Assembly (NCBI GenBank): GCA_903871875.1
Contig: CAIQIR010000107.1
Span: forward strand, 62,001-126,000
Length of the DNA: 64,000 nt
Direction: 5' to 3'
Source: an uncultured Schlesneria sp.
GTDB taxonomy: Bacteria; Planctomycetota; Planctomycetia; Planctomycetales; Planctomycetaceae
Shown: in pieces, positions 1-64,000 of the stretch
Layout: every line of letters starts with the position of its first letter
Position numbering within the stretch: the stretch's first letter is position 1
Made by a program: the position numbers and the translations under genes
Notes under the pieces: model-generated
Databases searched by the model: none
Seen by the model: only the letters and a program-made list of their open reading frames with translations
What the model was told of the DNA's origin: nothing

Positions 1-991
1 CGGTTCCAAGCTGAAGGGCGGAGCTGTCACAACGATCTGCGCTCGTAGCCCGGAAAAGTTGATCGGAGACTGGACCTCTATCCAAGGCAACTTCGGTCCC
101 CGGGGGGCCAAGCTCGACCTGACAAAGATCGTGGCGTTTGACAATTATCACGAGATGTTTGCCTCACCAGACATCGACCTTGTCGATATCTGTCTTCCCA
201 ACGATCAGCACGAGCAGGTCGCAATCGCGGCGTTGAACGCCGGAAAACATGTCCTGGTCGAAAAACCGATCGCGCTCGACCCCAAGTCGGCAGATCGCAT
301 GGTGGCCGTGGCCCGCAAAACCGGTCGCCAACTGATGGTTGCCCAGGTCCTACCGTTCTTTCCTGAATTCAAGTTCGCCGCCGAGACGATTGCATCTGGA
401 AAATACGGCAAGCTACTCGCCGCCAACTTCCGTCGAGTGATTTCGACACCGAAGTGGTCCAGCGACATGTCCGATTTTCGGAAATTGGGCGGCTGGGGAA
501 TCGACTTGCACATTCATGACAACCATTTTATCAGCTTGATCTGTGGCGTGCCGCAGCAAGTCTTTTCGCGCGGGATCCTGCAAGACGGATTGGTGAACCA
601 CGTTCACACGCAATATATCTATGATAATCCCGCGTTGGCCATCACTTCAGTCAGCGGCGGAATCGCCGCGGATGGATTGGCCTTTTCCGCCGGATTCGAG
701 ATTTATCTGGAACGCGCCACTCTCCTTTACAGTGCTGGCACCTTGCAAGGGCAATGGACTCAAGATCGACCGTTGACACTGGTGACCGGCGGTAAGGCGA
801 CTCAACCTAAGCTAAAAGGGGGCACCGAATGGTGTTCGGCGTTTACCTCAGAACTCCAATCGGCGGTCGACGTCGTGAAAACGGGTGAAACCTCAAGGTT
901 ACTTTCCGACGAATTGGCTCGAGATGCATTAAAAGTGTGTCATGCCGAAGCGAAAAGCATCGCCACCAACAAACCTGTGAAGATTGGATAA
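1..991 (+). CDS. Gfo/Idh/MocA family oxidoreductase (5' end outside window)
   Basis: The reading frame is open from base 2, so the gene starts before the window and only its last ~330 codons are seen. The family uses NAD(P) to oxidise or reduce sugars, inositols and related compounds. The Rossmann-domain hallmark VLVEKPIALD, containing the EKP motif with the catalytic lysine, is encoded near base 260. It is preceded by DLVDICLPNDQH, the usual strand-turn around the cofactor. The C-terminal half has the family's substrate-binding alpha/beta fold, including GGWGIDLHIHDNHF. The frame ends in TAA at 989-991. The substrate cannot be told from sequence, and the next gene begins ~180 bp downstream without obvious coupling. 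The family assignment is firm; the role is open. Confidence 0.9.
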   Translation, partial: GSKLKGGAVTTICARSPEKLIGDWTSIQGNFGPRGAKLDLTKIVAFDNYHEMFASPDIDLVDICLPNDQHEQVAIAALNAGKHVLVEKPIALDPKSADRMVAVARKTGRQLMVAQVLPFFPEFKFAAETIASGKYGKLLAANFRRVISTPKWSSDMSDFRKLGGWGIDLHIHDNHFISLICGVPQQVFSRGILQDGLVNHVHTQYIYDNPALAITSVSGGIAADGLAFSAGFEIYLERATLLYSAGTLQGQWTQDRPLTLVTGGKATQPKLKGGTEWCSAFTSELQSAVDVVKTGETSRLLSDELARDALKVCHAEAKSIATNKPVKIG

Positions 992-1168
992 GCAACCGGG
1001 TTGATTCCGTAACATACTCGCCAGCCAGATTGAAACATTTGCAAACCGACAGTTCCGTTGTTCGAATGCCGCTTTGATCGACGCTTCAGGATGAGACGCG
1101 GAAACGAACGGACCAGCAAAAGCTTCAAAATCTGGCCGCGAGCAGCTCAATTGATCGGATGCCCCTTG

Positions 1169-2008
1169 ATGGTTGAAAACCTTCCCTTCCAATCACTTCA
1201 CCACGATGGCCTGACCATTGAAGGCTATTCGCGCGCTGCGGTGCAAAGCTATTGGCGGGTTCCCGAATTGAAACTGGGCTTCGACCTGGGCGGTAGTCCG
1301 TGGGATTTCATGAGTCTTCCCACGATCTTCATCACTCATGCCCATCTGGATCATATGGCCGCCCTTCCTGTCTACGTGGCACGTCGACGAATGATGAAAA
1401 TGGCTCCCCCCACCATCTATCTACCAGAGGAAAATGTGGAGTGGGCAGATCGTCTGTTGAAAGTCTGGCAACGCCTGGACCGGGGACGCATGATCTGCAA
1501 TTTGATCGGGGTCAAACCCGGACAGGAAATCGAACTTTCTCGCGATCATCTGGTGACGGTCTTCGCCACACAACATACGGTTCCGTCTGTTGGTTACCTG
1601 GTCTGGCAACGTCGTCGGAAGCTCAAGCTGGAATATCAGTCGTTAAGCGGAAATGAAATCCGCGACCTGCGTAAATCGGGAACGGAAGTGACTCACGAAG
1701 TACGAACGCCCCTGGTTTGTTATACGGGGGACACGGCCCCTCCAGGACTCGACAATTATCCGCCCCTGTATGACGCCAAAATCCTGATCACCGAATTGAC
1801 TTTTTTTCGTCCCGACCATCGCAAAGAAAAAATCTACAAGTTTGGTCACATGCATCTCGACGACATCATCGAGCGGGCTGACAAGTTCCATAACGAGCTG
1901 ATTATTGCCATGCATTTCAGTACTCGTTATGCCACGAACCAAATCGAACGCGCCGTGATGAAAAAAATTCCCGCCGTACTGAAAGACCGAATTAAGCTGT
2001 GGCTGTAA
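1169..2008 (+). CDS. Metallo-beta-lactamase-fold hydrolase (RNase Z-like)
   Basis: A 279-aa protein of the metallo-beta-lactamase superfamily. The metal-binding signature THAHLDHMA (HxHxDH) lies about 55 residues in. Further metal ligands are probably in YTGDTAP and in the late MHFSTRY histidine. The overall pattern, including a LITELTF strand before the last helix, is closest to RNase Z/ElaC-type phosphodiesterases, but it lacks clear tRNase Z diagnostic segments. The frame is open back to a TTG at 1058. I chose ATG 1169 because the 37 upstream residues look non-coding and the protein then starts directly with a beta strand. It lies 46 bp upstream of the spermidine synthase gene on the same strand and may be co-transcribed. 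The substrate is unknown. Confidence 0.8.
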
Positions 2009-2054
2009 ACCGCGGCGGATTCGACCTTGTTTTGACTCGCCTCGTGAGATCGCC

Positions 2055-2972
2055 ATGATGAATTCCATCGATCAATGGATTGGAGAAGCGTTCACACCGG
2101 ACGACATTTGGCAACACCGCATTACCAAGGTGTTCGCGCGGTGCCAAACTCCGTTTCAAGAATTGTCCATAGTTGACAGCGGTGTCTACGGCCGAGCGCT
2201 GGTGCTGGATGGCCGTTGGCAAACCTGTACCGGTGACGAATTCCTCTATCATGAGCCATTGGTCCACACGCCGCTGGCCCTGCACGGATCTGCACGTCGA
2301 GTTTTGATTGCTGGCGGTGCGGATGGAGGCGTAGCCCGCGAAGTTTTGAAATGGAATTCGGTCGAGGAAATTCGGTTGGTCGATATCGACGGCGACGCGG
2401 TGGACGCCTGTCGCAAGTGGCTTCCCGAGATTCATCAAGGGTCGCTGAATGATCCTCGAGTCCGAGTCCAAATTGGAGATGCATTCGAGATCATTGAGGC
2501 CGCGAGAAACTGGGACGTCATCATCGCCGACCTGACCGACCCGATCGAATCCGGTCCCGCATATAAGCTCTTTACCCGCGAGTTTTTTGCCTTTTGTCGT
2601 CGGGCGCTGGCACCGCAGGGGCTATTTATCAACCAGGCAGGGTCAATGTCCCCTCCGCTGATCGAACCATTGGCCAGAGTCGCCAAAACGATCGGATCGG
2701 TCTTTCGACATGCGGTCGTCACGGTCGCCCATGTCCCGACTTATGGATCACCTTGGGGGCTGGTACTAGCCAGCGATGAACCTCTGAACCTTCGTCCAGA
2801 ACCCACCCAAATCGATGAGCACCTTAAACGTGCGACCAGCGGGCAATTCAAAATGTTTGACGGACAAACGTTGCTTGGTTTGCTTCAGACACCGAAGCAC
2901 GTTCGTGACCGAATCGCCGCCGAGACAGTCATTTACACGCTGGACAATCCGCCGCAAATCGCACGCGGATAA
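2055..2972 (+). CDS. speE: Spermidine synthase-like aminopropyltransferase
   Basis: A 305-aa protein of the polyamine synthase family, which transfers the aminopropyl group from decarboxylated S-adenosylmethionine to putrescine. Motifs in order: the N-terminal YGRALVLDGRWQTCTGDEF segment with the HEPLVH loop, the nucleotide-binding AGGADGGVAREVL (canonically GGGDGG), LVDIDGDAV for the ribose, and ADLTDPIESGP (canonically DSTDP) at the active site. Length fits bacterial SpeE. There is no speD nearby, so the decarboxylated SAM source lies elsewhere. Two ATGs are adjacent at 2055 and 2058; I used the first. The gene ends 4 bp before the convergent DUF1501 gene, so no room remains for a separate terminator. 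Some family members make other polyamines. Confidence 0.88.
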   Translation: MMNSIDQWIGEAFTPDDIWQHRITKVFARCQTPFQELSIVDSGVYGRALVLDGRWQTCTGDEFLYHEPLVHTPLALHGSARRVLIAGGADGGVAREVLKWNSVEEIRLVDIDGDAVDACRKWLPEIHQGSLNDPRVRVQIGDAFEIIEAARNWDVIIADLTDPIESGPAYKLFTREFFAFCRRALAPQGLFINQAGSMSPPLIEPLARVAKTIGSVFRHAVVTVAHVPTYGSPWGLVLASDEPLNLRPEPTQIDEHLKRATSGQFKMFDGQTLLGLLQTPKHVRDRIAAETVIYTLDNPPQIARG

Positions 2973-2976
2973 TGCT

Positions 2977-4470
2977 TCAGATCAGCAGCTCAGGGATCGC
3001 GTTACCGAAAACGTCGGTCAACCTGCGTGCGCGGCCTTCGAAATGAAACGTCAGCTGCTCGTGATCAAATCCCAAAGCGGCCATCATCGTGGCATGAAGA
3101 TCGTGCACATGAACTTTGCGTTCGACGGCACGAAACCCAAAATCGTCCGTTGCCCCGATCGCTTGTCCGCCTTTAATGCCTCCCCCCGCCAGCCAGACAC
3201 TGAATCCATAAGGGCTGTGGTCCCGTCCCTTTGAGCCCTGCATGACCGGTGTGCGGCCAAACTCTCCCGCCCAGACAACCAGGGTACTGTCGAGCAATCC
3301 CCGCTGCTTCAAATCGGCGAGCAGACCGGCAATCGGTTGATCGATCCGCGAGGCGTTCGTCTGATGGTTTGCCGCACATTCGCCATGTCCGTCCCAATCG
3401 TTGTTGAAGAGCTGAATGAAACGGACCCCGCGCTCGACCATTCGGCGAGCCAGCAGGCACATCCGGCCAAACTTGGCTGTCGGCGCGGATTCCGTACCGT
3501 ACAGTTCCTTGATATGAGCCGGTTCGCGACTGAGATCGATGAGATCTGGAGTCGCCATCTGCATACGGTAGGCAAGTTCATAGTTCGAAAGTTGCGCCGC
3601 CAATCGCGAATCGTCGGGCCGGTCTGATTGAAAACGTCCATTCCAATGGGCCAACGCATCTAGCATCTTTCGCTGAGGAGCCGCCCCCCCTGCGGGGATC
3701 AAGTTGGAAATCGGCGTTCCTTCGGCTCGTAGTGGGGTGCCCTGATAGATCGCCGGGAGAAAGCCGCTTCCATAACTGACGGCCGGTCCGGCTCGGTATG
3801 CTCCGTCGGTCATCACCAAGTAGGCGGGCAGATTCTCCGTAGCACAGCCGAGCCCATAAGTGACCCAGGCACCTGTCGTCGGGTGCCCCAACTGCGTCGA
3901 TCCGGTGTTTAGCAATCCTAGTGCGGGTCCGTGGATAAAGGATTCATGATGGCACGAGCGCACCACGGCCAAATCGTCGGCCTGCCGAGCCAGGTGCGGG
4001 AAAATATCCGCTATTTCCAGCCCTGATTCACCATACTTCTTAAAGGTGAACGGTGAAGCCATCAGCTTCCCGTCGGTCGCCTTCATAAACTGCAGATTCA
4101 ATCCATCCGCTTTAAAGCTGTCCGGCAATGGTTGCCCGTCGAATCTTGTCAGTTCGGGCTTGGGGTCAAAAGTATCAAGATGGCTGGGGCCACCGGTCAT
4201 GAACAAAAAGATGACTCGCTGAGCACGACCGACAAAATGAGGACTCTTCGGGGTAAGAGGATTGACGATATCTGCGGCGGGCGCCTCGCGCGACATCAGA
4301 AAGCCCAACGTCGAAGCCCCGAAGCCAAATGCCGACTGACGTAAGAAGTCGCGTCGATCAGAAACCGCTGCATGTCGATGACAATGAGTCGTTTCTTGCG
4401 ATCCGTCAGCAACCTGCCTGACACCGGCGATTCCGGTACTCACTTCGCCACGGGGCCACTTAGTCCACAT
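2977..4470 (-). CDS. DUF1501 domain-containing exported protein
   Basis: A 497-aa protein of the DUF1501 family, a sulfatase/alkaline-phosphatase-like fold greatly expanded in planctomycetes. A twin-arginine export signal, RRDFLRQSAFGFGAS, sits at residues 39-53 followed by a hydrophobic stretch. Family motifs include FLFMTGGPSHLDTFDPKP, a SCHHESFIHGPA segment, and WAGEFGRTP near the C terminus. It follows the PSCyt1 gene and overlaps it by 11 nt: the ATG lies inside the last codons of that gene. A GGAG sequence sits about 8 nt upstream, so translation is probably coupled. This gene pair is a standard planctomycete arrangement. No substrate has been established for the pair, though a role in degrading complex, perhaps sulfated, polymers is often suggested. 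Confidence 0.93.
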   Translation of the reverse strand: MWTKWPRGEVSTGIAGVRQVADGSQETTHCHRHAAVSDRRDFLRQSAFGFGASTLGFLMSREAPAADIVNPLTPKSPHFVGRAQRVIFLFMTGGPSHLDTFDPKPELTRFDGQPLPDSFKADGLNLQFMKATDGKLMASPFTFKKYGESGLEIADIFPHLARQADDLAVVRSCHHESFIHGPALGLLNTGSTQLGHPTTGAWVTYGLGCATENLPAYLVMTDGAYRAGPAVSYGSGFLPAIYQGTPLRAEGTPISNLIPAGGAAPQRKMLDALAHWNGRFQSDRPDDSRLAAQLSNYELAYRMQMATPDLIDLSREPAHIKELYGTESAPTAKFGRMCLLARRMVERGVRFIQLFNNDWDGHGECAANHQTNASRIDQPIAGLLADLKQRGLLDSTLVVWAGEFGRTPVMQGSKGRDHSPYGFSVWLAGGGIKGGQAIGATDDFGFRAVERKVHVHDLHATMMAALGFDHEQLTFHFEGRARRLTDVFGNAIPELLI

Positions 4471-7400
4471 AGGAGAACTCCTGCAGATTGAAGATCGCGA
4501 GGCAAAGCTGCGTGAGCGCTGATGAGGGATTCTCGGGGGCCAACGTGATCAGGAGTTGCATTGCTTCCGCCTTCTCTTCGACACTGGGCAGTCGACCGAG
4601 ACCGACTCGCCAGAGCTGTTCAACAATCGTCTCGAGACGATTTTCGGCCTGTACCCGAATCGCCTGCGTCAGTGGGGCTCCGCCATGCACGAGGGCTTCG
4701 CAATACTGCCATCCCGAGGTAGTCGGATTCGCTTCCAGGGAGAAATCGGTACTCATGTCAGCTGGGCCATTGGGTGAGGCAAAACGGAGTTGCACTCCCA
4801 CAAAGTCATCCTCCAGAATCTCTAAGCGAAACAGGTCTCCGGGCAGACTTTCGATCCGCAATGCTGATTCCCCGCCGGTTCCCTTGAAGTATTCCATGGG
4901 TCTCGATGAGGTACCGGAGGTGTCATCAATTCGCCCCTCCGTTAGCACTGTTTTGTTCTTCCACAATTTCCAAGTCCCAGCACGACCAAGGTGCCGCACA
5001 TTCCAAAGCCCCCCCTGTATGGTTACTGGACCGATGTTGTTTGCGGGGACTTGCCACACAACGCTGGTGAGCCCGTGAGTCACAACCACTCCCGCCGGAG
5101 CGTCAAGTATTTTGCTGAAGGGACCGTTGTCGATTCGCTTGGCCCAACCCGCATGCACGCCGGATTTGTCGCCCGCCCAACCAGACTGTCCGGCACCGAA
5201 ATCAGGTTCATTCCAAGAAGTTCCGCTTTGTCCCGTCAACCGAGCCACCAATGCTGTCGCCTGGCGGAGGACCGTGGAATTGTTCATCAGCCACAGCGCT
5301 TGTGGCGCAACCGAAGTCACCTCGCGCGATGGTGCGCTGACGGAATTCACCGGCAGATCAAAAACGTCGAACATGGGAAACCGAAAGTTGCGACGCTGCA
5401 GGATGTACAGCCCGCGTCGTGTGTGTTCGGTCGGATCTGTCGAGACAATCCAATTTCCTGGCGGTCCTTCATCACCGTTAAGTGGAGGCAACACCGGGTG
5501 TCCTCCCATTTTCAGATTCAATGTTCCCGCCACGGCATGAATGGCATCCCACAGGGCTTCCGCCTCCAGTCGCCGACGGTTCATCTTCCAGAGCTGATGA
5601 TTTGAGGGATCGAGTTGGTGATTTCGTTCGTTTTGCCAGCGACTGTCCCGCTGATAAGTCGAAGACAGCATCAGCATGCGATGCATCTGCTTGATGCTCC
5701 ATCCTTGCCGCACGAACTCGCCCGCAAGCCAGTCCAACAGTTCGGGATGCGATGGCCGCTCACCCATTTGTCCGAAATCATTTAGACTGCCCACAATTCC
5801 ACGACCAAAATGCCCATTCCAAATTCGGTTAACCATGACACGGGCAGTGAGTGGGTGTGACAGACTGGTCAGCCAAAACGCCAGCGACTTACGGCGGGAT
5901 GTGGGATCGACCGTTTCGTCCCAGCGGCTGGCTTGCCGTAACGCTTCAGGAAGAGCGGCGCTCACTTGTTCCCTCGGCCGTGACAATTCCCCGCGATTCA
6001 GTAAGTGAATTGGTGTCAAAAGCTCGGGGCGCTCGTGGCCCAACACGCTGATTGTCGGAATTTCCATCAGACCGACAAACGGAATTCCGAGTGCCGTTTT
6101 TTCCGGTACGGCCAATACACTGGCAGCGAGGCCTTCCAAAAGCTTCTGCCGGTCGGCTTGTTCTGTGGGTGACATTGCTCGACCCGCAACTCGCGCGTCA
6201 AATAGTCGGATGGCCCGTCGTGCCTCTTCCACCGCGATGATTCGCGGGTAGTGTTGTTTGAAATCGGCGACGCCCATCGCATCGATGACGGGAAACTCGA
6301 CTTCCTTACTCTGAGCGAAAATTGCCTGCAGAGCATAGTAATCTCGCTGTGAGATCGGATCGAATTTGTGGTCATGACAACGAGCACAGCCAACCGTGAG
6401 CCCCAAAAAGGCCGAACCCGTCGTGTCGACCCAGTCGGCGAGCGTCTCGTATCGGATTTTCTTGCCGTCCATGTTCGATTCATGAACCTGCGGTCCGAAC
6501 GCATACAGGCCTGTCCCTGTTAACGCTTCCAAATGCCGCAACTTTTCAGGTGAGATCGTATAGTTGCCATTCAACACCAGATCATCTGGCCAAAGTTCGT
6601 CGCCAGCGATTTGTTCTTGCACGAAGACGTTGTACGGCTTGTCGTCGTTGAAAGATTTCACGACATAGTCCCGATATCGCCAAGCGTTGCGGTAATAAAT
6701 ATCTGTTTCGAAACCACCGCTGTCGGCATAACGAGCCACGTCCAGCCAGTGACGAGCCCAACGCTCGCCGTACTGTTTGGATTCGAGCAATCGATCGATC
6801 AATTTCGACCAGGCGTCGGGTGAATCATCACTGACCAAAGCGTCGACCTGCGTAGGAGTTGGCGGTAACCCGACTAGATCAAAGTAGGCTCGACGAACCA
6901 ACGTCCTGGCATCCGCGCGGGGTGCCGGTGACAACCCCTTCGCCTCAAGTTGGGCGAGGATAAAAGCATCGACGGGCGAACTCACCCCTTGAACGAGATG
7001 AGAGGCCGGTGGCGTGACGGGTTGTACCGTCTGAAACGACCAGAATGTTCGGGGGTCAGCTACTGCGTATTTTGCTGACCTTGCCGGCACGGTACGAGGA
7101 TCCGACGCACCTGATGCCACCCATTTTTCAAGTACGTCGATATCTTCGTCGCCGAGCTTTCTCTGGGGTGGCATTTGCAAATCGGGATCGGAATAGCGAA
7201 CCGCGCGAATAACGAGGCTCTTTTCAGAATCACCAGGCACGATCGCCGAACCTCGGTCACCTCCTTTGAGCCAGCCGTCTCGGAAATCGAGTCTCAATCC
7301 ACCTTCTTGTTTCTCCGGTCCATGACAGGCCTGACAGTGTTCGACCAACAGCGGACGGATCCGCCGTTCGAAATCGTCCGTTGCAGCGCGGTCCGCGGCG

Positions 7401-7480
7401 ATCAGGACCGAGTGGCACATCGCACTGATGACGACCAGCCAGATGGCGACATCATCGAAACGATGGGCGCTCGGAAACAT
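4460..7480 (-). CDS. PSCyt1/PSCyt2(DUF1549)/PSD1(DUF1553) cytochrome-type protein
   Basis: A 1006-aa exported protein with three planctomycete domains in order. PSCyt1 has a c-type haem site CQACH at residues 49-53 and a distal MPP near 103. PSCyt2 (DUF1549) spans about 165-380, with WARHWLDVARYADS and a second CxxCH in GCARCHDHKFDP at 365-375. PSD1 (DUF1553) runs from about 530 to the end. A hydrophobic N-terminal signal covers residues 10-29. Residues ~751-946 are an added beta-rich segment between ALWLMNNSTVLRQA and the terminal helices RLETIVEQLWRVGLGRLP, which are normally close together. It is likely co-translated with the overlapping downstream DUF1501 gene. The haem-binding prediction is firm; the redox partner and substrate are unknown. 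Confidence 0.93.
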   Translation of the reverse strand: MFPSAHRFDDVAIWLVVISAMCHSVLIAADRAATDDFERRIRPLLVEHCQACHGPEKQEGGLRLDFRDGWLKGGDRGSAIVPGDSEKSLVIRAVRYSDPDLQMPPQRKLGDEDIDVLEKWVASGASDPRTVPARSAKYAVADPRTFWSFQTVQPVTPPASHLVQGVSSPVDAFILAQLEAKGLSPAPRADARTLVRRAYFDLVGLPPTPTQVDALVSDDSPDAWSKLIDRLLESKQYGERWARHWLDVARYADSGGFETDIYYRNAWRYRDYVVKSFNDDKPYNVFVQEQIAGDELWPDDLVLNGNYTISPEKLRHLEALTGTGLYAFGPQVHESNMDGKKIRYETLADWVDTTGSAFLGLTVGCARCHDHKFDPISQRDYYALQAIFAQSKEVEFPVIDAMGVADFKQHYPRIIAVEEARRAIRLFDARVAGRAMSPTEQADRQKLLEGLAASVLAVPEKTALGIPFVGLMEIPTISVLGHERPELLTPIHLLNRGELSRPREQVSAALPEALRQASRWDETVDPTSRRKSLAFWLTSLSHPLTARVMVNRIWNGHFGRGIVGSLNDFGQMGERPSHPELLDWLAGEFVRQGWSIKQMHRMLMLSSTYQRDSRWQNERNHQLDPSNHQLWKMNRRRLEAEALWDAIHAVAGTLNLKMGGHPVLPPLNGDEGPPGNWIVSTDPTEHTRRGLYILQRRNFRFPMFDVFDLPVNSVSAPSREVTSVAPQALWLMNNSTVLRQATALVARLTGQSGTSWNEPDFGAGQSGWAGDKSGVHAGWAKRIDNGPFSKILDAPAGVVVTHGLTSVVWQVPANNIGPVTIQGGLWNVRHLGRAGTWKLWKNKTVLTEGRIDDTSGTSSRPMEYFKGTGGESALRIESLPGDLFRLEILEDDFVGVQLRFASPNGPADMSTDFSLEANPTTSGWQYCEALVHGGAPLTQAIRVQAENRLETIVEQLWRVGLGRLPSVEEKAEAMQLLITLAPENPSSALTQLCLAIFNLQEFSYVD

Positions 7481-7623
7481 GAAAATGCCTTTATCAACGG
7501 CCCATTAATTTCGCCGTCCATGACACAAGAACCAAGCGGGGTCGACACGACCGCCATTTGTCGTCGGGAATACAGGCGGCAGTCAGCAATACGGGCAGTA
7601 TACCACCAAGTAGTCTTCACTTT

Positions 7624-8298
7624 TCAACGATGAACATCGGTTTCAATCGCTGCCCCGTTCCACTCGGCAAAAAATTGCGTCAAGAAGGTCTCCATGAAGT
7701 GATGACGTTCGACGGCTAGTCTTTGCCCGGCACTTGTCTGCATCCGATCCTTCAGCAGTAGCAGCTTTTCATAGAAGTGATTTACGGTCGAGCCGCTATT
7801 GGATTTGTAGGCGGCAAATGATTCATGCCATTCCGGAGGAACGGCATGATCGTAGAGCGGTCGATGCAACGAGCCGCCGAAAGAAAAGGCCCGTGCGATA
7901 CCGATGGCTCCGATCGCGTCCAGACGATCAGCATCCTGAACACATTTCCCTTCGAGCGTGGACATGTCGGTCGGTACGCCAGCCCCTTTGAAGGAAACCT
8001 GCGAAACAATCTCACAAACAGCCTCGAGGGTTACCGTGTCAACCTGCTGTCGTTCGAGCCAGGCACGAGCAGCTAAAGGCCCCGCGCTCTCATCTCCGCC
8101 GTGAAATTTCCAGTCGGCGATGTCGTGGAGCAGGGACGCCAATTCAACGATCTGGCTGTCGGCCTGTTCTTCTCGAGCAAACTGTAGAGCATTTCTTCGC
8201 ACGCGGTCGATGTGAAACCAATCGTGCGCAGAGTCTACAGGCAGGGACCGTCGAACGAACTCGGCTGTCAAAGCAATAAGTTCAGCCGGATCAGGCAT
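7624..8298 (-). CDS. HD-domain phosphohydrolase (YedJ/YpgQ type)
   Basis: A 224-aa HD-superfamily protein. The metal-binding pattern is present: AHDWFHIDRV supplies the first histidine, LLHDIADWK the HD pair, and QDADRLDAIGAIGIARAF the last aspartate. This pattern marks the YedJ/YpgQ subgroup, and Bacillus YpgQ has Mn-dependent nucleotide pyrophosphohydrolase activity. It is a soluble cytoplasmic protein of normal family length. The start lies 6 bp after the stop of the ABC-associated protein gene upstream, so it is probably the last gene of that transcription unit. The following PSCyt1 gene is separated by 143 bp. The exact substrate is inferred only loosely. Confidence 0.85.
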   Translation of the reverse strand: MPDPAELIALTAEFVRRSLPVDSAHDWFHIDRVRRNALQFAREEQADSQIVELASLLHDIADWKFHGGDESAGPLAARAWLERQQVDTVTLEAVCEIVSQVSFKGAGVPTDMSTLEGKCVQDADRLDAIGAIGIARAFSFGGSLHRPLYDHAVPPEWHESFAAYKSNSGSTVNHFYEKLLLLKDRMQTSAGQRLAVERHHFMETFLTQFFAEWNGAAIETDVHR

Positions 8299-8304
8299 GG
8301 AATC

Positions 8305-9654
8305 CTAACGACTATCTAGGAACAATCGCTTAAATTGCTTGTTGACCTGTTTCATGATGGAATCGTTGGTGATCTTCATTTCCACCAGCCACTTCAACGG
8401 AAAATCTTCGGGAACCTTCTCTTGAGCGATTTGATGGATATCGTCCCAGATCTTCCAACCCAACATGCATTCTTCGGTGAGTAGTTCTTCGTCCACGAGA
8501 TTCTTGTATTCGGGACGCTTGAACAACTTGTCGAACGCTTCCATTCCGCTGAAGGCCGATGCACGAGCCTTTTCAAATTCCTGTGCCTTGAACGCCTGCT
8601 TCGCCTCAAAGAAGTTTCGATGCGCCTCGGCAGTATCCGGCTCTGCTTCCGCGAAGGCTCTCATACGCCAATACGCGTAGTTCACCATTTTCTGATACTG
8701 ATCAACGGCCCGACGAACTCGAAGTTCATCATCAGGCGTTTTGGCAATCTGCTTGACGTCATCCTCCGTCATTTCCATACGAATATCTGATTCATCAGGC
8801 CCGATAACGGCATGGAAAATTTCCCGGCCATATTTCTCGGTCCAATCCTGACGAGCCAATTCCCAGGCGGCTCGCGTTTCTTCACCAAACCGGCCGTCTT
8901 TCTGCAATCCGGCTGCATAGTCAAACTGACAACGGGCCGGCGTTGCCCGGAACAGACTACGATCGAGAATGTGCTGCGGACGTGTCGTCTCGCGTTCACA
9001 CGATTCCAGAAACCAATCCTTCGCCGCCAGGAAGTTGTCCTTCCCATCGGGATTAATTTCCGGGTCAGGTCCCCCATTGAATGCGGGATCTGGATCACTC
9101 AAGAAGTACTTTCGATAGTCAACGGATTCATCCGCATAGCCGATTTTGTGCTGCAAAACTTTGCCCGCACGGTAATACAACTCCGTGGAGCGTTTGTTCC
9201 TGGCGACTCCTCGCTTCAGCAGTTTTTCGCCCTGCTTTACCCAGTAATAACGATCAGGAACCGCGTCCCATTCTGCAGACGTATTGTAGGCCAGATTCCA
9301 GCCATTGATGTCCCACACCTTTTCGTAGTGAGGTTGCAAACGCACGATCGATTCGGTCGTCGCCTGCATTTCGGCCCAGCGTTTCATATCCTTCTGCTGG
9401 TCCATCTCGATCCACAGCAGGTTGACAGCGACACCACGCATCCCCAGCAACACCAGGTTGATCGCTGCCCCCGAGGCATCCACGTCACCCAGGTCACTCT
9501 CACCCAAATCGTATTTGGTGCGCAACTGAGACAGCCATCCGCCAGGATTCTTCTTGCCGTCGGCGGGCAGACTCAATTGAATGATCGGAATCAAGAGAAC
9601 AATGATGCCGATCAAGTACATCAGCTTGCGTTGTTGAGAAGTCAGTTTGTTCAT
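8305..9654 (-). CDS. Membrane-anchored helical-repeat protein of the ABC export operon
   Basis: A 449-aa protein. An N-terminal signal-anchor helix (LIGIIVLLIPIIQLS) follows a short basic cytoplasmic tail. The rest is hydrophilic and helical with TPR-like spacing, for example KRWAEMQATTESIVRLQP and SAEWDAVPDRYYWVKQGE, and is probably extracytoplasmic. The ATG at 9654 overlaps the TGA of the permease gene as ATGA, so translation is coupled. A longer frame reaches 9705 but would run deep into the permease gene. I cannot assign a named family. The context of ATPase, permease and then this gene suggests a third, substrate-handling or assembly subunit of the transporter, which is an inference. Confidence 0.75.
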   Translation of the reverse strand: MNKLTSQQRKLMYLIGIIVLLIPIIQLSLPADGKKNPGGWLSQLRTKYDLGESDLGDVDASGAAINLVLLGMRGVAVNLLWIEMDQQKDMKRWAEMQATTESIVRLQPHYEKVWDINGWNLAYNTSAEWDAVPDRYYWVKQGEKLLKRGVARNKRSTELYYRAGKVLQHKIGYADESVDYRKYFLSDPDPAFNGGPDPEINPDGKDNFLAAKDWFLESCERETTRPQHILDRSLFRATPARCQFDYAAGLQKDGRFGEETRAAWELARQDWTEKYGREIFHAVIGPDESDIRMEMTEDDVKQIAKTPDDELRVRRAVDQYQKMVNYAYWRMRAFAEAEPDTAEAHRNFFEAKQAFKAQEFEKARASAFSGMEAFDKLFKRPEYKNLVDEELLTEECMLGWKIWDDIHQIAQEKVPEDFPLKWLVEMKITNDSIMKQVNKQFKRLFLDSR

Positions 9655-11249
9655 TTGGACTCCAATTCGCGAACACGCAGCGCGAAGTATCCCAGCATTA
9701 CGCACGGAATAATAAAGGCTGTCGTCACCAGCAAGCTGGGCAGGATGGAAACATTGAACGGAACATCAAATCCATTCGCTACGAACTCAGTCATGTTGAA
9801 CGACTGCAGACGAGGGATGACCTGTTTGCACAGCCAGAGGAAGCTGGTCAAAATCAAGTCAAATCCCTTGACGACGTAGAAGGCCGGAGTTTCTGGCAGA
9901 TCCGTCGTCGGATTCATATGCGTCACCAGCCGATAGATCGATTCAAGAACTCCGCCCCCCTTGAAGTCACCGCTCATCAAGGCGTCCATAAACTGGTGCG
10001 AGTTCTTACCGGAAAGCACATAGAGGACGAATGTCAGAACAGTGGCAATTGGTCCTTTCACAATTGTGCTGGCCGCGACGCCGATCATCGACACCAACAC
10101 CACGATCAGACCAATACCGAGGACCGCCTTCCAGTATCCCACCCAGAACGGCCGATTGGGCATGCGGATGAACAGGTCAGGACGCGCCATGCCAATGTAC
10201 TGCTCACGGTCAATGCAGGCGATTTCGACGTGCAGGAATTTGTTCTTCGTCACCAGATCTTTGATGAGATCGTACTGCACGTCATCAACGGTCAGTTTGC
10301 GAGGAATCTTGTCGAGTTTACTGCGGAATTCGTTGACGGGCTGCGGATCCGTCGTGTACGAAACTCCGTTTTCGGGATTGTAAAACTTGATGTCGTAAAA
10401 CAGTGATCGGGTCATATCGCCTTTGTAACTGCGGAACGCGGAAAACGAGTTTTCCAGCTGTAGATTTCCATCGGCATCCAAAACAGACTCGTCCACGTTA
10501 CGGAACTGCCAAACCGCACGGGCTTTGGTCGCCCCCTCGATGTAGTTGCGAAATGCCCAGATATCGCCGACGTTGACCCCAGTTCCTTCATCGCCGTCGC
10601 GATTGATGAATTTGATTCCACCGTACTGCGGGACACGACAAACCAAGAATTTCTGCGACCGCTCAGGCGTCTGACGCACAATCCAGATGTAACCCACCGT
10701 GCCCATCACCAACAGCACGAGCACTCCGATCATTGATACACCAATCATTCGTCCGAGCACGATTTCAATTCGTCGAGCCGGCTTGGTGACGATCGTGTGA
10801 ATCGATCGCAGTCGAATGTCTTCCGGAATCCCAAAGCAACAGAGAATCAATACGACAGGCAACGTCAACCAGCTGATCGAAGTCAGCACGAAGCTCACGT
10901 AAACCTTCACCTGGTCGGGTGTAATCTCTTGCGTATCACCCATGAACCAGCCGGCAAACATGAACATCACGGCGAACACAACGAACACAGCCAGGGCCTT
11001 GCGCCGATAGGCCTCCATAAAGGTCAGTCTCGTCAACGCCCAGATTCGCCGCGGCGAGATGCTGAAAACGTCCGAGATCATTCCGCGAATTTCCGCGAAA
11101 AACACTCCGACCCCGCTCTTCCCGCGTGTGACCAGCAGATTTGCCAACGAGACGAACAAGACCACAAACATCAATCCACCAGTGGTGAGCACCCAATTGC
11201 TCAACGCGTAAAGTGGATAGATCAAATTTTCGTTCGGATCAAAATACAT
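9651..11249 (-). CDS. ABC-2 type transporter permease
   Basis: A 532-aa integral membrane protein. Predicted membrane segments include LYALSNWVLTTGGLMFVVLFVSLANLL at the N terminus, a pair around ALAVFVVFAVMFMFAGWF and SWLTLPVVLILCCFGIP, MIGVSMIGVLVLLVMGTVGYIW, then after a ~150-residue soluble loop AVLGIGLIVVLVSMIGVAAS, TVLTFVLYVLSG and a C-terminal helix. Between them, EDIRLRSIHTIVTKPARRIEIVLGRMIG is the classic coupling segment of ABC-2 exporters. The large soluble domain (roughly residues 205-360) faces away from the cytoplasm and is bigger than usual. It lies 62 bp downstream of its ATPase gene and overlaps the next gene by 4 nt. The cargo is unknown. Confidence 0.85.
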   Translation of the reverse strand: MYFDPNENLIYPLYALSNWVLTTGGLMFVVLFVSLANLLVTRGKSGVGVFFAEIRGMISDVFSISPRRIWALTRLTFMEAYRRKALAVFVVFAVMFMFAGWFMGDTQEITPDQVKVYVSFVLTSISWLTLPVVLILCCFGIPEDIRLRSIHTIVTKPARRIEIVLGRMIGVSMIGVLVLLVMGTVGYIWIVRQTPERSQKFLVCRVPQYGGIKFINRDGDEGTGVNVGDIWAFRNYIEGATKARAVWQFRNVDESVLDADGNLQLENSFSAFRSYKGDMTRSLFYDIKFYNPENGVSYTTDPQPVNEFRSKLDKIPRKLTVDDVQYDLIKDLVTKNKFLHVEIACIDREQYIGMARPDLFIRMPNRPFWVGYWKAVLGIGLIVVLVSMIGVAASTIVKGPIATVLTFVLYVLSGKNSHQFMDALMSGDFKGGGVLESIYRLVTHMNPTTDLPETPAFYVVKGFDLILTSFLWLCKQVIPRLQSFNMTEFVANGFDVPFNVSILPSLLVTTAFIIPCVMLGYFALRVRELESK

Positions 11250-11311
11250 AACGCAGACCGTTGCTCATGGACTATGGAACGGAAAGGCAACAGTGCCACA
11301 AAAGAGACCGC

Positions 11312-12214
11312 TCAGGAGGCCGATTTGCCTTCAATCACAGTTCGATGACCGGGGCGTTCGCGACTTTCCTGGACCGTCTTGAGGAACAGATCTTCAAGGT
11401 TCGCCGTAGGATGGTCGATCTTCAGCACGTTCGCCCCATGCTTCTTGAGAACCTCTTGAACGTCTTTGACCGCCGCATCGCTGAGTTTCGAACTGAGGAT
11501 TTGCGTTTCATCCTGAGCCTTCAGCAGTTCGTCGACGCGTCCCATGACCTTCAATTCACCACCGTAGAGAATGGCGATGCGATCGCAAACGTCCTGCACG
11601 TCGGCCAGCAAGTGGCTGCACATCAGCACTGTCTTGCCCTGCTTTTTCAGATCGAGAATCAGATCTTTCATATCGCGATTACCAAGCGGATCCAGTCCGC
11701 TGGTGGGCTCGTCCAGCATCACCAGATCGGGATCGTTGATCAACGCCTGCGCCACACCAATTCGGCGGGTCATCCCCTTGGAGTATTCCTTGAGCTGACG
11801 ACGTCGGGCCTGAGGAGCAAGCTTAACCAAATCCAGCAGCTTCTCAGAACGTTCTTTTCGTTCGGCCGCCGACATGTCGAACAGGCGACCATAGAAATCG
11901 AGCGTCTCGTAAGCGTTCAGAAAACGATACAAATAGGACTCTTCAGGCAGATATCCGATTCGCTCATTTTTACTGACGTCGGCCGCCGACTTGCCCAAAA
12001 TCGTAATTTCCCCCTCGGTCGGGAAAAGCAACCCCAGCAACAGCTTCATCGTCGTGGTTTTGCCGGAACCGTTGGGACCCAGCAACCCGAAAACCTCGCC
12101 CTTGCGAATGTCCAGGCTCAGAGCGTTCAACGCCTTGACCTTGGGGCGCCCCCAGAAGTCACGGTAAACCTTGGACAGATTTCGAATTTCAATGACGGCC
12201 TCAGACTGGCTCAT
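11312..12214 (-). CDS. ABC transporter ATP-binding protein
   Basis: A 300-aa cytoplasmic ATPase of the CcmA/multidrug-export class. Motifs: Walker [15 protein letters not shown]-loop region [17 protein letters not shown], signature [16 protein letters not shown] (LSGGQ position reads YSKGM), Walker [15 protein letters not shown], and the switch histidine in [12 protein letters not shown] placed the start at ATG 12214, where AGGGAG lies 8 nt upstream; the frame stays open 48 codons further up without a better site. A C-terminal extension of ~90 residues includes [12 protein letters not shown], typical of this subfamily. It is the first gene of the transporter operon, followed by the permease and the membrane-anchored third protein. 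Confidence 0.92.
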
Positions 12215-12478
12215 GCACGCTCCCTGAGTCTCAAGCAAAGTGGTCGAATCTCGACCTGGACAGTTGAACAAACACATCCGACGAAGGCTCGTCGACGTCA
12301 CGCCACCTTCTCCGCTGCCGTTGTACGCCGAACTCGGCAAGGGCGTTTGCCGGCTCACTCAAAGATTTCGGAATTTGATTTGGTGCGGAGAGACATCATC
12401 CTAAGAATGCCCATCGCCGATGACAAGCGGCCGATGAGCAAATACAGACCGTCCAAAATGGCGGAATGACGCAGGAAT

Positions 12479-14149
12479 CTACCTTGATTCGATCAATAAT
12501 TCCGGCTTTTCCAGCACCAAATAGTGACCGTGGTCTGCCGTGACGATCAGCAGAGATTCGTTCCAGTTACTGTGCTTTTCAACCCAGTCGGTGATGGTCT
12601 TAACGGCCAAATCGCCACTGAGAACCGCGCCAATCGAATTATCGATGTTGTTGTCATGATTGGCCCAATCAACATCTCCTGATTCGACCATCAGCCAGAA
12701 TCCAGCGGGATTTTTCGATAACACGCTGATCGCCGCCGCAGACATTTCGGATAAGGTCGGGTTTTCGACAAGATCAGCCTCGGAATAGACTTCCGCCACG
12801 TTTCCGCGACCGACCGTCGGACGATAGTCCCCATCGGCTGTGGCAAAGGGCAAATGCCCGCCCGATTTTCCTTCGCCGTAAAACCCCAGCAACCGATGCC
12901 CGGATTCAGCCGCTCGCTGTGCTGCGGACCGTAGCCCCTCGCTCCCCTTAACCCCTTGCGTACGAACGGCCGTCACGTACTTCCCGCCATTCTGGACATC
13001 GACGGAATGAAGATCCGCATCCGTCAGGTAGGCGTTGCCAGGCACAAAATTGCTTCCGGCATGGTCATTTTTCGAAGATGATGGTTTTCCATCCAAAAGG
13101 CGAATATCACCTGCTCCACCACCGATCACGACATCCAATCCTGGCAGCGGCTTTTCGGGGTGGCTGATCGATTTCAGACCCAGCATATCGCGGGTCAGAT
13201 CTTGGTAGTCATCCCGGTGAACGTTGTGAGCATAAGCCGCGGCCGGCGTGGCGTGACTGATGGGCACACTCGAAACGGCACCCACAGCATATCCTCGCTG
13301 CTGAGCCCAATGAGCGATTGTCATCACGGGCTGTCCAGCGTAATCAACGTTCACCGCATTATTATAGGTCTTGATGCCGGTGGTCATACTGGTCGCGGAA
13401 CTGGACGAATCCGTGTAGGCATGCACGATCGGCGAACCCTCATTTTTTGAGATGGGGTACAAGGGACTGCTACCGGGCGTCCAGGGATTGGGTCCACCCA
13501 ATCCGATGTTATAGCCACCGAACATCGTGCCACCGGGATTCAAAACAGTCTGACTGTTGACATCGACATTGGTCCCATTGTTATGGGGACTGGTGCACAT
13601 GAAACCAAACTGGGTGGTCCCCTTGGCTGTGTAATCCAGAAAATGAAGACCGCTCCCTCGTCCGCCGGAATAGGCCACTTTTTGCGATTTGTAGATCGCC
13701 GCGGCACGAGTTGTTTGCCAATCCATGCCGTCGAAAATCACGAGAAACAGATATTTCTTTCCGGCTTTCAAAGCCGCCATCTGAATATCAAACAGATTGG
13801 TCTGATCCAGGAATTCGGCGTTGGCATCGAGTGTATAGGAAGGTAGCCGGCCGTAGATGCGACGGAGCTGGGCTTCGCTGCGATATTGACTATTGGCACC
13901 TTGGAATGATCCCAAGTCAATCTGATCCCCGGCGTTGAGCGTCCCAAACGCATAGACGGGAATTAGCCGATTCGAATGCGACCCCCACGCCTTGTAGTTG
14001 TCGGGATCAGCGCCCCAATGACCGAAAGCGGCCTTTCCATCCTCGATGGCATTGGATTGAAGCTCACGAATATAGTCGGCAGCGTTTGCCGAATTCGCCA
14101 CAGTCACCACACCCATCACAATCAACGTCAACACACAGACGAATCTCAT
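12479..14149 (-). CDS. phoA: Alkaline phosphatase, exported
   Basis: A 556-aa phosphomonoesterase of the PhoA family. The N terminus is a signal peptide (RFVCVLTLIVMGVVTVANSANA). The metal site aspartate lies in LVIFDGMDW. The phosphorylated serine motif appears as DSSSSATSMTTG (residues 247-258), close to the canonical D-S-A-A/S-x-x-T-A. Zinc ligands follow in ESGDVDWANHDN and the C-terminal VTADHGHY. The C terminus is short after that histidine, so part of the last zinc loop may be reduced. I took ATG 14149 because it begins the signal peptide; ATG 14182 would add 11 charged residues. The gene is isolated, divergent from the pilin-like gene, with ~780 bp of non-coding sequence upstream. I see no clear PHO box. 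Confidence 0.88.
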   Translation of the reverse strand: MRFVCVLTLIVMGVVTVANSANAADYIRELQSNAIEDGKAAFGHWGADPDNYKAWGSHSNRLIPVYAFGTLNAGDQIDLGSFQGANSQYRSEAQLRRIYGRLPSYTLDANAEFLDQTNLFDIQMAALKAGKKYLFLVIFDGMDWQTTRAAAIYKSQKVAYSGGRGSGLHFLDYTAKGTTQFGFMCTSPHNNGTNVDVNSQTVLNPGGTMFGGYNIGLGGPNPWTPGSSPLYPISKNEGSPIVHAYTDSSSSATSMTTGIKTYNNAVNVDYAGQPVMTIAHWAQQRGYAVGAVSSVPISHATPAAAYAHNVHRDDYQDLTRDMLGLKSISHPEKPLPGLDVVIGGGAGDIRLLDGKPSSSKNDHAGSNFVPGNAYLTDADLHSVDVQNGGKYVTAVRTQGVKGSEGLRSAAQRAAESGHRLLGFYGEGKSGGHLPFATADGDYRPTVGRGNVAEVYSEADLVENPTLSEMSAAAISVLSKNPAGFWLMVESGDVDWANHDNNIDNSIGAVLSGDLAVKTITDWVEKHSNWNESLLIVTADHGHYLVLEKPELLIESR

Positions 14150-14334
14150 TCGGCGATCCCCATTCAACCTTCGTTCAACCACCTGCGGCGGTCACTCTCG
14201 CCCAAACGATGAACAACTTGTCGCATTCCGTCAATCGACTGCGACCTGCGCTGGCGAAGTTGACCGCATCTTCGATTTATCGTGCATTCGTGGAACATTC
14301 GTCAGATTCGCGATAACGGAATCATTCAGAATTC

Positions 14335-14361
14335 TTGTCACAATCCTTCGCATTGTGACAA
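14335..14361. promoter_or_regulatory. Perfect inverted repeat, possible operator
   Basis: TTGTCACAAT and ATTGTGACAA form a perfect 10-bp inverted repeat separated by 7 bp. It sits ~190 bp upstream of the alkaline phosphatase start and ~570 bp upstream of the pilin-like gene. No T-run follows, so a protein-binding operator is more likely than a terminator. The regulator is unknown. Confidence 0.45.
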
Positions 14362-14725
14362 TCGCTCTAAACACAATAACCGTTGCCACCCCACCCGGCC
14401 GGACCTGCCGCCGCCACAAGAATTTTTCGCAAGTCAATGCACACAAACCAATTGCAATCAGGCCACCGGTTGTAACGATGATACCGGATCTGACAATGGC
14501 ATGACCTGTGCGATCCGTACCAGATATCGTCAATGCAGCGATTATAGCGCAAATACAATCTACGCGACCCGCTGCCTTGACGTCGCTCGTAGCCCAATTG
14601 GGCCACGAGACCAACCCTTTGAATGAGCGTTTGTGGCGACCTGAGAGACCGCGACTTGCGCCCGGTTTGAGGGGCATAGCCGGTGTGTGGCACCGGCACA
14701 CGTTGAATGAATTCGTCAGTCTGAG

Positions 14726-14821
14726 CTGACGAGGTGGTGCGGCACTCGACACCCGTAGACGGAACGGCCGGTGTGTAGACTGTTCCGCCAACGGGTGAAG
14801 CGAGCCGTGCCACCTCGTCAG
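14726..14821. other. Long imperfect hairpin (possible structured RNA or MITE-like element)
   Basis: CTGACGAGGTGG at 14726-14737 pairs with CCACCTCGTCAG at 14810-14821. The stem continues inward through a CA bulge, G-U pairs and CTCG/CGAG, then ACCCGT/ACGGGT and GGAAC/GTTCC, leaving a ~16-nt loop. Almost the whole 96 nt can pair. It is too long for a simple terminator and has no T-run. It lies about 100 bp upstream of the pilin-like gene and could be in that gene's leader. I found no second copy in the window. Confidence 0.5.
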
Positions 14822-14927
14822 CCGGACGCGACGACCAAGAACATCAGACTCATGCTGCCAGAGCTCCTGTGTCGTGCCTCAGGACGTTGAATTGGGTGGC
14901 TTACTGTTAAGGAAGGGGTATTTTCCC

Positions 14928-15401
14928 ATGATCGCTTTGCTACGTGATTTTTCGCATGATGAAGCGGGTTTAATCCTGTCTGCCGAACTGGTCATCATCC
15001 TCACCATCGCCGTACTGGGAATGGTCGTCGGACTGGTCAACATCCAAAGTGCACTCATCGGCGAATTCGCCGATCTCGGCCTGGCATTCCAATCATTGAA
15101 TCAATCCTATAGCACTCCCTCTTATCGTGGCTGCTGGAAATGGTGGGGTGGCCGCACTTCCTGGGTGGCTGGATCGTATTTCATCGATATTTTCGATGGC
15201 TGCGTCGGAACCAACTATGTGGCCAACAATGGTTGCGAGATTACCAGCGGATCCGCCTACTATTTGCCATCCGGATCTGGCCAAGTGATTAATGGCCCGG
15301 TCACCGATGCCGTCGTCGTTCCTTCCACGATCGTCCAGCCCACACCTCAGGGAACAACATTGCCCGTTCCCGCGACTGGCACTTGCCCGACCTGCCCTTG
15401 A
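14928..15401 (+). CDS. Flp/TadE-like small pilin-type protein, copy 1
   Basis: A 157-aa protein with a pilin-like N terminus: a short leader with DEAG, then a hydrophobic helix LILSAELVIILTIAVLGMVV with a glutamate at the sixth position after the glycine. This resembles class III (Flp/TadE) prepilin signals, where the conserved Glu is at position 5. The C-terminal half has CWKWWGG and several cysteines (CVGTN, CEITSG), and the last residues include TCPTCP. Start ATG 14928 is supported by GGAAGGGG ~10 nt upstream; the longer frame to 14874 is not. Its paralogue lies at 16119-16475. A rho-independent terminator follows at 15531. A secreted or surface filament subunit is an inference. Confidence 0.75.
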   Translation: MIALLRDFSHDEAGLILSAELVIILTIAVLGMVVGLVNIQSALIGEFADLGLAFQSLNQSYSTPSYRGCWKWWGGRTSWVAGSYFIDIFDGCVGTNYVANNGCEITSGSAYYLPSGSGQVINGPVTDAVVVPSTIVQPTPQGTTLPVPATGTCPTCP

Positions 15402-16118
15402 ACTGATTGAACACCGTCAGGGGGAGATCGCGCTAACAGGCAACGTCCGATTCTTTGACAGATTCGCTAACAACTCGAAAACCCTTTTAAACATCACAGT
15501 CCGCACCACCTGCGAAGCTTCGCCTTACACAATCGTCATAACCGGCATACCCCTGTGCCAGTTATGACGATTTTTCGCATTGATCCTGACGTAGGAGAAA
15601 TCCGAGCGGCACGGATTGTGCCTGACATGTCAGTCAGGTCCGATCGGTGTGAATTTAACAACTGACTTGATCACAACGGTTATGACCAAACGGGCGGAGA
15701 CCCAATCTTCCGTTCGGTGCTATTGATCACAAGTCGGCCCGAAGGAGACTGCTCGGTGAAATCAACTGTTTTCGCCGAGCGAGAAATCACTCAAACATCA
15801 ATTCAGCATCGCAGTGCAGAATCCCGGAACAACACCCAAAGTCCGGTTTTCGGCCGCCATTCTGAGTTCCTTGCGGAGCGGCTGCTCACCACAGCCGCTT
15901 CGTTTTTCACTTGCCATTCGATCGGCGTCATGAACCGATCGGTTTACGCCTCAATGCCAGATGAGGTGTCGGATGATTTTGAGCGCGAAAATCATTGGTT
16001 CTGGCCACGTCCGCTGCCTTTCGGCCACACCGGGATGCGGGGAAGCGTTTTCCGTGTCGGGCGACAACGTCACTCGACGAACTGGTCTCTCAACCTGCTT
16101 TAAAAATGGTCACATACA
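15402..16118. other. 717-bp gap between the two pilin-like genes
   Basis: It contains the terminator at 15531-15575 and a compact repeat CCTGACATGTCAGTCAGG at 15621-15638, which could be an operator for the second pilin-like gene. A 115-codon open frame (GTG 15756 to 16103) has a good GAAGGAG site but unconvincing protein composition and no recognisable family. I did not call it. Nothing else is evident. Confidence 0.55.
15531..15575 (+). terminator. Intrinsic terminator of pilin-like gene 1
   Basis: AATCGTCATAAC pairs perfectly with GTTATGACGATT (12 bp). After one mismatch the stem continues with GGCA/TGCC and an 8-nt loop, and a TTTTT run ends it. It lies 130 bp after the stop codon on the same strand. 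Confidence 0.8.
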
Positions 16119-16475
16119 ATGTTTCACAAATTCATGAATGACGAGTCTGGAGTGATTATCTCCGCAGAATTGGTCCTGGTACTGACGATCGGCGTTTTAG
16201 CAATGATCGTGGGACTGAGTGAAGTCGCGGTCGCCATCAATACCGAACTGAACGATTGCTCGAATGCCATCGGTGCGTTGAATCAATCATTTGCGTTCAC
16301 GGGTTTTCGTGGATGCGGTGGTTGGAAACTCAAGAGCTTCGTCACCGGATGCTCCTTCTTCGATTTCCCAGATGATTGCGACTTCAATTCGACATGCGAC
16401 TTGGTGTGCGGCGCATCATTCAATCAGATCGGTGAAGCTGGTGGATTTGGCGGCGGTATGGGTGGCGGTTTCTAG
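16119..16475 (+). CDS. Flp/TadE-like small pilin-type protein, copy 2
   Basis: A 118-aa paralogue of the protein at 14928-15401. The shared core is the leader DESG followed by a hydrophobic helix VIISAELVLVLTIGVLAMIV, then a segment ending in GALNQSFAFTGFRGCGGWK, matching AFQSLNQSYSTPSYRGCWKWW of copy 1. The middle is cysteine-rich (GCSFFDFPDDCDFNSTCDLVC) and the C terminus is a glycine-rich GGFGGGMGGGF tail. The ATG at 16119 follows an AT-rich stretch with no strong ribosome-binding site. The pattern suggests exported, membrane-inserted subunits with disulfide-rich heads. No peptidase or assembly ATPase is encoded nearby. The family has no name I can give. Confidence 0.72.
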   Translation: MFHKFMNDESGVIISAELVLVLTIGVLAMIVGLSEVAVAINTELNDCSNAIGALNQSFAFTGFRGCGGWKLKSFVTGCSFFDFPDDCDFNSTCDLVCGASFNQIGEAGGFGGGMGGGF

Positions 16476-16533
16476 TCATCAGCACTCAATCCCGAACTGA
16501 TGAATCGCCGAATAGAATCCGAAATGAAATTCC

Positions 16534-16569
16534 AGGGCCATTGCCTGCGTCACGCGGTGCAATGGCCCT
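16534..16569. terminator. Hairpin between convergent genes (bidirectional terminator)
   Basis: AGGGCCATTGC pairs perfectly with GCAATGGCCCT (11 bp), with a further GCG/CGC stem inside the loop. It lies between the stop of pilin-like gene 2 and the convergent stop of the lipoate ligase gene. No long T-run is present, so termination is inferred from position. Confidence 0.55.
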
Positions 16570-16586
16570 ACGACATTTCAACTATT

Positions 16587-17348
16587 TTACGGGGAAAACA
16601 TCCAGTCTTTGTCGCGATAACGGGATCCGGCCATCCGGCCGGCAGCCTCAAGTACCGTAGCTGGACAGTCCGTGGAATCCGTATTCCACGTCGACATGAG
16701 ACAATGTCGCAGAGCCAGCGATTCCATTGGAAGATTCACGAGAAATTCAACATGGCGACGGGACTGACGGTAAATGGGCTCGCGTGTCGGATGACGTAAA
16801 CAACGCTCCAATAACACCAGGTTGAAATCGAATAAAATCGTGCCGTGGTGAACAAAGGATTGCCGCAACCAACGCTGGGCATTTCCAGAAAATTTCAATC
16901 CGTTCCAGGTGAGATCGCTCGTGCCGCGGACTTGGATACCAGGAACAACGGCTCCCAGTCCAGCTGCGGTTCGCGACATCAACTCTGTCGTCACCGGAGC
17001 AACCCCCAACGATCGATGCCCTGCGGTTAGCGGCAGAATTAACGAGTAGCAAAGACAGCCTGGACCGATCAGTACGGTGCCCCCGCCGCTCGCCCGCCGC
17101 AGAATCGGAATTCGCTGCGCCACGCAATAGTCAATTTCGACTTCGGTCAGCGGATTATTGGACCGCCCCAAGACAACGCTATATTCGGCCGGCTGCCAAA
17201 AGCGAAGGCAACCGCTCGTTGGATTCGCTTCCACCTCGGCCAACAACGCCTCATCGAGCGCGAGATTTTCCGCGGTCGTTGACAAGGTCACATCGTGACA
17301 AATCATCGACTTCGGCCATAACGATTCCTGATTGCCCGCTTCGGACAT
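16587..17348 (-). CDS. lplA: Lipoate-protein ligase A family protein
   Basis: A 253-aa single-domain member of the biotin/lipoate ligase superfamily. The lipoate-binding loop RRASGGGTV is at residues 84-92, and the catalytic-lysine motif NGLKFSGNAQ follows near residue 150. These proteins attach lipoate (as lipoyl-AMP) or octanoate to lipoyl domains. It lacks the ~80-residue accessory domain of E. coli LplA (338 aa), so it may need a partner or act as an octanoyl/lipoyl transferase. It lies 32 bp downstream of lpd on the same strand, the last gene of the 2-oxoglutarate dehydrogenase cluster whose E2 carries the lipoyl domain. That position points to SucB as its client. GAGGTG lies ~8 nt before the ATG. 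Confidence 0.85.
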   Translation of the reverse strand: MSEAGNQESLWPKSMICHDVTLSTTAENLALDEALLAEVEANPTSGCLRFWQPAEYSVVLGRSNNPLTEVEIDYCVAQRIPILRRASGGGTVLIGPGCLCYSLILPLTAGHRSLGVAPVTTELMSRTAAGLGAVVPGIQVRGTSDLTWNGLKFSGNAQRWLRQSFVHHGTILFDFNLVLLERCLRHPTREPIYRQSRRHVEFLVNLPMESLALRHCLMSTWNTDSTDCPATVLEAAGRMAGSRYRDKDWMFSP

Positions 17349-17380
17349 GGCGTTTCACCTCGGCATCCTAACGCCGATGA

Positions 17381-18766
17381 TTACAGATGAATCGTCCGGC
17401 CGTCGACGGCGAAGGCCGCCTCTTTGATCGCTTCAGCGAGTGTAGGATGGGCGTGGCTGGTACGTGCGATGTCTTCGCTACTTGCCCCAAACTCGATCGC
17501 GGCAGCCGCTTCGGCGATCAAATCACCCGCATGAGCCCCAATGATGTGAACCCCAAGAACGCGATCGGTCTCGGCATGTGCCAGGATCTTGACGCGGCCT
17601 TCCGTACGTCCGATCGCTTTGGCCCGACCGTTCGCGATGAACGGAAAAATCCCTTTGCGGTAGGGAATTCCCGAATCCTTCAGCTGCTCCTCGGTTTTCC
17701 CGACGCTGGCAATCTCGGGATCCGTGTAGACGACACCGGGTATCGCGTCATAGTTCACGTGACAATATTTTCCGGCCATCCCTTCGGCACAGGCGATCCC
17801 CTCTTCTTCCGCCTTATGCGCGAGCATCGCTCCGGGAACGCAGTCGCCAATCGCATAGATACCGGGAATCGAAGTTTCGAAGCTGTGCGGATCGATCGTG
17901 ATGAACCCACGTTGATTGCGAGCGACATTCAGCTTTTCCAGGCCGATATCATCCGTATTGGGCAATCGGCCGACCGCGAGCAAGACCCGGTCGCATTCGA
18001 TCGGGGCCTGACCGTCACATTCGACGACGCACTTTCCGTTAACGACCCGAGCTCCTGTCACTCGCATGCCGAGTCGGAATTCCAGCCCCTGCTTCTGAAG
18101 AATTTTCTGCGCCTCGGTCGCGATCTCGGTATCCATTCCCGGCAGAATGCGGTCGAGGTATTCGAGGACTGTCACTTTTGAGCCCAGACGAGCCCAGACG
18201 CAACCCAGCTCAAGACCAATGACGCCCGCTCCAATCACGACAAGATGTTTTGGCACTTCGGGATACGCGAGGGCTTCCGTACTCGTGCCGATCAGACTTC
18301 CGTCGATTTCCACCCCCTTTAAGGGGGCCGAACGACTACCCGTCGCAATTAGGATCTTCTTGGCCGTGAGCTCAATGGGTTGCGTGCCTTCCACGGCGAC
18401 TTTTCCTGGAGCGACAATCCGTCCACGTCCGAGGTAACGAGTGATTTTATTCTTGCGAAATAGACCTGCAATCCCGTTGGTCAGGCTGGAAACAACACCA
18501 TCTTTGCGTTTCATCATCGTCGCCAGATCGAGCTTCACCCCCTCGACGCCGACTCCGAATTCCGCCAGATGATGCTGAGCCATCCGATAAAGTTCGCTGG
18601 CCTCGAGCAACGCCTTACTGGGAATACAACCAATGCGCAGGCAAGTGCCACCGAGCGCATTTTCGAACTCAACACAAGCCACATTCATTCCCAATTGAGC
18701 CGCGCGAATCGCCGCAACGTACCCACCTGGGCCGGCTCCGATGACAACCAAATCATGTTCAGGCAT
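17381..18766 (-). CDS. lpd: Dihydrolipoyl dehydrogenase (E3)
   Basis: A 461-aa flavoprotein that reoxidises dihydrolipoamide on the E2 subunit with NAD. The FAD-binding GAGPGG is at residues 10-15 and the redox disulfide is in GGTCLRIGCIPSKALL (Cys42/Cys47). A second dinucleotide motif, VIGAGVIGLELG, is in the NAD domain. The interface-domain HAHPTLAEA supplies the catalytic His-Glu pair. Full family length. It is the third gene of the sucA-sucB-lpd-lplA order, 43 bp after sucB, so this E3 is probably dedicated to the 2-oxoglutarate complex, though it could also serve other complexes. Confidence 0.96.
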   Translation of the reverse strand: MPEHDLVVIGAGPGGYVAAIRAAQLGMNVACVEFENALGGTCLRIGCIPSKALLEASELYRMAQHHLAEFGVGVEGVKLDLATMMKRKDGVVSSLTNGIAGLFRKNKITRYLGRGRIVAPGKVAVEGTQPIELTAKKILIATGSRSAPLKGVEIDGSLIGTSTEALAYPEVPKHLVVIGAGVIGLELGCVWARLGSKVTVLEYLDRILPGMDTEIATEAQKILQKQGLEFRLGMRVTGARVVNGKCVVECDGQAPIECDRVLLAVGRLPNTDDIGLEKLNVARNQRGFITIDPHSFETSIPGIYAIGDCVPGAMLAHKAEEEGIACAEGMAGKYCHVNYDAIPGVVYTDPEIASVGKTEEQLKDSGIPYRKGIFPFIANGRAKAIGRTEGRVKILAHAETDRVLGVHIIGAHAGDLIAEAAAAIEFGASSEDIARTSHAHPTLAEAIKEAAFAVDGRTIHL

Positions 18767-18809
18767 GTTCGCTTCCGAGGATGATTTTCAAAACAGCAGT
18801 GGCCAACGA

Positions 18810-20030
18810 TCACACGTCGAGCAGCAGGCGAACCGGATTTTCAATGCAGTCCTTAATTCGCTTCAGGAACGAAACGGCTTCACGACCGTCCACGATCCGG
18901 TGATCGTAAGTCAGCGCTAAATACATCATCGGGCGAATGACAACCTGGCCGTCTCGAGCAACCGGGCGGTCCTGAATGGCATGCATTCCCAAGACCCCGC
19001 TTTGAGGCGGATTCACAATCGGAGTCGACAATAACGACCCATAGACACCGCCATTGGTAATGGTAAATGTGCCTCCGGACAATTCTTGCGGACTGAGAGT
19101 ATTATCTTTGACTTTGTTGGCAAACACGCCAATCGCCTGTTCGATTTGAGCAAATCCCATCCGTTCGGCATTCCGCAGAACGGGCACTATCAAGCCCTTA
19201 CCGCCACCGATGGCGATACCGATATCAAAATAGTTGTGATAGACGATTTCGGTTCCCTGGATCTCGGCGTTGATGGCCGGGAACGTCTGCAAGGCGTCAA
19301 TTGCGGCCTTCACGAAAAATGACATGAAACCCAGCTTGATTCCATAACGCTGCGTGAACGCATCTTGATGTTGTTTTCGCAGATCCATAATTGCCGTCAT
19401 GTCGACTTCGTTGAACGTTGTCAGCAAGGCCGCCGTACTTTGAGCTTCGACGAGACGTGCGGCAATTCGCTTTCGAATCGGACTCATCATCTGTCGCTTT
19501 TCGGAGCGTTCACCTGACACGATCGTGCGAACAGAATCGACGACTGGCGCTGTCGGAACCGGCTTTGCCACGGTCGTCGGCGCAACGGGCGCGGTTGAAG
19601 CAGCAACCTGGCGTTGAACGTCTTCTTTAAGCAATCGACCTCCCGGTCCCGTGGCAGTCACTTGCGAAGACTTCAGCCCGTTTTCAGACAAAGCCGCTGC
19701 CGCTGCAGGCATCACGCGTGTCTCAGCAGTCGTAGCGGATTTGGCTGGCGGAGCGGCTGGCGAGGCTGCTGGGGTTTCGACTGTGGCTGTTTCGTCGATC
19801 AACGCGATGACAGCGGGTAGTTCGATCGTGTCGCCCGCGTTGAACAGCAGTTTGGTGATCACGCCTCCCTTGGGGGCAGGCCATTTCGTTGTCGCCTTGT
19901 CGCTTTCCAGTTCCACAATGTCGGCATCGGCAGCAATCGGCTGACCGACTTGCTTCAACCACTCCACAATCACAACTTCGGAAACGGAGTCGCCAAAATC
20001 ACCCTTCTTAAGCTGTACTTCGACTGTCAT
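18810..20030 (-). CDS. sucB: 2-oxoglutarate dehydrogenase E2, dihydrolipoyl succinyltransferase
   Basis: A 406-aa protein forming the core of the 2-oxoglutarate dehydrogenase complex. Domains in order: a lipoyl domain with the modified lysine in [12 protein letters not shown] (Lys45), an Ala/Pro-rich linker, a peripheral-subunit-binding domain around [17 protein letters not shown] to GRLLKEDVQ, and the catalytic domain starting [10 protein letters not shown]. The transferase active-site motif [12 protein letters not shown] is near the C terminus. The Ser-Asp-Lys-Ala lipoyl motif and catalytic-domain features fit SucB rather than pyruvate E2. It sits between sucA and lpd in one transcriptional direction, with a 190-bp gap after sucA. 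Confidence 0.95.
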
Positions 20031-20220
20031 GAGACTTCGTCATCCTTTGCACTTCAAGTGCGGGGGCTGGGGGCTGTTCTATCTTCTGTCTTTATCACAT
20101 TGATCAACGAATCATTCTCGACCTACGAGAAATCAGCGGCCAAGTTATCAAAACCATCCTGAAATCAACGTCGTCGTCCACTCCCAGAAAGAGTTTCGTT
20201 CCACCATCACGACGGTCCAA

Positions 20221-23136
20221 TCAATGATGGGTTGCGGCTTTCGTGGACTTACCGATCACCTTCGTCAGGATTTCGTCTTGTTCCAGATCATGGCTTTTGT
20301 GTGAGCCGGTGGCAGGACTTGCAGACGCTGGACGACACTCCACCGAGAGCGGATATCGGTCAAAAATGGCATTACCCCATTGCACGCGAAGGAATCGCCA
20401 TGCACCCATATTTTCAGGCTCTTCCTGAGCCCAGATTACTGGTGTTCCTTCCGGGTAGGCCGATAGAGCCACTTCCAGCTCTTGTTCAGGAACGGGATAG
20501 AGTTGCTCCAATCGCAAAATCGCGACGTCGTTGCGTTGCAATTCTTCTCGACGTTCGGCCAGATCGTAGTAGATCTTGCCGGAACAAATGACAATCTGTC
20601 GTACCTGATCGGCTGGTCTGTCCAAGGTGTCCGGTAGAACTCGACGGAACGTTCCCGTCGCCAGATCACTGAAGGAAGAACTCGCTTGACGCAATCGCAA
20701 CAACTGCTTGGGCGTCATCACCACCAGCGGCTTCCGCCACTTTCGCAGAACCTGGCGGCGAAGAACGTGGAAGATTTGAGCCGGGGTTGTCGGGTATACG
20801 ACCTGGATATTGTCTTCGGCAGCCAACTGAAGAAATCGTTCCAGACGCGCACTGGAATGCTCAGGCCCCGCTCCCTCGAAACCATGCGGCAGTAACATGA
20901 CTAGCCCGCTTAACCGGTTCCACTTGTCTTCGGCACTGACGATGAATTGATCGATGATCACCTGGGCAACATTGACAAAGTCGCCGAACTGGGCCTCCCA
21001 GCAAATCAAGCCGTCAGGCGTATCAAGGCTGTAGCCATACTCGTATCCGAGCACGCCGGCCTCGCACAGACAACTATTAAAGATCTCAATCGGGGCCTGG
21101 CTAGGCGCCAAATGAGCGAGCGGCATGTAAGTTGAGCCGTTTTCAACATCGTGAACGACCGCATGGCGATGACCGAACGTACCACGCTCGGCATCCTGTC
21201 CATGCACCCTAACACGATGCCCTTCCAGACTAAGCGTCGCAAATGCCAGTGCTTCACCTGCAGCCCAGTCCAACTGCTGTTTTCCCTGGGCAATTGCCAA
21301 TCGCTTCTGAAGAATTCCCGTAGATCGTTCGTTAACGATCCCAGTATGCGGATGAAAGTCCGAAGGAAGCTCGGTGAGTTTTTCCAAGATCGAAGCGAGC
21401 TTCGCTTCTTCCACACCAGTATCGACATCCGGAATCCCGACCTCGTTGCCGCCCAAGTAACCTCGCCAGATGCCTTGCAGCATGTCCCAGCGATGCTCGT
21501 AGTTTGGACCATTGGCCACTTCGAGTTCCGACTCAAGCTGCTGACGATGAGCGAACTGCAGGCGATTTGCCTCCTCTTCGGAGATATCACCCATCTTCAG
21601 CAACTGATCGAGGTAGCTTTGTCCCACCTTTTTGCGCGATCGAATTTCGCGGTACATCAGTGGCTGTGTAAATGAAGGATCGTCGTTTTCGTTATGTCCA
21701 CGCAGGCGGTAGCAATACATGTCGATGACAACGTCACTGTGGAATTGTTGTCGGAAATCCATCGCCAGTCGCACTACTTGAGCCACGGCCTCAGGATCTT
21801 CTCCATTCACATGGAAAATCGGAATCTGCAGCATCTTGGCCACATCGGTCGCGTACGGTGTCGAGCGAGCCTGTTGTGGTCCCGTTGTGAAACCGATCTG
21901 ATTATTCACCACGACATGAATCGTCCCGCCGATGCGCGTCGCATCGAGGTTATTCATGTTCAACGTTTCCTGAATGATCCCCTCGCCGGCGAACGCGGCA
22001 TCACCATGAATCAACATGCAGACCACTTTTTCGCGGGCTGTGTCACCATGTCGATCCTGCTTCGATCGAACTCGCCCCATAGCGACGGCATTCACGAATT
22101 CCAGGTGGCTCGGGTTAAAACACAGCGACAGGTGCATTTTCCGACCGTCGCCAGAGTGCCAGTCGTTGCTATAGCCGAGGTGATATTTGACGTCGCCACG
22201 ACCGGTATTGAGTTCAGGATCAAGGTCGGCAAACTCGCGGAAAATCGCTCGAGGGGCTTTGCCCATAATGCTGGCCAAAACATTCAAACGACCACGATGG
22301 GCCATACCCAACACGATCTCTTCCACCCCCTGATCGGCGGCCTGATAAATCGCCAGTTCCAGCAGTGGAATCAGTGTCTCGGCACCTTCCAGCGAGAAGC
22401 TTTTAGCCCCTTTGAATTTATTGAGAATGAACTCTTCGAATACGACCGCGTCGCTCAAGCGTTTGAGGATGCGTTTTTGTTCGTCTCGCGTTAGCTGGAT
22501 CCGGTTTTCCGTGGCCTCCATTCGTGTCTGCAACCATTCACGCACTGTCAGATCGTCGATATGCATGAACTGCACGCCGATCGAACGACAATAAGTGTTC
22601 CGCATCCATTGGTTGATTTCACTGACGCTACGAACGTTCTGTCCGCTGGCGGTCAACGTGGAAACCTGCCGTTGCATGTCGGCTTCGGTTAACCCACAAC
22701 TGACCGGATCAAGATCGGCTACTTTCTGACGGGGCTGCCCCAGAGGATCGATATCCGCCACGTAGTGACCCATGACTCGATAGTTTCGAATCAATCGCTC
22801 AACACGTTCCTGCAAGATCGCGTAATCGAGCTGAATCGGGCTGACAACCCCGGCCCCCACCGAACGAGCCCTGAATAGGCTGGGATCGTGAAGTTCACCG
22901 CCAGATTGTTTCTGACTCTCGACAATTTGTCGGAAATAGTCCTGCCATTCGGGTGAGACCGAATCTGGAGAGTTCAGGAAATCCAGGTACAACGATTCAA
23001 CGTATGTCAGACCTGAATCGTGGTGGCTATCTCCACCATCATATTCCGTGAATGAACGGTCACCATTGCGCGAACCGTTTGAACTGGCCAAATTCTTGTT
23101 AGACGAACGAGCCGTAAGCGTATCTGAAGGACTCAT
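20221..23136 (-). CDS. sucA: 2-oxoglutarate dehydrogenase E1
   Basis: A ~971-aa thiamine diphosphate enzyme that decarboxylates 2-oxoglutarate in the TCA cycle. The N-terminal E2-contact segment YVESLYLDFLNSPDSVSPEW is present. It is followed by GMAHRGRLNVLASI, the thiamine diphosphate/Mg motif GDAAFAGEGIIQETLN, and the C-terminal transketolase half with EYGYSLDTPDGLICWEAQFGDF. Length fits family members (~930 aa). The start is uncertain: the frame is open to 23319, but the first ~60 residues look unlike protein; ATG 23136 precedes a Ser/Asn-rich lead-in, and ATG 23178 is another option. None has a strong ribosome-binding site. It is the first gene of the sucA-sucB-lpd-lplA cluster. Confidence 0.94.
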   Translation of the reverse strand: MSPSDTLTARSSNKNLASSNGSRNGDRSFTEYDGGDSHHDSGLTYVESLYLDFLNSPDSVSPEWQDYFRQIVESQKQSGGELHDPSLFRARSVGAGVVSPIQLDYAILQERVERLIRNYRVMGHYVADIDPLGQPRQKVADLDPVSCGLTEADMQRQVSTLTASGQNVRSVSEINQWMRNTYCRSIGVQFMHIDDLTVREWLQTRMEATENRIQLTRDEQKRILKRLSDAVVFEEFILNKFKGAKSFSLEGAETLIPLLELAIYQAADQGVEEIVLGMAHRGRLNVLASIMGKAPRAIFREFADLDPELNTGRGDVKYHLGYSNDWHSGDGRKMHLSLCFNPSHLEFVNAVAMGRVRSKQDRHGDTAREKVVCMLIHGDAAFAGEGIIQETLNMNNLDATRIGGTIHVVVNNQIGFTTGPQQARSTPYATDVAKMLQIPIFHVNGEDPEAVAQVVRLAMDFRQQFHSDVVIDMYCYRLRGHNENDDPSFTQPLMYREIRSRKKVGQSYLDQLLKMGDISEEEANRLQFAHRQQLESELEVANGPNYEHRWDMLQGIWRGYLGGNEVGIPDVDTGVEEAKLASILEKLTELPSDFHPHTGIVNERSTGILQKRLAIAQGKQQLDWAAGEALAFATLSLEGHRVRVHGQDAERGTFGHRHAVVHDVENGSTYMPLAHLAPSQAPIEIFNSCLCEAGVLGYEYGYSLDTPDGLICWEAQFGDFVNVAQVIIDQFIVSAEDKWNRLSGLVMLLPHGFEGAGPEHSSARLERFLQLAAEDNIQVVYPTTPAQIFHVLRRQVLRKWRKPLVVMTPKQLLRLRQASSSFSDLATGTFRRVLPDTLDRPADQVRQIVICSGKIYYDLAERREELQRNDVAILRLEQLYPVPEQELEVALSAYPEGTPVIWAQEEPENMGAWRFLRVQWGNAIFDRYPLSVECRPASASPATGSHKSHDLEQDEILTKVIGKSTKAATHH

Positions 23137-23643
23137 CTTGATCGTTTCTGATCCCGAGTCAGGCGACGGGAATGGCATTTGTCGACCGCTACGAGTCGAC
23201 ACCTCCCCATCGCATGAAATTCCAGTCAAAGGAACCCATGAAGCCACAACCAACACGGCGTCACGAATATTGTACGCAGATTGGTGAGGCAACCAAGGTG
23301 CGATTTCGGACGTCGTCATGGACTTTAGCAGACCGTATCAGGATTGAGGAGATTAGCAAACAGGAAATCTGCGTCGTTTTCCGAGACTATTTTGGAGACA
23401 TCTGGTGAAAGCAAAAAAATGCTGGAAGAACCAATGCCGCGAATTCCTGCGAACAGAGGCGCAACCAACTCCGCCCAACAAAAATGACACAACACACAAT
23501 CACAAAACCACTTGCAACACGCGACAGGCCATCACATAAAGAAATCTAATTTCCCTTGGCGACTGCGAGAGACAACAAAAGCAGCCTCGTTTTACTCTCC
23601 ATTTCCTGCCATAGCGTCACCCATCCGAATCGCCCCGCAATAT
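23137..23643. other. Upstream region of sucA; no gene seen
   Basis: About 500 bp between the sucA start and the stop of the VCBS-repeat gene. The part near sucA may be coding if a more upstream start is used. The rest is A/C-rich with short A-tracts and no clear hairpin or promoter I can defend. The sucA promoter must lie here. Confidence 0.5.
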
Positions 23644-25716
23644 TTAGGGAGCCGGTGCCGAGACACTCAGTGTTTCGCGCGGGTAGTAGTGAATTGTCCC
23701 GTTCTCTTCGGCGACCAGTAGGTCAACCACGCCGCGACCGAGATCAACTGCGGCGGGCGAACAGCTATGGATCCCCAATCCGATCCGAGTCCCTTTGAAC
23801 TCGATCAGACGCACATATTCGAAAACCGGCTTTTCATTGCTGCCAACATTCCGCAACAACAATACAGATGCTTTGTGATCCGGATAAAAACTGCTGGGAT
23901 AATAAGCGGTTTTCGACGCAGGAAACGAAAGCCCCCGCGACGTACCGATCAATAAATCGATCTTGCCGTCGCCGTCCCAATCATGGGCCACCAGCGTCGC
24001 TCGGCCGGTTTGACCTGCGGCTTCGTCGATATTGGCGTTAATCGTCGATCCATCCTGCAATCGCAGCAGTTCACCGCGTTCCACATTTTCATTGTCGATC
24101 CGCCAGAAACACCTCAGCAGGTTCTGCTCATCAACAGCGATCATGCACAAACGGCAACCAGCCCCCCAATCGGTAATCGCCGGCTGACTGCGCCAGGCCA
24201 AGTGCAGCTGCAATGTGTCGCAATACATCAACTTGGGTTCGCTAAAAACAGGCTGGCCATCGGTGGGCAGTTGGAGCAGAACCATGTAGTCCGCCAGGAC
24301 GCTGTTTAGGATCACGTCCAGCCGGCCATCACCATCCCAGTCGTACAAAGTGGGATTGGTGTAACCCCACATCGCTTCGGCTGGCCCTTGGATCGATCCT
24401 CGATAGCCAGCTTTGATATCCAGCGGTCGCCCACCCACCATCACCGCGACGGGATTGTCAAATTCGGGCCGACTGCGTGAACCAATATTCTTCAGAAACA
24501 ACAACTGTCCGGCGTCGTTTCCCGCAATCAGATCTACCAATCCATCTCGATCGACGTCTCCAGCACTGATGGCCGGCAATTCTCCCAATGACAATGGCAA
24601 TCCCTCTGCCATGACGGGGCGTGGCATTTTGTAAATCGGCGACCCGTTCGGCGAAAACTTTCCTGTGAAGCGATAGAACCAGATTCGACCAGAGTCACCC
24701 ACAATCAAATCGGACAACCCAGTTTTGGAGTCGGGGATGGCCTTGACACTGGCATTGATGGCCAGATGCCGCAATCCGACGTGATCTTCATTGTTCACAA
24801 AGAGATTTGGCGCAAGTTTTCCCGTCGATGGATCGATGGTAAAATAGCGCATCATGCCGAGATGCTCGCTGCTGACCAGCGCGAGCGAATGCGCCTTATC
24901 CAAATTGACGACAGTCAGCCCCCAAGCGTCAAACAGGAAGTCTCCAGGCCCTTCAGAAACTCGTGCAGCCAATTCCGTTTTTCGCATCTTCAGCGAGTCG
25001 AAACTGGCGTGGTACAACATCCTTCGATGAATGTTGCCGCGCCAAAAACCGGCTCCGTCAAATGGCATATAGGAAGCATCGTGGTGAGGCGGAAAAGGCG
25101 GCTTAGGCTGATAATCGGGCGGCGGAGCAGGGCGATAGGGCAGTCCATCTGACACACTGAAATACACATGAAGTTTACCTGACTTTTCCAGATAACTCGC
25201 AATCCCGATGCCAATATCGCCCGGCAGATCGATTTCATTCGACACCGCGTGTGACTCAAACGTCAGTGCCTTTCGATCAAACCGGCAGACATTGACCTTT
25301 TTCCCGGCGGCAAATACTCCGAATATCGCTCCGCCAGGCCCCGAAATGATTCCCCCATTCATCGGTTGACCTTTTGTCGTGAGCGGCTCGCCGTACGAGG
25401 GAACTCCGTCATCATCGAGGCCACGAAAAGGAAACAGCCGATCAGGAAAAAGGAACAGGTCATACGGCCCCTTCCCAAAGACATCGGCCGTCCCCATCAC
25501 AATTGGACGATGAGAAAGATTGTCGGTGGCCCGACCAATTTGCGTCAGACGCCGAGATCGGGCGACCGGAATCGACTGCCCCGCCGGAAAGAGCTCGTCT
25601 TCAACACGGGCCACGGAAACGTTCCGGGCATTTGATTGATCCGCCTCCGCTTCGAATCCATTGATTGAATAGAAAACCAGCACGCACAAGATCACAACGG
25701 AAGCAGATCGGCACAT
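23644..25716 (-). CDS. Exported FG-GAP/VCBS repeat protein
   Basis: A 690-aa secreted protein. The signal peptide is CRSASVVILCVLVFYSINGFEAEA. The body carries several FG-GAP/VCBS calcium-binding blades with the D-x-D-x-D-G-x-x-D pattern: DVDRDGLVDLIAG, DWDGDGRLDVILNS and DWDGDGKIDLLIG. These form a beta-propeller like integrin alpha subunits. The start at ATG 25716 was chosen because it begins the signal peptide; the frame runs 45 codons further upstream with Ser/Thr-rich, unlikely sequence. Repeats such as this are common in planctomycete surface proteins, with adhesion or carbohydrate binding suggested. It is a lone gene; the substrate is unknown. Confidence 0.85.
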   Translation of the reverse strand: MCRSASVVILCVLVFYSINGFEAEADQSNARNVSVARVEDELFPAGQSIPVARSRRLTQIGRATDNLSHRPIVMGTADVFGKGPYDLFLFPDRLFPFRGLDDDGVPSYGEPLTTKGQPMNGGIISGPGGAIFGVFAAGKKVNVCRFDRKALTFESHAVSNEIDLPGDIGIGIASYLEKSGKLHVYFSVSDGLPYRPAPPPDYQPKPPFPPHHDASYMPFDGAGFWRGNIHRRMLYHASFDSLKMRKTELAARVSEGPGDFLFDAWGLTVVNLDKAHSLALVSSEHLGMMRYFTIDPSTGKLAPNLFVNNEDHVGLRHLAINASVKAIPDSKTGLSDLIVGDSGRIWFYRFTGKFSPNGSPIYKMPRPVMAEGLPLSLGELPAISAGDVDRDGLVDLIAGNDAGQLLFLKNIGSRSRPEFDNPVAVMVGGRPLDIKAGYRGSIQGPAEAMWGYTNPTLYDWDGDGRLDVILNSVLADYMVLLQLPTDGQPVFSEPKLMYCDTLQLHLAWRSQPAITDWGAGCRLCMIAVDEQNLLRCFWRIDNENVERGELLRLQDGSTINANIDEAAGQTGRATLVAHDWDGDGKIDLLIGTSRGLSFPASKTAYYPSSFYPDHKASVLLLRNVGSNEKPVFEYVRLIEFKGTRIGLGIHSCSPAAVDLGRGVVDLLVAEENGTIHYYPRETLSVSAPAP

Positions 25717-26004
25717 GATTTCGAAACTCGAGCTTGAAGAAGTTGTGGTCACGATTGGTGTAAACTCCCGGAATGAACTCACTGCGAGTGATTGCCACAA
25801 TCTTTGACTAAAGCCAGTCAAGCGGAACGATCGAGAAGGAGACCATTTCAAGGCTGTGAGAACAAAGGCGCCTTATACAAGAAGCGAAGCATTGGGATGC
25901 CAGACACGAGACAAATCAGCGGCGAACTGCGTTTCGCCCTCAAGTTCCAATCCTGAAACTGCGATCAAAAATCGCAGCAACCTTTCCACGGACCAACGAC
26001 ATTT

Positions 26005-26418
26005 TCAGTCTTTGGTTAATTCAAAATTGATCGTATTTTTGCCAGCTTTGACCTCTGCGGTCAGAGTGGTTTCGCTGTTATATTTCTTGGGAATTTTGTC
26101 GACAGCAGACAATGCTTCTGGGCTGGTCTCATCAGGCCAGTACGTTTTAATGACAACCTTATGCTTGCCCAGTCGAGCCCCCAAAACCTTGGGCAAATAC
26201 CCCATCACATAGACACCATTCTTGTCCGTATTTCCCACCGAACTACGGCCCTCTGGGGGAATGAAGTAAACAATACCATCAGTCAATGGCTCACCGTCCA
26301 AAGTGATCTTGCCTGTCACTTGACCCACTTCTGGCTGGCCGGCAGGCCGCCTCTGACATCCGGTAGCCAACAATAGCACGATAATAAACAACGATGCTCC
26401 GCTTCGTCGCGTAGTCAT
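26005..26418 (-). CDS. Small lipoprotein with carboxypeptidase-regulatory-like fold
   Basis: A 137-aa lipoprotein. The signal FIIVLLLATGC ends in a lipobox with Cys ~22 residues in. The mature part has the planctomycete pattern GQVTGKITLDGEPLTDGIVYFIPPEG, then DKNGVYVMGYLPKVLGARLGKHKVVIKT and a closing strand KAGKNTINFELT. This matches a transthyretin/CarboxypepD_reg-like beta-sandwich. It lies downstream of a DUF1559 gene in the same direction, a pairing seen repeatedly in this phylum, though ~490 bp and a hairpin separate them here. The start ATG 26418 begins the signal peptide. Function unknown, probably periplasmic-face. Confidence 0.82.
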   Translation of the reverse strand: MTTRRSGASLFIIVLLLATGCQRRPAGQPEVGQVTGKITLDGEPLTDGIVYFIPPEGRSSVGNTDKNGVYVMGYLPKVLGARLGKHKVVIKTYWPDETSPEALSAVDKIPKKYNSETTLTAEVKAGKNTINFELTKD

Positions 26419-26906
26419 AGAGATATCCAAATCGAAAGATTTTTCCAAAAAAGCAGTCCGCCATTTGATTCACAATCTGTGTGATCAGCATTGCGACGAC
26501 GCCATGCAATACAGATGGCGACAGGAACAAAACATTTACACTCGCACGAACCGCACGCGGGCGCAAAATTTCTGCGTTCTCGAGCTGATGAAAACGGAAA
26601 TCCCAGCAGATTTTCCAAGCCCAGATCCTGACTTGCCAGCCCCAATCAAGCGTCAACGATCAGGGCGAGACTTCAAAGCCCCAAAATACTGAAGATCATA
26701 GACACGCCCAGAAATGAGGAAAGCCGACAATTTGCATTAACTAGGACAGTCGCCCTGAGACGAGCGAGCACCTGCCATGGTTCCCAGCCATAGGCGACTA
26801 GAGAGCCAACAGCCCCGGACCTCTGGAACAGAAATCCGGGGCTGCGGCAAAACGCAAAAAATGTTAAGCAAACAACCGAGCGGCAAAAAGAACGCCCGTT
26901 GTGTTT
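26419..26906. other. 488-bp gap between DUF1559 and lipoprotein genes
   Basis: It contains the DUF1559 terminator hairpin at 26810-26844. The remainder should hold the lipoprotein promoter, but I could not place it. Open frames here are short and look non-coding. Confidence 0.5.
26810..26844 (-). terminator. Terminator hairpin of DUF1559 gene
   Basis: CAGCCCCGGA pairs perfectly with TCCGGGGCTG (10 bp, 15-nt loop), 63 bp after the DUF1559 stop. The tail on the minus strand is only moderately T-rich. Confidence 0.65.
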
Positions 26907-28055
26907 TCAGTTTGAGGGAATCTGCGCTACGACACCGTCGTTAATTGTCCCAAGACTGGTCAGCGTGTTCTCATCCATATTCTGACTGATAAAGACAACG
27001 CTTCCGTCGGCCACAAGGAACTGAACCCCTCCACCTGCATGCTGACTGGCCCAGGCGTTGTAGGATGTTGAGTTAATCTGGAAGGATGATGGAGCCGGAG
27101 GAAGCAACCCAACAGCAGCCGTTTGGCGCTCATCGGGAGCAATCCCGAACCAATTAGCTCCGGCGTAATCAAGAACTCCAACATTGGCGTTGCCGCTCAC
27201 ATAATTGCAGGCGCACCCATTCGGATTCGTCGTGGCGTTGTAAGTATGCTTGTTGTAGGTCTCGCCAATGGCCAGCGTATTGGACGACCCATCCACGATA
27301 TCCTGGATCCGAGTCATATACTGGGTACCGTCACCAAACATCCCCTTCAAGCCCGTGTGTTGCACAGCCGGAAAGGCGTAGCTGGTACCGTTGCCGCTGT
27401 TATCGCCGCCCAGACCATCATTAGTGGTATTCGGCGTCGATATGTCCAAACCGTAATAGTTGATACCGGCGACTGCTCGATAGTTGGACTTTGCATGGAG
27501 TGTCCCAACCATGTCTCCAGGAGTACATGTACTGGAATTCGCAGAAAGCCGGGTGGTAATCAGATCTGGATCAGTCGCACTGGGACACGTATAGGCCCTG
27601 ACAACCGTTCTCTGCAGTGCTGGACTACCAACGGTCGGACTATTCGCGGCCCCCGAAGGCGTATCGCAGACCGTCTGCAGCACCCCCGGTTGAATCTGAT
27701 TGTACAGGTTGCCCTGATCAATGTAGGGCAGCAAATAGGTTCCCCAACCCCAACCTTGTGCTCGTTGCGTCTTGTTATTGATTGTGCTGCAAGTTCCGAG
27801 GTTCGTCGCCGGAAAGCCTAGGTATCCGGGCGGAAAGCATTGGTTCACATCGAGATAGTTATGCATTGCCAAGCCGATCTGCTTCAGATTGTTCTTGCAT
27901 TGCGTCCGGCGGGCCGCTTCGCGAGCCTGCTGAACGGCAGGTAACAGCAATGCGATCAACACCGCAATGACGGTAATCACGACAAGCAGCTCGATCAACG
28001 TGAATCCGCGTTGACGCGACCTGTATCGCAGTGGCTGAATTGAGAGCCGAGACAT
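26907..28055 (-). CDS. DUF1559 pilin-like (type II pseudopilin N terminus) protein
   Basis: A 382-aa protein. The N terminus carries a prepilin-type cleavage/methylation motif: RGFTLIELLVVITVIAVLIA, with Glu5 after the G-F junction. It runs into LLLPAVQQAREAARRTQCKNNLKQIGLAMHNYLD, diagnostic of DUF1559, a family expanded to dozens of copies per planctomycete genome. The C-terminal half has the H-x-G-G-G-V-x-F-L-x-A-D-G-S-V signature (HAGGGVQFLVADGSV). The start ATG 28055 has CCGGAG upstream; a longer frame begins at 28118. The protein is probably processed by a prepilin peptidase and inserted in the inner membrane. Its job is unproven. Confidence 0.95.
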   Translation of the reverse strand: MSRLSIQPLRYRSRQRGFTLIELLVVITVIAVLIALLLPAVQQAREAARRTQCKNNLKQIGLAMHNYLDVNQCFPPGYLGFPATNLGTCSTINNKTQRAQGWGWGTYLLPYIDQGNLYNQIQPGVLQTVCDTPSGAANSPTVGSPALQRTVVRAYTCPSATDPDLITTRLSANSSTCTPGDMVGTLHAKSNYRAVAGINYYGLDISTPNTTNDGLGGDNSGNGTSYAFPAVQHTGLKGMFGDGTQYMTRIQDIVDGSSNTLAIGETYNKHTYNATTNPNGCACNYVSGNANVGVLDYAGANWFGIAPDERQTAAVGLLPPAPSSFQINSTSYNAWASQHAGGGVQFLVADGSVVFISQNMDENTLTSLGTINDGVVAQIPSN

Positions 28056-28936
28056 AGCAGTACTCCGGGGAAAAGGGGGAAACAGAAACGAAACCGCGCC
28101 AAAGAAACGGAGCGACATTCCTCGGACGACAAATTGATAAAAAACAAATTTTGTAAACGCGCGAACTGCGCAACGACATGCACTTCGTCACCCGAAAGCC
28201 AAAGCACTTTCAGCGTGAGGACAATGATGTGAAATCTCTGTGATTTATTTAATGTGTAGGATTCTACCACTCACCGATGAGGTGTCAACGAAAGAGATCG
28301 CCAAATACCGTTCTATGCAGGTGAAATACCTATTTCTCGATATCGGAACGATCAACAATCGGCTCAAAAACAAGTGCAATTTTGAACACCATTCTTGGAA
28401 CTTTGGATACGGTCGGTGGATGAGAAAAGAGCTGAGGATCGCCCGTCAATCGAGAGGAGTACATCCCATCGAGATCGCAACACTCCTGACTCACAGAAAA
28501 AAACGATTCGATGCCTTTTTTTGCTTGGCAACAATCGAGTTCCCCGGCCGGAACCAAAATCTACGTCCCCAAGATTTCGATTGTGGATGCTCCAACGAAA
28601 CCCTCATCAGATCAACTTCGCCATTGCAACGATCGCTTGGAAGTGCGGCGACACGCTGACCAAACGACCCAGCACGGAGATCGGTTACCAATTCGATCTG
28701 AATTGTCGAGAAGGTTCCTTAAATGAGATTGCGCCGACGCAATTGCCCGACACTTCGAGCAAGCACCTAACCAATTCCCGTGGAAAAAAGGGCTGATGAA
28801 GTTGCGGCACGATCGCAAATGAGGACAGCTCGCTGGAGTTGCTGGAATGGCCCGCCAATCTGGGTAGGATAGATCTCCGTTACTTGAATCCCTCCGTCTT
28901 GATGTTGCTCGCGTGATTTGGGAAGGCCGCTGAACG
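28056..28936. other. 881-bp divergent intergenic region; no gene called
   Basis: It lies between the divergent DUF1559 (minus) and zinc-ribbon membrane protein (plus) genes. Short open frames on both strands (up to ~140 codons) overlap each other and lack ribosome-binding sites and recognisable motifs. An AT-rich patch near 28230-28270 is the best candidate for the DUF1559 promoter. No repeats or structured RNA were recognised. Confidence 0.5.
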
Positions 28937-30790
28937 ATGCCTGTCAAGGTAAAGTGCACCAGTTGCGAGAAAGTTCTTTCCGTACCGGATGCCGCTCGAG
29001 GTAAAGCGATTAAATGTCCTGCCTGCCAGACACGGATCGCCGTACCCGCCGAGGGAGCCAGTCCCAAACCGCCCGCGGCGAAACCGAAGCCGAAAAAGCC
29101 CGCAAAGCCGGCTGACAGTGAGTACGCCCTGGTCACGCTGGATATGCGCAAGGCCGAGGATGACAACGCTCGCATTTGCCCCAAATGCGGCTACGACATG
29201 AAGTATCAAGACGAAGAAGATAACGAATGCCCCCAATGTGGATACGACTCACAGGCAGGCGGCCTGGGAGCCAGGGCTCTCAAAAAATCGCTTAAAGGCC
29301 CCGACCCGGCTGACTTCTATCCCGGACTGTTCAAGGATGGATGGAGGTTTGTCGGTCGGAATATTAGCCTGGCAGGGCGAACGATCGGCTACACACTCGC
29401 TTGTTTGACGATTTCGCTGTGCTGCGCGTTTCTCTATCTCTGGATTTCGATGTGGCCACCCCGAGCGTTTCTGGCCCTTTGTTTCACGATCAGTATTCTG
29501 GTCATTCCCGGCTGGATGTGGGTTCTCGATGTCGAAATCATCAAGCTGACCCTCGAAGGAAAAGACAAATTCAAGAAGCTTAACTTCGACTTCTTTCTCG
29601 CCAGTGCCATGGGATTAGGATTTGCATGCTGGTGTGTAGCCGTCATGGGGCCGTTAATTGGTTTCCCCGCCGCCTTGGGCTATTTGATCGTGAATTACTC
29701 TGGCGGCAGTCCCGCAATTGTCTTTCCGATTTGTATCGCGATCGGATTGATCCCTTCGATTTGGATGCTGCCGGTGGCCATGTCGCATATGGCCATGCCC
29801 GTACCCTACAAAGGTTGGATGGTGTGGAAACTGGTTCCAATGTGGGCCAGAACAATCAAGCCGCTGTCAGTTTGGCTGTTGCTTTTCCTGGCGACGAATA
29901 TTCCCGCCATTGCTGGAATCACGACCATTGCACTGGTTTACGGACAGGATCTCGTCGTCATCAGCAAGACCATGGAAAAGAACGCGGAGATTTCCCGGGC
30001 ATTCTTCGATGCTCAGGAAAATCCGAACGCCAAGAGAAAATCGAAAGGTCCGCCTCAACCAGTTCGTGAACCAGTTAAGCTCGAAGATAAAAAGGAAGTG
30101 GATTTCACCCCCTTGATCGTTCCTACAGTGATTCTGGTCGTGATGTGTATCTTCAATGGATTCACCTGCATGTTCAACATGCGAACCAATGGGCGATTCA
30201 CGTACTACAATCGCGGCTCACTCGACATGGTCGACAAGCGAAAAGAGTACAAGTACATCGCGAAAAAGCGGGTGGACGAAGATGAGGACGAGGCACCGAA
30301 AACACTTGCGAAAATGCTCACGGAGGCGGTCGCATTTTTCTTGGTATTTGATCTGTTCGGCCTGGTCGGCGGAATGCTGTACGGGTCTTTCACCGAGGCC
30401 GGCGCAATGACCGGGATCTTCTATGGAGTTTATATTGCCCAATCCATCGCCGCATTCGTGAATTTCATTATCTGCGTTAAGCTCGCGTTTCAGAACAGCC
30501 TCAAATGGGGAGCGATCAGCTTATTCGGCCTTTTCCCCATCGGCTTTATCGTGTTCGTGTTTCAGAACTTCGAAGAGCGCAAGGAGGCGTTTATCCAACT
30601 TGTCGTAGGAATGGTGATCAGCTTGACCGTCGTAATCGTCGGTTTAGTGTCGGGATTGTTGTTCTTGTTTGGAGATGCTGGACCAGAGAATCAAATCGCT
30701 CCTCCTGCGGTTGAAGTTCCGGCCAAACCTGAAACTCCTGCAACTGCCAACGGGACACCGGCACCGACAGCTGAACCTGCCAAACCGTGA
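28937..30790 (+). CDS. Zinc-ribbon multi-pass membrane protein
   Basis: A 617-aa protein. The N terminus is a zinc ribbon with CTSC (residues 7-10) and CPAC, of the MJ0042/zf type. A second ribbon, CPKCGYDMKY...CPQCG, follows at ~77-100. After a basic linker come about ten hydrophobic segments, including ISLAGRTIGYTLACLTISLC, AIVFPICIAIGLIPSIW and VVGMVISLTVVIVGLVSG, and the protein ends in a Pro/Ala-rich tail. The ribbons should face the cytoplasm. The long central loop (~residues 340-390) is charged. I recognise no transporter family; similar ribbon-plus-membrane proteins are frequent in planctomycetes. It is probably monocistronic, ~210 bp upstream of murE. Confidence 0.78.
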   Translation: MPVKVKCTSCEKVLSVPDAARGKAIKCPACQTRIAVPAEGASPKPPAAKPKPKKPAKPADSEYALVTLDMRKAEDDNARICPKCGYDMKYQDEEDNECPQCGYDSQAGGLGARALKKSLKGPDPADFYPGLFKDGWRFVGRNISLAGRTIGYTLACLTISLCCAFLYLWISMWPPRAFLALCFTISILVIPGWMWVLDVEIIKLTLEGKDKFKKLNFDFFLASAMGLGFACWCVAVMGPLIGFPAALGYLIVNYSGGSPAIVFPICIAIGLIPSIWMLPVAMSHMAMPVPYKGWMVWKLVPMWARTIKPLSVWLLLFLATNIPAIAGITTIALVYGQDLVVISKTMEKNAEISRAFFDAQENPNAKRKSKGPPQPVREPVKLEDKKEVDFTPLIVPTVILVVMCIFNGFTCMFNMRTNGRFTYYNRGSLDMVDKRKEYKYIAKKRVDEDEDEAPKTLAKMLTEAVAFFLVFDLFGLVGGMLYGSFTEAGAMTGIFYGVYIAQSIAAFVNFIICVKLAFQNSLKWGAISLFGLFPIGFIVFVFQNFEERKEAFIQLVVGMVISLTVVIVGLVSGLLFLFGDAGPENQIAPPAVEVPAKPETPATANGTPAPTAEPAKP

Positions 30791-30998
30791 TGATCAATGG
30801 GTGAGAAATCCCACGGACGGGACCAATCAACCGCAGCTTTCGCCAGCAGACGATCGCCTCTCGGAATCCCCAAACTGCGAGGAATTGGCGATCTCGAAAG
30901 ACGGCGGCGACTGAAATCGTCTTGACCGGTTTTTGAGAATCAAGGACAAGTCAGTTCGAATAAACAGTAGGCTCTGCGATCGCAAGGAGGCGTTCGTC

Positions 30999-32513
30999 GT
31001 GCGTGAGTCAGTTTCTTTTCCGTATGCTGTCAGCTTAAGGCGATTGCTGCCTCAAGCCAGTTTCGTTGGTTGCACGAATCTGTGTGTGACCGATGCGGTG
31101 GAAAGTAGCGGTGACGTGCGAACGGGTTCGCTGTTCGCCGTAATTTGCGGATCGAGGGTCAACGGAGGCCAATTCATTCACGAGGCCGTTGCTCGTGGAG
31201 CCTGCGGTCTGCTCGTGGACGCGGCGATACCCAGTTCGCCGATCGCTCAATGTGTTGTTAAAGACGTCCGATCCGCATATTCACGTATTTGCGAGTCCCT
31301 TTGCGGCCATCCCTCACGGCGACTGAAGATCACGGGTGTGACCGGAACGAATGGCAAGACAACCACAGCCTGGTTGGTCAGAAGCCTTTTGGAAAAGTCG
31401 GGGAATCGCTGTGGGTTGTTGGGCACGGTGGAATACTGCGATGGCTTACGAACCGGCCCGCCAACCCTGACGACGCCAGATTCCCGATCACTCGCGCAGT
31501 GGCTAGGCCGCATGGTGGACGCGGGCTCCAAATATGCCGCAATCGAATTGTCGAGCCATGCCTTGCATCAAGGCCGGTCAGCAGGAATCGAGCTCGATGC
31601 GGCCCTGGTCACCAACGTGACTCAGGACCATTTTGACTATCACCGAACCTATGAGTCCTATTTGAAAGCCAAAGCGAAAATCGTGGAATTGGTACGGCCT
31701 GGTGGATTGGTCGCCTTAAATAGCGACGACAGTGGAGCATGGTCGCTACGTGATGGTATTGGCGAGTCACTGGCCTGCGTCTCATTCGGGTTGAATCCAT
31801 CCGCAGACATTACGGCTCAGATCCGAGATGAATCCTTGTCGGGAACGCGATTTCGGCTGGGAATACATGGCAAAACAATCAATTGTGCCACACGCCTGAT
31901 TGGACGTCACAATATTTCCAACATCCTTGCCGCCACGGCCGCGGCGTCGCACCTCGGATTGGCGTCTGACGAGATTGTGGAAGGTATCGAAGGCTTTTAT
32001 TCGGTACCCGGTCGATTGGAACGCGTCGATTGCGGCCAACCGTTTGAAGTGTTCGTCGACTACGCTCACACCGACGATGCATTGCGGCGATGCCTGTCTG
32101 GCCTGCGAGGCCTGACTCCCGGTCGACTAATTTGCGTATTTGGAGCTGGCGGAGATCGCGATCGGACGAAGCGACCGAAACTTGGCCTGGCGGCGATGTT
32201 GGCAGATCGTGCGATCGTCACCAGCGACAATCCCCGCAGCGAGAATCCCTCTGCAATTATTGAGGAAATCCTGGCGGGAATGCCTGATGCAACGACCATC
32301 GCCACGTTCGAGGTCGATCGGCAGCAAGCAATACGCCAAGCCTTAACCATGGCGAGAGCCGGTGACTGCGTGCTTATTGCCGGAAAGGGTCACGAAACCG
32401 AACAGGTTATCGGCAGCCAACGACTTCCGTTTGACGATCGTCAAGTCGCCCGCGAAATTCTGCGGGAAAGATGGCAGTCATTGTCCCAACCTCCCACCCG
32501 AGTGAGTGCCTGA
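30999..32513 (+). CDS. murE: UDP-MurNAc-tripeptide synthetase (meso-DAP adding)
   Basis: A 504-aa Mur ligase that adds the third residue to UDP-MurNAc-L-Ala-D-Glu in peptidoglycan synthesis. The ATP loop TGTNGKTT is at about residues 115-122, with ELSSHALHQGR and TNVTQDHFDYHRTYESY following. The substrate-selecting loop reads DNPRSE near residue 415, the meso-diaminopimelate-specific DNPR motif. I chose GTG 30999 because a perfect AAGGAGG ends 8 nt before it; the open frame reaches TTG 30933 without one. murF starts 1 nt after the murE stop, so the two are an operon. This gene argues that the organism makes DAP-type peptidoglycan. Confidence 0.95.
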   Translation: MRESVSFPYAVSLRRLLPQASFVGCTNLCVTDAVESSGDVRTGSLFAVICGSRVNGGQFIHEAVARGACGLLVDAAIPSSPIAQCVVKDVRSAYSRICESLCGHPSRRLKITGVTGTNGKTTTAWLVRSLLEKSGNRCGLLGTVEYCDGLRTGPPTLTTPDSRSLAQWLGRMVDAGSKYAAIELSSHALHQGRSAGIELDAALVTNVTQDHFDYHRTYESYLKAKAKIVELVRPGGLVALNSDDSGAWSLRDGIGESLACVSFGLNPSADITAQIRDESLSGTRFRLGIHGKTINCATRLIGRHNISNILAATAAASHLGLASDEIVEGIEGFYSVPGRLERVDCGQPFEVFVDYAHTDDALRRCLSGLRGLTPGRLICVFGAGGDRDRTKRPKLGLAAMLADRAIVTSDNPRSENPSAIIEEILAGMPDATTIATFEVDRQQAIRQALTMARAGDCVLIAGKGHETEQVIGSQRLPFDDRQVAREILRERWQSLSQPPTRVSA

Positions 32514-32514
32514 C

Positions 32515-33921
32515 ATGGAACGGCTCACTCTGCGAGATCTCATGTTGGCCACCGACGGTCGACTGCGCAATGTCGACGCTGCCGACGCCATCTTCGATCG
32601 CATCAGCATTGACTCACGAGACATTCATCGGGGAGATATCTTTTGGGCGTTGAAGGGCGAAAATCACGACGGCCATGACTTTATTGAGGAAGCGATTGAG
32701 CAGCAGGCCCGTTTGTGCGTCGTTTCCGCTCGACAGGCACACGCCCTGTCAGGTCCGTTGTTGATCGTCGAGGAACCGCTCACCGCACTTGGGCATTTTG
32801 CGAATTGGTATCGCGGCCAAATTGATACGCTCGTCATTGGCGTGACAGGAAGCGTCGGCAAGACAACAACCCGCGAGTTGATCTATTCCGCGCTGAGCAG
32901 TCAGTTCCAGGGGATTCGCAGCCGGTCGAACTTCAATAACCTGATCGGCCTGCCACTCAGTCTGCTCGGCCTGGAATCCCATCACGAATTCGCCGTGATC
33001 GAGATGGGGGCGTCGGAAATTGGTGACATTCGCGCGCTTTGCGAGCTGGCCCAGCCAGAGGTTGGGGTGATCACCGCGATCGGTCCCGCGCATCTGCGAA
33101 CATTTGGCGGAATCGACGCTGTCATTCAGACCAAAGGTGAACTTCTCGAACAGCTTCCTTCGACCGGTTTCGCAATTCTTCCCGGCGACGATATGGTCTT
33201 GCGGCAGATGGCTGATCGTGCCCCCTGTCCGGTGATTTTCGTGGGTGAAGGGGACGACAATCAAATTCGAGCCAGCCGGGTGGAGGTTCATGCCAAAAGC
33301 CTGCGTTTCCGGTGTGAGGGAGAAAACTTCACGATCCCCGTGACCGGTCGGCATTGCCTTTCCAACGCGCTGTGCGCAATTGCCATCGGCTTAGAGATTG
33401 GCGTTCAACCCCATCTGCTTGCAGCCGGACTAGCCAACTTTACGCCAGTTCCCGGTCGGTGCGGAGTATTGCAGATAGGGTCATGGACCGTCATCGATGA
33501 CACCTACAACGCAAGCCCCTTGGCCGTTGCGGCCGCCTGCCGATTGCTCAAGGAGTTCGTCGTTCCTCGCATTGGCCAACGTCTGCTGATTCTCGGTGAC
33601 ATGCGGGAACTGGGTGCAACGGCAGTCCTCGAGCATGAACAAATCGGTCACCTCGCAGCCCAACTGAGACTGGATCGCCTGCTTGTTTGTGGCGTGCATG
33701 CAAACGATGTCGCTCGGGGCGCGGAACAGTCGGGAATGAAACCGCATCAGATTGTGGCGGCGACCGATGCCGAAACGTTGATCGCCATTCTCGATTGTTG
33801 GTTGCAACCCGACGACGTCCTGCTGGTGAAGGGGTCGCGAATGACACGGATGGAACGAGTCATCGATTGGCTGAAAGACCGCGCGTTACGAGAAACAGAA
33901 CAGCATCGATTTTGTGCTTAG
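32515..33921 (+). CDS. murF: UDP-MurNAc-tripeptide:D-Ala-D-Ala ligase
   Basis: A 468-aa Mur ligase adding D-Ala-D-Ala to the UDP-MurNAc tripeptide, the last cytoplasmic step before the lipid-linked stage. Motifs: ATP loop TGSVGKTTT (residues 111-119), SNFNNLIGLPL, EMGASEIGDI, GRHCLSNALCAIAI, and the C-terminal DDTYNASP that is characteristic of MurF. The ATG lies 1 nt after the murE TGA; an overlapping GTG at 32506 is an alternative start. Usual length. No mraY or murD follows, so the mur genes are split up here, unlike the compact dcw cluster of many bacteria. A GC-rich double hairpin follows at 34082-34140. Confidence 0.95.
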   Translation: MERLTLRDLMLATDGRLRNVDAADAIFDRISIDSRDIHRGDIFWALKGENHDGHDFIEEAIEQQARLCVVSARQAHALSGPLLIVEEPLTALGHFANWYRGQIDTLVIGVTGSVGKTTTRELIYSALSSQFQGIRSRSNFNNLIGLPLSLLGLESHHEFAVIEMGASEIGDIRALCELAQPEVGVITAIGPAHLRTFGGIDAVIQTKGELLEQLPSTGFAILPGDDMVLRQMADRAPCPVIFVGEGDDNQIRASRVEVHAKSLRFRCEGENFTIPVTGRHCLSNALCAIAIGLEIGVQPHLLAAGLANFTPVPGRCGVLQIGSWTVIDDTYNASPLAVAAACRLLKEFVVPRIGQRLLILGDMRELGATAVLEHEQIGHLAAQLRLDRLLVCGVHANDVARGAEQSGMKPHQIVAATDAETLIAILDCWLQPDDVLLVKGSRMTRMERVIDWLKDRALRETEQHRFCA

Positions 33922-34106
33922 AAAAAGTCCTGCTGATGGTCGTTTTAAGAAATTGTTCGAGAAATCAGAAAAGAAAGGTTCCGTCACGTGCGAACGGTTT
34001 GCGGGAATCGTTTGCCAGTCCGGGTCGCGCCGGACAATCACGTCTACGGTGGCGAAGCTGTCTCTGGGTCGATGGCTTTGTCGTCACGTCGTGACGGGAC
34101 CAATTA

Positions 34107-34140
34107 CCCGGGCGTTGGGACTGTCCTCCCGGCGCCCGGG
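34107..34140 (+). terminator. GC-rich hairpin downstream of murF
   Basis: CCCGGGCG pairs with CGCCCGGG (8 bp, 18-nt loop). Just upstream, CGTCAC/GTGACG forms a second hairpin at 34082-34096. The T content after the second stem (ATATTTGTT) fits a weak intrinsic terminator for murEF, ~190 bp after the stop. Confidence 0.5.
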
Positions 34141-34184
34141 ACATATTTGTTAGGTTCGTGGTGGTTTGTTGCAAGGGATTGTTG

Positions 34185-34643
34185 ATGAAGCGTTCTTCTT
34201 TACTATTCGCGTCGGCATTATTGGCATTGGCAGCTCTCTTAGCTCGGCAATCAACTCGCGCCAATGATGGTGTTCCATTTGATTCGACGAGTGCAGATTC
34301 TGGGATTTCCACGGTAGTGAAACTGATCGATCGTATCGAAGCCCTCGAAAAACGGATTGCAGCACTCGAACACAACGGACCGCTCGTTCGACAAGCCGAC
34401 AGCCGGGAAATGCCCGAGCCCGGTCAGCTTGATGTCATTGCTCCCGAGAAAGAAACCTCGATCAAGGAAGACATCGGCAATACCGAAAGTCATGTGGCTG
34501 AAGAAAATCCAGCTCGAAGCGTGAAAACCATCCCACTTCCAAATCATCTGGAACAGGACGACAATTCCCAGAACACCAACGGACAGCGCTGGCAGGTTCG
34601 CCTGCTCGGACACCGCAAAACATCGCCCTCAGCGGTCCGCTAA
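34185..34643 (+). CDS. Exported coiled-coil protein, function unknown
   Basis: A 152-aa protein with a signal peptide (KRSSLLFASALLALAALLA). The mature N-terminal part has a short heptad-patterned helix (TVVKLIDRIEALEKRIAALE), which suggests oligomerisation. The rest is hydrophilic and low-complexity, rich in Glu and Lys. ATG 34185 follows AAGGGA at a normal distance and begins the signal peptide. Its stop codon directly abuts the GTG of the OleB-like hydrolase gene, so the two are probably co-translated. No family recognised. Confidence 0.65.
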   Translation: MKRSSLLFASALLALAALLARQSTRANDGVPFDSTSADSGISTVVKLIDRIEALEKRIAALEHNGPLVRQADSREMPEPGQLDVIAPEKETSIKEDIGNTESHVAEENPARSVKTIPLPNHLEQDDNSQNTNGQRWQVRLLGHRKTSPSAVR

Positions 34644-35630
34644 GTGGAAGATTCCGTGGGAACACTGGAAGAATCCGGGTACTCCCGCAATCATTTCACT
34701 TTTGGACCGCGTCGATGTCGCGGTGAGTTCCTCTCGAAGTCTGGCGGCAACGTGGCGTTTCCTGGTTACGATTTTACTTCGCACTTCGCCGAAATTGACG
34801 GCCTGCGGTTGCACTATCTCGATGAAGGACATGGCGACTGCGTCGTCATGTTGCATGGCAACCCGAATTGGTCGTTCTATTATCGAAATCTGGTCCACGC
34901 ACTGCGCGATCGATATCGCTGTCTGGTGCCTGATCACATCGGCTGCGGTTTGTCGGACAAACCGGCGGACGACCGCTATGAATATTCGTTGGCACGTCGA
35001 GTTGCGGATTTGGAAACGTGGTTGGAGCAATGCCGCGCCACAAGCAACTTGACACTGGTCGTGCACGACTGGGGCGGAATGATTGGGATGGCCTATGCCA
35101 CCAAGTACCCGGAACGTATTCGACGTCTCGTGATTCTCAATACGGGCGCATTTCATCTCCCTAAGACGAAACCGGTGCCATGGCAGCTTAAACTGGCCCG
35201 TAGCCCGCTCGGCGCTTTGCTGGTCCGTGGATTCAATGCGTTCAGTCGAGGCGCCGTTCGATCATGTGTTACCAGACACCCGATGCCGACGGACGTCGCC
35301 AACGCTTATTGTGCCCCCTATGACTCTTGGGCACATCGAATTGCAGTCCATCGCTTCGTGCAGGACATTCCACTGAAATCAGGCGACCGCGGATTCGATT
35401 TGATTTCGGAAGTGGGCAATCGATTGCGGCTCTTAGCGCAAGTTCCGATGTTCATCGGTTGGGGCGAACGGGACTTCGTATTTGACGAGCACTTCCTAAA
35501 AGAATGGCTTGCTCGATTTCCGAAAGCCGAATTGCACCGTTATCCCGATTGCGGTCATTACATTCTGGAGGACGCCCAGGAAGAGTTGGTGCCATTGATC
35601 GGCCGTTTTCTGGATTCGCATCCCCTGTGA
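34644..35630 (+). CDS. OleB-like alpha/beta hydrolase (haloalkane dehalogenase superfamily, subgroup III)
   Basis: A 328-aa alpha/beta hydrolase with an aspartate nucleophile: VVHDWGGMIG puts Asp142 at the nucleophile elbow, HGNPNWSF at 71-78 forms the oxyanion region, and PDCGHYILED supplies the catalytic histidine. These are shared with haloalkane dehalogenases. The segments VPDHIGCGLSDKP, LVILNTGAFHLP and YDSWAHRIAVHRFVQDIPL resemble OleB, the beta-lactone decarboxylase of long-chain olefin synthesis, more than true dehalogenases. No oleA, oleC or oleD is nearby, so the role is uncertain. The start is GTG 34644, directly after the upstream stop; the first ~40 residues are poorly conserved-looking, so a later start is possible. 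Confidence 0.78.
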   Translation: MEDSVGTLEESGYSRNHFTFGPRRCRGEFLSKSGGNVAFPGYDFTSHFAEIDGLRLHYLDEGHGDCVVMLHGNPNWSFYYRNLVHALRDRYRCLVPDHIGCGLSDKPADDRYEYSLARRVADLETWLEQCRATSNLTLVVHDWGGMIGMAYATKYPERIRRLVILNTGAFHLPKTKPVPWQLKLARSPLGALLVRGFNAFSRGAVRSCVTRHPMPTDVANAYCAPYDSWAHRIAVHRFVQDIPLKSGDRGFDLISEVGNRLRLLAQVPMFIGWGERDFVFDEHFLKEWLARFPKAELHRYPDCGHYILEDAQEELVPLIGRFLDSHPL

Positions 35631-35926
35631 ACCTCCATCGTGTGGCGGAAGACCGCAATTCGACGGAAGATCAATTTGCACAGGGAGATCCTGCGATGCG
35701 ACTTCTCAGAATTGTTCTCGTTTTAGTCAATTCCAGCGGCGGTAACCCTTGCAATCTGGAGCTGGCAACACGATACTTTCCGCCCCGTCTCAGCCATGTG
35801 GGCTGATGGGTCGAGATGATCGACTGCTGGGCGAATGCCTTGCGACGGTAGACGAATTCCTCCCGCGTTTCCTGGTGAAACGGGTTCCGGTTTGTCCCGG
35901 AATCGCCAACCTGAGGTGCATTGACG

Positions 35927-36211
35927 ATGAACGCCTATACTAAGACCGAAATCAAGAAGCTTCGCAAGAAGCGTCAACGTCTGAAGAAGAAGCTGCGCTG
36001 CCGATTCTGTCCACATGGCTGTGACAAGTCGCCACGTCCAATTTTCGTTGATTACAAAGATCTCAAGACTTTGCGAACGATGATCGATCGCGAAGGAAAC
36101 ATGCTAGCTCGCCGCAAGACGGGCAATTGTGCCAAGTTCCAACGAGCAGTCCGTGAGGCGATTCTTCGCGCTCGATATGTCGGCCTGCTACCCTATGTCG
36201 CCGAAGAATGA
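35927..36211 (+). CDS. rpsR: 30S ribosomal protein S18
   Basis: A 94-aa basic protein of the small ribosomal subunit. Family signature: [51 protein letters not shown]. The N-terminal [11 protein letters not shown] carries three closely spaced cysteines, which with Cys in GNC could bind zinc (the C+ form). It starts at ATG 35927 with GAGGTG 8 nt upstream. A strong intrinsic terminator follows 34 bp after the stop. It stands alone rather than between rpsF/ssb and rplI as in many bacteria. Confidence 0.93.
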
Positions 36212-36244
36212 AACGCCCCCTAGGTTTCCTCTTTCCACGAACAG

Positions 36245-36274
36245 AGCCCGGCAATTCAGTTGCCGGGCTTTTTT
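36245..36274 (+). terminator. Intrinsic terminator of rpsR
   Basis: AGCCCGGCAA pairs perfectly with TTGCCGGGCT around a 5-nt loop and is followed by a run of T residues. This is a textbook rho-independent terminator. Confidence 0.93.
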
Positions 36275-36373
36275 GTTGATGTAACATGCTGGAAAAGGCT
36301 TTGTTTCGGGATCCGCTTTGATATCGTCTGTGCTGATTTTGCTTCCGTCCCTGCTCGTTCGAGGAGTACCGTG

Positions 36374-36814
36374 ATGCCAAGAACCGTTCTCTGCCTGCTG
36401 TTCGTTTTGACTGCCTCCGGTTGCATGCGAAGCCTCGAGGACCAAACCAAAAAATCAGAGAACTCGATTATTGGCAAGAAAACCCAGGATATTGGTAAAT
36501 TCGACCCGAACGCCGATAACAAAGTCAGCGATTCCAAAGTACGGATCACCGACCCCGTTTTGGGTGGCCTGCAAGCTTACGGTCCGATGCTTGAGCAGAT
36601 TTCGAAGACCCAGATCAAGCAAGCCGTCGACCTCTTTCAAGCGTCAAATGATCGATTTCCCAAGGACTACGACGAGTTCATGGAGCAAATCATCAAAGCA
36701 AACCAAATCAAACTGCCCGTCCTTCCCGGGAAAAAGAAATACCAGTACGACGAGGTCAACCACACTCTGGTCGTCGTCGAGGCTCAAGTCGATGCTCCAT
36801 CTGAGAAGGACTAA
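36374..36814 (+). CDS. Lipoprotein with pseudopilin-like C-terminal helix
   Basis: A 146-aa protein with a lipobox signal (LLFVLTASGC) and the modified Cys at residue ~17. The mature part has a charged spacer, then TQIKQAVDLFQASNDRFPKDYDEF and a closing KKKYQYDEVNHTLVV. The arrangement of a helix with F-P-x-D followed by a Y-x-Y-D strand recalls the C-terminal domain of type II secretion pseudopilins (GspG), but no N-terminal prepilin motif exists. GAGGAG lies 8 nt before the ATG. It is followed by the thioredoxin-like protein gene in the same direction, ~150 bp away. The function is unknown. Confidence 0.72.
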   Translation: MPRTVLCLLFVLTASGCMRSLEDQTKKSENSIIGKKTQDIGKFDPNADNKVSDSKVRITDPVLGGLQAYGPMLEQISKTQIKQAVDLFQASNDRFPKDYDEFMEQIIKANQIKLPVLPGKKKYQYDEVNHTLVVVEAQVDAPSEKD

Positions 36815-36963
36815 TTGGACACTTCACTTGGCATTTTCTGGACTGAAAACTGCTGGTGACGCAAAAATGGGCATCATTTAGAATTACGCGGTTAAATGGA
36901 TTTTGTCGTCGGCCCTGTGCCGGTGATCTCAAGGATGCGACTCGTTTCAATGGAGTGGCGCCA

Positions 36964-39000
36964 ATGGCTGCGCAACAACTGTGGTTTCTTAGTCTACTGG
37001 CGGCAGGTTCGATGATCGCGACGGCAATGGGTGCGGACGAAGCGCCGACCGTCGCCAAAACGATGACGGTCACTCCCACCCAGAAAGACGTCGAATACGA
37101 AACGCCCAAACCCGCCGAGTTTGCCAAGTGCAAACTGGAAGTGGAACGGAAGGGAAAACTCAACGGCTGGGTCGTCGTCGGTCCCGCCGGACAAATCCTG
37201 AGAAAGTTTCTCGATACTGACGGAGACAACAAACTCGATCAATTTCGTTTCTACAATCACGGGATTGAGGTCTATCGCGACATTGATTCGAACCATAACG
37301 GCAAGGTGGATCAATATCGCTGGCTGAACCGAGGTGGATCACGTTGGGGTATCGACCAGAACGAAGATGGTCGCATCGATCAATGGAAAGTCCTTTCGGC
37401 AGCAGAAGCGTCGAAAGAAGCGATTCGCGCAATGATCGTCGGCGACGCGTCCGCTTTGATGACCGTCATGATCACAGCGGACGATCTGAAGTCGCTGGGA
37501 ATCAACCCCCAGTTGGGAAGTCGACTACTGGAATCGGCTAGCGATCCCGGCAAGAAGGCCAAGGCCGTGATGGAAAAATCAAAGGTGATGACGTCGCAAT
37601 CTCGGTGGTCACGGTTCGACGCTCAAATGCCGAGCACGATTCCTGTCGAAGACGAAAAAGCGAATGCCGATTTGCAAATTTATGAAAGCGCGAACGCGAT
37701 CATCGAAACGCCTCGGAAAGATCCGTCTCCGCGATTTGATGCAGTCCAGATCGGCGAAATGATCCGCGTCGGCGAAGTCTGGAAGCTGACACAGGTTCCC
37801 GTACCGATCGAAGGCGAAGGGTTGACAAGCAGCCCCATTCTGATGGAACCGCTGATGACCTCGCCCGGTGGTTCGCAAAATGCCCCAGGGCCGTCTCCCA
37901 AAGTCGCGCAAATCCTGAAAGATTTGCAGGATGTCGAACAACGACTGCTGCAACCCAAACAGACAGCCGCCCAAGTGAAGACGCTGATGAGTCGACGGGC
38001 GGTCCTGTTGAAAGAAGCGATCGAGCTGGCCGAAACCGATGAAGAACGTGTGTTTTTGACGAAGCAAACCGTCGACGGCTATGCTCTGGCCGCCCAAATG
38101 GGAACCTATCCCGAAGGGGTGAAAGAACTGAGAGCAATCGAAGCCGACATTGCTAAGAAGATGCCCACCTCGTCATTGTTACCCTACACGACCTATCGCC
38201 TGATGCAGGCCGAATACGCCGTGAATTCACAGGAAGCTGACGAGAAAGACGAGAAGAAAGAAAAGAAGGAAAATCAGGACGACAAAAAAGAAAAGCTGGC
38301 GGAAATTCAAAAGACGTGGCTGAAGTCACTCGAAGAGTTCGTGACGACATATCCCAGTTCTGACGATGCAGACGACGCTATGTTCGTGCTGGGAAACCAC
38401 GAAGAATTTCAAGGTCGCACCAAAGAAGCGATCGTCTGGTATCAGCGGCTGGTTGCCGAAAAGCCCAAGTCCGAAGTGGCGATCCGGGCTCAAGGTGCGT
38501 TAAGGCGTCTTGAACTTAATGGACAGGTCATCTCCCTCGAAGGCCCGTTGCTTTCCGGCGGCAATTTCGACATCCGAAAACTGAAGGAACGCGTGGTCCT
38601 CGTTGTCTTCTGGAATGGAAATTACGAACTGTGCGTGGAAGACGTCCCTCAATTGAGAGCCCTCTATGAATTGCACAAAAGCAAGGGATTCGAAATCGTG
38701 GGGGTGGCTCTGGAGTCGGACAAAGCGGCCGCTCAATCGTTTGTCGACAAGCACAAGATCACTTGGCCACAAATCTTTCAGCCGAGCGGTCCCAACCAAG
38801 CCGGTGGCCTGAACAGCCCAATTGCGACTTCCTTCGGAATTATTTCATTCCCAACGATGTTCCTCGTCAACAAAGAGGGCAAAGTTGTCAGTCGTAACGC
38901 CACGATCACCGACGTCAAAGCCGACCTACCAGATTTGCTGAAGGCGTCGAATGTTGTCCAAAGCTCACAGAATAAAAACAACGCACAAAGCAAGAAATAG
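36964..39000 (+). CDS. Exported TlpA/thioredoxin-fold protein with degenerate active site
   Basis: A 678-aa exported protein with a signal peptide (FLSLLAAGSMIATAMGA). Residues ~70-135 hold EF-hand-like repeats with the patterns DTDGDNKLDQ, DSNHNGKVDQ and DQNEDGRIDQ, probably calcium binding. A helical middle region of ~300 residues with a Lys/Glu-rich stretch follows, then TPR-like segments (YPSSDDADDAMFVLGNHEEF). The C-terminal ~140 residues are a TlpA/AhpC-type thioredoxin fold with the FPTMFLVNKEGKVV cis-proline region. The usual WCxxC is replaced by WNGNYELC (residues ~549-556), so only one cysteine remains and disulfide exchange is doubtful. A redox-inactive scaffold or peroxiredoxin-like role is possible. 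Confidence 0.78.
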   Translation: MAAQQLWFLSLLAAGSMIATAMGADEAPTVAKTMTVTPTQKDVEYETPKPAEFAKCKLEVERKGKLNGWVVVGPAGQILRKFLDTDGDNKLDQFRFYNHGIEVYRDIDSNHNGKVDQYRWLNRGGSRWGIDQNEDGRIDQWKVLSAAEASKEAIRAMIVGDASALMTVMITADDLKSLGINPQLGSRLLESASDPGKKAKAVMEKSKVMTSQSRWSRFDAQMPSTIPVEDEKANADLQIYESANAIIETPRKDPSPRFDAVQIGEMIRVGEVWKLTQVPVPIEGEGLTSSPILMEPLMTSPGGSQNAPGPSPKVAQILKDLQDVEQRLLQPKQTAAQVKTLMSRRAVLLKEAIELAETDEERVFLTKQTVDGYALAAQMGTYPEGVKELRAIEADIAKKMPTSSLLPYTTYRLMQAEYAVNSQEADEKDEKKEKKENQDDKKEKLAEIQKTWLKSLEEFVTTYPSSDDADDAMFVLGNHEEFQGRTKEAIVWYQRLVAEKPKSEVAIRAQGALRRLELNGQVISLEGPLLSGGNFDIRKLKERVVLVVFWNGNYELCVEDVPQLRALYELHKSKGFEIVGVALESDKAAAQSFVDKHKITWPQIFQPSGPNQAGGLNSPIATSFGIISFPTMFLVNKEGKVVSRNATITDVKADLPDLLKASNVVQSSQNKNNAQSKK

Positions 39001-39096
39001 TCTCGAAAGTTTTTGGGAGGAATGCGAACGAGGTGGGTTCCAAGTCGCTGCTGTAGATGTTCCAATCGTCAATGTGATGGAAATTGAATAGAGACA

Positions 39097-40392
39097 GTGG
39101 AACCTGATTCCTCGACAAGGCCTACTACCGTGCTCGACCGCATCAAGTCATGGTTCGGGTTTGGATCGCTGAGCGACGAGCAATTCGAACGACAGCGGAA
39201 TGAATTGCTGAAGAAGATTCCGGTACCGGTGTTCTGGTTGTTCGGAAAAACGGGTAGCGGCAAGTCTTCGATTATTCGTTATCTGACGGGATCAACTCAG
39301 GCCGAGATTGGTAACGGCTTTCAACCGCAGACTCAAACATCATTCCAATACGACTTTCCTTCGGCAGCGGAGCCACTGGTTCGATTTCTCGACACACGTG
39401 GCTTGGGCGAAGTTGGCTACGATCCCCGCGAAGATTTGAAATCGTTTGACGACGCGACCCATGTGGTCATCGTCGTCGCCCGTGTGATGGATCATGCGTT
39501 AGCGGATATCATCACGCCTTTGCGAACGATCCGCGCCGCGCGACCGTCGAGGCCGATAGTGCTAGCGTTGACCAGCCTGCACGAAGCTTACCCTTTCGAG
39601 CAACACCCGGTACCGGATCCGTTTGACCGCGAACAACACGTGATAGCGAGCAATCAGACAGACCATCTGACAGCGCCGGCGGAAGGTTCGGCAGCAGCAG
39701 AACGAGCGAACCGCCCCTCGTTATTGACGAGTCATCCCGAGCTGCAGCGTAGCATGAGGGAACACGAAGAGCGTTTTGCCGGACTGGTTGATCGAATCGT
39801 CCCGATCGATCTGACACGCCCGGAAGAAGGGTTCGAACAGCCAAACGTCGGTGGAAAACGTTTGGAAGAAACACTGATTGAATTACTTCCCGCAGCCTGT
39901 CGCCAAGCGTTGCTTCACCTCGATGACCTTCGGGTCTCGCTGCGCGATTTGACGGCTCGTCAGGCCATGCCCACGATCTTGACTTACAGCAGTCTTGCCG
40001 CCGCGGCTGCCGCGACACCTCTGCCTTGGGTGGACATCCCCGTGGTGATGACGCTGCAATCACGGCTGGTGTATTTGCTGGCCGAGCTTTACGACCAGAA
40101 AATGAATTCCCAGATGTTGATCAAAATGGCGGGAGCAGTTGGAACACGTCTGGCCGTGAGATTCGCGGTCAAAGCTCCACTCAAATTTATCCCGGTGCTG
40201 GGACAAACGGCCAATGCAGCAATGGCATTTGCTTATACCTATTCACTGGGAAAAGCATGCTGCTGGTATTTTGGTGAAATGAAGCACGGGCATATTCCGT
40301 CCTCAGAGGAACTCGACAAAGTTTGGGCCGACCAGCTTCAACAGGCAGTCGCTATCTGGCGCACTCGACCGACGAAACCGCCCACTTCTTGA
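39097..40392 (+). CDS. Membrane-associated Era-like GTPase (DUF697-type C terminus)
   Basis: A 431-aa P-loop GTPase. G1 is GKTGSGKS at residues 50-57, G3 is DTRG at 99-102 and the switch I threonine lies in QPQTQTSFQYDF. The G4 NKxD guanine motif is not present; the equivalent strand reads LALTSLHEAYP. The C-terminal ~140 residues contain helices such as TILTYSSLAAAAAATPLPW and FIPVLGQTANAAMAFAYTYS that resemble the membrane-inserting DUF697 region of YcjX/YcjF-like proteins. It starts with GTG 39097; no strong ribosome-binding site is visible. It stands alone, converging on the TerC gene. The family function in stress or envelope maintenance is unproven. Confidence 0.78.
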   Translation: MEPDSSTRPTTVLDRIKSWFGFGSLSDEQFERQRNELLKKIPVPVFWLFGKTGSGKSSIIRYLTGSTQAEIGNGFQPQTQTSFQYDFPSAAEPLVRFLDTRGLGEVGYDPREDLKSFDDATHVVIVVARVMDHALADIITPLRTIRAARPSRPIVLALTSLHEAYPFEQHPVPDPFDREQHVIASNQTDHLTAPAEGSAAAERANRPSLLTSHPELQRSMREHEERFAGLVDRIVPIDLTRPEEGFEQPNVGGKRLEETLIELLPAACRQALLHLDDLRVSLRDLTARQAMPTILTYSSLAAAAAATPLPWVDIPVVMTLQSRLVYLLAELYDQKMNSQMLIKMAGAVGTRLAVRFAVKAPLKFIPVLGQTANAAMAFAYTYSLGKACCWYFGEMKHGHIPSSEELDKVWADQLQQAVAIWRTRPTKPPTS

Positions 40393-40468
40393 CTTGATGA
40401 CAGAATCGGTCATCGGATATCGCGTTGAGTCGTCGCCAAAACCAAACGAAAGTCATCGTACCACGACA

Positions 40469-41596
40469 TCAATGGACATCGGCTTCCGCAGCTTTGTCTG
40501 ACGAGTCGTGCTTTTCGGGAAATGCAAACGAAGCAACCACGCCTCCGACCAGCGTCAGCGCAATCACGGCAAACGAGGCCAGATTCACAATGCTTTTGAC
40601 ATCGGCATCGTGAGAAACCAGCAGCTTTTCCAAAAGCATTTTGACCCCCACGAAAGCCAAAATGATCACGAGGGAATATTTCAAAAGATGGAACCGGCCC
40701 AGTAGATCGGCCAAGGCAAAATAAAGACTTCGCAACCCCAAAATCGCGAACACATTGGACGTAAAGACCAGGAATGGATCATGGGTAATGGCGATCACAG
40801 CCGGAATCGAATCAACCGCAAAGACCAAGTCCGTCGTCTCCACAACGACCAAGGCCAGCAGCAGCGGCGTCATCGCCAACTTTGAGTCAATTCGGGTGAA
40901 AAAACGATCCTCAACAAACTCGGGATGCATGCGGAATAACCGCCGAACCATTCGCACCAATAGGTTTTTGTCGAAATCGACTTCCTCATCTTCTCCGGTG
41001 AATAACATCTTCATTGCCGTGAAGATCAGGAATGCCCCAAAAACGTATGTCATGAACTCAAAGTATTTGATCAGGGCCACGCCTGCAGCAATCATGACTC
41101 CTCGCATAACCACGGCACCCAAAATGCCCCACAACAACACTCGATGCTGATAAGCAGAGGGAACTTTGAAATAGCTGAGGATCAATGCGATGACGAAGAT
41201 GTTGTCCACACTTAATGATTGTTCCAGCAGGTAGCCGCCGAAGAATTGGACCGCAGCTTCCCATCCTGTGTCGGGCAAGCTCGTGTCATTGGGATCGCCG
41301 CCAACGCCCAAATCGAACCAATGATATTGGTAGGCGAAATACACAAACCCAGTAAAAAAAATGGCCAGGACGAAGTAGACGCCGGTACGGAATAGAGCCG
41401 CTTTTGCTGTCAGCGTTTTGGATTGACGTGAGAAAAAGCCGAGATCGAACGCCAGGATCAACAAAACCAGTACCAAGAATCCCAGCCAAACAATCCAACT
41501 CACGCGAATGCTCCTTCGTCCAATATCCATTTGCCGAGCGGCGATCGTCAAATCGACGCTGGATTTTTCCAAATTGACTGCCAGATCACCAATCAT
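40469..41596 (-). CDS. TerC/Alx family membrane protein (metal export)
   Basis: A 375-aa integral membrane protein of the TerC family, several of whose members (Alx, MeeF/MeeY) export manganese or support metal loading of exported proteins. Family motifs: AVQFFGGYLLEQSLSVDNIFVIALI, TKMLF-type helix AMKMLFTG, FAVDSIPAVIAITHDPFLVFTSNVFAILGLRSLYF, with acidic residues inside the membrane. There are about nine helices. The N-terminal ~25 residues before GRRSIRVSWIVWL are less typical, so a start at ATG 41530 is an alternative. A hairpin with a T-rich tail sits 15-50 nt upstream of the start. Confidence 0.88.
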   Translation of the reverse strand: MIGDLAVNLEKSSVDLTIAARQMDIGRRSIRVSWIVWLGFLVLVLLILAFDLGFFSRQSKTLTAKAALFRTGVYFVLAIFFTGFVYFAYQYHWFDLGVGGDPNDTSLPDTGWEAAVQFFGGYLLEQSLSVDNIFVIALILSYFKVPSAYQHRVLLWGILGAVVMRGVMIAAGVALIKYFEFMTYVFGAFLIFTAMKMLFTGEDEEVDFDKNLLVRMVRRLFRMHPEFVEDRFFTRIDSKLAMTPLLLALVVVETTDLVFAVDSIPAVIAITHDPFLVFTSNVFAILGLRSLYFALADLLGRFHLLKYSLVIILAFVGVKMLLEKLLVSHDADVKSIVNLASFAVIALTLVGGVVASFAFPEKHDSSDKAAEADVH

Positions 41597-41610
41597 CCTT
41601 GAATGTCAGG

Positions 41611-41645
41611 AACAAAACAGCCCGACCGCCAGTTGCGACCGGGCT
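41611..41645 (-). terminator. Hairpin with T-rich tail just upstream of terC-like gene
   Basis: On the minus strand AGCCCG pairs with CGGGCT, continuing after a small internal loop with CGC/GCG around a 5-nt loop. GTTTTGTT follows, ending about 15 nt before the ATG. It may terminate transcripts of the upstream FHA gene, or act as an attenuator in the terC-like leader. A TATACT -10-like box lies just upstream, at 41653-41658 by my reading. Confidence 0.6.
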
Positions 41646-41877
41646 ATTCAGGTCCGGGGAGAGTATAGCGATCAAGCCCTCGGTTGAGTAACCCACGCGA
41701 TCAAAACGAACTCGCTTGAGCCTTGGATCATGACTTTTGCGGAAGCGGGTTGCGAATTATCGGAATGGGCGGGTGGAAACCCACCGATTGTGAGGAACCC
41801 GATACTGCGGAATGAATCAAATTTGACGAGGATCGCCCACCAATGGGACCACCGGTCGAGCTTTGCTGACGAGCCCA

Positions 41878-42318
41878 TCATTCATCGATGAATTTGACAT
41901 CACTATTGCTGGCATCCATCGGGTCTGGGGGATAAGACGAGAATTGCTCGTTCAAATCAACCGGTTCCACGACAATTACTTCGGTGTGGGCATTTTGAGC
42001 TTCGTGATCTGGTTCCGGATCTGGCTCTCCGGGTCCCATTTCGACACGAAACTTCTCTCCTGCGAACGCTAATTCATCACCTGGCAGCAACGCACCACGA
42101 ATCACGCGTTGACCGTTGACCTTTGTTCCGTTGGTACTGCCCAAATCACGGATGAATAGCAATCCATCCGTCCGCACGATCAGACAGTGCATTTTAGAAA
42201 TGCTGCTTTTCCGGAGGCAGATATCACACAGGCTATCCTGTCGTCCGACGAGCGTGACGTCCCGAGTGATCTGGATGGGACGCCCGCCACCCTTAATCGG
42301 AATCAGATGTGCACGCAT
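41878..42318 (-). CDS. FHA domain protein
   Basis: A 146-aa cytoplasmic protein made almost entirely of one forkhead-associated domain, which binds phosphothreonine peptides. Signature residues are in order: GRQDSLCDICL (G-R at the first loop), SSISKMHCLI (S-x-x-H), and DLGSTNGTKVNGQRV (the N-G-T/N-G loop). The C-terminal ~45 residues are acidic and Pro-rich (GPGEPDPEPDHEAQ). It stands directly upstream of the flagellar genes but on the other strand, and ~280 bp upstream of the TerC gene. The partner Ser/Thr kinase is not in the window. Confidence 0.9.
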   Translation of the reverse strand: MRAHLIPIKGGGRPIQITRDVTLVGRQDSLCDICLRKSSISKMHCLIVRTDGLLFIRDLGSTNGTKVNGQRVIRGALLPGDELAFAGEKFRVEMGPGEPDPEPDHEAQNAHTEVIVVEPVDLNEQFSSYPPDPMDASNSDVKFIDE

Positions 42319-42456
42319 GATTGACTGCTCTCTTTGTGGTTCGACTCACAGAGGATTGTTCAATATCGAACTTGTCCGTCGGCAATGTTCCGGGAGAATT
42401 CGGCCATCATCCTATTCCAAAGCCTCGGAGAAACCACCTTTTTCGGTGCCCAAGCA

Positions 42457-42663
42457 ATGAAATTCGAAGAACATGACCTGAAGTTCTTTCTCAGTAAGTC
42501 ATTCTCCGGAAAGGGGAAGGGGAGTCAAGCGTCTTCTCAACCGCGGAAATCGTCCGGAAAATTACCCCGATCCATGTCCGGCCAAGAATCGACGCGCCTT
42601 CCGCGACTCGCATTGCCTCGAACCGGCAGTCACAAGTATAAGACGCGTCGTGGCTTGGCTTGA
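42457..42663 (+). CDS. Possible small basic protein upstream of fliF-fliG
   Basis: A 68-codon open frame starting at ATG 42457, ending 30 bp before the fliF-fliG fusion gene on the same strand. The protein would begin MKFEEHDLKFFLSKS and be rich in Ser, Lys, Arg and Gly. The ribosome-binding site is weak and I know no family. It may be a real small gene or the flagellar operon leader. The open frame continues upstream to 42334. Confidence 0.3.
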   Translation: MKFEEHDLKFFLSKSFSGKGKGSQASSQPRKSSGKLPRSMSGQESTRLPRLALPRTGSHKYKTRRGLA

Positions 42664-42693
42664 TTCTTATCCCCGAACGATTGCGCGCTCCAC

Positions 42694-45288
42694 ATGGACG
42701 TTCTGCCGCGCATTTTCCGGCAATTGACCGAACTGTTTCGCGCGATGTCACCCCGACAACGAGTGGCTTCGACCGCGATATCGTTCGTTGTCCTGCTGGG
42801 ATTCGGTTGGTTGGTCATTCAAAATCGCGGTTCCAGTTTTCAAGCCGTCTCGTTTGGAAAAGTGTTTGCGGCCGACGAGTTAGCCTCTGCAGAACAGGCA
42901 TTGATCACCGCAGGATTGACGGGATTCCGGCGTGATGGTCAACGCTTGCTCGCTCCTCAGCAGGATCTTGATCGGTACAACGCCGCGCTACTTGAGTTTG
43001 ATGCGTTGCCAGCAGATCTCGGTTCGCAAATGCTCAAACAGTACGAGACATTGGGCCCATTCAGCACGGATCGACAGCGACTGCAAATGAAAGAGGCGCT
43101 GCTGCTGCAAGAGCTCAGACGAATGATCAAAGCGGTTCCTGACATTGACGATGCGCGGGTGGCGATCGCGACATCGGAACGGCGAATCGGTTGGAACCAG
43201 AAACCACGGGCGACTGCCAATGTCACATTGAAACCACGTGCCGGTCGAGAAATATCGACAACGCTGGTCAATTCGCTCAGACATGTCGTTGCGAACATGG
43301 TCCCCGATCTGAAACCGGCCGACGTTACCATTTTTGACGTCACCAAAGGCCAGGCGTATATCGGCGAAACGGTGGACGAGCCCGACGATGGCCACTCGCT
43401 TCAACGCAGTCGAGAATTTACCCGACAGTATGAACAACAAATCCAAAAGGCGCTCTCGCACATCCCCAATGTGACGGTCACAGTTCACGTCGACTTCGAC
43501 GCCCTCAAATCGAGCACGATACGTAGCGAGGTTGTCCGCTCGCGGAACGAATCGGCACCGGTCGCCAATCGGCCAGGCACCGTCGAAGCCTCGGACCCGC
43601 ATCAAACTGGATTTCGAGGATGGAACGACGCTCCAACCGAAACGACGCGCGAAGTGACGGAAAAGCAACTGATCGCCGCCACTCCCAAATCGGTCCAAGT
43701 CAGCGTTTCGATCCCGCGAGATTACTTGCGTGAAGTCATCACTCGTCGCGTTGCCAAGGGAGAAAAAGCCTCTGAACGACTGGATGTCAACTTCGTTGAA
43801 GAAGAGGTGATCACGAAAGTGGAGCGAATTGTCGGCCGTCTGATTCCCGCAAATTCGTCGGCAGACGCGATCTCCGTGACTTGTGTGGATCGACTTGTCA
43901 GCGAATTGCCCGAAACGGCTGGCCTTTCCGCGAATGAACAACTTGCGATTTTTGTTCATCAATGGGGGAATGCGATCGCCGTCGGCGGAATCGTCTTCCT
44001 GGCGCTGATGGCACTCGGAATGATGCGTCGAGCCACTCCGCCCCCCACTCCCGTTCAAGTAGTGGCGGAAGTCATCCAGCCCTATGAAATTCCATCCCCC
44101 CAGGAAGAAGCTCCGATTCCCGCGGTTCAAACACCGCTACCACCACCGGATCGCATTGCAGTCCTTCGTGACGAAATTCGCACGATGGTCGCGAGCGATC
44201 CCGCGGCCTCGGCCTTCCTTTCAGGCCAATGGGCGACAGATCAACCGGAGATCGTCCGCAAGGCCGCGATCTTGCTGTTAAGCCTGGACCAGGGACTCGC
44301 GGCGGACGTCTTGGGGAAACTACCCCGAGAGCAGGTAGAACGTATTACGCTTGCCATCGCCAACGCCGAAAATGTGACCCGCGAAGAGCAGGAATCGATT
44401 CTCGACGAGTTCAAAGCGGCATTTTCCTCACGTCCACTGATGCAGCCAGCCGGTCCCGAGGCGGCCCGTGATTTGCTCGAACGCTCGCTCGATCTGAATG
44501 AATTTGAGCCGATCCAAAGGCGAATCGAAGAACAAGTGGACGCCGGACCGTTTGCGTTTCTTCATCATCGACATGCCGACGACGTGCGCCGACTGATTCA
44601 GGACGAGCATCCCCAAACAATCGCCGTCATTGCCACCCAACTTCCGTCACGGCTGGCAGCCCAGGTGCTGGAAAGCTTTCCAGCCGAAATGCAAGCAGAC
44701 ATCCTGGGTCGACTGGCACGGATCGGCCCCGCCGATTCGGACGTCCTGGCCGAGATTGCATCGCTCTTACAGGATCGGATCGGCAAGATTCCGACTCGCC
44801 CTGGAGGCCTCTCGCGCGCCGCCGGAGTGCTACGGGAAAGTGAACGGACGACTTCGCGATCCGTATTGAAATCACTTAATCACAAAGATTCACGGTTGGC
44901 CAGTTCGCTTCGAGACTCGCTGTTTTCGTTCCAGGACATGCTGTCGCTGGATGACACGACCTTACGCAGCATGCTTCAAGAGACAGATCACTGTCAGTGG
45001 GCGGTGGCTCTGAAAGGAAGTTCGGATCTCTTGCGTGAACGAATTCTCTCGATGCTATCAGCTCCAATGGCGACTGCGTTGAAAGCCGAAATTGCCTCGA
45101 TTGGTCCGCTTCGATTGAGCGAAATCACTTCCGCACAGCAACAGATCGCGGAAGTGATTTTGATGATCGATTCCGACAGCACATTCGAATTGCCCAGGAA
45201 AGAAGCGCATTCGCGCGAGAGTCAGCAATCTTTCCGGTCCACCGGAAACGCGTCGAAGACAACAGAGTCCCAAGTGCGAAATGCCTAA
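42694..45288 (+). CDS. fliF-fliG: Fused flagellar MS-ring protein FliF and rotor protein FliG
   Basis: An 864-aa fusion of two flagellar proteins. Residues 1-513 are FliF: first membrane helix ~24-43, ring-building (YscJ-like) domain with MKEALLLQELRRMI at ~132-145 and ARVAIATSERR, a second ring region with KGQAYIGETVDEPDDG, second membrane helix ~424-443, then a Pro-rich linker and the FliG-binding helix LRDEIRTMVASDPAA (491-505). FliG begins at ~521 with RKAAILLLSLDQGLAADVL, has its EHPQ motif at 638-641 and the C-terminal torque domain at ~735-828 (FSFQDMLSLDDTTL, then ALKGSS, then GPLRLSEI). Each half has near-normal length. No stop or frameshift separates them. In other bacteria FliF and FliG are separate and bind through exactly these two helices. 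fliH and fliI follow. Confidence 0.9.
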   Translation: MDVLPRIFRQLTELFRAMSPRQRVASTAISFVVLLGFGWLVIQNRGSSFQAVSFGKVFAADELASAEQALITAGLTGFRRDGQRLLAPQQDLDRYNAALLEFDALPADLGSQMLKQYETLGPFSTDRQRLQMKEALLLQELRRMIKAVPDIDDARVAIATSERRIGWNQKPRATANVTLKPRAGREISTTLVNSLRHVVANMVPDLKPADVTIFDVTKGQAYIGETVDEPDDGHSLQRSREFTRQYEQQIQKALSHIPNVTVTVHVDFDALKSSTIRSEVVRSRNESAPVANRPGTVEASDPHQTGFRGWNDAPTETTREVTEKQLIAATPKSVQVSVSIPRDYLREVITRRVAKGEKASERLDVNFVEEEVITKVERIVGRLIPANSSADAISVTCVDRLVSELPETAGLSANEQLAIFVHQWGNAIAVGGIVFLALMALGMMRRATPPPTPVQVVAEVIQPYEIPSPQEEAPIPAVQTPLPPPDRIAVLRDEIRTMVASDPAASAFLSGQWATDQPEIVRKAAILLLSLDQGLAADVLGKLPREQVERITLAIANAENVTREEQESILDEFKAAFSSRPLMQPAGPEAARDLLERSLDLNEFEPIQRRIEEQVDAGPFAFLHHRHADDVRRLIQDEHPQTIAVIATQLPSRLAAQVLESFPAEMQADILGRLARIGPADSDVLAEIASLLQDRIGKIPTRPGGLSRAAGVLRESERTTSRSVLKSLNHKDSRLASSLRDSLFSFQDMLSLDDTTLRSMLQETDHCQWAVALKGSSDLLRERILSMLSAPMATALKAEIASIGPLRLSEITSAQQQIAEVILMIDSDSTFELPRKEAHSRESQQSFRSTGNASKTTESQVRNA

Positions 45289-45388
45289 CATCATTTTAAA
45301 GACACAACAATCTGCCCAATGACAGTGTGAACAACCGCGAACTGACAACGTTCGATTGAATCGATATTCCTTTTTCCATCGTGCCAAT

Positions 45389-46087
45389 ATGACTGTTCGC
45401 ATCATCAAAGCTCATTCCACACGCGACACCGGCCCCGGTGAATCGTTCAACTTCGTCGATTTGCAGCGACAAGGAAACGACCTACTTGCCTCGGCCAAAC
45501 GCGACGCCGACGACATTCTGGCGAACGCTCATCGCGACGCCGCCCAAGTTCGGGAACGAACTCTCGTCGACGCTCAGAATGCCGGACGTGACGAGGGCTT
45601 ACGCGACGCGACCGCAGAAATCCTGCGAAAAGCCCAGGAAATTGCCGAACAACAAATGACAACTCAATTGGCAACGGCGCTTCCGGCGTTGCGTGCCGCC
45701 GCCGCTTCCTTGCAAGCCGAACGCGATCGGTGGCTTGTCCGTTGGGAACATACCGCGGTTCGACTGGGCGTGGCGATCGCCGAGAAGCTGATTCAACGTC
45801 AATTGGCCACGCGTCCCGAATTCGCGACGGAAATGATACACGATGCGCTGCGATTGGCCGCAGGACAACCGCAATTGACGGTATACCTGCATCCCGATGA
45901 TCTTGCCGCGTGGGGCGACCGAGCCCACCAGATCGTTCAGTCGTTGACGGCCTGCGCCGATACGACGCTGGTCCCTGATTGCCAGACGCTGCGGGGTGGA
46001 TGTCGCATCGAGACACGTCACGGGGAGATCGACGCCCGAGTCGAAACGATGTTGCGTCGGATGGCCGAGGAATTGGTCGACGGATGA
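45389..46087 (+). CDS. fliH: Flagellar assembly protein FliH
   Basis: A 232-aa protein, the regulator of the flagellar export ATPase. The N-terminal part is a long charged helix with repeated alanines (LLASAKRDADDILANAHRDA), with the G-rich spacing typical of FliH and V-ATPase E subunits. The C-terminal part, EKLIQRQLATRPEFATEMIHDALRLA and then VYLHPDDLAAW, is the FliH/HrpE domain that ends with ARVETMLRRMAEEL. I took ATG 45389; the frame opens 11 codons earlier at TTG. It lies between fliF-fliG and fliI on the same strand, 32 bp before fliI, so it is in that operon. Confidence 0.85.
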   Translation: MTVRIIKAHSTRDTGPGESFNFVDLQRQGNDLLASAKRDADDILANAHRDAAQVRERTLVDAQNAGRDEGLRDATAEILRKAQEIAEQQMTTQLATALPALRAAAASLQAERDRWLVRWEHTAVRLGVAIAEKLIQRQLATRPEFATEMIHDALRLAAGQPQLTVYLHPDDLAAWGDRAHQIVQSLTACADTTLVPDCQTLRGGCRIETRHGEIDARVETMLRRMAEELVDG

Positions 46088-46119
46088 GAGACCTCGCAAA
46101 TCCGTCTTGAGGAAAGCGT

Positions 46120-47454
46120 ATGCTCGATCTGGAAGAACATGTCCGTCGAATCCAACCTGTCGGCCTGACAGGACGGGTGACCAAGATCGCAGGACTAACC
46201 GTTTCGGTCGCTGGATTTCCCGCGTCACTGGGAGCAATTGCACGACTCGAAGCGGAACAAGGTGTCACACTGGAAGCGGAAGTCGTCGGATTTTCCGGCG
46301 AGGAAACGTTGCTATTACCGTACGGTGAACTGAATGGAGTACGACGTGGTACTCGCGTTGTTCTTGTCCGTTCCGTTCAAGGTGCACGAGTGGGCGAGGC
46401 TCTTCTGGGACGAATTATTAATGGGCGAGGTCAATTCATCGATGGCCTTCCTCCCGCGATTCTGCCCAATCATGTTAGCTTGCAAAGTACGCCTCTCTCA
46501 CCGATGAGTCGGCCGCGGATCGATCAACCGCTTTCCACCGGCGTGCGTGCCATTGATGGCCTGCTGACGAGTGGCAAAGGACAGAGACTGGGGATTTTTG
46601 CCGGCAGCGGTGTCGGAAAAAGCACGCTTCTAGGCCAGATCGCCCGATCATCAGACGCGGCGGTCAACGTCGTGGTGCTGATCGGAGAACGAGGTCGCGA
46701 AGTTCGTGAGTTCATTGAACGGGATTTGGGCCCAGACGGGCTAGCTCGAAGCGTCGTCGTTGTCGCCACGAGCGACGATCCGGCCGTTCTTCGATTGCGA
46801 GCGGCCTATCTCGGCACATCGATCGCCGAATTCTTCCGCGAAATTGGCCGCGACGTCACATTGATGATGGACAGCGTGACCCGATTTGCCTTAGCGCAGC
46901 GCGAGATTGGCCTGGCCGCTGGCGAACCCCCCGCGACGCGAGGATACCCACCCAGTGTCTTCTCACTACTACCGAAGTTGCTCGAACGTAGTGGCCGAAC
47001 GAATCGAGGTAGTATTACAGGTTTCTATACGGTGTTGGTTGAAGGAGACGACGCCCACGAACCGATTTCGGATACCGTTCGCGGTATCCTCGACGGACAC
47101 ATTGTGCTTTCGCGAAAACTGGCGCACCAAGGGCAATATCCGGCGATCGATATCCTGGCCAGCATTTCCCGCTTGATGCCCGATGTCACAAGCAACGAAC
47201 ATCGCCAGGCGTCAACTTCCTTACGTCAATTGCTTGCTGCGTATCAACAAGCCGAAGACCTGATCTCGATTGGCGCCTACCAGTCTGGATCAAACCCAGC
47301 TGTCGATGCGGCACTGCGACTTCAAGAGGCGATTCAGATGTTCGTTCGACAACCTGCCAATGAACACAGTACGTTAGCCGAAGCGATCAACGGCCTCATT
47401 CGCCTTCAAAGCCTGCGGAATTCTGGACGGCCGCTCGATTCACACGTCGCTTAG
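46120..47454 (+). CDS. fliI: Flagellum-specific ATPase FliI
   Basis: A 444-aa ATPase of the type III export apparatus. The Walker A is GSGVGKST at residues 162-169, Walker B region LMMDSVTRFALAQREIGLA, and the following GEPPATRGYPPSVFSLLPKLLERSG is the T3SS/flagellar ATPase signature, which separates it from F1-beta. The N-terminal ring part and C-terminal helical part (LRQLLAAYQQAEDLISIGAY) are complete. GAGGAA lies 6 nt before the ATG. fliJ does not follow; the next gene is convergent. FliI versus non-flagellar SctN cannot be settled by sequence, but the fused FliG supports flagellar identity. Confidence 0.93.
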   Translation: MLDLEEHVRRIQPVGLTGRVTKIAGLTVSVAGFPASLGAIARLEAEQGVTLEAEVVGFSGEETLLLPYGELNGVRRGTRVVLVRSVQGARVGEALLGRIINGRGQFIDGLPPAILPNHVSLQSTPLSPMSRPRIDQPLSTGVRAIDGLLTSGKGQRLGIFAGSGVGKSTLLGQIARSSDAAVNVVVLIGERGREVREFIERDLGPDGLARSVVVVATSDDPAVLRLRAAYLGTSIAEFFREIGRDVTLMMDSVTRFALAQREIGLAAGEPPATRGYPPSVFSLLPKLLERSGRTNRGSITGFYTVLVEGDDAHEPISDTVRGILDGHIVLSRKLAHQGQYPAIDILASISRLMPDVTSNEHRQASTSLRQLLAAYQQAEDLISIGAYQSGSNPAVDAALRLQEAIQMFVRQPANEHSTLAEAINGLIRLQSLRNSGRPLDSHVA

Positions 47455-47497
47455 CTGACGTGCCGGCGCCCTTCGATGGCCGCCTGGAATCGACCAG

Positions 47498-48826
47498 TCA
47501 TGGGTTCGACTTCTTACCGATTCGGTAAAGATGTGATTGGCTGCGTAACAGCAACGAATCATCGAGCACGGCGGGCGAGGCCATCAATTGACCGTCGAGA
47601 GAATTGACAGCGACTTCGTCATACTCACGGCCCGGCTTGATCACTGTCGTATTTCCCTCACGACTCGAGAAGTACAGCCTTCCATCCGCAAACAAGGGCG
47701 AGGCAGAAAAATTGCCCGCGATTCTCTTCGTCCAAATCGCTTCGCCAGTCAGTGCGTTAACGCTTGTCGCCACCCCCTGATCCGAAATGAAGTAGAGCTG
47801 ATCATCGACCAGGATCGGCGAAGGCATGGTGGGAACCTGTTTGGGCACCTTGAACTTCACATGCGTCTGTGTGACGTCGCCACGCCCACTGAGATCGATC
47901 GCCCAAATTTGTGGAGCCATGTAACCGGTACAGATGTAGGTCATTCCATGGCCGGCCACGGGCCGCGGTACGTTTGAAAAACCTGTACCATGCCGAACTC
48001 GCCAGATCTCATAGCCGTCCCGCGGATCGTAGGCCACCACCCATTGAGCGCCGGGGATAATAATCTGATCGCGACCATCGACGTTGACCCACAATGGGGT
48101 GCTGAAGGCTTTGTGTAAATCGCCGTTGTCCCCCTCAAAAGGCGGACGCGCCGACTTCCAGACTTGCTCACCCGTCAATTTGTCCAGCGCGATAACGTAT
48201 TGCTGTTCGGTCCCATCGCAGGGCACGATGAACAAATCCCCGTGAATGATGGGGGAACTGCCGGGACCGACCGAATGCTTGGAAGGCAACTGTTTCTTCC
48301 AGACCACTTCATTGGATTCGGTGTTGATGCAAGCGGTCCCCAACTCTCCAAAATGGCAATAAAGCATCTTCCCATCAAGGACCGGCGATGGCGAGGCGAA
48401 ACTGTTAAGTGAATGAATCGGCTCAAGATCGGTGACCTTGAACAGTTCGATGTTCCGTTCCACCTGACCGGTCTCGGGATTCAGACCGAGGGCGTGCAGA
48501 TAGACGGAATCAAGGACACTCATCTGACCGGCAAGCGGATTCTTTTCGAGTTTCTTGGCCCGCGCTTTCTCAAGTTCTTCACCTTTCAATTCACGCTCAA
48601 TGGCCGTCGTTAGCCAGATCGTCGAGCCTGCAAACACGGGCGATGACCAGCCCCGTCCCGGTATCTCTGATTTCCACAGGACGTTCTCCGTTTCACTCCA
48701 GGTCGAGGGAAGATTCTTGGCATCAGCGGCAAGACCCTGTCCGGTGGGGCCGCGAAACTGTCGCCATTCGTTCGCACTCAACGAAACACATGAGAGGAGG
48801 CTCATCGTGAAAACCAGAAATCTCAT
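47498..48826 (-). CDS. PQQ-like beta-propeller repeat protein, exported
   Basis: A 442-aa exported protein with a signal peptide (RFLVFTMSLLSCVSLSA). The mature start EWRQFRGPTGQGLA is the usual beginning of a planctomycete family of PQQ-like outer-surface propellers. Repeats of ~45 residues with W-x-x-D/G blades follow: NVLWKSEIPGRGWSSPVF, VVWKKQLPSKHSVGPGSSP, GEQVWKSARPPFEG, GEAIWTKRIAGNFSASPLF. No quinone-binding ring of Trp/Asp residues is obvious, so enzymatic activity is unlikely. ATG 48826 follows AAAGG. It stands alone between fliI (convergent) and the ammonium transporter. Confidence 0.88.
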   Translation of the reverse strand: MRFLVFTMSLLSCVSLSANEWRQFRGPTGQGLAADAKNLPSTWSETENVLWKSEIPGRGWSSPVFAGSTIWLTTAIERELKGEELEKARAKKLEKNPLAGQMSVLDSVYLHALGLNPETGQVERNIELFKVTDLEPIHSLNSFASPSPVLDGKMLYCHFGELGTACINTESNEVVWKKQLPSKHSVGPGSSPIIHGDLFIVPCDGTEQQYVIALDKLTGEQVWKSARPPFEGDNGDLHKAFSTPLWVNVDGRDQIIIPGAQWVVAYDPRDGYEIWRVRHGTGFSNVPRPVAGHGMTYICTGYMAPQIWAIDLSGRGDVTQTHVKFKVPKQVPTMPSPILVDDQLYFISDQGVATSVNALTGEAIWTKRIAGNFSASPLFADGRLYFSSREGNTTVIKPGREYDEVAVNSLDGQLMASPAVLDDSLLLRSQSHLYRIGKKSNP

Positions 48827-48977
48827 CGGTAACCTTTTGACCTGGGAAGACGCGGAACTCCAAACGATGGGCGTCGCGAGCGCCCGTATCAGCATACGTT
48901 ATGCGAGGAAGAGCTAAAAGCAAGCCGGACCTGTCGCCTGCAATCCTCTGATGACAAAACGATCGCCAAAGAATGAA

Positions 48978-49009
48978 CGATGGGAATCGAGTTGCCCCGA
49001 TTCCCATCG
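48978..49009 (-). terminator. Terminator hairpin of first ammonium transporter gene
   Basis: CGATGGGAATCG pairs perfectly with CGATTCCCATCG (12 bp, 8-nt loop). The minus-strand tail TTCATTCTTTGG is T-rich. It starts ~60 bp after the stop. Confidence 0.7.
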
Positions 49010-49068
49010 CCATCTTGCTGCCAGTGAGAAATCAAATGAAGTCGAAATTTCGTTCGCTCAAATGACGA

Positions 49069-50610
49069 TCAGTGAGTTGGAGCTTGCATGACGAAGCCCG
49101 GATAAGCTTCGTTGCCATGTTCGCCAAGATCGAGACCTTCCATTTCTTCTTCCTTTGTGACTCGCAGCCCAAGAGTTGCCTTGAGAATCAACCACGTCAC
49201 GAGCGCGACGGGAAACACATACAAGCAGGTTGCGACCACCCCCGTGGCCTGTACCATCAATTGATCCATTCCGCCTCCGGTGAAGAGACCCGCCTTCAAC
49301 GATGTTCCGGCAGGAATCAACGAGGTCTCGGTGAACAATCCGATGCACAAGGTCCCAAAGACCCCGTTCACAAGGTGGACCGAGGTCGCGCCCACAGGAT
49401 CGTCAATTCCAGCCCGGTCGAAGGACATCACGGCAACGACCACGACGACGCCGGCGATGCATCCGATAATGACCGAGCTCCAAATTGAGACGTACGCACA
49501 GGGAGCCGTGATGGCCACCAGTCCGGCCAGACAGCCATTCAACGTCATTCCCAAATCGGGCTTACCCAACAGCAGCCAAGCCGTCACCGTTGCGGTGATG
49601 GTGGCAAACGCCGCAGCGGTATTGGTCGTCACGGCCACGTGAGAAATCAAACCAGGATCGACGGCCATTGTGCTGCCTGGATTGAAACCGAACCAGCCGA
49701 ACCACAAGACAAAACAGCCGATCGTGGCCAGCGACATATTATGCCCCGGAATCGCGTTGACCTTCCCTTCCGGCGTGTATTTTCCAATTCGAGGTCCCAG
49801 CACAAGAATCCCGGCCAAGGCGGCCCAACCACCAATTGAATGGACCTGTGTCGAGCCCGCGAAGTCGAAGAAGCCTTTAGCTGCCAACCAGCCGCCGCCC
49901 CACACCCAGTGGCCGACGACCGGATAGATCAGCGTGCCCATGATAAAGCTGAAGACGATGAACGTGTGGTACTTGATCCGTTCCGCAACCGCCCCCGAGA
50001 CGATTGTCGCGGCCGTTCCGGTGAAAACCAATTGGAAGAAGAACTTGGCCGACAGCGGTACACCTGTCCAACTGATTGCACCGTAGTCGCCTTTGTAAGC
50101 GTCGCCAGTCGCGGGACTATTGTCTGTTCCGCTCACGAACCAGAGTCCGGTTTTTCCGATCAACCCGCCATCACTCTTCCCATCCGCATCATTGCCGAAC
50201 ATCAAACCCCAGCCCACGACCCAGAAGGCGATCGAAGACACGGCAAACACGATGAAGTTTTTGGACAAGATATTGACGCAGTTCTTTGCCCGGCACATGC
50301 CAGATTCAACCGCCGCAAATCCAAGATTCATAAAGAAGACGAGAAAGGCTGTACTGAGAACCCAGAGCGTGTCCAACATCACTTTAAGTTCTGCATTCGA
50401 TGGCGGGCCTGGAGGTGCCACCACGACGGGTGCGTCGCCAGCGGAAGGTGTTTCTGTTGCCGTCGCCACTGCCGGTGCGTCCGTCGTCGCAGCGGTCGCT
50501 CCATCCTGAGCCCAGACCGGGCCTGACGAGGTCATCGTGAACACTAATAACATTGTGGCGAGACTGGCATGGACGTAATGCCAACCACTTCGAACTACCA
50601 ACATCTTCAT
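49069..50610 (-). CDS. amtB: Ammonium transporter (Amt), copy 1
   Basis: A 513-aa Amt family channel for ammonium. After a signal peptide (ASLATMLLVFTMTSSGPVWA) there is an Ala/Pro/Thr-rich periplasmic stretch of ~45 residues, then eleven helices beginning MLDTLWVLSTAFLVFFMNLG. Pore residues: DFAGSTQVHSIGG (first twin-His with the conserved Asp) and IDDPVGATSVHLVNGVFG (second). The C-terminal cytoplasmic tail has GLDLGEHGNEAY, the usual PII-contact end. ATG 50610 has GAGGAAG 7 nt upstream; this start aligns exactly with that of copy 2. It is preceded by a conserved leader and sigma-54 promoter. No glnK is adjacent. Confidence 0.95.
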   Translation of the reverse strand: MKMLVVRSGWHYVHASLATMLLVFTMTSSGPVWAQDGATAATTDAPAVATATETPSAGDAPVVVAPPGPPSNAELKVMLDTLWVLSTAFLVFFMNLGFAAVESGMCRAKNCVNILSKNFIVFAVSSIAFWVVGWGLMFGNDADGKSDGGLIGKTGLWFVSGTDNSPATGDAYKGDYGAISWTGVPLSAKFFFQLVFTGTAATIVSGAVAERIKYHTFIVFSFIMGTLIYPVVGHWVWGGGWLAAKGFFDFAGSTQVHSIGGWAALAGILVLGPRIGKYTPEGKVNAIPGHNMSLATIGCFVLWFGWFGFNPGSTMAVDPGLISHVAVTTNTAAAFATITATVTAWLLLGKPDLGMTLNGCLAGLVAITAPCAYVSIWSSVIIGCIAGVVVVVAVMSFDRAGIDDPVGATSVHLVNGVFGTLCIGLFTETSLIPAGTSLKAGLFTGGGMDQLMVQATGVVATCLYVFPVALVTWLILKATLGLRVTKEEEMEGLDLGEHGNEAYPGFVMQAPTH

Positions 50611-50664
50611 CGTGCGCTTCCTCATAGAATGCTCCAACTGATTCCGTCGAGAAACCTATTCTCG
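50611..50664 (-). promoter_or_regulatory. Conserved 54-nt leader with hairpin, copy 1
   Basis: This leader matches 53048-53101 with only ~7 differences over 54 nt and no gaps. On the minus strand it forms the hairpin CGAGAA-TAGGT-TTCTCG (50648-50664), whose 6-bp stem is identical in both copies while the loop differs. The ribosome-binding site GAGGAAG is at its 3' end. It belongs to the first ammonium transporter transcript. Beyond 50664 the two sequences diverge. Confidence 0.7.
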
Positions 50665-50730
50665 CTTTACCCGGGTTGTGCCAAGGAGAACGCAATGCCC
50701 TCGCGTCCCCGTGGCGCGATTTCGTCCAAC

Positions 50731-50746
50731 CGCAACCGGCGTGCCT
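50731..50746 (-). promoter_or_regulatory. Sigma-54 (-24/-12) promoter of ammonium transporter 1
   Basis: Minus strand AGGCACGCCGGTTGCG. It matches the sigma-54 consensus TGGCACGN4TTGC at the GGCACG and TTGC elements. It lies 121 bp upstream of the start codon. An NtrC-type site was not identified. Confidence 0.8.
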
Positions 50747-51130
50747 GAAAAAACGCGTATAAAGCACGACTTTGAAGCATCTTATGAAAACAGCCCTGAT
50801 TTCTAACATTCCTGACGCGGGAATTTCCTGACAGGGATTTCCGATTTTTCGTTTTCCGAAACGGCAATGTCGGCACAAAAAACAAACACAACAGATCATC
50901 ATTTAATCGTTTATTAACATTTGTCGTTTTTAGTCGGTTTTTATTTTATTAACGATTGCCACAACTATAAAAACACGAAAACTGACTACATTTTAAGCAC
51001 ATCGCCATGACAGAGGAAGAATTGCCTCAAAGTGAAGGCAGGGAAAACATACGAGAAACGCCTAAAACACTGTGATTTATAGTCGTTACGACCATCTTGA
51101 CCCCAAAGCAAGAGAGCAGCGGAGCGACGC

Positions 51131-51172
51131 AAAAGAAAAGTGCCGGGCAGCATGTCCTACGCCGCCCGGCAC
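51131..51172 (-). terminator. Intrinsic terminator of second ammonium transporter gene
   Basis: GTGCCGGGC pairs perfectly with GCCCGGCAC (9 bp, 15-nt loop). On the minus strand it is followed by TTTTCTTTT. Confidence 0.85.
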
Positions 51173-51289
51173 CAGAAAATCCTTGCCAATCCTTGGCCTC
51201 GCCTGCAGGCCATTAAAGCCAGCTGATCGACATCATCACAATTGCTTACCCGAAGTGACCTACGGAAGACGCCCTAAGTCGGCATCTAA

Positions 51290-53047
51290 TCAACCTCGAT
51301 CGGTGGTGAATTCGGGATAGCCGAGAACACCCATTTCTGGTCCGTCCAGCCCAACCACTTCGTCAGCCTCACTGACACGTAGCGGGAAGATCAAGTTGCT
51401 TAACTTAAACCAAACCATCGCCATGACAAACCCGAAGACCAGCACGACGCCTGCGCTCAGGAGTTGGGCCCACAACTGCGACGCGTCGCCGTATAACAAG
51501 CCACGGACTCCGTCATTCACCAGCTCAGGTGTTCCACCCCACTCCTTCCGGTTAACACCGTTCCAACCCAGACCATACTTGCCGTTAGCGAACAGGCCGA
51601 CCGAAATCACACCCCAAGTTCCGTTGACTCCGTGAACGGAGATGGCACCGACAGGATCATCAATCCCCATCTTTTCCCAGAAGAACACACTCAACACGAC
51701 CAGGATGCCCGCCACCGCTCCGATGAGTGCCGCAAACTTGCTGTCCACGAAAGCGCAAGGTGCGGTGATTGCAACCAGACCAGCCAACATGCCGTTACAT
51801 AGCATTGTCGTATCAGGCTTGAGGCCCTTGGCCCACAAGGTGAACATCGAGAATATACTGGCGACAACACCGGCCAGCATCGTGTTAACCACGACCGCGC
51901 TGATCCGCAAATCGGTTCCAGAAAGAGTTGATCCCGGATTAAATCCGAACCAGCCGAAAGCCAGAATGAATGTTCCGGCCACCACCATCGGCACATGGTG
52001 CGCCGGCATCGGATGAGGCTTGCCGTTCACAAACTTTCCTTTGCGTGGGCCAATGCAGATCGCCCCGGCCAAGGCAATAATGCCCCCCATGGCGTGCACC
52101 ACCCCCGACCCCGCGAAGTCGACAGCACCGTGACCAAGTCCCCAGTTCAAGCCCGACTGAGCCAGCCAGCCGCCACCCCAAACCCAGTTTGCATACAAGC
52201 AATAGGGCAACGCGACCCAGAATCCATACAAACAAAAGTTCTTCCAGCCCCAGCGTTCGGCCATCGATCCAGTGGGAATCGTGGCTGTCGTATCCATAAA
52301 CACCATCATGAAGAAGAACAAAGCCAGCACGCTGACATCGTCAACGCCTTCGAGAAAGAAACCCTTAGTCCCCATCAGACCGTACTTGAAAATCCCTGGC
52401 GTGGCAGCATCGCCGCCGATTCCAATCCCTTCATTCAGCAAGGACAATCCAGGTCCAAGTGACGCGTACCAACCGGGTGGAACCGGTCCGTTAAACCAGT
52501 TTCCCCAACCAATGGCAAAGCCATACACCCAGAACGCAACGCAACCCAAAGGGTAAATCATGAGATTCATGGCAGCGGTGTGCGAGGCGTTCTTGGCCCG
52601 ACACAGTCCCACTTCCACGAGCATGAAACCCGTCTGCATGAACATGACGAGGAAGCCCGTAACCAACACCCACACCATGTTGATGGAAAACATATTGTGA
52701 GCAATTCGATCGTACAGACCTGCTGGCGTCTGGGCAGCGGGATCACCATCACCCACCGGCCCCGCAGAGGGGGTAATCCAATAGCCCGCTTTTCCGCCCG
52801 TCGGATCCGGCCAAGAAGGAGCCGCGGGATCGGTATTCGTACCCGTGAAGTAGGGAGGCAGCACTGGTGCCGCGGCCGGGGCGGCAGCCGCTGGGTCTGC
52901 CGGAGCAGCTGCCGCTGCGTCCTCCTTCGGAGCCTGGTCTTGCGCAGGCAATGACGCGTAGTGCCCGGAGATAGCTCCCACCAACAGAACTGTTGCGAAG
53001 CTGGCGAAAACAAATCGCCAACCTCCTCGACCAGTCAACATTTTCAT
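51290..53047 (-). CDS. amtB: Ammonium transporter (Amt), copy 2
   Basis: A 585-aa Amt channel, longer than copy 1. A signal peptide (FVFASFATVLLVGAISGHYA) is followed by a ~100-residue Ala/Pro-rich extracytoplasmic segment, then helices beginning MVWVLVTGFLVMFMQTGFML. Pore motifs: DFAGSGVVHAMGG and IDDPVGAISVHGVNGTWG with the twin histidines. An extra extracellular loop (GNWFNGPVPPGWYASLGPG) accounts for some added length. The start ATG 53047 has GAGGAAG 7 nt upstream and aligns exactly with copy 1; the longer frame to 53107 is less likely. The two genes are tandem, each with its own promoter and terminator, so they are separately transcribed. Confidence 0.95.
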   Translation of the reverse strand: MKMLTGRGGWRFVFASFATVLLVGAISGHYASLPAQDQAPKEDAAAAAPADPAAAAPAAAPVLPPYFTGTNTDPAAPSWPDPTGGKAGYWITPSAGPVGDGDPAAQTPAGLYDRIAHNMFSINMVWVLVTGFLVMFMQTGFMLVEVGLCRAKNASHTAAMNLMIYPLGCVAFWVYGFAIGWGNWFNGPVPPGWYASLGPGLSLLNEGIGIGGDAATPGIFKYGLMGTKGFFLEGVDDVSVLALFFFMMVFMDTTATIPTGSMAERWGWKNFCLYGFWVALPYCLYANWVWGGGWLAQSGLNWGLGHGAVDFAGSGVVHAMGGIIALAGAICIGPRKGKFVNGKPHPMPAHHVPMVVAGTFILAFGWFGFNPGSTLSGTDLRISAVVVNTMLAGVVASIFSMFTLWAKGLKPDTTMLCNGMLAGLVAITAPCAFVDSKFAALIGAVAGILVVLSVFFWEKMGIDDPVGAISVHGVNGTWGVISVGLFANGKYGLGWNGVNRKEWGGTPELVNDGVRGLLYGDASQLWAQLLSAGVVLVFGFVMAMVWFKLSNLIFPLRVSEADEVVGLDGPEMGVLGYPEFTTDRG

Positions 53048-53101
53048 TGTGCGCTTCCTCAAAGAATGCCCCAACCGATTCCATCGAGAAACATATTCTC
53101 G
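53048..53101 (-). promoter_or_regulatory. Conserved 54-nt leader with hairpin, copy 2
   Basis: The second copy of the conserved ammonium transporter leader. Its hairpin is CGAGAA-TATGT-TTCTCG at 53085-53101. It has the same position relative to the ATG as copy 1. Confidence 0.7.
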
Positions 53102-53427
53102 TTCCACCTTTTTTGAGCCATTTGGAATTGAACGAATGCCGAGACCTCATGGCTGTGGTTTCGTGCAAACGCAAGCGGCGTGCCCGAAAAATGAGTTGGC
53201 AGATTGAAATACTGGCAACTTGGTTGAAGTGCCGCTATTTCGAAGTTCCAAACGAAAGTGGGATCCGTTGAGGCTGCCCCTTGAATGAGCTGCCAGGATT
53301 TTGGGTAGATGCCCGACTGACATGCACATCTGCTAACGAACTGCGCCAATTTTTAGCGTCGCCTGAACGAAATGTGGCTTTCCGAAGAATTGGCGTGATA
53401 CTGTCAGAAGGAGCATTACTTCGGGAA
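53102..53427. other. Promoter region of ammonium transporter 2
   Basis: It contains the sigma-54 promoter at 53170-53185. The rest, up to the stop of the downstream gene at 53428, shows no convincing open frame or repeat. Activator sites should lie between 53190 and 53420 but none was recognised. Confidence 0.55.
53170..53185 (-). promoter_or_regulatory. Sigma-54 (-24/-12) promoter of ammonium transporter 2
   Basis: Minus strand GGGCACGCCGCTTGCG, matching GGCACG-N4-TTGC. It lies 123 bp before the start codon, nearly the same spacing as in copy 1 (121 bp), and its flanks (TTTCGT...GAAAAA on the plus strand) are also conserved between copies. Confidence 0.82.
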
Positions 53428-55614
53428 TCACGGCCCTTTTATTAGGCCGTTGTCGCGCTCAATTTGCTCTTCCAAGCGCTTAACTTGGGCGTCCCGCTGC
53501 GTCTCGGCTCCCGATGCCCGGTATTCTGTCTTACGCCCCGTCAGCCGTTCTACCCAATAATCCGCCAGTTCGCGGATCTCGAGACGCGTGCTTCGCATCC
53601 AGTTCGTCAACATCAGTGGAGTAATCTTGGCGCCTTTGACATCGTCGCGTGAAAACCCCCAAAGCATCCGGAAAACCGCATCCGCATCCGCCGGTGGATA
53701 ATGCGTCTCCAATTCCGCTTTAAGTAACGTCCCGTAACTGGCGTTCATCGGTAACGACTGTCGAATTCCGTCGCGCGCGGCAAATCGAGCCTCCTCGTGA
53801 GGACACTCAGCCAATGTCTCCACCAGTGCGGCACAATTGTCAGTCGCAGAAAGACAGCGCGCAGCAAGCTCGGCAATCTTGGGGTTTTTGGAGTTTTTCA
53901 CGAGCGTCAGCATTGTCTGTTCAACCGGTTGATCGACGGCGAACGATTTCTCAAAAATCGATTGATATCGCCTTAAGGGTTGCATTCGACGTTTCCCGGC
54001 CTCACACCAATCGGGAACGGAAGGAAACACCATCGGCACGGAACGGACGGTGGCCGCAGCTCGTTCAGGGATGATATTCAGCGCCGAGAATTGGCCAATC
54101 TCCTGAACAATTCCTGCCCGGTTCGTCCACCTCGCGTCACCGGAAGTCACGTACAGCGTTGCCACGTACCATTGGTAATCGTTCAGTTTCTGAAATTGGG
54201 AAGGCTCTCGGACGGTCACTTCCAAACCACAGACGGTGTCCCCCGATAGCAGATCCAGCTTCCACAGATCCTCGCCAATCGCGATGCCGATCGTCCCATG
54301 ACCATTCTCCTCTTGTCGACTTGTCTGAAGAATCATTCTTCCGCGTACGACGTTAATTCCCTGCAGGGCCGCTTCGCTCGGCAACAGAAGCTGACCAACC
54401 GTCTCACCGACCATGGTCACTCGAACTCCCGCTTTGTCGAGTTCCAGCACCCCATCAAACGGTTCGAGATTGGCGATGATCTCACCCGGCTTGAGTTCGG
54501 ATCGATGTGGAACCATAAACCAATGGCGCCGGTCGTCGTCCAATTTAATGACGACTCCCTCGTTGGAGGTGTAGGCGACCTGCAAATCGGACAAGACTTC
54601 TTGAGGAAGCGTCGCCGACTTGGCCGCCGGAGCGGTTTCGACGGCTGCAACGTCTTTGGCCGGCAAAGCCGGAATCGGAACTTTGTTGTTGGAATCCGCC
54701 GCGACTTTGTCCAACCCCGGTTTGGGCATCGGCAGATCGGAATCATCCTTAGGAGGGGCCGGATCCAAACCGTCAGGCAGTTTCGATCCATCAGAGTGGG
54801 GCGCCGCCGGTTCTGGCAGAATCACGCTCTCGCGCTCCACGACTGCGACTTCAGGTGTCGCCTGCATTGGTTCAGACAGAACGACATCTTGGTCCGCGGT
54901 GTCGGTCGTCTCGTTCTTTTCGCGAACGACCTTCCGTTGCATCTCGATATTGGCCTGCTGGAACCCGGTCCACAGCCCCGGTGTCAAAATCACCGCGCAG
55001 ACGACCACGAGCAGGACCACGATCATCGAGGGAAAAAGTCGCTTGGGCCATGGTGCCGGCTTCAAATAGTCCGGCACGGCCGTGATCCGCTCATCTTCAA
55101 AACGGCTCGATTTCCCCGCCTCTCCCGGATTCGCTGCCGGAACATTTCGTGTGGAAATCGATTCGGGAGTATGCGACTTGATCGTTAGCGAGGTGTCATT
55201 CGGAACCGCCAACTGCGACGACACCTCAACCGGGCCGAGCGCGTACAAGCGCTCACGACTGCCATCCGACACCTCCGTTGTCTCTCCGAGAATCAGCGTC
55301 AAAACCTGATGACAAGCTGCCGTTTCAGCCAGCATTTCGTCCGAGGCGAGCAGCACTCTCTCCACGTCCGCATACTGGTCGGCTGGCAACGCATTGTCCA
55401 GATATTGTGCGACGATGTTTGGATCAATTCCCATCTCCGGGCCAAAAACCTCCGGAGCCTTCAACCGTCGACGTCGCATGACTTCACGGATGCGGCTAAC
55501 CAAAAGTTGAGCCATCGGACTCTCTTGAATTTTCTGTCCGATGTTCTGCGTATCCGCAGGTGAAAGCACATCGTCCAGGTACGCCAGCAACGTTCTCAAA
55601 GTCAGTCGCATCAT
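53428..55614 (-). CDS. Large membrane-anchored protein, planctomycete-type
   Basis: A 728-aa protein. The N-terminal ~130 residues are helical with two LAYLDD-like/QYLDN repeats (LAYLDDVLSPADTQNIGQKI, VAQYLDNALPADQYADVE), a layout often seen in planctomycete anti-sigma-like or putative zinc-finger relatives, but without the Cys/His zinc ligands. A single membrane helix (SMIVVLLVVVCAVILTPGL) lies near residue 200. A Pro/Asp-rich linker follows, then beta-rich sequence (roughly 340-500) and a helical C-terminal part with TLVKNSKNPKIAELAARCLSA. N terminus inside, C terminus outside is likely. It carries no recognised catalytic motif. Two ATGs at 55614 and 55611 are possible starts. No nearby sigma factor gene was seen. 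Confidence 0.75.
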   Translation of the reverse strand: MMRLTLRTLLAYLDDVLSPADTQNIGQKIQESPMAQLLVSRIREVMRRRRLKAPEVFGPEMGIDPNIVAQYLDNALPADQYADVERVLLASDEMLAETAACHQVLTLILGETTEVSDGSRERLYALGPVEVSSQLAVPNDTSLTIKSHTPESISTRNVPAANPGEAGKSSRFEDERITAVPDYLKPAPWPKRLFPSMIVVLLVVVCAVILTPGLWTGFQQANIEMQRKVVREKNETTDTADQDVVLSEPMQATPEVAVVERESVILPEPAAPHSDGSKLPDGLDPAPPKDDSDLPMPKPGLDKVAADSNNKVPIPALPAKDVAAVETAPAAKSATLPQEVLSDLQVAYTSNEGVVIKLDDDRRHWFMVPHRSELKPGEIIANLEPFDGVLELDKAGVRVTMVGETVGQLLLPSEAALQGINVVRGRMILQTSRQEENGHGTIGIAIGEDLWKLDLLSGDTVCGLEVTVREPSQFQKLNDYQWYVATLYVTSGDARWTNRAGIVQEIGQFSALNIIPERAAATVRSVPMVFPSVPDWCEAGKRRMQPLRRYQSIFEKSFAVDQPVEQTMLTLVKNSKNPKIAELAARCLSATDNCAALVETLAECPHEEARFAARDGIRQSLPMNASYGTLLKAELETHYPPADADAVFRMLWGFSRDDVKGAKITPLMLTNWMRSTRLEIRELADYWVERLTGRKTEYRASGAETQRDAQVKRLEEQIERDNGLIKGP

Positions 55615-55927
55615 GTTCGAGCCCTCTGAACCCGGATCGACAATTGATCCTGATTCACGTTCCGTGTTGGTATACGATCACCCCGATTCGGGGTAACGTG
55701 ACGGTCCATCAAGCATTTGCCGTCACACCTAAATAGTGTGCGTCGCAAGTTTGACTCCGTACAAGTTTCTTTGATTTCTTGGTCAGTTTTTGGGATCGTG
55801 TCATTGGGGTACCGGCCGTTCATCTAGACTGTACCTGCTGAGGAAGGCCGGCTCTAAAGTGCAATTCACACACGATGACAACAGGGCCGAGCCCCTCGCA
55901 TTTGTCCGCGCACGCGAAAGGCGATTC
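55615..55927. other. Divergent promoter region, 313 bp
   Basis: It separates the divergent large membrane protein and ThuA genes. It contains a small palindrome ACCCCGATTCGGGGT near 55681. No open frame is convincing and no promoter could be assigned. Confidence 0.5.
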
Positions 55928-56788
55928 ATGTCCGCTCAGCGATTGGCCACGGCTCTTGTGGGCGCAGTCCTTTTCGCCCTGCCTTGCTCGATACCAGTCG
56001 GTGCTCAAGACAGACCAACAACTGCGTCCCGCCCCAAACGACTTCTTCTGCTCGCCCAAAGCCCAGATTCACACCCCAAGACAACTCATGAATACCTGGA
56101 GGGTAATCGAGTCATCGCCCGGTTGCTGCAGGGGCATCAATCGATCCAAACCATCGTCGTCCTCGCCGACAGTCCGTGGCCAGATGGCCCTGAGCTTCTG
56201 GAGAACGCCGATGGCGTCTTACTCTTTCTGACTGAGGGTGCCAAATGGATCAGCGCGGACGACAAACGTTTGGCAGCGTTTCAACGTCTGGCTCAACGGG
56301 GTGGCGGGTTGACATGCTTGCACTGGGGAATGGGAACTCGCGACACAGTTCCGGTCACCAATTTCGTGTCATTGTTTGGTGGCTGTCACGGGGGGCCGGA
56401 CCGAAAATACAAAGTTACCGATTTTCAAGTCTCCGTCTCTTCTTCCTCGCATCCGACGACGTCGGGGATTCTGCCGTTCGAAATCCACGACGAGTTCTAC
56501 TACGACTTAAAGTGGCCCGCTTCTCGCGTCGGCCTCACACCGCTGCTTCACGTGCGACTCGACGATGTCGACTTTCCCGTAGCATGGGCATGGGAGCGTC
56601 CCGACACGGGTCGCTCGTTCGGCTTCACGGGGCTTCACTTTCACGAAAATTGGAGGCGGCTGGAATATCGACGCCTGGTGGCCCAAGGAATTCTATGGAC
56701 CTTGCACGAGCCAATTCCTGCAGCCGGACTGACGCTCGACGTTTCTGATGCGGAACTCACTCTCCCAGCGACATGTCCAGGTAAGTGA
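55928..56788 (+). CDS. ThuA-domain exported protein
   Basis: A 286-aa exported protein of the ThuA (glutamine amidotransferase-like) family, common in planctomycetes near sugar dehydrogenases. After a signal peptide (ATALVGAVLFALPCSIPVGA) the mature part has KRLLLLAQSPDSHPKTTHEY, a GxLLFLTEGAKW strand, RGGGLTCLHWGMG at the nucleophile-elbow position (no cysteine nucleophile), and GRSFGFTGLHFHENW near the end. The start is ATG 55928, which begins the signal peptide; the frame runs further back to 55790. The parS-like site at 56792 follows 3 bp after the stop. Confidence 0.85.
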   Translation: MSAQRLATALVGAVLFALPCSIPVGAQDRPTTASRPKRLLLLAQSPDSHPKTTHEYLEGNRVIARLLQGHQSIQTIVVLADSPWPDGPELLENADGVLLFLTEGAKWISADDKRLAAFQRLAQRGGGLTCLHWGMGTRDTVPVTNFVSLFGGCHGGPDRKYKVTDFQVSVSSSSHPTTSGILPFEIHDEFYYDLKWPASRVGLTPLLHVRLDDVDFPVAWAWERPDTGRSFGFTGLHFHENWRRLEYRRLVAQGILWTLHEPIPAAGLTLDVSDAELTLPATCPGK

Positions 56789-56791
56789 TTC

Positions 56792-56807
56792 CGTTCCACG
56801 TGGAACG
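56792..56807. other. parS-like site 1
   Basis: CGTTCCACGTGGAACG, a perfect palindrome containing GTTCCACGTGGAAC, an exact match to the degenerate parS core GTTYCACGTGRAAC. It lies just after the ThuA gene, 93 bp before the fusion gene. Confidence 0.8.
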
Positions 56808-56862
56808 TTGGAACAAATGCGCACAGTTGGAGACATGCAACAGAGGGACAGTATAGATAAGA

Positions 56863-56878
56863 TGTTTCACGTGGAACG
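56863..56878. other. parS-like site 2
   Basis: TGTTTCACGTGGAACG, 14 of 16 to the consensus TGTTTCACGTGAAACA and an exact match to GTTYCACGTGRAAC. It lies in the upstream region of the MnmC(o)-MnmM gene, 6 bp before the TTG start, so ParB binding could affect expression. Confidence 0.85.
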
Positions 56879-56884
56879 GAGCAA

Positions 56885-58597
56885 TTGACGCCGGTGACAT
56901 CTCATTTCGACGCCATCATCATCGGGCAAGGCTTGGCGGGCACAGCCCTCGCCTGGACGTGGAAGTGGTCGGGCGCCCGAGTTCTGGTGCTCGATCGCGA
57001 AACAACCGTGACTGCGTCAAAGATCGCGGCCGGCCTAATCACTCCTATTACGGGTCAAAAGCTGGTGACGACTTGGCGTCACATGGAACTCTGGCCCGCC
57101 GCGGTGGCATTCTATCGCCGATTTGAAGCCGAAACGGGAACCTCGGTTTTCCGGCAGCCTTCCATGGTCCGGCTGTTTGCCGACGAAGGCGAAGTTGCGA
57201 TTTTTGAACGCCGCCGTGCGGCGGGAGCATTTGACGGGTTAATCAACCAACCGGTGCCACTTGTGGACAACGAATGGTTCTTTGCCGAACGAGGTGGGTG
57301 TGAAATGTGTCCCGGCGGGCAACTCGACATCCCTGCCTACTTGAAGACGTCGCGAGCTCACTTTGCCCGTGAGGGAGGCTATCTCCCCACAGATGTGGAT
57401 GTGTCACGTGAAATCGAGTTCACCGCCGCCGGAGTACGACTCCAAGGTCTCGGTGTGAGCGCAAACGCGATCTTCTTTTGCCAGGGATTCGATACCAGAG
57501 ATAACCCCTGGTTTCGAGACGTCCAATTCAAACCGGCCAAAGGCGAAATTTTGACGCTGCGAATCCCCGGCCTTGCAGAACACCGGGTGATCCATCGCGG
57601 CATCTGGCTGGCCCCTGTGGGCAGTGAACTATTCCGGGCGGGCTCGACTTACAATTGGAACTGTCTCGACATTCAACCGACGTCTGCCGCTCGCGACGAA
57701 ATCGCTGGGCAGCTTCGCGAGTTTTTACGGCTGCCCATTGAGGTCGTTTCGCACCAAGCCGCAGTCAGGCCAATTCATCGAAACCAGTATCCAGTCATTG
57801 GACGTCACCCGCTGCAGTCCCGGTTAGGTTACTTCAATGGACTGGGATCGAAGGGATCGTTACATGCTCCTTTTTTTGCGAGGCAACTCGTCTCGTACTG
57901 GAACGGTGAAACGAGCATCGATCCCGATGTTGATCTGAATCGCAAAACGAAGTGGCATGGAAATCTCCATACCAGGCCCCTTCCAGACGATCCACGAGCG
58001 ACTCCGCCAATCCACGTGGAACGCCCCCGGAAACGGTCACTGACAGACCAAGCTCAGGACGCGGTTCGCGAGGTTCTGCAGACCGGGGACACTGCCATTG
58101 ATGCAACCACCGGTAACGGACACGACACTCAGTTTCTCGCCGAGCGAGTGGGCACCCAGGGGTTGGTCTTCGGGTTTGATATCCAGTCGGCTGCCCTTGA
58201 AAAGACCAAGTTGCGACTGGCGGACGCGAAATTGCCAAACGTGGTCCTGATCAACCAGAACCACAATCAACTGAAGACACTGATTCCACCAGGGCTACGA
58301 GGTGGAATCGCAGCAGTCATGTTCAACCTGGGATATCTTCCAGGCGGCGACAGATCCATCGTCACCCACCCGGAATCGACCCGTACCGCCATCACCGCTG
58401 CCACGGAAATATTAAGGCCGGGGGGGCTGGTGACAATCCTCGCCTATACCGGACACGGCGGTGGTGCGAATGAGGCCGAAGTTGTGGAATCGGTGCTCAA
58501 ATCGCTTTCGACCACCGAATTCGAAGTCACCCAGATCGAGAGCCAACCCGGCCGCACACCGGGACCACGATTGTTTCTTGTGAAACGGCGGCAATAG
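56885..58597 (+). CDS. Fused FAD oxidase (MnmC(o)-type) and MnmM/YtqB-type tRNA methyltransferase
   Basis: A 570-aa bifunctional protein. Residues 1-~350 are a D-amino-acid-oxidase-fold FAD enzyme: GQGLAG at 14-19, TASKIAAGLITPITGQKLV at ~43-61, and HRNQYPVIGRHP and YFNGLGSKGSLHAP near the end. This pattern is that of MnmC(o)-like oxidases that remove the carboxymethyl group of cmnm5U34. Residues ~383-570 are a class I methyltransferase of the MnmM/YtqB family: DATTGNGHDTQFLAE at 406-420 and FNLGYLPGGDRSI at 480-492, which methylates nm5(s2)U34. The two steps together make mnm5U34 in tRNA. E. coli MnmC does both with a different methyltransferase and the opposite order. The start is TTG 56885 or GTG 56894; two parS-like sites lie in and two before the gene. 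Confidence 0.85.
   Translation: MTPVTSHFDAIIIGQGLAGTALAWTWKWSGARVLVLDRETTVTASKIAAGLITPITGQKLVTTWRHMELWPAAVAFYRRFEAETGTSVFRQPSMVRLFADEGEVAIFERRRAAGAFDGLINQPVPLVDNEWFFAERGGCEMCPGGQLDIPAYLKTSRAHFAREGGYLPTDVDVSREIEFTAAGVRLQGLGVSANAIFFCQGFDTRDNPWFRDVQFKPAKGEILTLRIPGLAEHRVIHRGIWLAPVGSELFRAGSTYNWNCLDIQPTSAARDEIAGQLREFLRLPIEVVSHQAAVRPIHRNQYPVIGRHPLQSRLGYFNGLGSKGSLHAPFFARQLVSYWNGETSIDPDVDLNRKTKWHGNLHTRPLPDDPRATPPIHVERPRKRSLTDQAQDAVREVLQTGDTAIDATTGNGHDTQFLAERVGTQGLVFGFDIQSAALEKTKLRLADAKLPNVVLINQNHNQLKTLIPPGLRGGIAAVMFNLGYLPGGDRSIVTHPESTRTAITAATEILRPGGLVTILAYTGHGGGANEAEVVESVLKSLSTTEFEVTQIESQPGRTPGPRLFLVKRRQ
57400..57415. other. parS-like site 3 (weaker, within gene)
   Basis: TGTGTCACGTGAAATC, 13 of 16 to the parS consensus but off the GTTYCACGTGRAAC core on both arms. 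Inside the fusion gene. Confidence 0.45.
58008..58023. other. parS half-site 4 (weak, within gene)
   Basis: CAATCCACGTGGAACG has an exact right half (CACGTGGAAC) but a degenerate left half. It lies in the linker region of the fusion gene. Listed because it sits among stronger sites. Confidence 0.3.
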
Positions 58598-58627
58598 AAA
58601 AACACCGCGTTCTGCTAAACCAGTTGA

Positions 58628-58673
58628 AACGAAACGAACCCTTCGACGTTTCCGTCGAAGGGTTCGTTTCGTT
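58628..58673. terminator. Perfect 21-bp hairpin, probable bidirectional terminator
   Basis: AACGAAACGAACCCTTCGACG pairs without mismatch with its complement around the 4-nt loop TTTC (I give the left arm only as its first 20 bases plus one: positions 58628-58648; right arm 58653-58673). It lies between the convergent fusion gene and tRNA-Pro, ending 5 nt from the tRNA 3' end. No T-run follows. Confidence 0.6.
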
Positions 58674-58676
58674 AGC

Positions 58677-58753
<77 letters not shown>

Positions 58754-58801
58754 CACGAGTGGCACAGTCTAGGCGCGATTGATTCGGCCGTCAATGAGGT
58801 C

Positions 58802-58817
58802 GGTTCCACGTGAAACC
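58802..58817. other. parS-like site 5, beside parB
   Basis: GGTTCCACGTGAAACC, 13 of 16 to consensus and an exact match to the GTTYCACGTGRAAC core. It lies 17 bp beyond the parB stop codon. Confidence 0.85.
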
Positions 58818-58833
58818 GCCCATCTTTCCGATC

Positions 58834-59778
58834 TCACGCCGCTCGTTGCAATTTTCCGACGATCCGCTCGAAATCATCGTTCGATGCAAAGTCGATGACA
58901 ATTTTACCTTTGTCCTTCGCCTTGCCCGACAATTTGATTTCGACGTTGGTACCCAGCCAGTCACGCAACTGATTTTGCAGCCCGGTGACATGCGACGTGT
59001 GATTCGCAACAACGGCAGGTTGATTCTCGCCAGGACCGGGAAACGGAACAACATCAGCGTCTTTCGCGACCAGCAATTCGCGAACGGCTTCTTCCGTCTT
59101 GCGGACGGACAGATTCTCTTTCTGAATACGCTGCGATAGATTGACCTGGGCTTCCTCGTTCTTAATCGCCAGGATGGCCCGGGCATGCCCCGCGCTAATC
59201 TTATCCGAGCGAAGATCGCTCTTCACGGTTTCGGGCAGCTCAAGGAGTCGCAGCATATTGCTGACGGTCGAACGTTCGAATGACAATCGACGAGCCAAGT
59301 CTTCGATCGTGCAACCGAATCGCTTCAGATAGTCCTGAAAGGCGATTGCCTTTTCGAGCACGTTCAGATCTTGGCGCTTCAGATTCTCTTCGAGCGCGAC
59401 TTCACTGACCTGTTGATCGGTCAGGTTCAGAACACGACAGGGGACTTGACGAAGCCCCGCCTTCTTGGCGGAAATCAATCGTCGCTCTCCGGCGATCAGC
59501 TGATATCCGTCACCAGCCGGGCGAACCAATAGCGGCTGCAAAACGCCGTGCTGACGGATACTGTCAACCAGTTCATTGAGGGCCGTCTGGTCAAAATCCT
59601 GGCGAGGTTGGAATGGGTTCCGATCAATCAGTTCCACGGAAATTTCCGTTTGATCGCCAGCTGTCAGTTCATCGGTTCCCCCCATGGGAGCCGTGCCGAG
59701 CAGTGCATTCAAACCGCGTCCGAGCCGCCGTCGGGATGGTTCCTGGAGGCCGTGTTCTTGACCAAGCTGCTCGTCCAT
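58834..59778 (-). CDS. parB: Chromosome partitioning protein ParB
   Basis: A 314-aa ParB/Spo0J family protein, a CTP-dependent DNA clamp that binds parS sites and helps segregate chromosomes. Domain order: a basic N-terminal RRRLGRGLNALLG that normally contacts ParA, the nuclease-like domain with IDRNPFQPR and the CTP motif GERR at 97-100, a helix-turn-helix region with IEDLARRLSFERSTVSNMLRLLELP, and the C-terminal dimerisation domain (FASNDDFERIVGKL). ATG 59778 has AAGGAA upstream; the longer frame to 59886 lacks support. parA is not adjacent. Candidate binding sites lie just downstream (58802) and up to 3 kb away (56792 onward). Confidence 0.95.
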   Translation of the reverse strand: MDEQLGQEHGLQEPSRRRLGRGLNALLGTAPMGGTDELTAGDQTEISVELIDRNPFQPRQDFDQTALNELVDSIRQHGVLQPLLVRPAGDGYQLIAGERRLISAKKAGLRQVPCRVLNLTDQQVSEVALEENLKRQDLNVLEKAIAFQDYLKRFGCTIEDLARRLSFERSTVSNMLRLLELPETVKSDLRSDKISAGHARAILAIKNEEAQVNLSQRIQKENLSVRKTEEAVRELLVAKDADVVPFPGPGENQPAVVANHTSHVTGLQNQLRDWLGTNVEIKLSGKAKDKGKIVIDFASNDDFERIVGKLQRAA

Positions 59779-59999
59779 GATTCGTTCCTTGGCAAAAAGC
59801 ATAATCGCCGCACAATCTTTGGCGGCGAGATTTAACAGACAAAGGTGAGACGCTGGATGGGACCGCGATTCTAATCGCGACCGCAAAAAAGGGACAAGAG
59901 GAAATTACTAAGTCGTGCGGCACAATTTGGGGCCGCTGCCAAAATGCGTTCCCAACCAACGTTCTCAAGCCGCTTCAAACGATTTCCTCCGGACCAATC

Positions 60000-61877
60000 C
60001 TATTTCTTTTCGCCATACAGCCAGACTTTGGGCTCGACATCAGGGAGGCCTTTAGGAATATGGCCGTAGAAATCCTCCGTCTTTTGCGAGTCCAACTCAA
60101 CAAGATGACTCGCGCCGGCCTGCAACGTTTGGCAGAGTTTTCTCAGGCTCAACATTCGATTTGTTGCCACGAACTGCGGGCTGCTGCGCGATTGCTCACC
60201 GAACACCGCGAAGGTCGGCAAGGGCGAATGTTGACCGAGGGCATCCAGATTCTGAACGGGACTGACATTCTTTTGACCGTTTGCATTTAAGCCGAAGACC
60301 ATCGCAGGCTCTCCCCACACCAGCACAATCGCATCACGGGAAGGGCCGCGACGAGAGAGTTCTTCGTTAATTGTTTTTGAAAACCGCTGTGCCACATCTG
60401 CCAGATGCGATCGATCACTCAGTGCATGTGAAGTCCCTTGAACAGACCTCATCAGACAATTGACGACGACCCAGACGACAATCACCCATTCGATTCGATG
60501 GGGAGACCAGTGGGCGGGAGCTTGACCGGCGGACGAAGCGAGATCCGGCCGATTGCGGTTTCGCCAAAACTGAACGGCCAACCCCACCCCGAGCCAGATC
60601 GCGAACAACCAGGGAAGAACCAGTCGGGGATAGGGGTAGTAAAATGGCGTCGCGATTGTCATTCCTGCCAACCAGACTGCCAACAAACAAGCAGCAATTC
60701 GAGGTGGTGCCGGGCTGTCAAAACGCAGCTTCAATCTCAAGGCAACAGCAGACGCGATCAATAGTGTTAACGGATGCATGAACACGGCACAGCGATTGAA
60801 AAGATTCCCGACTTCCATCGCAAATGCACTTAGCAGACGAAAGTCGAATCCGGCGGAGACGGCCTGTTGCCCAATGGAGGCGAGTGCGCCAATGATTTCA
60901 GAGAAATTCCGGTCTTGATAGCCGTTCCGATGAGCATTGTTTCGAGCCATCCAGACGGCGGCCTCCGTGAACATGCCGATCCCGTTCTCGTACATTCCGA
61001 CATGCTCAAGCTGCTTCAAAGCCGAATCCCGCCAGCCCTTCAGACCGACGACGTATTGCCGATGGTTCGCCGCAACGGCCGCATAGCCTGATTGTTTTTG
61101 AAGACTCCAGAGCACCGGCGACCAGACGAACCCTGCGGTCGCGGCAACCAAAATCCAGATGATGCCTGTCCGCCAAATCTGACGATCGCAGCGAGGTGTC
61201 AACAGCTGCCAGAAGGCGCCCCCGGCCAAGCCAATCGCGAGCGGCAGCCAACCGTTGTATTTGGTCCACCAGGCCAGACCTGCGAAGCCTCCCGCGAGAA
61301 GAATTTCGCGCCACGGAACTGGTCCAACCGAGAGCGATTTGACCTTCCCTCGTTCTCCGAATGGAGCACAGGATGGTGCCGCTTTCACCAGCGCCTGCCA
61401 GACAAAATAAACAGACCACAAGACGAATAAACAAACAGGCACGTCGGTCAACGCGGCGCGACTGTAGCAGGCGTGAAAATCACTTGTTGCGACCAGCCAG
61501 GCCGAAACCAAGCCCGCACTCGGACCGAACCACCGGCGGCCAACCCACCAGATCGAGGGAATGGTGGCGATCCCGGCGATCAGGCAGGGGATCATCGGGA
61601 CAAAGCCAGTCGGCGTGAAACCACAGAGAGAAGCGATGATCATCGACCACTCAATCATGGCCGGCAGCAGCGGCGGTGCATAAAGATGTTGAGCCGGATA
61701 GGGGTAGCCGCCAAACCAGAAATTCGAGGCGTAAACCCCTTCGTCAAAGTGTTCGACCGCTATTCGACCCGGAAAACTCAAGCGCAGTCCGGCCCCCACG
61801 ACAACGGCTGCCGTGAGCCACAACAGTTCGTTCCGGGAGATACTTGGCGGCGACGCGGACGGGCGAGAGTGATTCAT
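60000..61877 (-). CDS. GT39/ArnT-like glycosyltransferase, multi-pass membrane protein
   Basis: A 625-aa membrane protein of the dolichyl-phosphate-mannose/ArnT glycosyltransferase superfamily. The N-terminal FPGRIAVEHFDEGVYASN places the conserved acidic catalytic pair (D-E) in the first external loop. A SRAALTDVPVCLFVL segment, typical of the family's second signature, follows. There are about ten membrane helices. The C-terminal ~130 residues are soluble (SRRGPSRDAIVLVWGEP). It probably glycosylates lipids or proteins on the outer face of the cytoplasmic membrane using a lipid-linked sugar; the sugar is unknown. ATG 61877 has no clear ribosome-binding site; ATG 61919 is an alternative. Confidence 0.8.
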   Translation of the reverse strand: MNHSRPSASPPSISRNELLWLTAAVVVGAGLRLSFPGRIAVEHFDEGVYASNFWFGGYPYPAQHLYAPPLLPAMIEWSMIIASLCGFTPTGFVPMIPCLIAGIATIPSIWWVGRRWFGPSAGLVSAWLVATSDFHACYSRAALTDVPVCLFVLWSVYFVWQALVKAAPSCAPFGERGKVKSLSVGPVPWREILLAGGFAGLAWWTKYNGWLPLAIGLAGGAFWQLLTPRCDRQIWRTGIIWILVAATAGFVWSPVLWSLQKQSGYAAVAANHRQYVVGLKGWRDSALKQLEHVGMYENGIGMFTEAAVWMARNNAHRNGYQDRNFSEIIGALASIGQQAVSAGFDFRLLSAFAMEVGNLFNRCAVFMHPLTLLIASAVALRLKLRFDSPAPPRIAACLLAVWLAGMTIATPFYYPYPRLVLPWLFAIWLGVGLAVQFWRNRNRPDLASSAGQAPAHWSPHRIEWVIVVWVVVNCLMRSVQGTSHALSDRSHLADVAQRFSKTINEELSRRGPSRDAIVLVWGEPAMVFGLNANGQKNVSPVQNLDALGQHSPLPTFAVFGEQSRSSPQFVATNRMLSLRKLCQTLQAGASHLVELDSQKTEDFYGHIPKGLPDVEPKVWLYGEKK

Positions 61878-61975
61878 GCAATAAAGATATCGCGCCGACG
61901 GTTGGATCGTCTCCCCCAAGCGTCTATGATTTCATGGCAGAATGATTTGGTATCACTTTCCAGGAATAATGTCAG

Positions 61976-62326
61976 ATGTCGAATCCCGACCAAATGTACG
62001 ACGAAGCGATTGCATTGAAAGACAAAGGAAACTTGCCGGCCGCAGTGGAAAAGCTGCATGAGATCGAAGCCTTAGCTCCGACTCATACCCTGACGCAATC
62101 GGCATTGGCAATTATGCTGCAGAAATTGGGACGATTCGATGAGGCGATTGCACATGCGAAGAAGGTCGTCGAACTCAATCCCAACGATCCGTTTTCGGTA
62201 TCGCAATTGTCCGTGATCTACCAGCGCTGCGGACGAATTCCCGAAGCGGAAGATGCACTCGCGAAAAGCCGCGTGATGAATTCCGGCGGTGGTGGTTGCG
62301 GAAGCGGTGGCTGCGGTCACCATTGA
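61976..62326 (+). CDS. Small TPR protein with Gly-Cys-His tail
   Basis: A 116-aa protein with three tetratricopeptide repeats: DEAIALKDKGNLPAAVEKLHEIEALAP, QSALAIMLQKLGRFDEAIAHAKKVVELNP, and SQLSVIYQRCGRIPEAEDALAKS. These make a protein-binding superhelix. The C terminus is an unusual GGGGCGSGGCGHH tail containing two cysteines and two histidines in 13 residues, a possible metal site. ATG 61976 follows AGGA. It lies 98 bp from the divergent glycosyltransferase start and stands alone. The partner is unknown. Confidence 0.82.
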   Translation: MSNPDQMYDEAIALKDKGNLPAAVEKLHEIEALAPTHTLTQSALAIMLQKLGRFDEAIAHAKKVVELNPNDPFSVSQLSVIYQRCGRIPEAEDALAKSRVMNSGGGGCGSGGCGHH

Positions 62327-62894
62327 TTCACGGACGGTGAGGATCCTCGCAACGGAATTGTCGTTGCCCTCGTGTTAAGGCTTGCAGATAGCTCGGGCAC
62401 GAATTAGCCAATCGCGGCTTGGCAGTTCGGCACCGGTGCGACCTCTGTAAGCCGTCTTAACGACCGTGCACCGTTGCGATTGTTCGATAGGAGGTTTGGG
62501 GCGACATGCCCGCCACCTCTCGTGAAACGGCGACCAACGGTCGAGCTTCCGCGCCCCTGCAATCTTTCTGTCAACACTCCTCCGGCGAGCCCCGAACGCT
62601 TACGTCGTTTTCCGAAGAAGCCAAAAACCGCTCCTCGAATGGTCTCGCAATCTTTCCCCTATTTACCCTACGTTCTTGGACCTCAACGCTTGGAGAAGTT
62701 TCAATACAGGTTATCCGCGAAAATGACGATTCTGCGGATTAGAACGCCTCACGTCGATCCTTTACCCGGTGTCGACGCAACACGGAGGAGGCGTTTGAGA
62801 CCTGAAATCCGGCGAGTATGATCATGGTCAAAAGAAATTGACCAGACGCCAAATCGCGGATATCACGCGGCACTGATCAGGATAGGTGTAAAGA
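62327..62894. other. 568-bp gap before the GH57 gene; no gene called
   Basis: Two short overlapping open frames exist at 62474-62821 and 62506-62742. The second has AGGAGG upstream at a long spacing, but neither has recognisable protein composition. Nothing else, such as a repeat or terminator, stands out. Confidence 0.5.
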
Positions 62895-64000
62895 ATGAGT
62901 GGCCAAGTGCGATTGATTTTGACGCTGCATAACCATCAGCCCGTGGGCAATTTCGATGGCGTGTTTGAAGCGGCGTTCCAAGACAGCTATATGCCATTTT
63001 TGGATGTCCTCCAAGACTTTCCTGAATTGCCAGTCGTTTTGCACGTGTCCGGAAGTTTGCTGGATTGGCTGGCCCAGAACCATCCTGAATACATCACGCG
63101 AGTACGCGAGTTCGTTCGACGAGGCCAGATCGAACTGCTGGGCGGTCCCTACTACGAGCCAATTCTCGCCGCCATTCCTCGCCGGGATCGCATCGGCCAG
63201 ATTCAACTCTATAAGCGGCATCTCGAAAGCCTGTTTGAGACAACTGTCCGCGGCATGTGGGTGCCCGAACGTGTCTGGGAACAGTCGTTTGCCGGCGACA
63301 TTGTCGAGGCCGGTATCGAATATACTCTGCTCGATGATTCCCATTTTCGAAATGCGGGATTGAACGAGGACGAACTTCACGGCTACTACCTGACGGAAGA
63401 AAGCGGTCGGCTGCTGAAAGTCTTTGCAGGCGGCGAGCGCCTGCGTTATTTGATTCCCTACGCGGATCCCGCCGAGCTGATCAATCACTGCCGAGGAATT
63501 GCCGACCGTTTCCCGAATGCGGTTTTGATTTTTGGCGATGACGGAGAAAAATTTGGCGTCTGGCCTGGCTCGAAAGACCATGTCTATCGTGACGGTTGGC
63601 TACGACGATTTTTTACCGCACTACGCGAAAACCAGAGTTGGCTGCACGTGACAACAATGTCCGAAACCGTTGATTATGTGTCACCCGTCGGCCGAGTTTA
63701 TCTTCCGGATGCCAGCTATCGCGAAATGACCGAATGGGCTTTGCCGACGGAAAAACAAACTCACTATCGCAATCTGATCGCAGTGAATGAGCAGCGACAC
63801 GATTGGCACTCGATGCGACAGTTCGTTCGCGCCGGCTTCTGGCGGAACTTCCTGGTCAAATACCCGGAAGCGAATGAGATGTATGCGAGAATGATTCAGG
63901 TCAGCCGCCGACTGGACGAAGTCTCGGCAACGGTGGCTCCGGGACCGGCGACACAGCTGGTGGCCGAAGCACGGCGCGAGCTGTATCGGGGTCAGTGCAA
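62895..64000 (+). CDS. GH57 glycoside hydrolase/4-alpha-glucanotransferase (3' end outside window)
   Basis: An open frame of 368 codons running off the window. It begins with the GH57 hallmark LTLHNHQPVGNFDGVF. The nucleophile glutamate lies in WVPERVWEQ and the acid/base aspartate in FGDDGEKFGVWP, both intact. GH57 enzymes act on alpha-1,4 or alpha-1,6 glucans (amylase, 4-alpha-glucanotransferase, branching). The segment after the barrel (VYLPDASYREMTEWALP) fits the glucanotransferase/amylopullulanase group with a C-terminal beta domain still to come. ATG 62895 follows AGGTGT. A role in glycogen turnover is likely but inferred from family only. Confidence 0.92.
   Translation, partial: MSGQVRLILTLHNHQPVGNFDGVFEAAFQDSYMPFLDVLQDFPELPVVLHVSGSLLDWLAQNHPEYITRVREFVRRGQIELLGGPYYEPILAAIPRRDRIGQIQLYKRHLESLFETTVRGMWVPERVWEQSFAGDIVEAGIEYTLLDDSHFRNAGLNEDELHGYYLTEESGRLLKVFAGGERLRYLIPYADPAELINHCRGIADRFPNAVLIFGDDGEKFGVWPGSKDHVYRDGWLRRFFTALRENQSWLHVTTMSETVDYVSPVGRVYLPDASYREMTEWALPTEKQTHYRNLIAVNEQRHDWHSMRQFVRAGFWRNFLVKYPEANEMYARMIQVSRRLDEVSATVAPGPATQLVAEARRELYRGQC

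Follow-up and report, generated by a model that had tools for sequence, protein, structure and literature searches.

The open reading frame at positions 56885..58597 of the window (the whole stretch of 64,000 nucleotides that was analysed) encodes an FAD oxidase domain fused to an MnmM-type methyltransferase domain, and we regard its product with good confidence as a two-step tRNA wobble-uridine enzyme. The oxidase, for which we infer the substrate, would convert cmnm5(s2)U34 to nm5(s2)U34 and the MnmM domain would convert this to mnm5(s2)U34. The frame lies on the + strand, as do all parts of the gene described below. It starts with TTG and reads without interruption through 570 codons and a stop, giving a protein of 570 amino acids, and a candidate ribosome-binding site (GGAG, 56878..56881, found by inspection) ends three bases 5' of the start. 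The ORF and its fusion are confirmed by homologous in-frame fusions in other genomes. These occur at 22 of the 80 loci listed from a search with the oxidase half only and in four of 28 genomes of the window's own family (its own genome included), which rules out chance or an assembly or sequencing artefact.

The C-terminal domain (residues 385–570, 58037..58594) is, by profile and fold, a member of the MnmM family, as the preliminary description had proposed under the name MnmM/YtqB. PF06962, which carries the Pfam name putative rRNA methylase and is the family of MnmM, matches residues 428–564 with 133 bits against a cut-off of 22.7, and the NCBIfam model for MnmM (NF053511) matches residues 386–568 with 183.8 bits against 135. 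In the fold search the domain matches solved structures of MnmM, among them that of Bacillus subtilis MnmM with the anticodon stem loop of tRNA-Gln (PDB entry 8h0s) with 36% identity and an r.m.s.d. of 1.7 Å. The two motifs singled out in the preliminary description are both present: DATTGNGHDTQ (residues 406–416, 58100..58132) includes Asp414, and FNLGYLPGGD (residues 480–489, 58322..58351) includes Asn481 and Tyr484. A third, YTGH (residues 521–524, 58445..58456), contains Tyr521 and His524. In the alignment these five residues correspond to Asp34, Asn101, Tyr104, Tyr141 and His144 of B. subtilis MnmM. Among 66 rows, Asp34 and Asn101 are each kept in 65, Tyr104 in 58 (with Phe in five more), Tyr141 in 63 and His144 in 61. 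According to the excerpt of Cho et al. (2023; PMC9976899) on which we draw, Asn101 is the proposed general base, Tyr141 and His144 contact U34, and the variants K11E, D34A, N101A, N101D, Y104A, K110E, Y141F and H144A all have very low activity; Y104F lowers the activity about threefold.

Two lysines of B. subtilis MnmM in this series are unmatched: Lys11 is replaced by Gln391 and Lys110 by Arg490. These replacements would suit a reading in which the fused enzyme finishes a different wobble nucleoside of the xm5U type, the MnmM domain having shifted in substrate. We judge this to be very improbable, as the residues that contact U33 and U34 are kept across most of the 66 rows and the fold is that of an enzyme solved on the tRNA-Gln anticodon stem loop. 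Lys11 is moreover not a strict mark of the MnmM family, because the site is occupied by His in 44 rows and by Gln in 19 (63 of 66 together; Lys, Arg and a gap occur once each) and by His in the structure 3eey. The C-terminal domain thus shares family, fold and the main U33/U34-contacting residues with the MnmM (YtqB) proteins of B. subtilis and Staphylococcus aureus and differs from them in Gln391 and Arg490 and in its position behind a fused oxidase, those proteins being stand-alone.

The N-terminal domain (residues 1–355, 56885..57949) is assigned a glycine-oxidase/DAO fold by profiles, tree and fold match. Pfam DAO covers residues 9–336 with 84.8 bits (cut-off 27.9). The best NCBIfam match is ThiO (TIGR02352), with 61.2 bits below a cut-off of 250.8, and the model for MnmC1/MnmC(o) (TIGR03197) reaches 44.5 bits, far below its cut-off of 174.2. 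When a profile of the oxidase family is run on solved structures, CmiS2 scores 91.6 bits, glycine oxidases 59 to 69 and MnmC 38.6 to 45.6. Foldseek places CmiS2, glycine oxidase and iminodiacetate oxidase on top and includes monomeric sarcosine oxidase; MnmC first appears at rank 49 among the 50 matches listed. In a tree of 38 rows the oxidase family (20 rows, 100/99), MnmC1 (five rows, 100/100) and the ThiO type (13 rows, 100/99) form three distinct groups. In another tree, with a single long-branched MnmC1, that row stands beside the oxidase family, so that the deep order differs between the two trees. By these comparisons the oxidase forms a clade of its own among glycine-oxidase-like enzymes. 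Identity with the thiamine enzyme ThiO is rejected by the score far below cut-off, by the separate clade and by the presence of another ThiO in the same genome, and a true MnmC(o) orthologue is rejected by the TIGR03197 score and the tree placement.

Several short motifs mark the domain. GQGLAG (residues 14–19, 56924..56941) contains Gly14 and Gly16, which align with Gly271 and Gly273 of Escherichia coli MnmC. From the motif, its glycines are taken as putatively FAD dinucleotide-binding; Gly271 and Gly273 are listed under SAM binding in Table 2 of PMC3648344, in the part of that paper used here. The family signature AAGLITPITG (residues 48–57, 57026..57055) is absent from the 12 ThiO sequences compared, with the proviso that 80 of the 93 oxidase-family rows were retrieved by a pattern containing AGLxTPxTG, which in part guarantees the presence of the motif and passes over divergent members. 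GLGSKG (residues 319–324, 57839..57856) resembles ALGSRG of E. coli MnmC1 rather than the GH(F/Y/H)RxG of ThiO. The pattern [NA][AG][LF][GAS]S[KR]G occurs in 88 of the 93 family rows, and all 12 of the 12 ThiO rows carry GH[FHY]RxG, which none of the 93 has; the likeness to MnmC1 is partial, as two of the five MnmC1 rows carry GHGSRG and AHGTRG at this site. Arg295 (57767..57769) is a candidate carboxylate-binding arginine, its role being read from an alignment with Arg567 of E. coli MnmC, a residue listed as FAD binding in the same portion of PMC3648344. An arginine is found here in 92 of the 93 rows, with a gap in the remaining one. Seven of the eight residues that are conserved in bifunctional MnmC, Gly271, Gly273, Gly287, Gly518, Arg567, Gly578, Gly619 and Arg653, are matched, Arg653 lying past the domain end and the glycines being common in the superfamily. 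The mean net charge of the family is −0.8, compared with −5.3 for ThiO and −3.2 for MnmC1, at best a faint hint of RNA binding.

The preliminary description called this half an MnmC(o)-like FAD oxidase. This stands for the predicted job and falls for membership, since the score (44.5 against 174.2 bits) and the clade are not those of MnmC(o); with the oxidase in its own clade, the likeness to MnmC(o) would be functional convergence and not the same protein. A match to an amino-acid oxidase, which the same description held to speak against a role on tRNA, was in part obtained, in that the best matches are glycine-oxidase types. It is no refutation, because glycine oxidase is also the nearest structural neighbour of E. 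coli MnmC1 (PMC3648344, as far as the text at hand extends).

The nearest solved folds, those of ThiO, CmiS2 and iminodiacetate oxidase, belong to enzymes that act on small molecules, whereas the FAD domain of the fusion is predicted to act on tRNA. A different reading is that this domain is a small-molecule oxidase for glycine, sarcosine or another N-carboxymethyl amine, that the fusion reflects co-regulation, and that nm5U comes from MnmEG with ammonium, an ability of MnmEG described in the consulted sections of PMC9976899. The top profile and fold matches favour this reading, which we nevertheless consider unlikely. A thiamine role is already taken by a separate ThiO, which is over cut-off in 25 of the 33 genomes searched and in the window's genome (C101:47665–48708, 279 bits) and which carries GH(F/Y/H)RxG where the oxidase family mostly has GLGSKG-like sequences. 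The distribution of the gene, described below, also argues against it. The matches also have a side that favours the tRNA substrate: CmiS2 splits an N-carboxymethyl amine so that the free amine and glyoxylate result (PMC11284099, in the portion seen), and by analogy the same bond breakage is the chemistry that would be needed on cmnm5U and that is predicted for the FAD domain.

The two halves are joined by a linker (residues 356–384, 57950..58036) in which pLDDT falls below 50 at residues 362–367 and 370–382. AlphaFold, run with 41 aligned sequences, predicts two folded domains (mean pLDDT 91.5) around this low-confidence segment; with a pTM of 0.74, nothing is drawn from the relative orientation of the domains. 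In E. coli MnmC (MnmC2 plus MnmC1) one chain couples a SAM-dependent methyltransferase to an FAD oxidase and carries out the same two steps that are predicted for the fusion. Its methyltransferase belongs to PF05430, a family other than MnmM, its oxidase is in a separate clade from that of the fusion, and its crystals show a rigid domain interface in contrast to the predicted disordered linker. The MnmC methyltransferase and MnmM both have class I folds. The preliminary description had termed the two methyltransferases non-homologous; non-orthologous is the better word, both being SAM-dependent with poor sequence homology and an r.m.s.d. of 5.06 Å (Cho et al., PMC9976899, in the excerpt used). 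Its remark that the domain order is reversed is borne out, the methyltransferase of E. coli MnmC being N-terminal in the description given in the part of PMC3648344 at hand.

The window's genome (G000; 7.6 Mb, 99.99% complete) contains one copy of the fusion protein. Searches of this genome found neither another MnmM nor a methyltransferase of the PF05430 family, in line with the expectation of the preliminary description that mnmC and a separate mnmM would be lacking; PF05430 is likewise absent from the fusion protein itself. For the MnmL-type radical SAM family TIGR01212 the genome gives only matches below cut-off. The upstream enzymes that had been called for are present: MnmG scores 811.9 bits, MnmA 333 bits and MnmE 216 bits, the last covering profile positions 10–446 of 446 and remaining under its cut-off of 252.6, as in 25 of the 27 genomes searched. 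This gene content also bears on a reading in which the oxidase works on tRNA otherwise, for example as an eraser of the methyl group of mnm5U or on a subset of tRNAs only. Monomeric sarcosine oxidase, one of the enzymes matched by fold, acts on an N-methyl amine and would agree with an eraser. The arginine aligned with MnmC Arg567 is kept in nearly every row, and the genome holds no other known candidate for the step from cmnm5U to nm5U, there being neither a PF05430-type MnmC nor a TIGR01212 protein over cut-off. We give such a reading hardly any weight.

Fused and separate forms of the pair were followed through the phylum in a survey of 392 genomes, of which 50 give a match with an E value of 1e-5 or below. 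The window's family (f1) has oxidase and MnmM together in 23 of 28 genomes and neither of them in the other five. This all-or-none co-occurrence stands against a small-molecule oxidase. The divergent oxidases of G283 and G321 (32% identity to that of the window, about 100 bits) are scored as present in this count. The pair is fused in four genomes (G000, G291, G307 and G344), adjacent on one strand in 16 and unlinked in three (G024, G283 and G321). Fifteen of the 16 adjacent pairs overlap by 4, 7 or 13 bases and one has a gap of 14 bases. No oxidase is found beside MnmM in G107 and G024, where the four neighbouring ORFs scanned are a kinase, a HAD protein, an O-antigen ligase and a DUF7133/cytochrome c protein. 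G259 has a frame of 706 amino acids with a C-terminal MnmM, the first 500 residues of which have no Pfam match and the start of which is doubtful.

TIGR01212 is over cut-off in none of the 28 genomes of this family, in 11 of 12 genomes from the rest of the class, where no MnmM is over cut-off, and in three of five further genomes chosen for having MnmM. The family is wider than MnmL, because the E. coli control matches at E 1e-20; its absence is therefore informative and its presence less so. PF05430 exceeds the Pfam cut-off of 22 bits in four of 45 genomes. The match is clear in G274, of the same class (67.8 bits), and weak (23 to 25 bits) in G385, G048 and G069, three genomes of the window's family in which it lies in frames 1054–1061 amino acids long.

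The gene neighbours of the loci are mostly lineage-specific. Around the fusion gene itself, three exact copies of GTTYCACGTGRAAC, which we take to be a ParB-site-like palindrome (parS consensus), are located at 56793, 56864 and 58803, and none occurs in any shuffle. A parB gene (58834–59886) adjoins these sites, and eight related loci also carry the motif on or close to the oxidase gene.

The pair extends beyond the phylum. An alignment of the oxidase half only, run against genome contigs, gave 177 confirmed matches, and of the 80 loci listed, 22 have MnmM fused and 38 have it adjacent (one of them, L088, resting on a 54-bit MnmM match), while two have it nearby and 18 lack it in the available flank. 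Their record labels name Planctomycetota, Verrucomicrobia, Hyphomicrobiales and other Alphaproteobacteria, Acidobacteria bacterium Mor1 and one Bacteroidales MAG, which is four or more phyla by label, the phylum names of MAGs being those of the depositors and taken with caution. Complete chromosomes carry adjacent pairs in Rhizobiales bacterium IMCC20636 and, overlapping by 4 bases, in Limnoglobus roseus; the fusion of Acidobacteria bacterium Mor1 is in a record titled partial sequence. The oxidase comes first in all of the 20 (out of 25) other fused proteins in which the pattern located both motifs. Ten plasmid records were matched, every one by the MnmM half only. At these loci, as at those of the family, ORF starts are the longest mechanical ones.

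A tree of the oxidases was used to follow the fused or adjacent state, with 26 rows of the first kind and 44 of the second; the state changes at least eight times by parsimony and at least four times on starred branches alone. 'Adjacent' here means a gap below 300 bp and includes overlaps of longest-start ORFs of up to 493 bp, and the tree is a quick one with SH-aLRT only that does not distinguish fusion from fission. The repeated changes of state agree with the convergent gene fusion foreseen in the preliminary description. Together with the overlapping operons across several labelled phyla, they also argue against an oxidase that is merely co-regulated with MnmM.

The main result against strict pairing comes from 38 of the 80 loci, the genomes of which were checked for the other pathway genes. 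MnmM is found in 25 of them at E 1e-15 or better, with 23 over cut-off, and 13, of unstated completeness, have no MnmM match; the oxidase–MnmM pairing is thus not universal. These 13 are mostly one Gemmataceae/Isosphaeraceae group, joined by a Hyphomicrobium and an Afifella MAG, and they count in favour of a small-molecule oxidase. If the oxidase is instead the tRNA enzyme that we propose, lineages with the oxidase and without MnmM may stop at nm5U. TIGR01212 is not matched at E 1e-20 in any of the 38 genomes. PF05430 occurs in one, that of L113 (35.7 bits in a frame of 692 amino acids), which also has an adjacent pair.

The two catalytic halves, the upstream genes, the lack of a known alternative in the window's genome, the co-occurrence in the family, the overlaps and the repeated fusion together point to one pathway, in which the oxidase would act on cmnm5U34 in tRNA and both steps would take place on the same tRNAs. 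The prediction of the preliminary description receives support that is indirect but strong, with the corrections given above. MnmE and MnmG would make cmnm5(s2)U34, for which MnmA would add the 2-thio group. The N-terminal FAD domain would then oxidize the N–CH2 bond of the glycine-derived carboxymethyl group to an imine, the hydrolysis of which would yield nm5(s2)U34 and glyoxylate, and the flavin would be re-oxidized by oxygen. The C-terminal MnmM domain would next flip U34 out and methylate the newly formed amine, with SAM as donor, to mnm5(s2)U34; the flexible linker would tether both active sites. The fusion shares its MnmM step with the MnmL–MnmM pathway, in which the oxidation is due to a radical SAM protein of the TIGR01212 type and not to an FAD enzyme. 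It is most likely a third route to mnm5(s2)U34.

MnmL was reportedly described later, for Gram-positive bacteria, by Jaroch et al. in 2024, in a paper whose abstract is said to mention fusion proteins. A prior description of an oxidase–MnmM fusion is possible there; in the literature searched, to which that paper did not belong, none was found. When MnmM was reported, the MnmC(o)-like enzyme of MnmM organisms was not known, and in the excerpt of Cho et al. (2023; PMC9976899) mnmC(o) is given as absent from alpha-proteobacteria, among others. These authors had expected a fusion or operon of oxidase and methyltransferase, and their 198 candidate genes yielded none.

It is reasonably probable that the oxidase clade, with its spread over several phyla by record label, its overlapping operons and its several fusions to MnmM, is a third independently recruited solution for the step from cmnm5U34 to nm5U34, besides MnmC(o) and MnmL. 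The oxidase provides a concrete and clonable candidate for this step in groups in which neither MnmC(o) nor MnmL is found. If our assignment is true, the same bifunctional tRNA enzyme would have arisen on more than one occasion, each time out of different components.

The gene encoding the fused FAD oxidase and MnmM methyltransferase (56885–58597, plus strand) is flanked by three exact parS-like palindromes, at positions 56793–56806, 56864–56877 and 58803–58816 of the window, the second of which falls within the leader of the fusion gene itself. None was found in 100 shuffles. The parB gene (58834–59886, minus strand) adjoins these palindromes, and the same motif recurs in eight further loci (L050–L056 and L123). 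Taken together, the palindromes, the neighbouring parB and the recurrence of the motif place the fusion gene, as judged from sequence, within or beside a predicted chromosome partition site. Upstream of the fusion gene are a ThuA-domain gene (55790–56788) and a gene encoding a 728-residue protein without a Pfam match (53428–55614), and relatives of both are located near the oxidase gene in the Schlesneria loci L050–L055 and in L123.

Oxidase and MnmM are both present in four genomes that also contain weak matches to the MnmC2 methyltransferase domain PF05430 above the Pfam cut-off, enclosed in frames of 1061 (G385), 1054 (G048), 1054 (G069) and 692 (G419, the genome of locus L113) amino acids. 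A 539-residue MnmC1-type ORF is located about 3 kb from an MnmM-like frame in Neisseria gonorrhoeae (NZ_CP119142.1, L142), where the latter is interrupted, in this record, by one in-frame stop. MnmC1 and MnmM sequences can thus share a single genome.

MnmM is also found in genomes G107 and G071, where neither a match to the oxidase of the fusion gene at an E-value of 1e-5 nor a TIGR01212 (MnmL-type radical SAM) match over the cut-off was obtained. In genome G259 MnmM is part of a 706-residue frame (L043, 4976–7096), the first 500 residues of which have no Pfam match; this would be either a further fusion or an over-long start.

Genome-wide searches gave no MnmM match in 13 oxidase-bearing genomes (those of L057, L063, L064, L065, L069, L070, L074, L075, L079, L096, L098, L109 and L128). 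These organisms might end the modification at nm5U or employ another methyltransferase.
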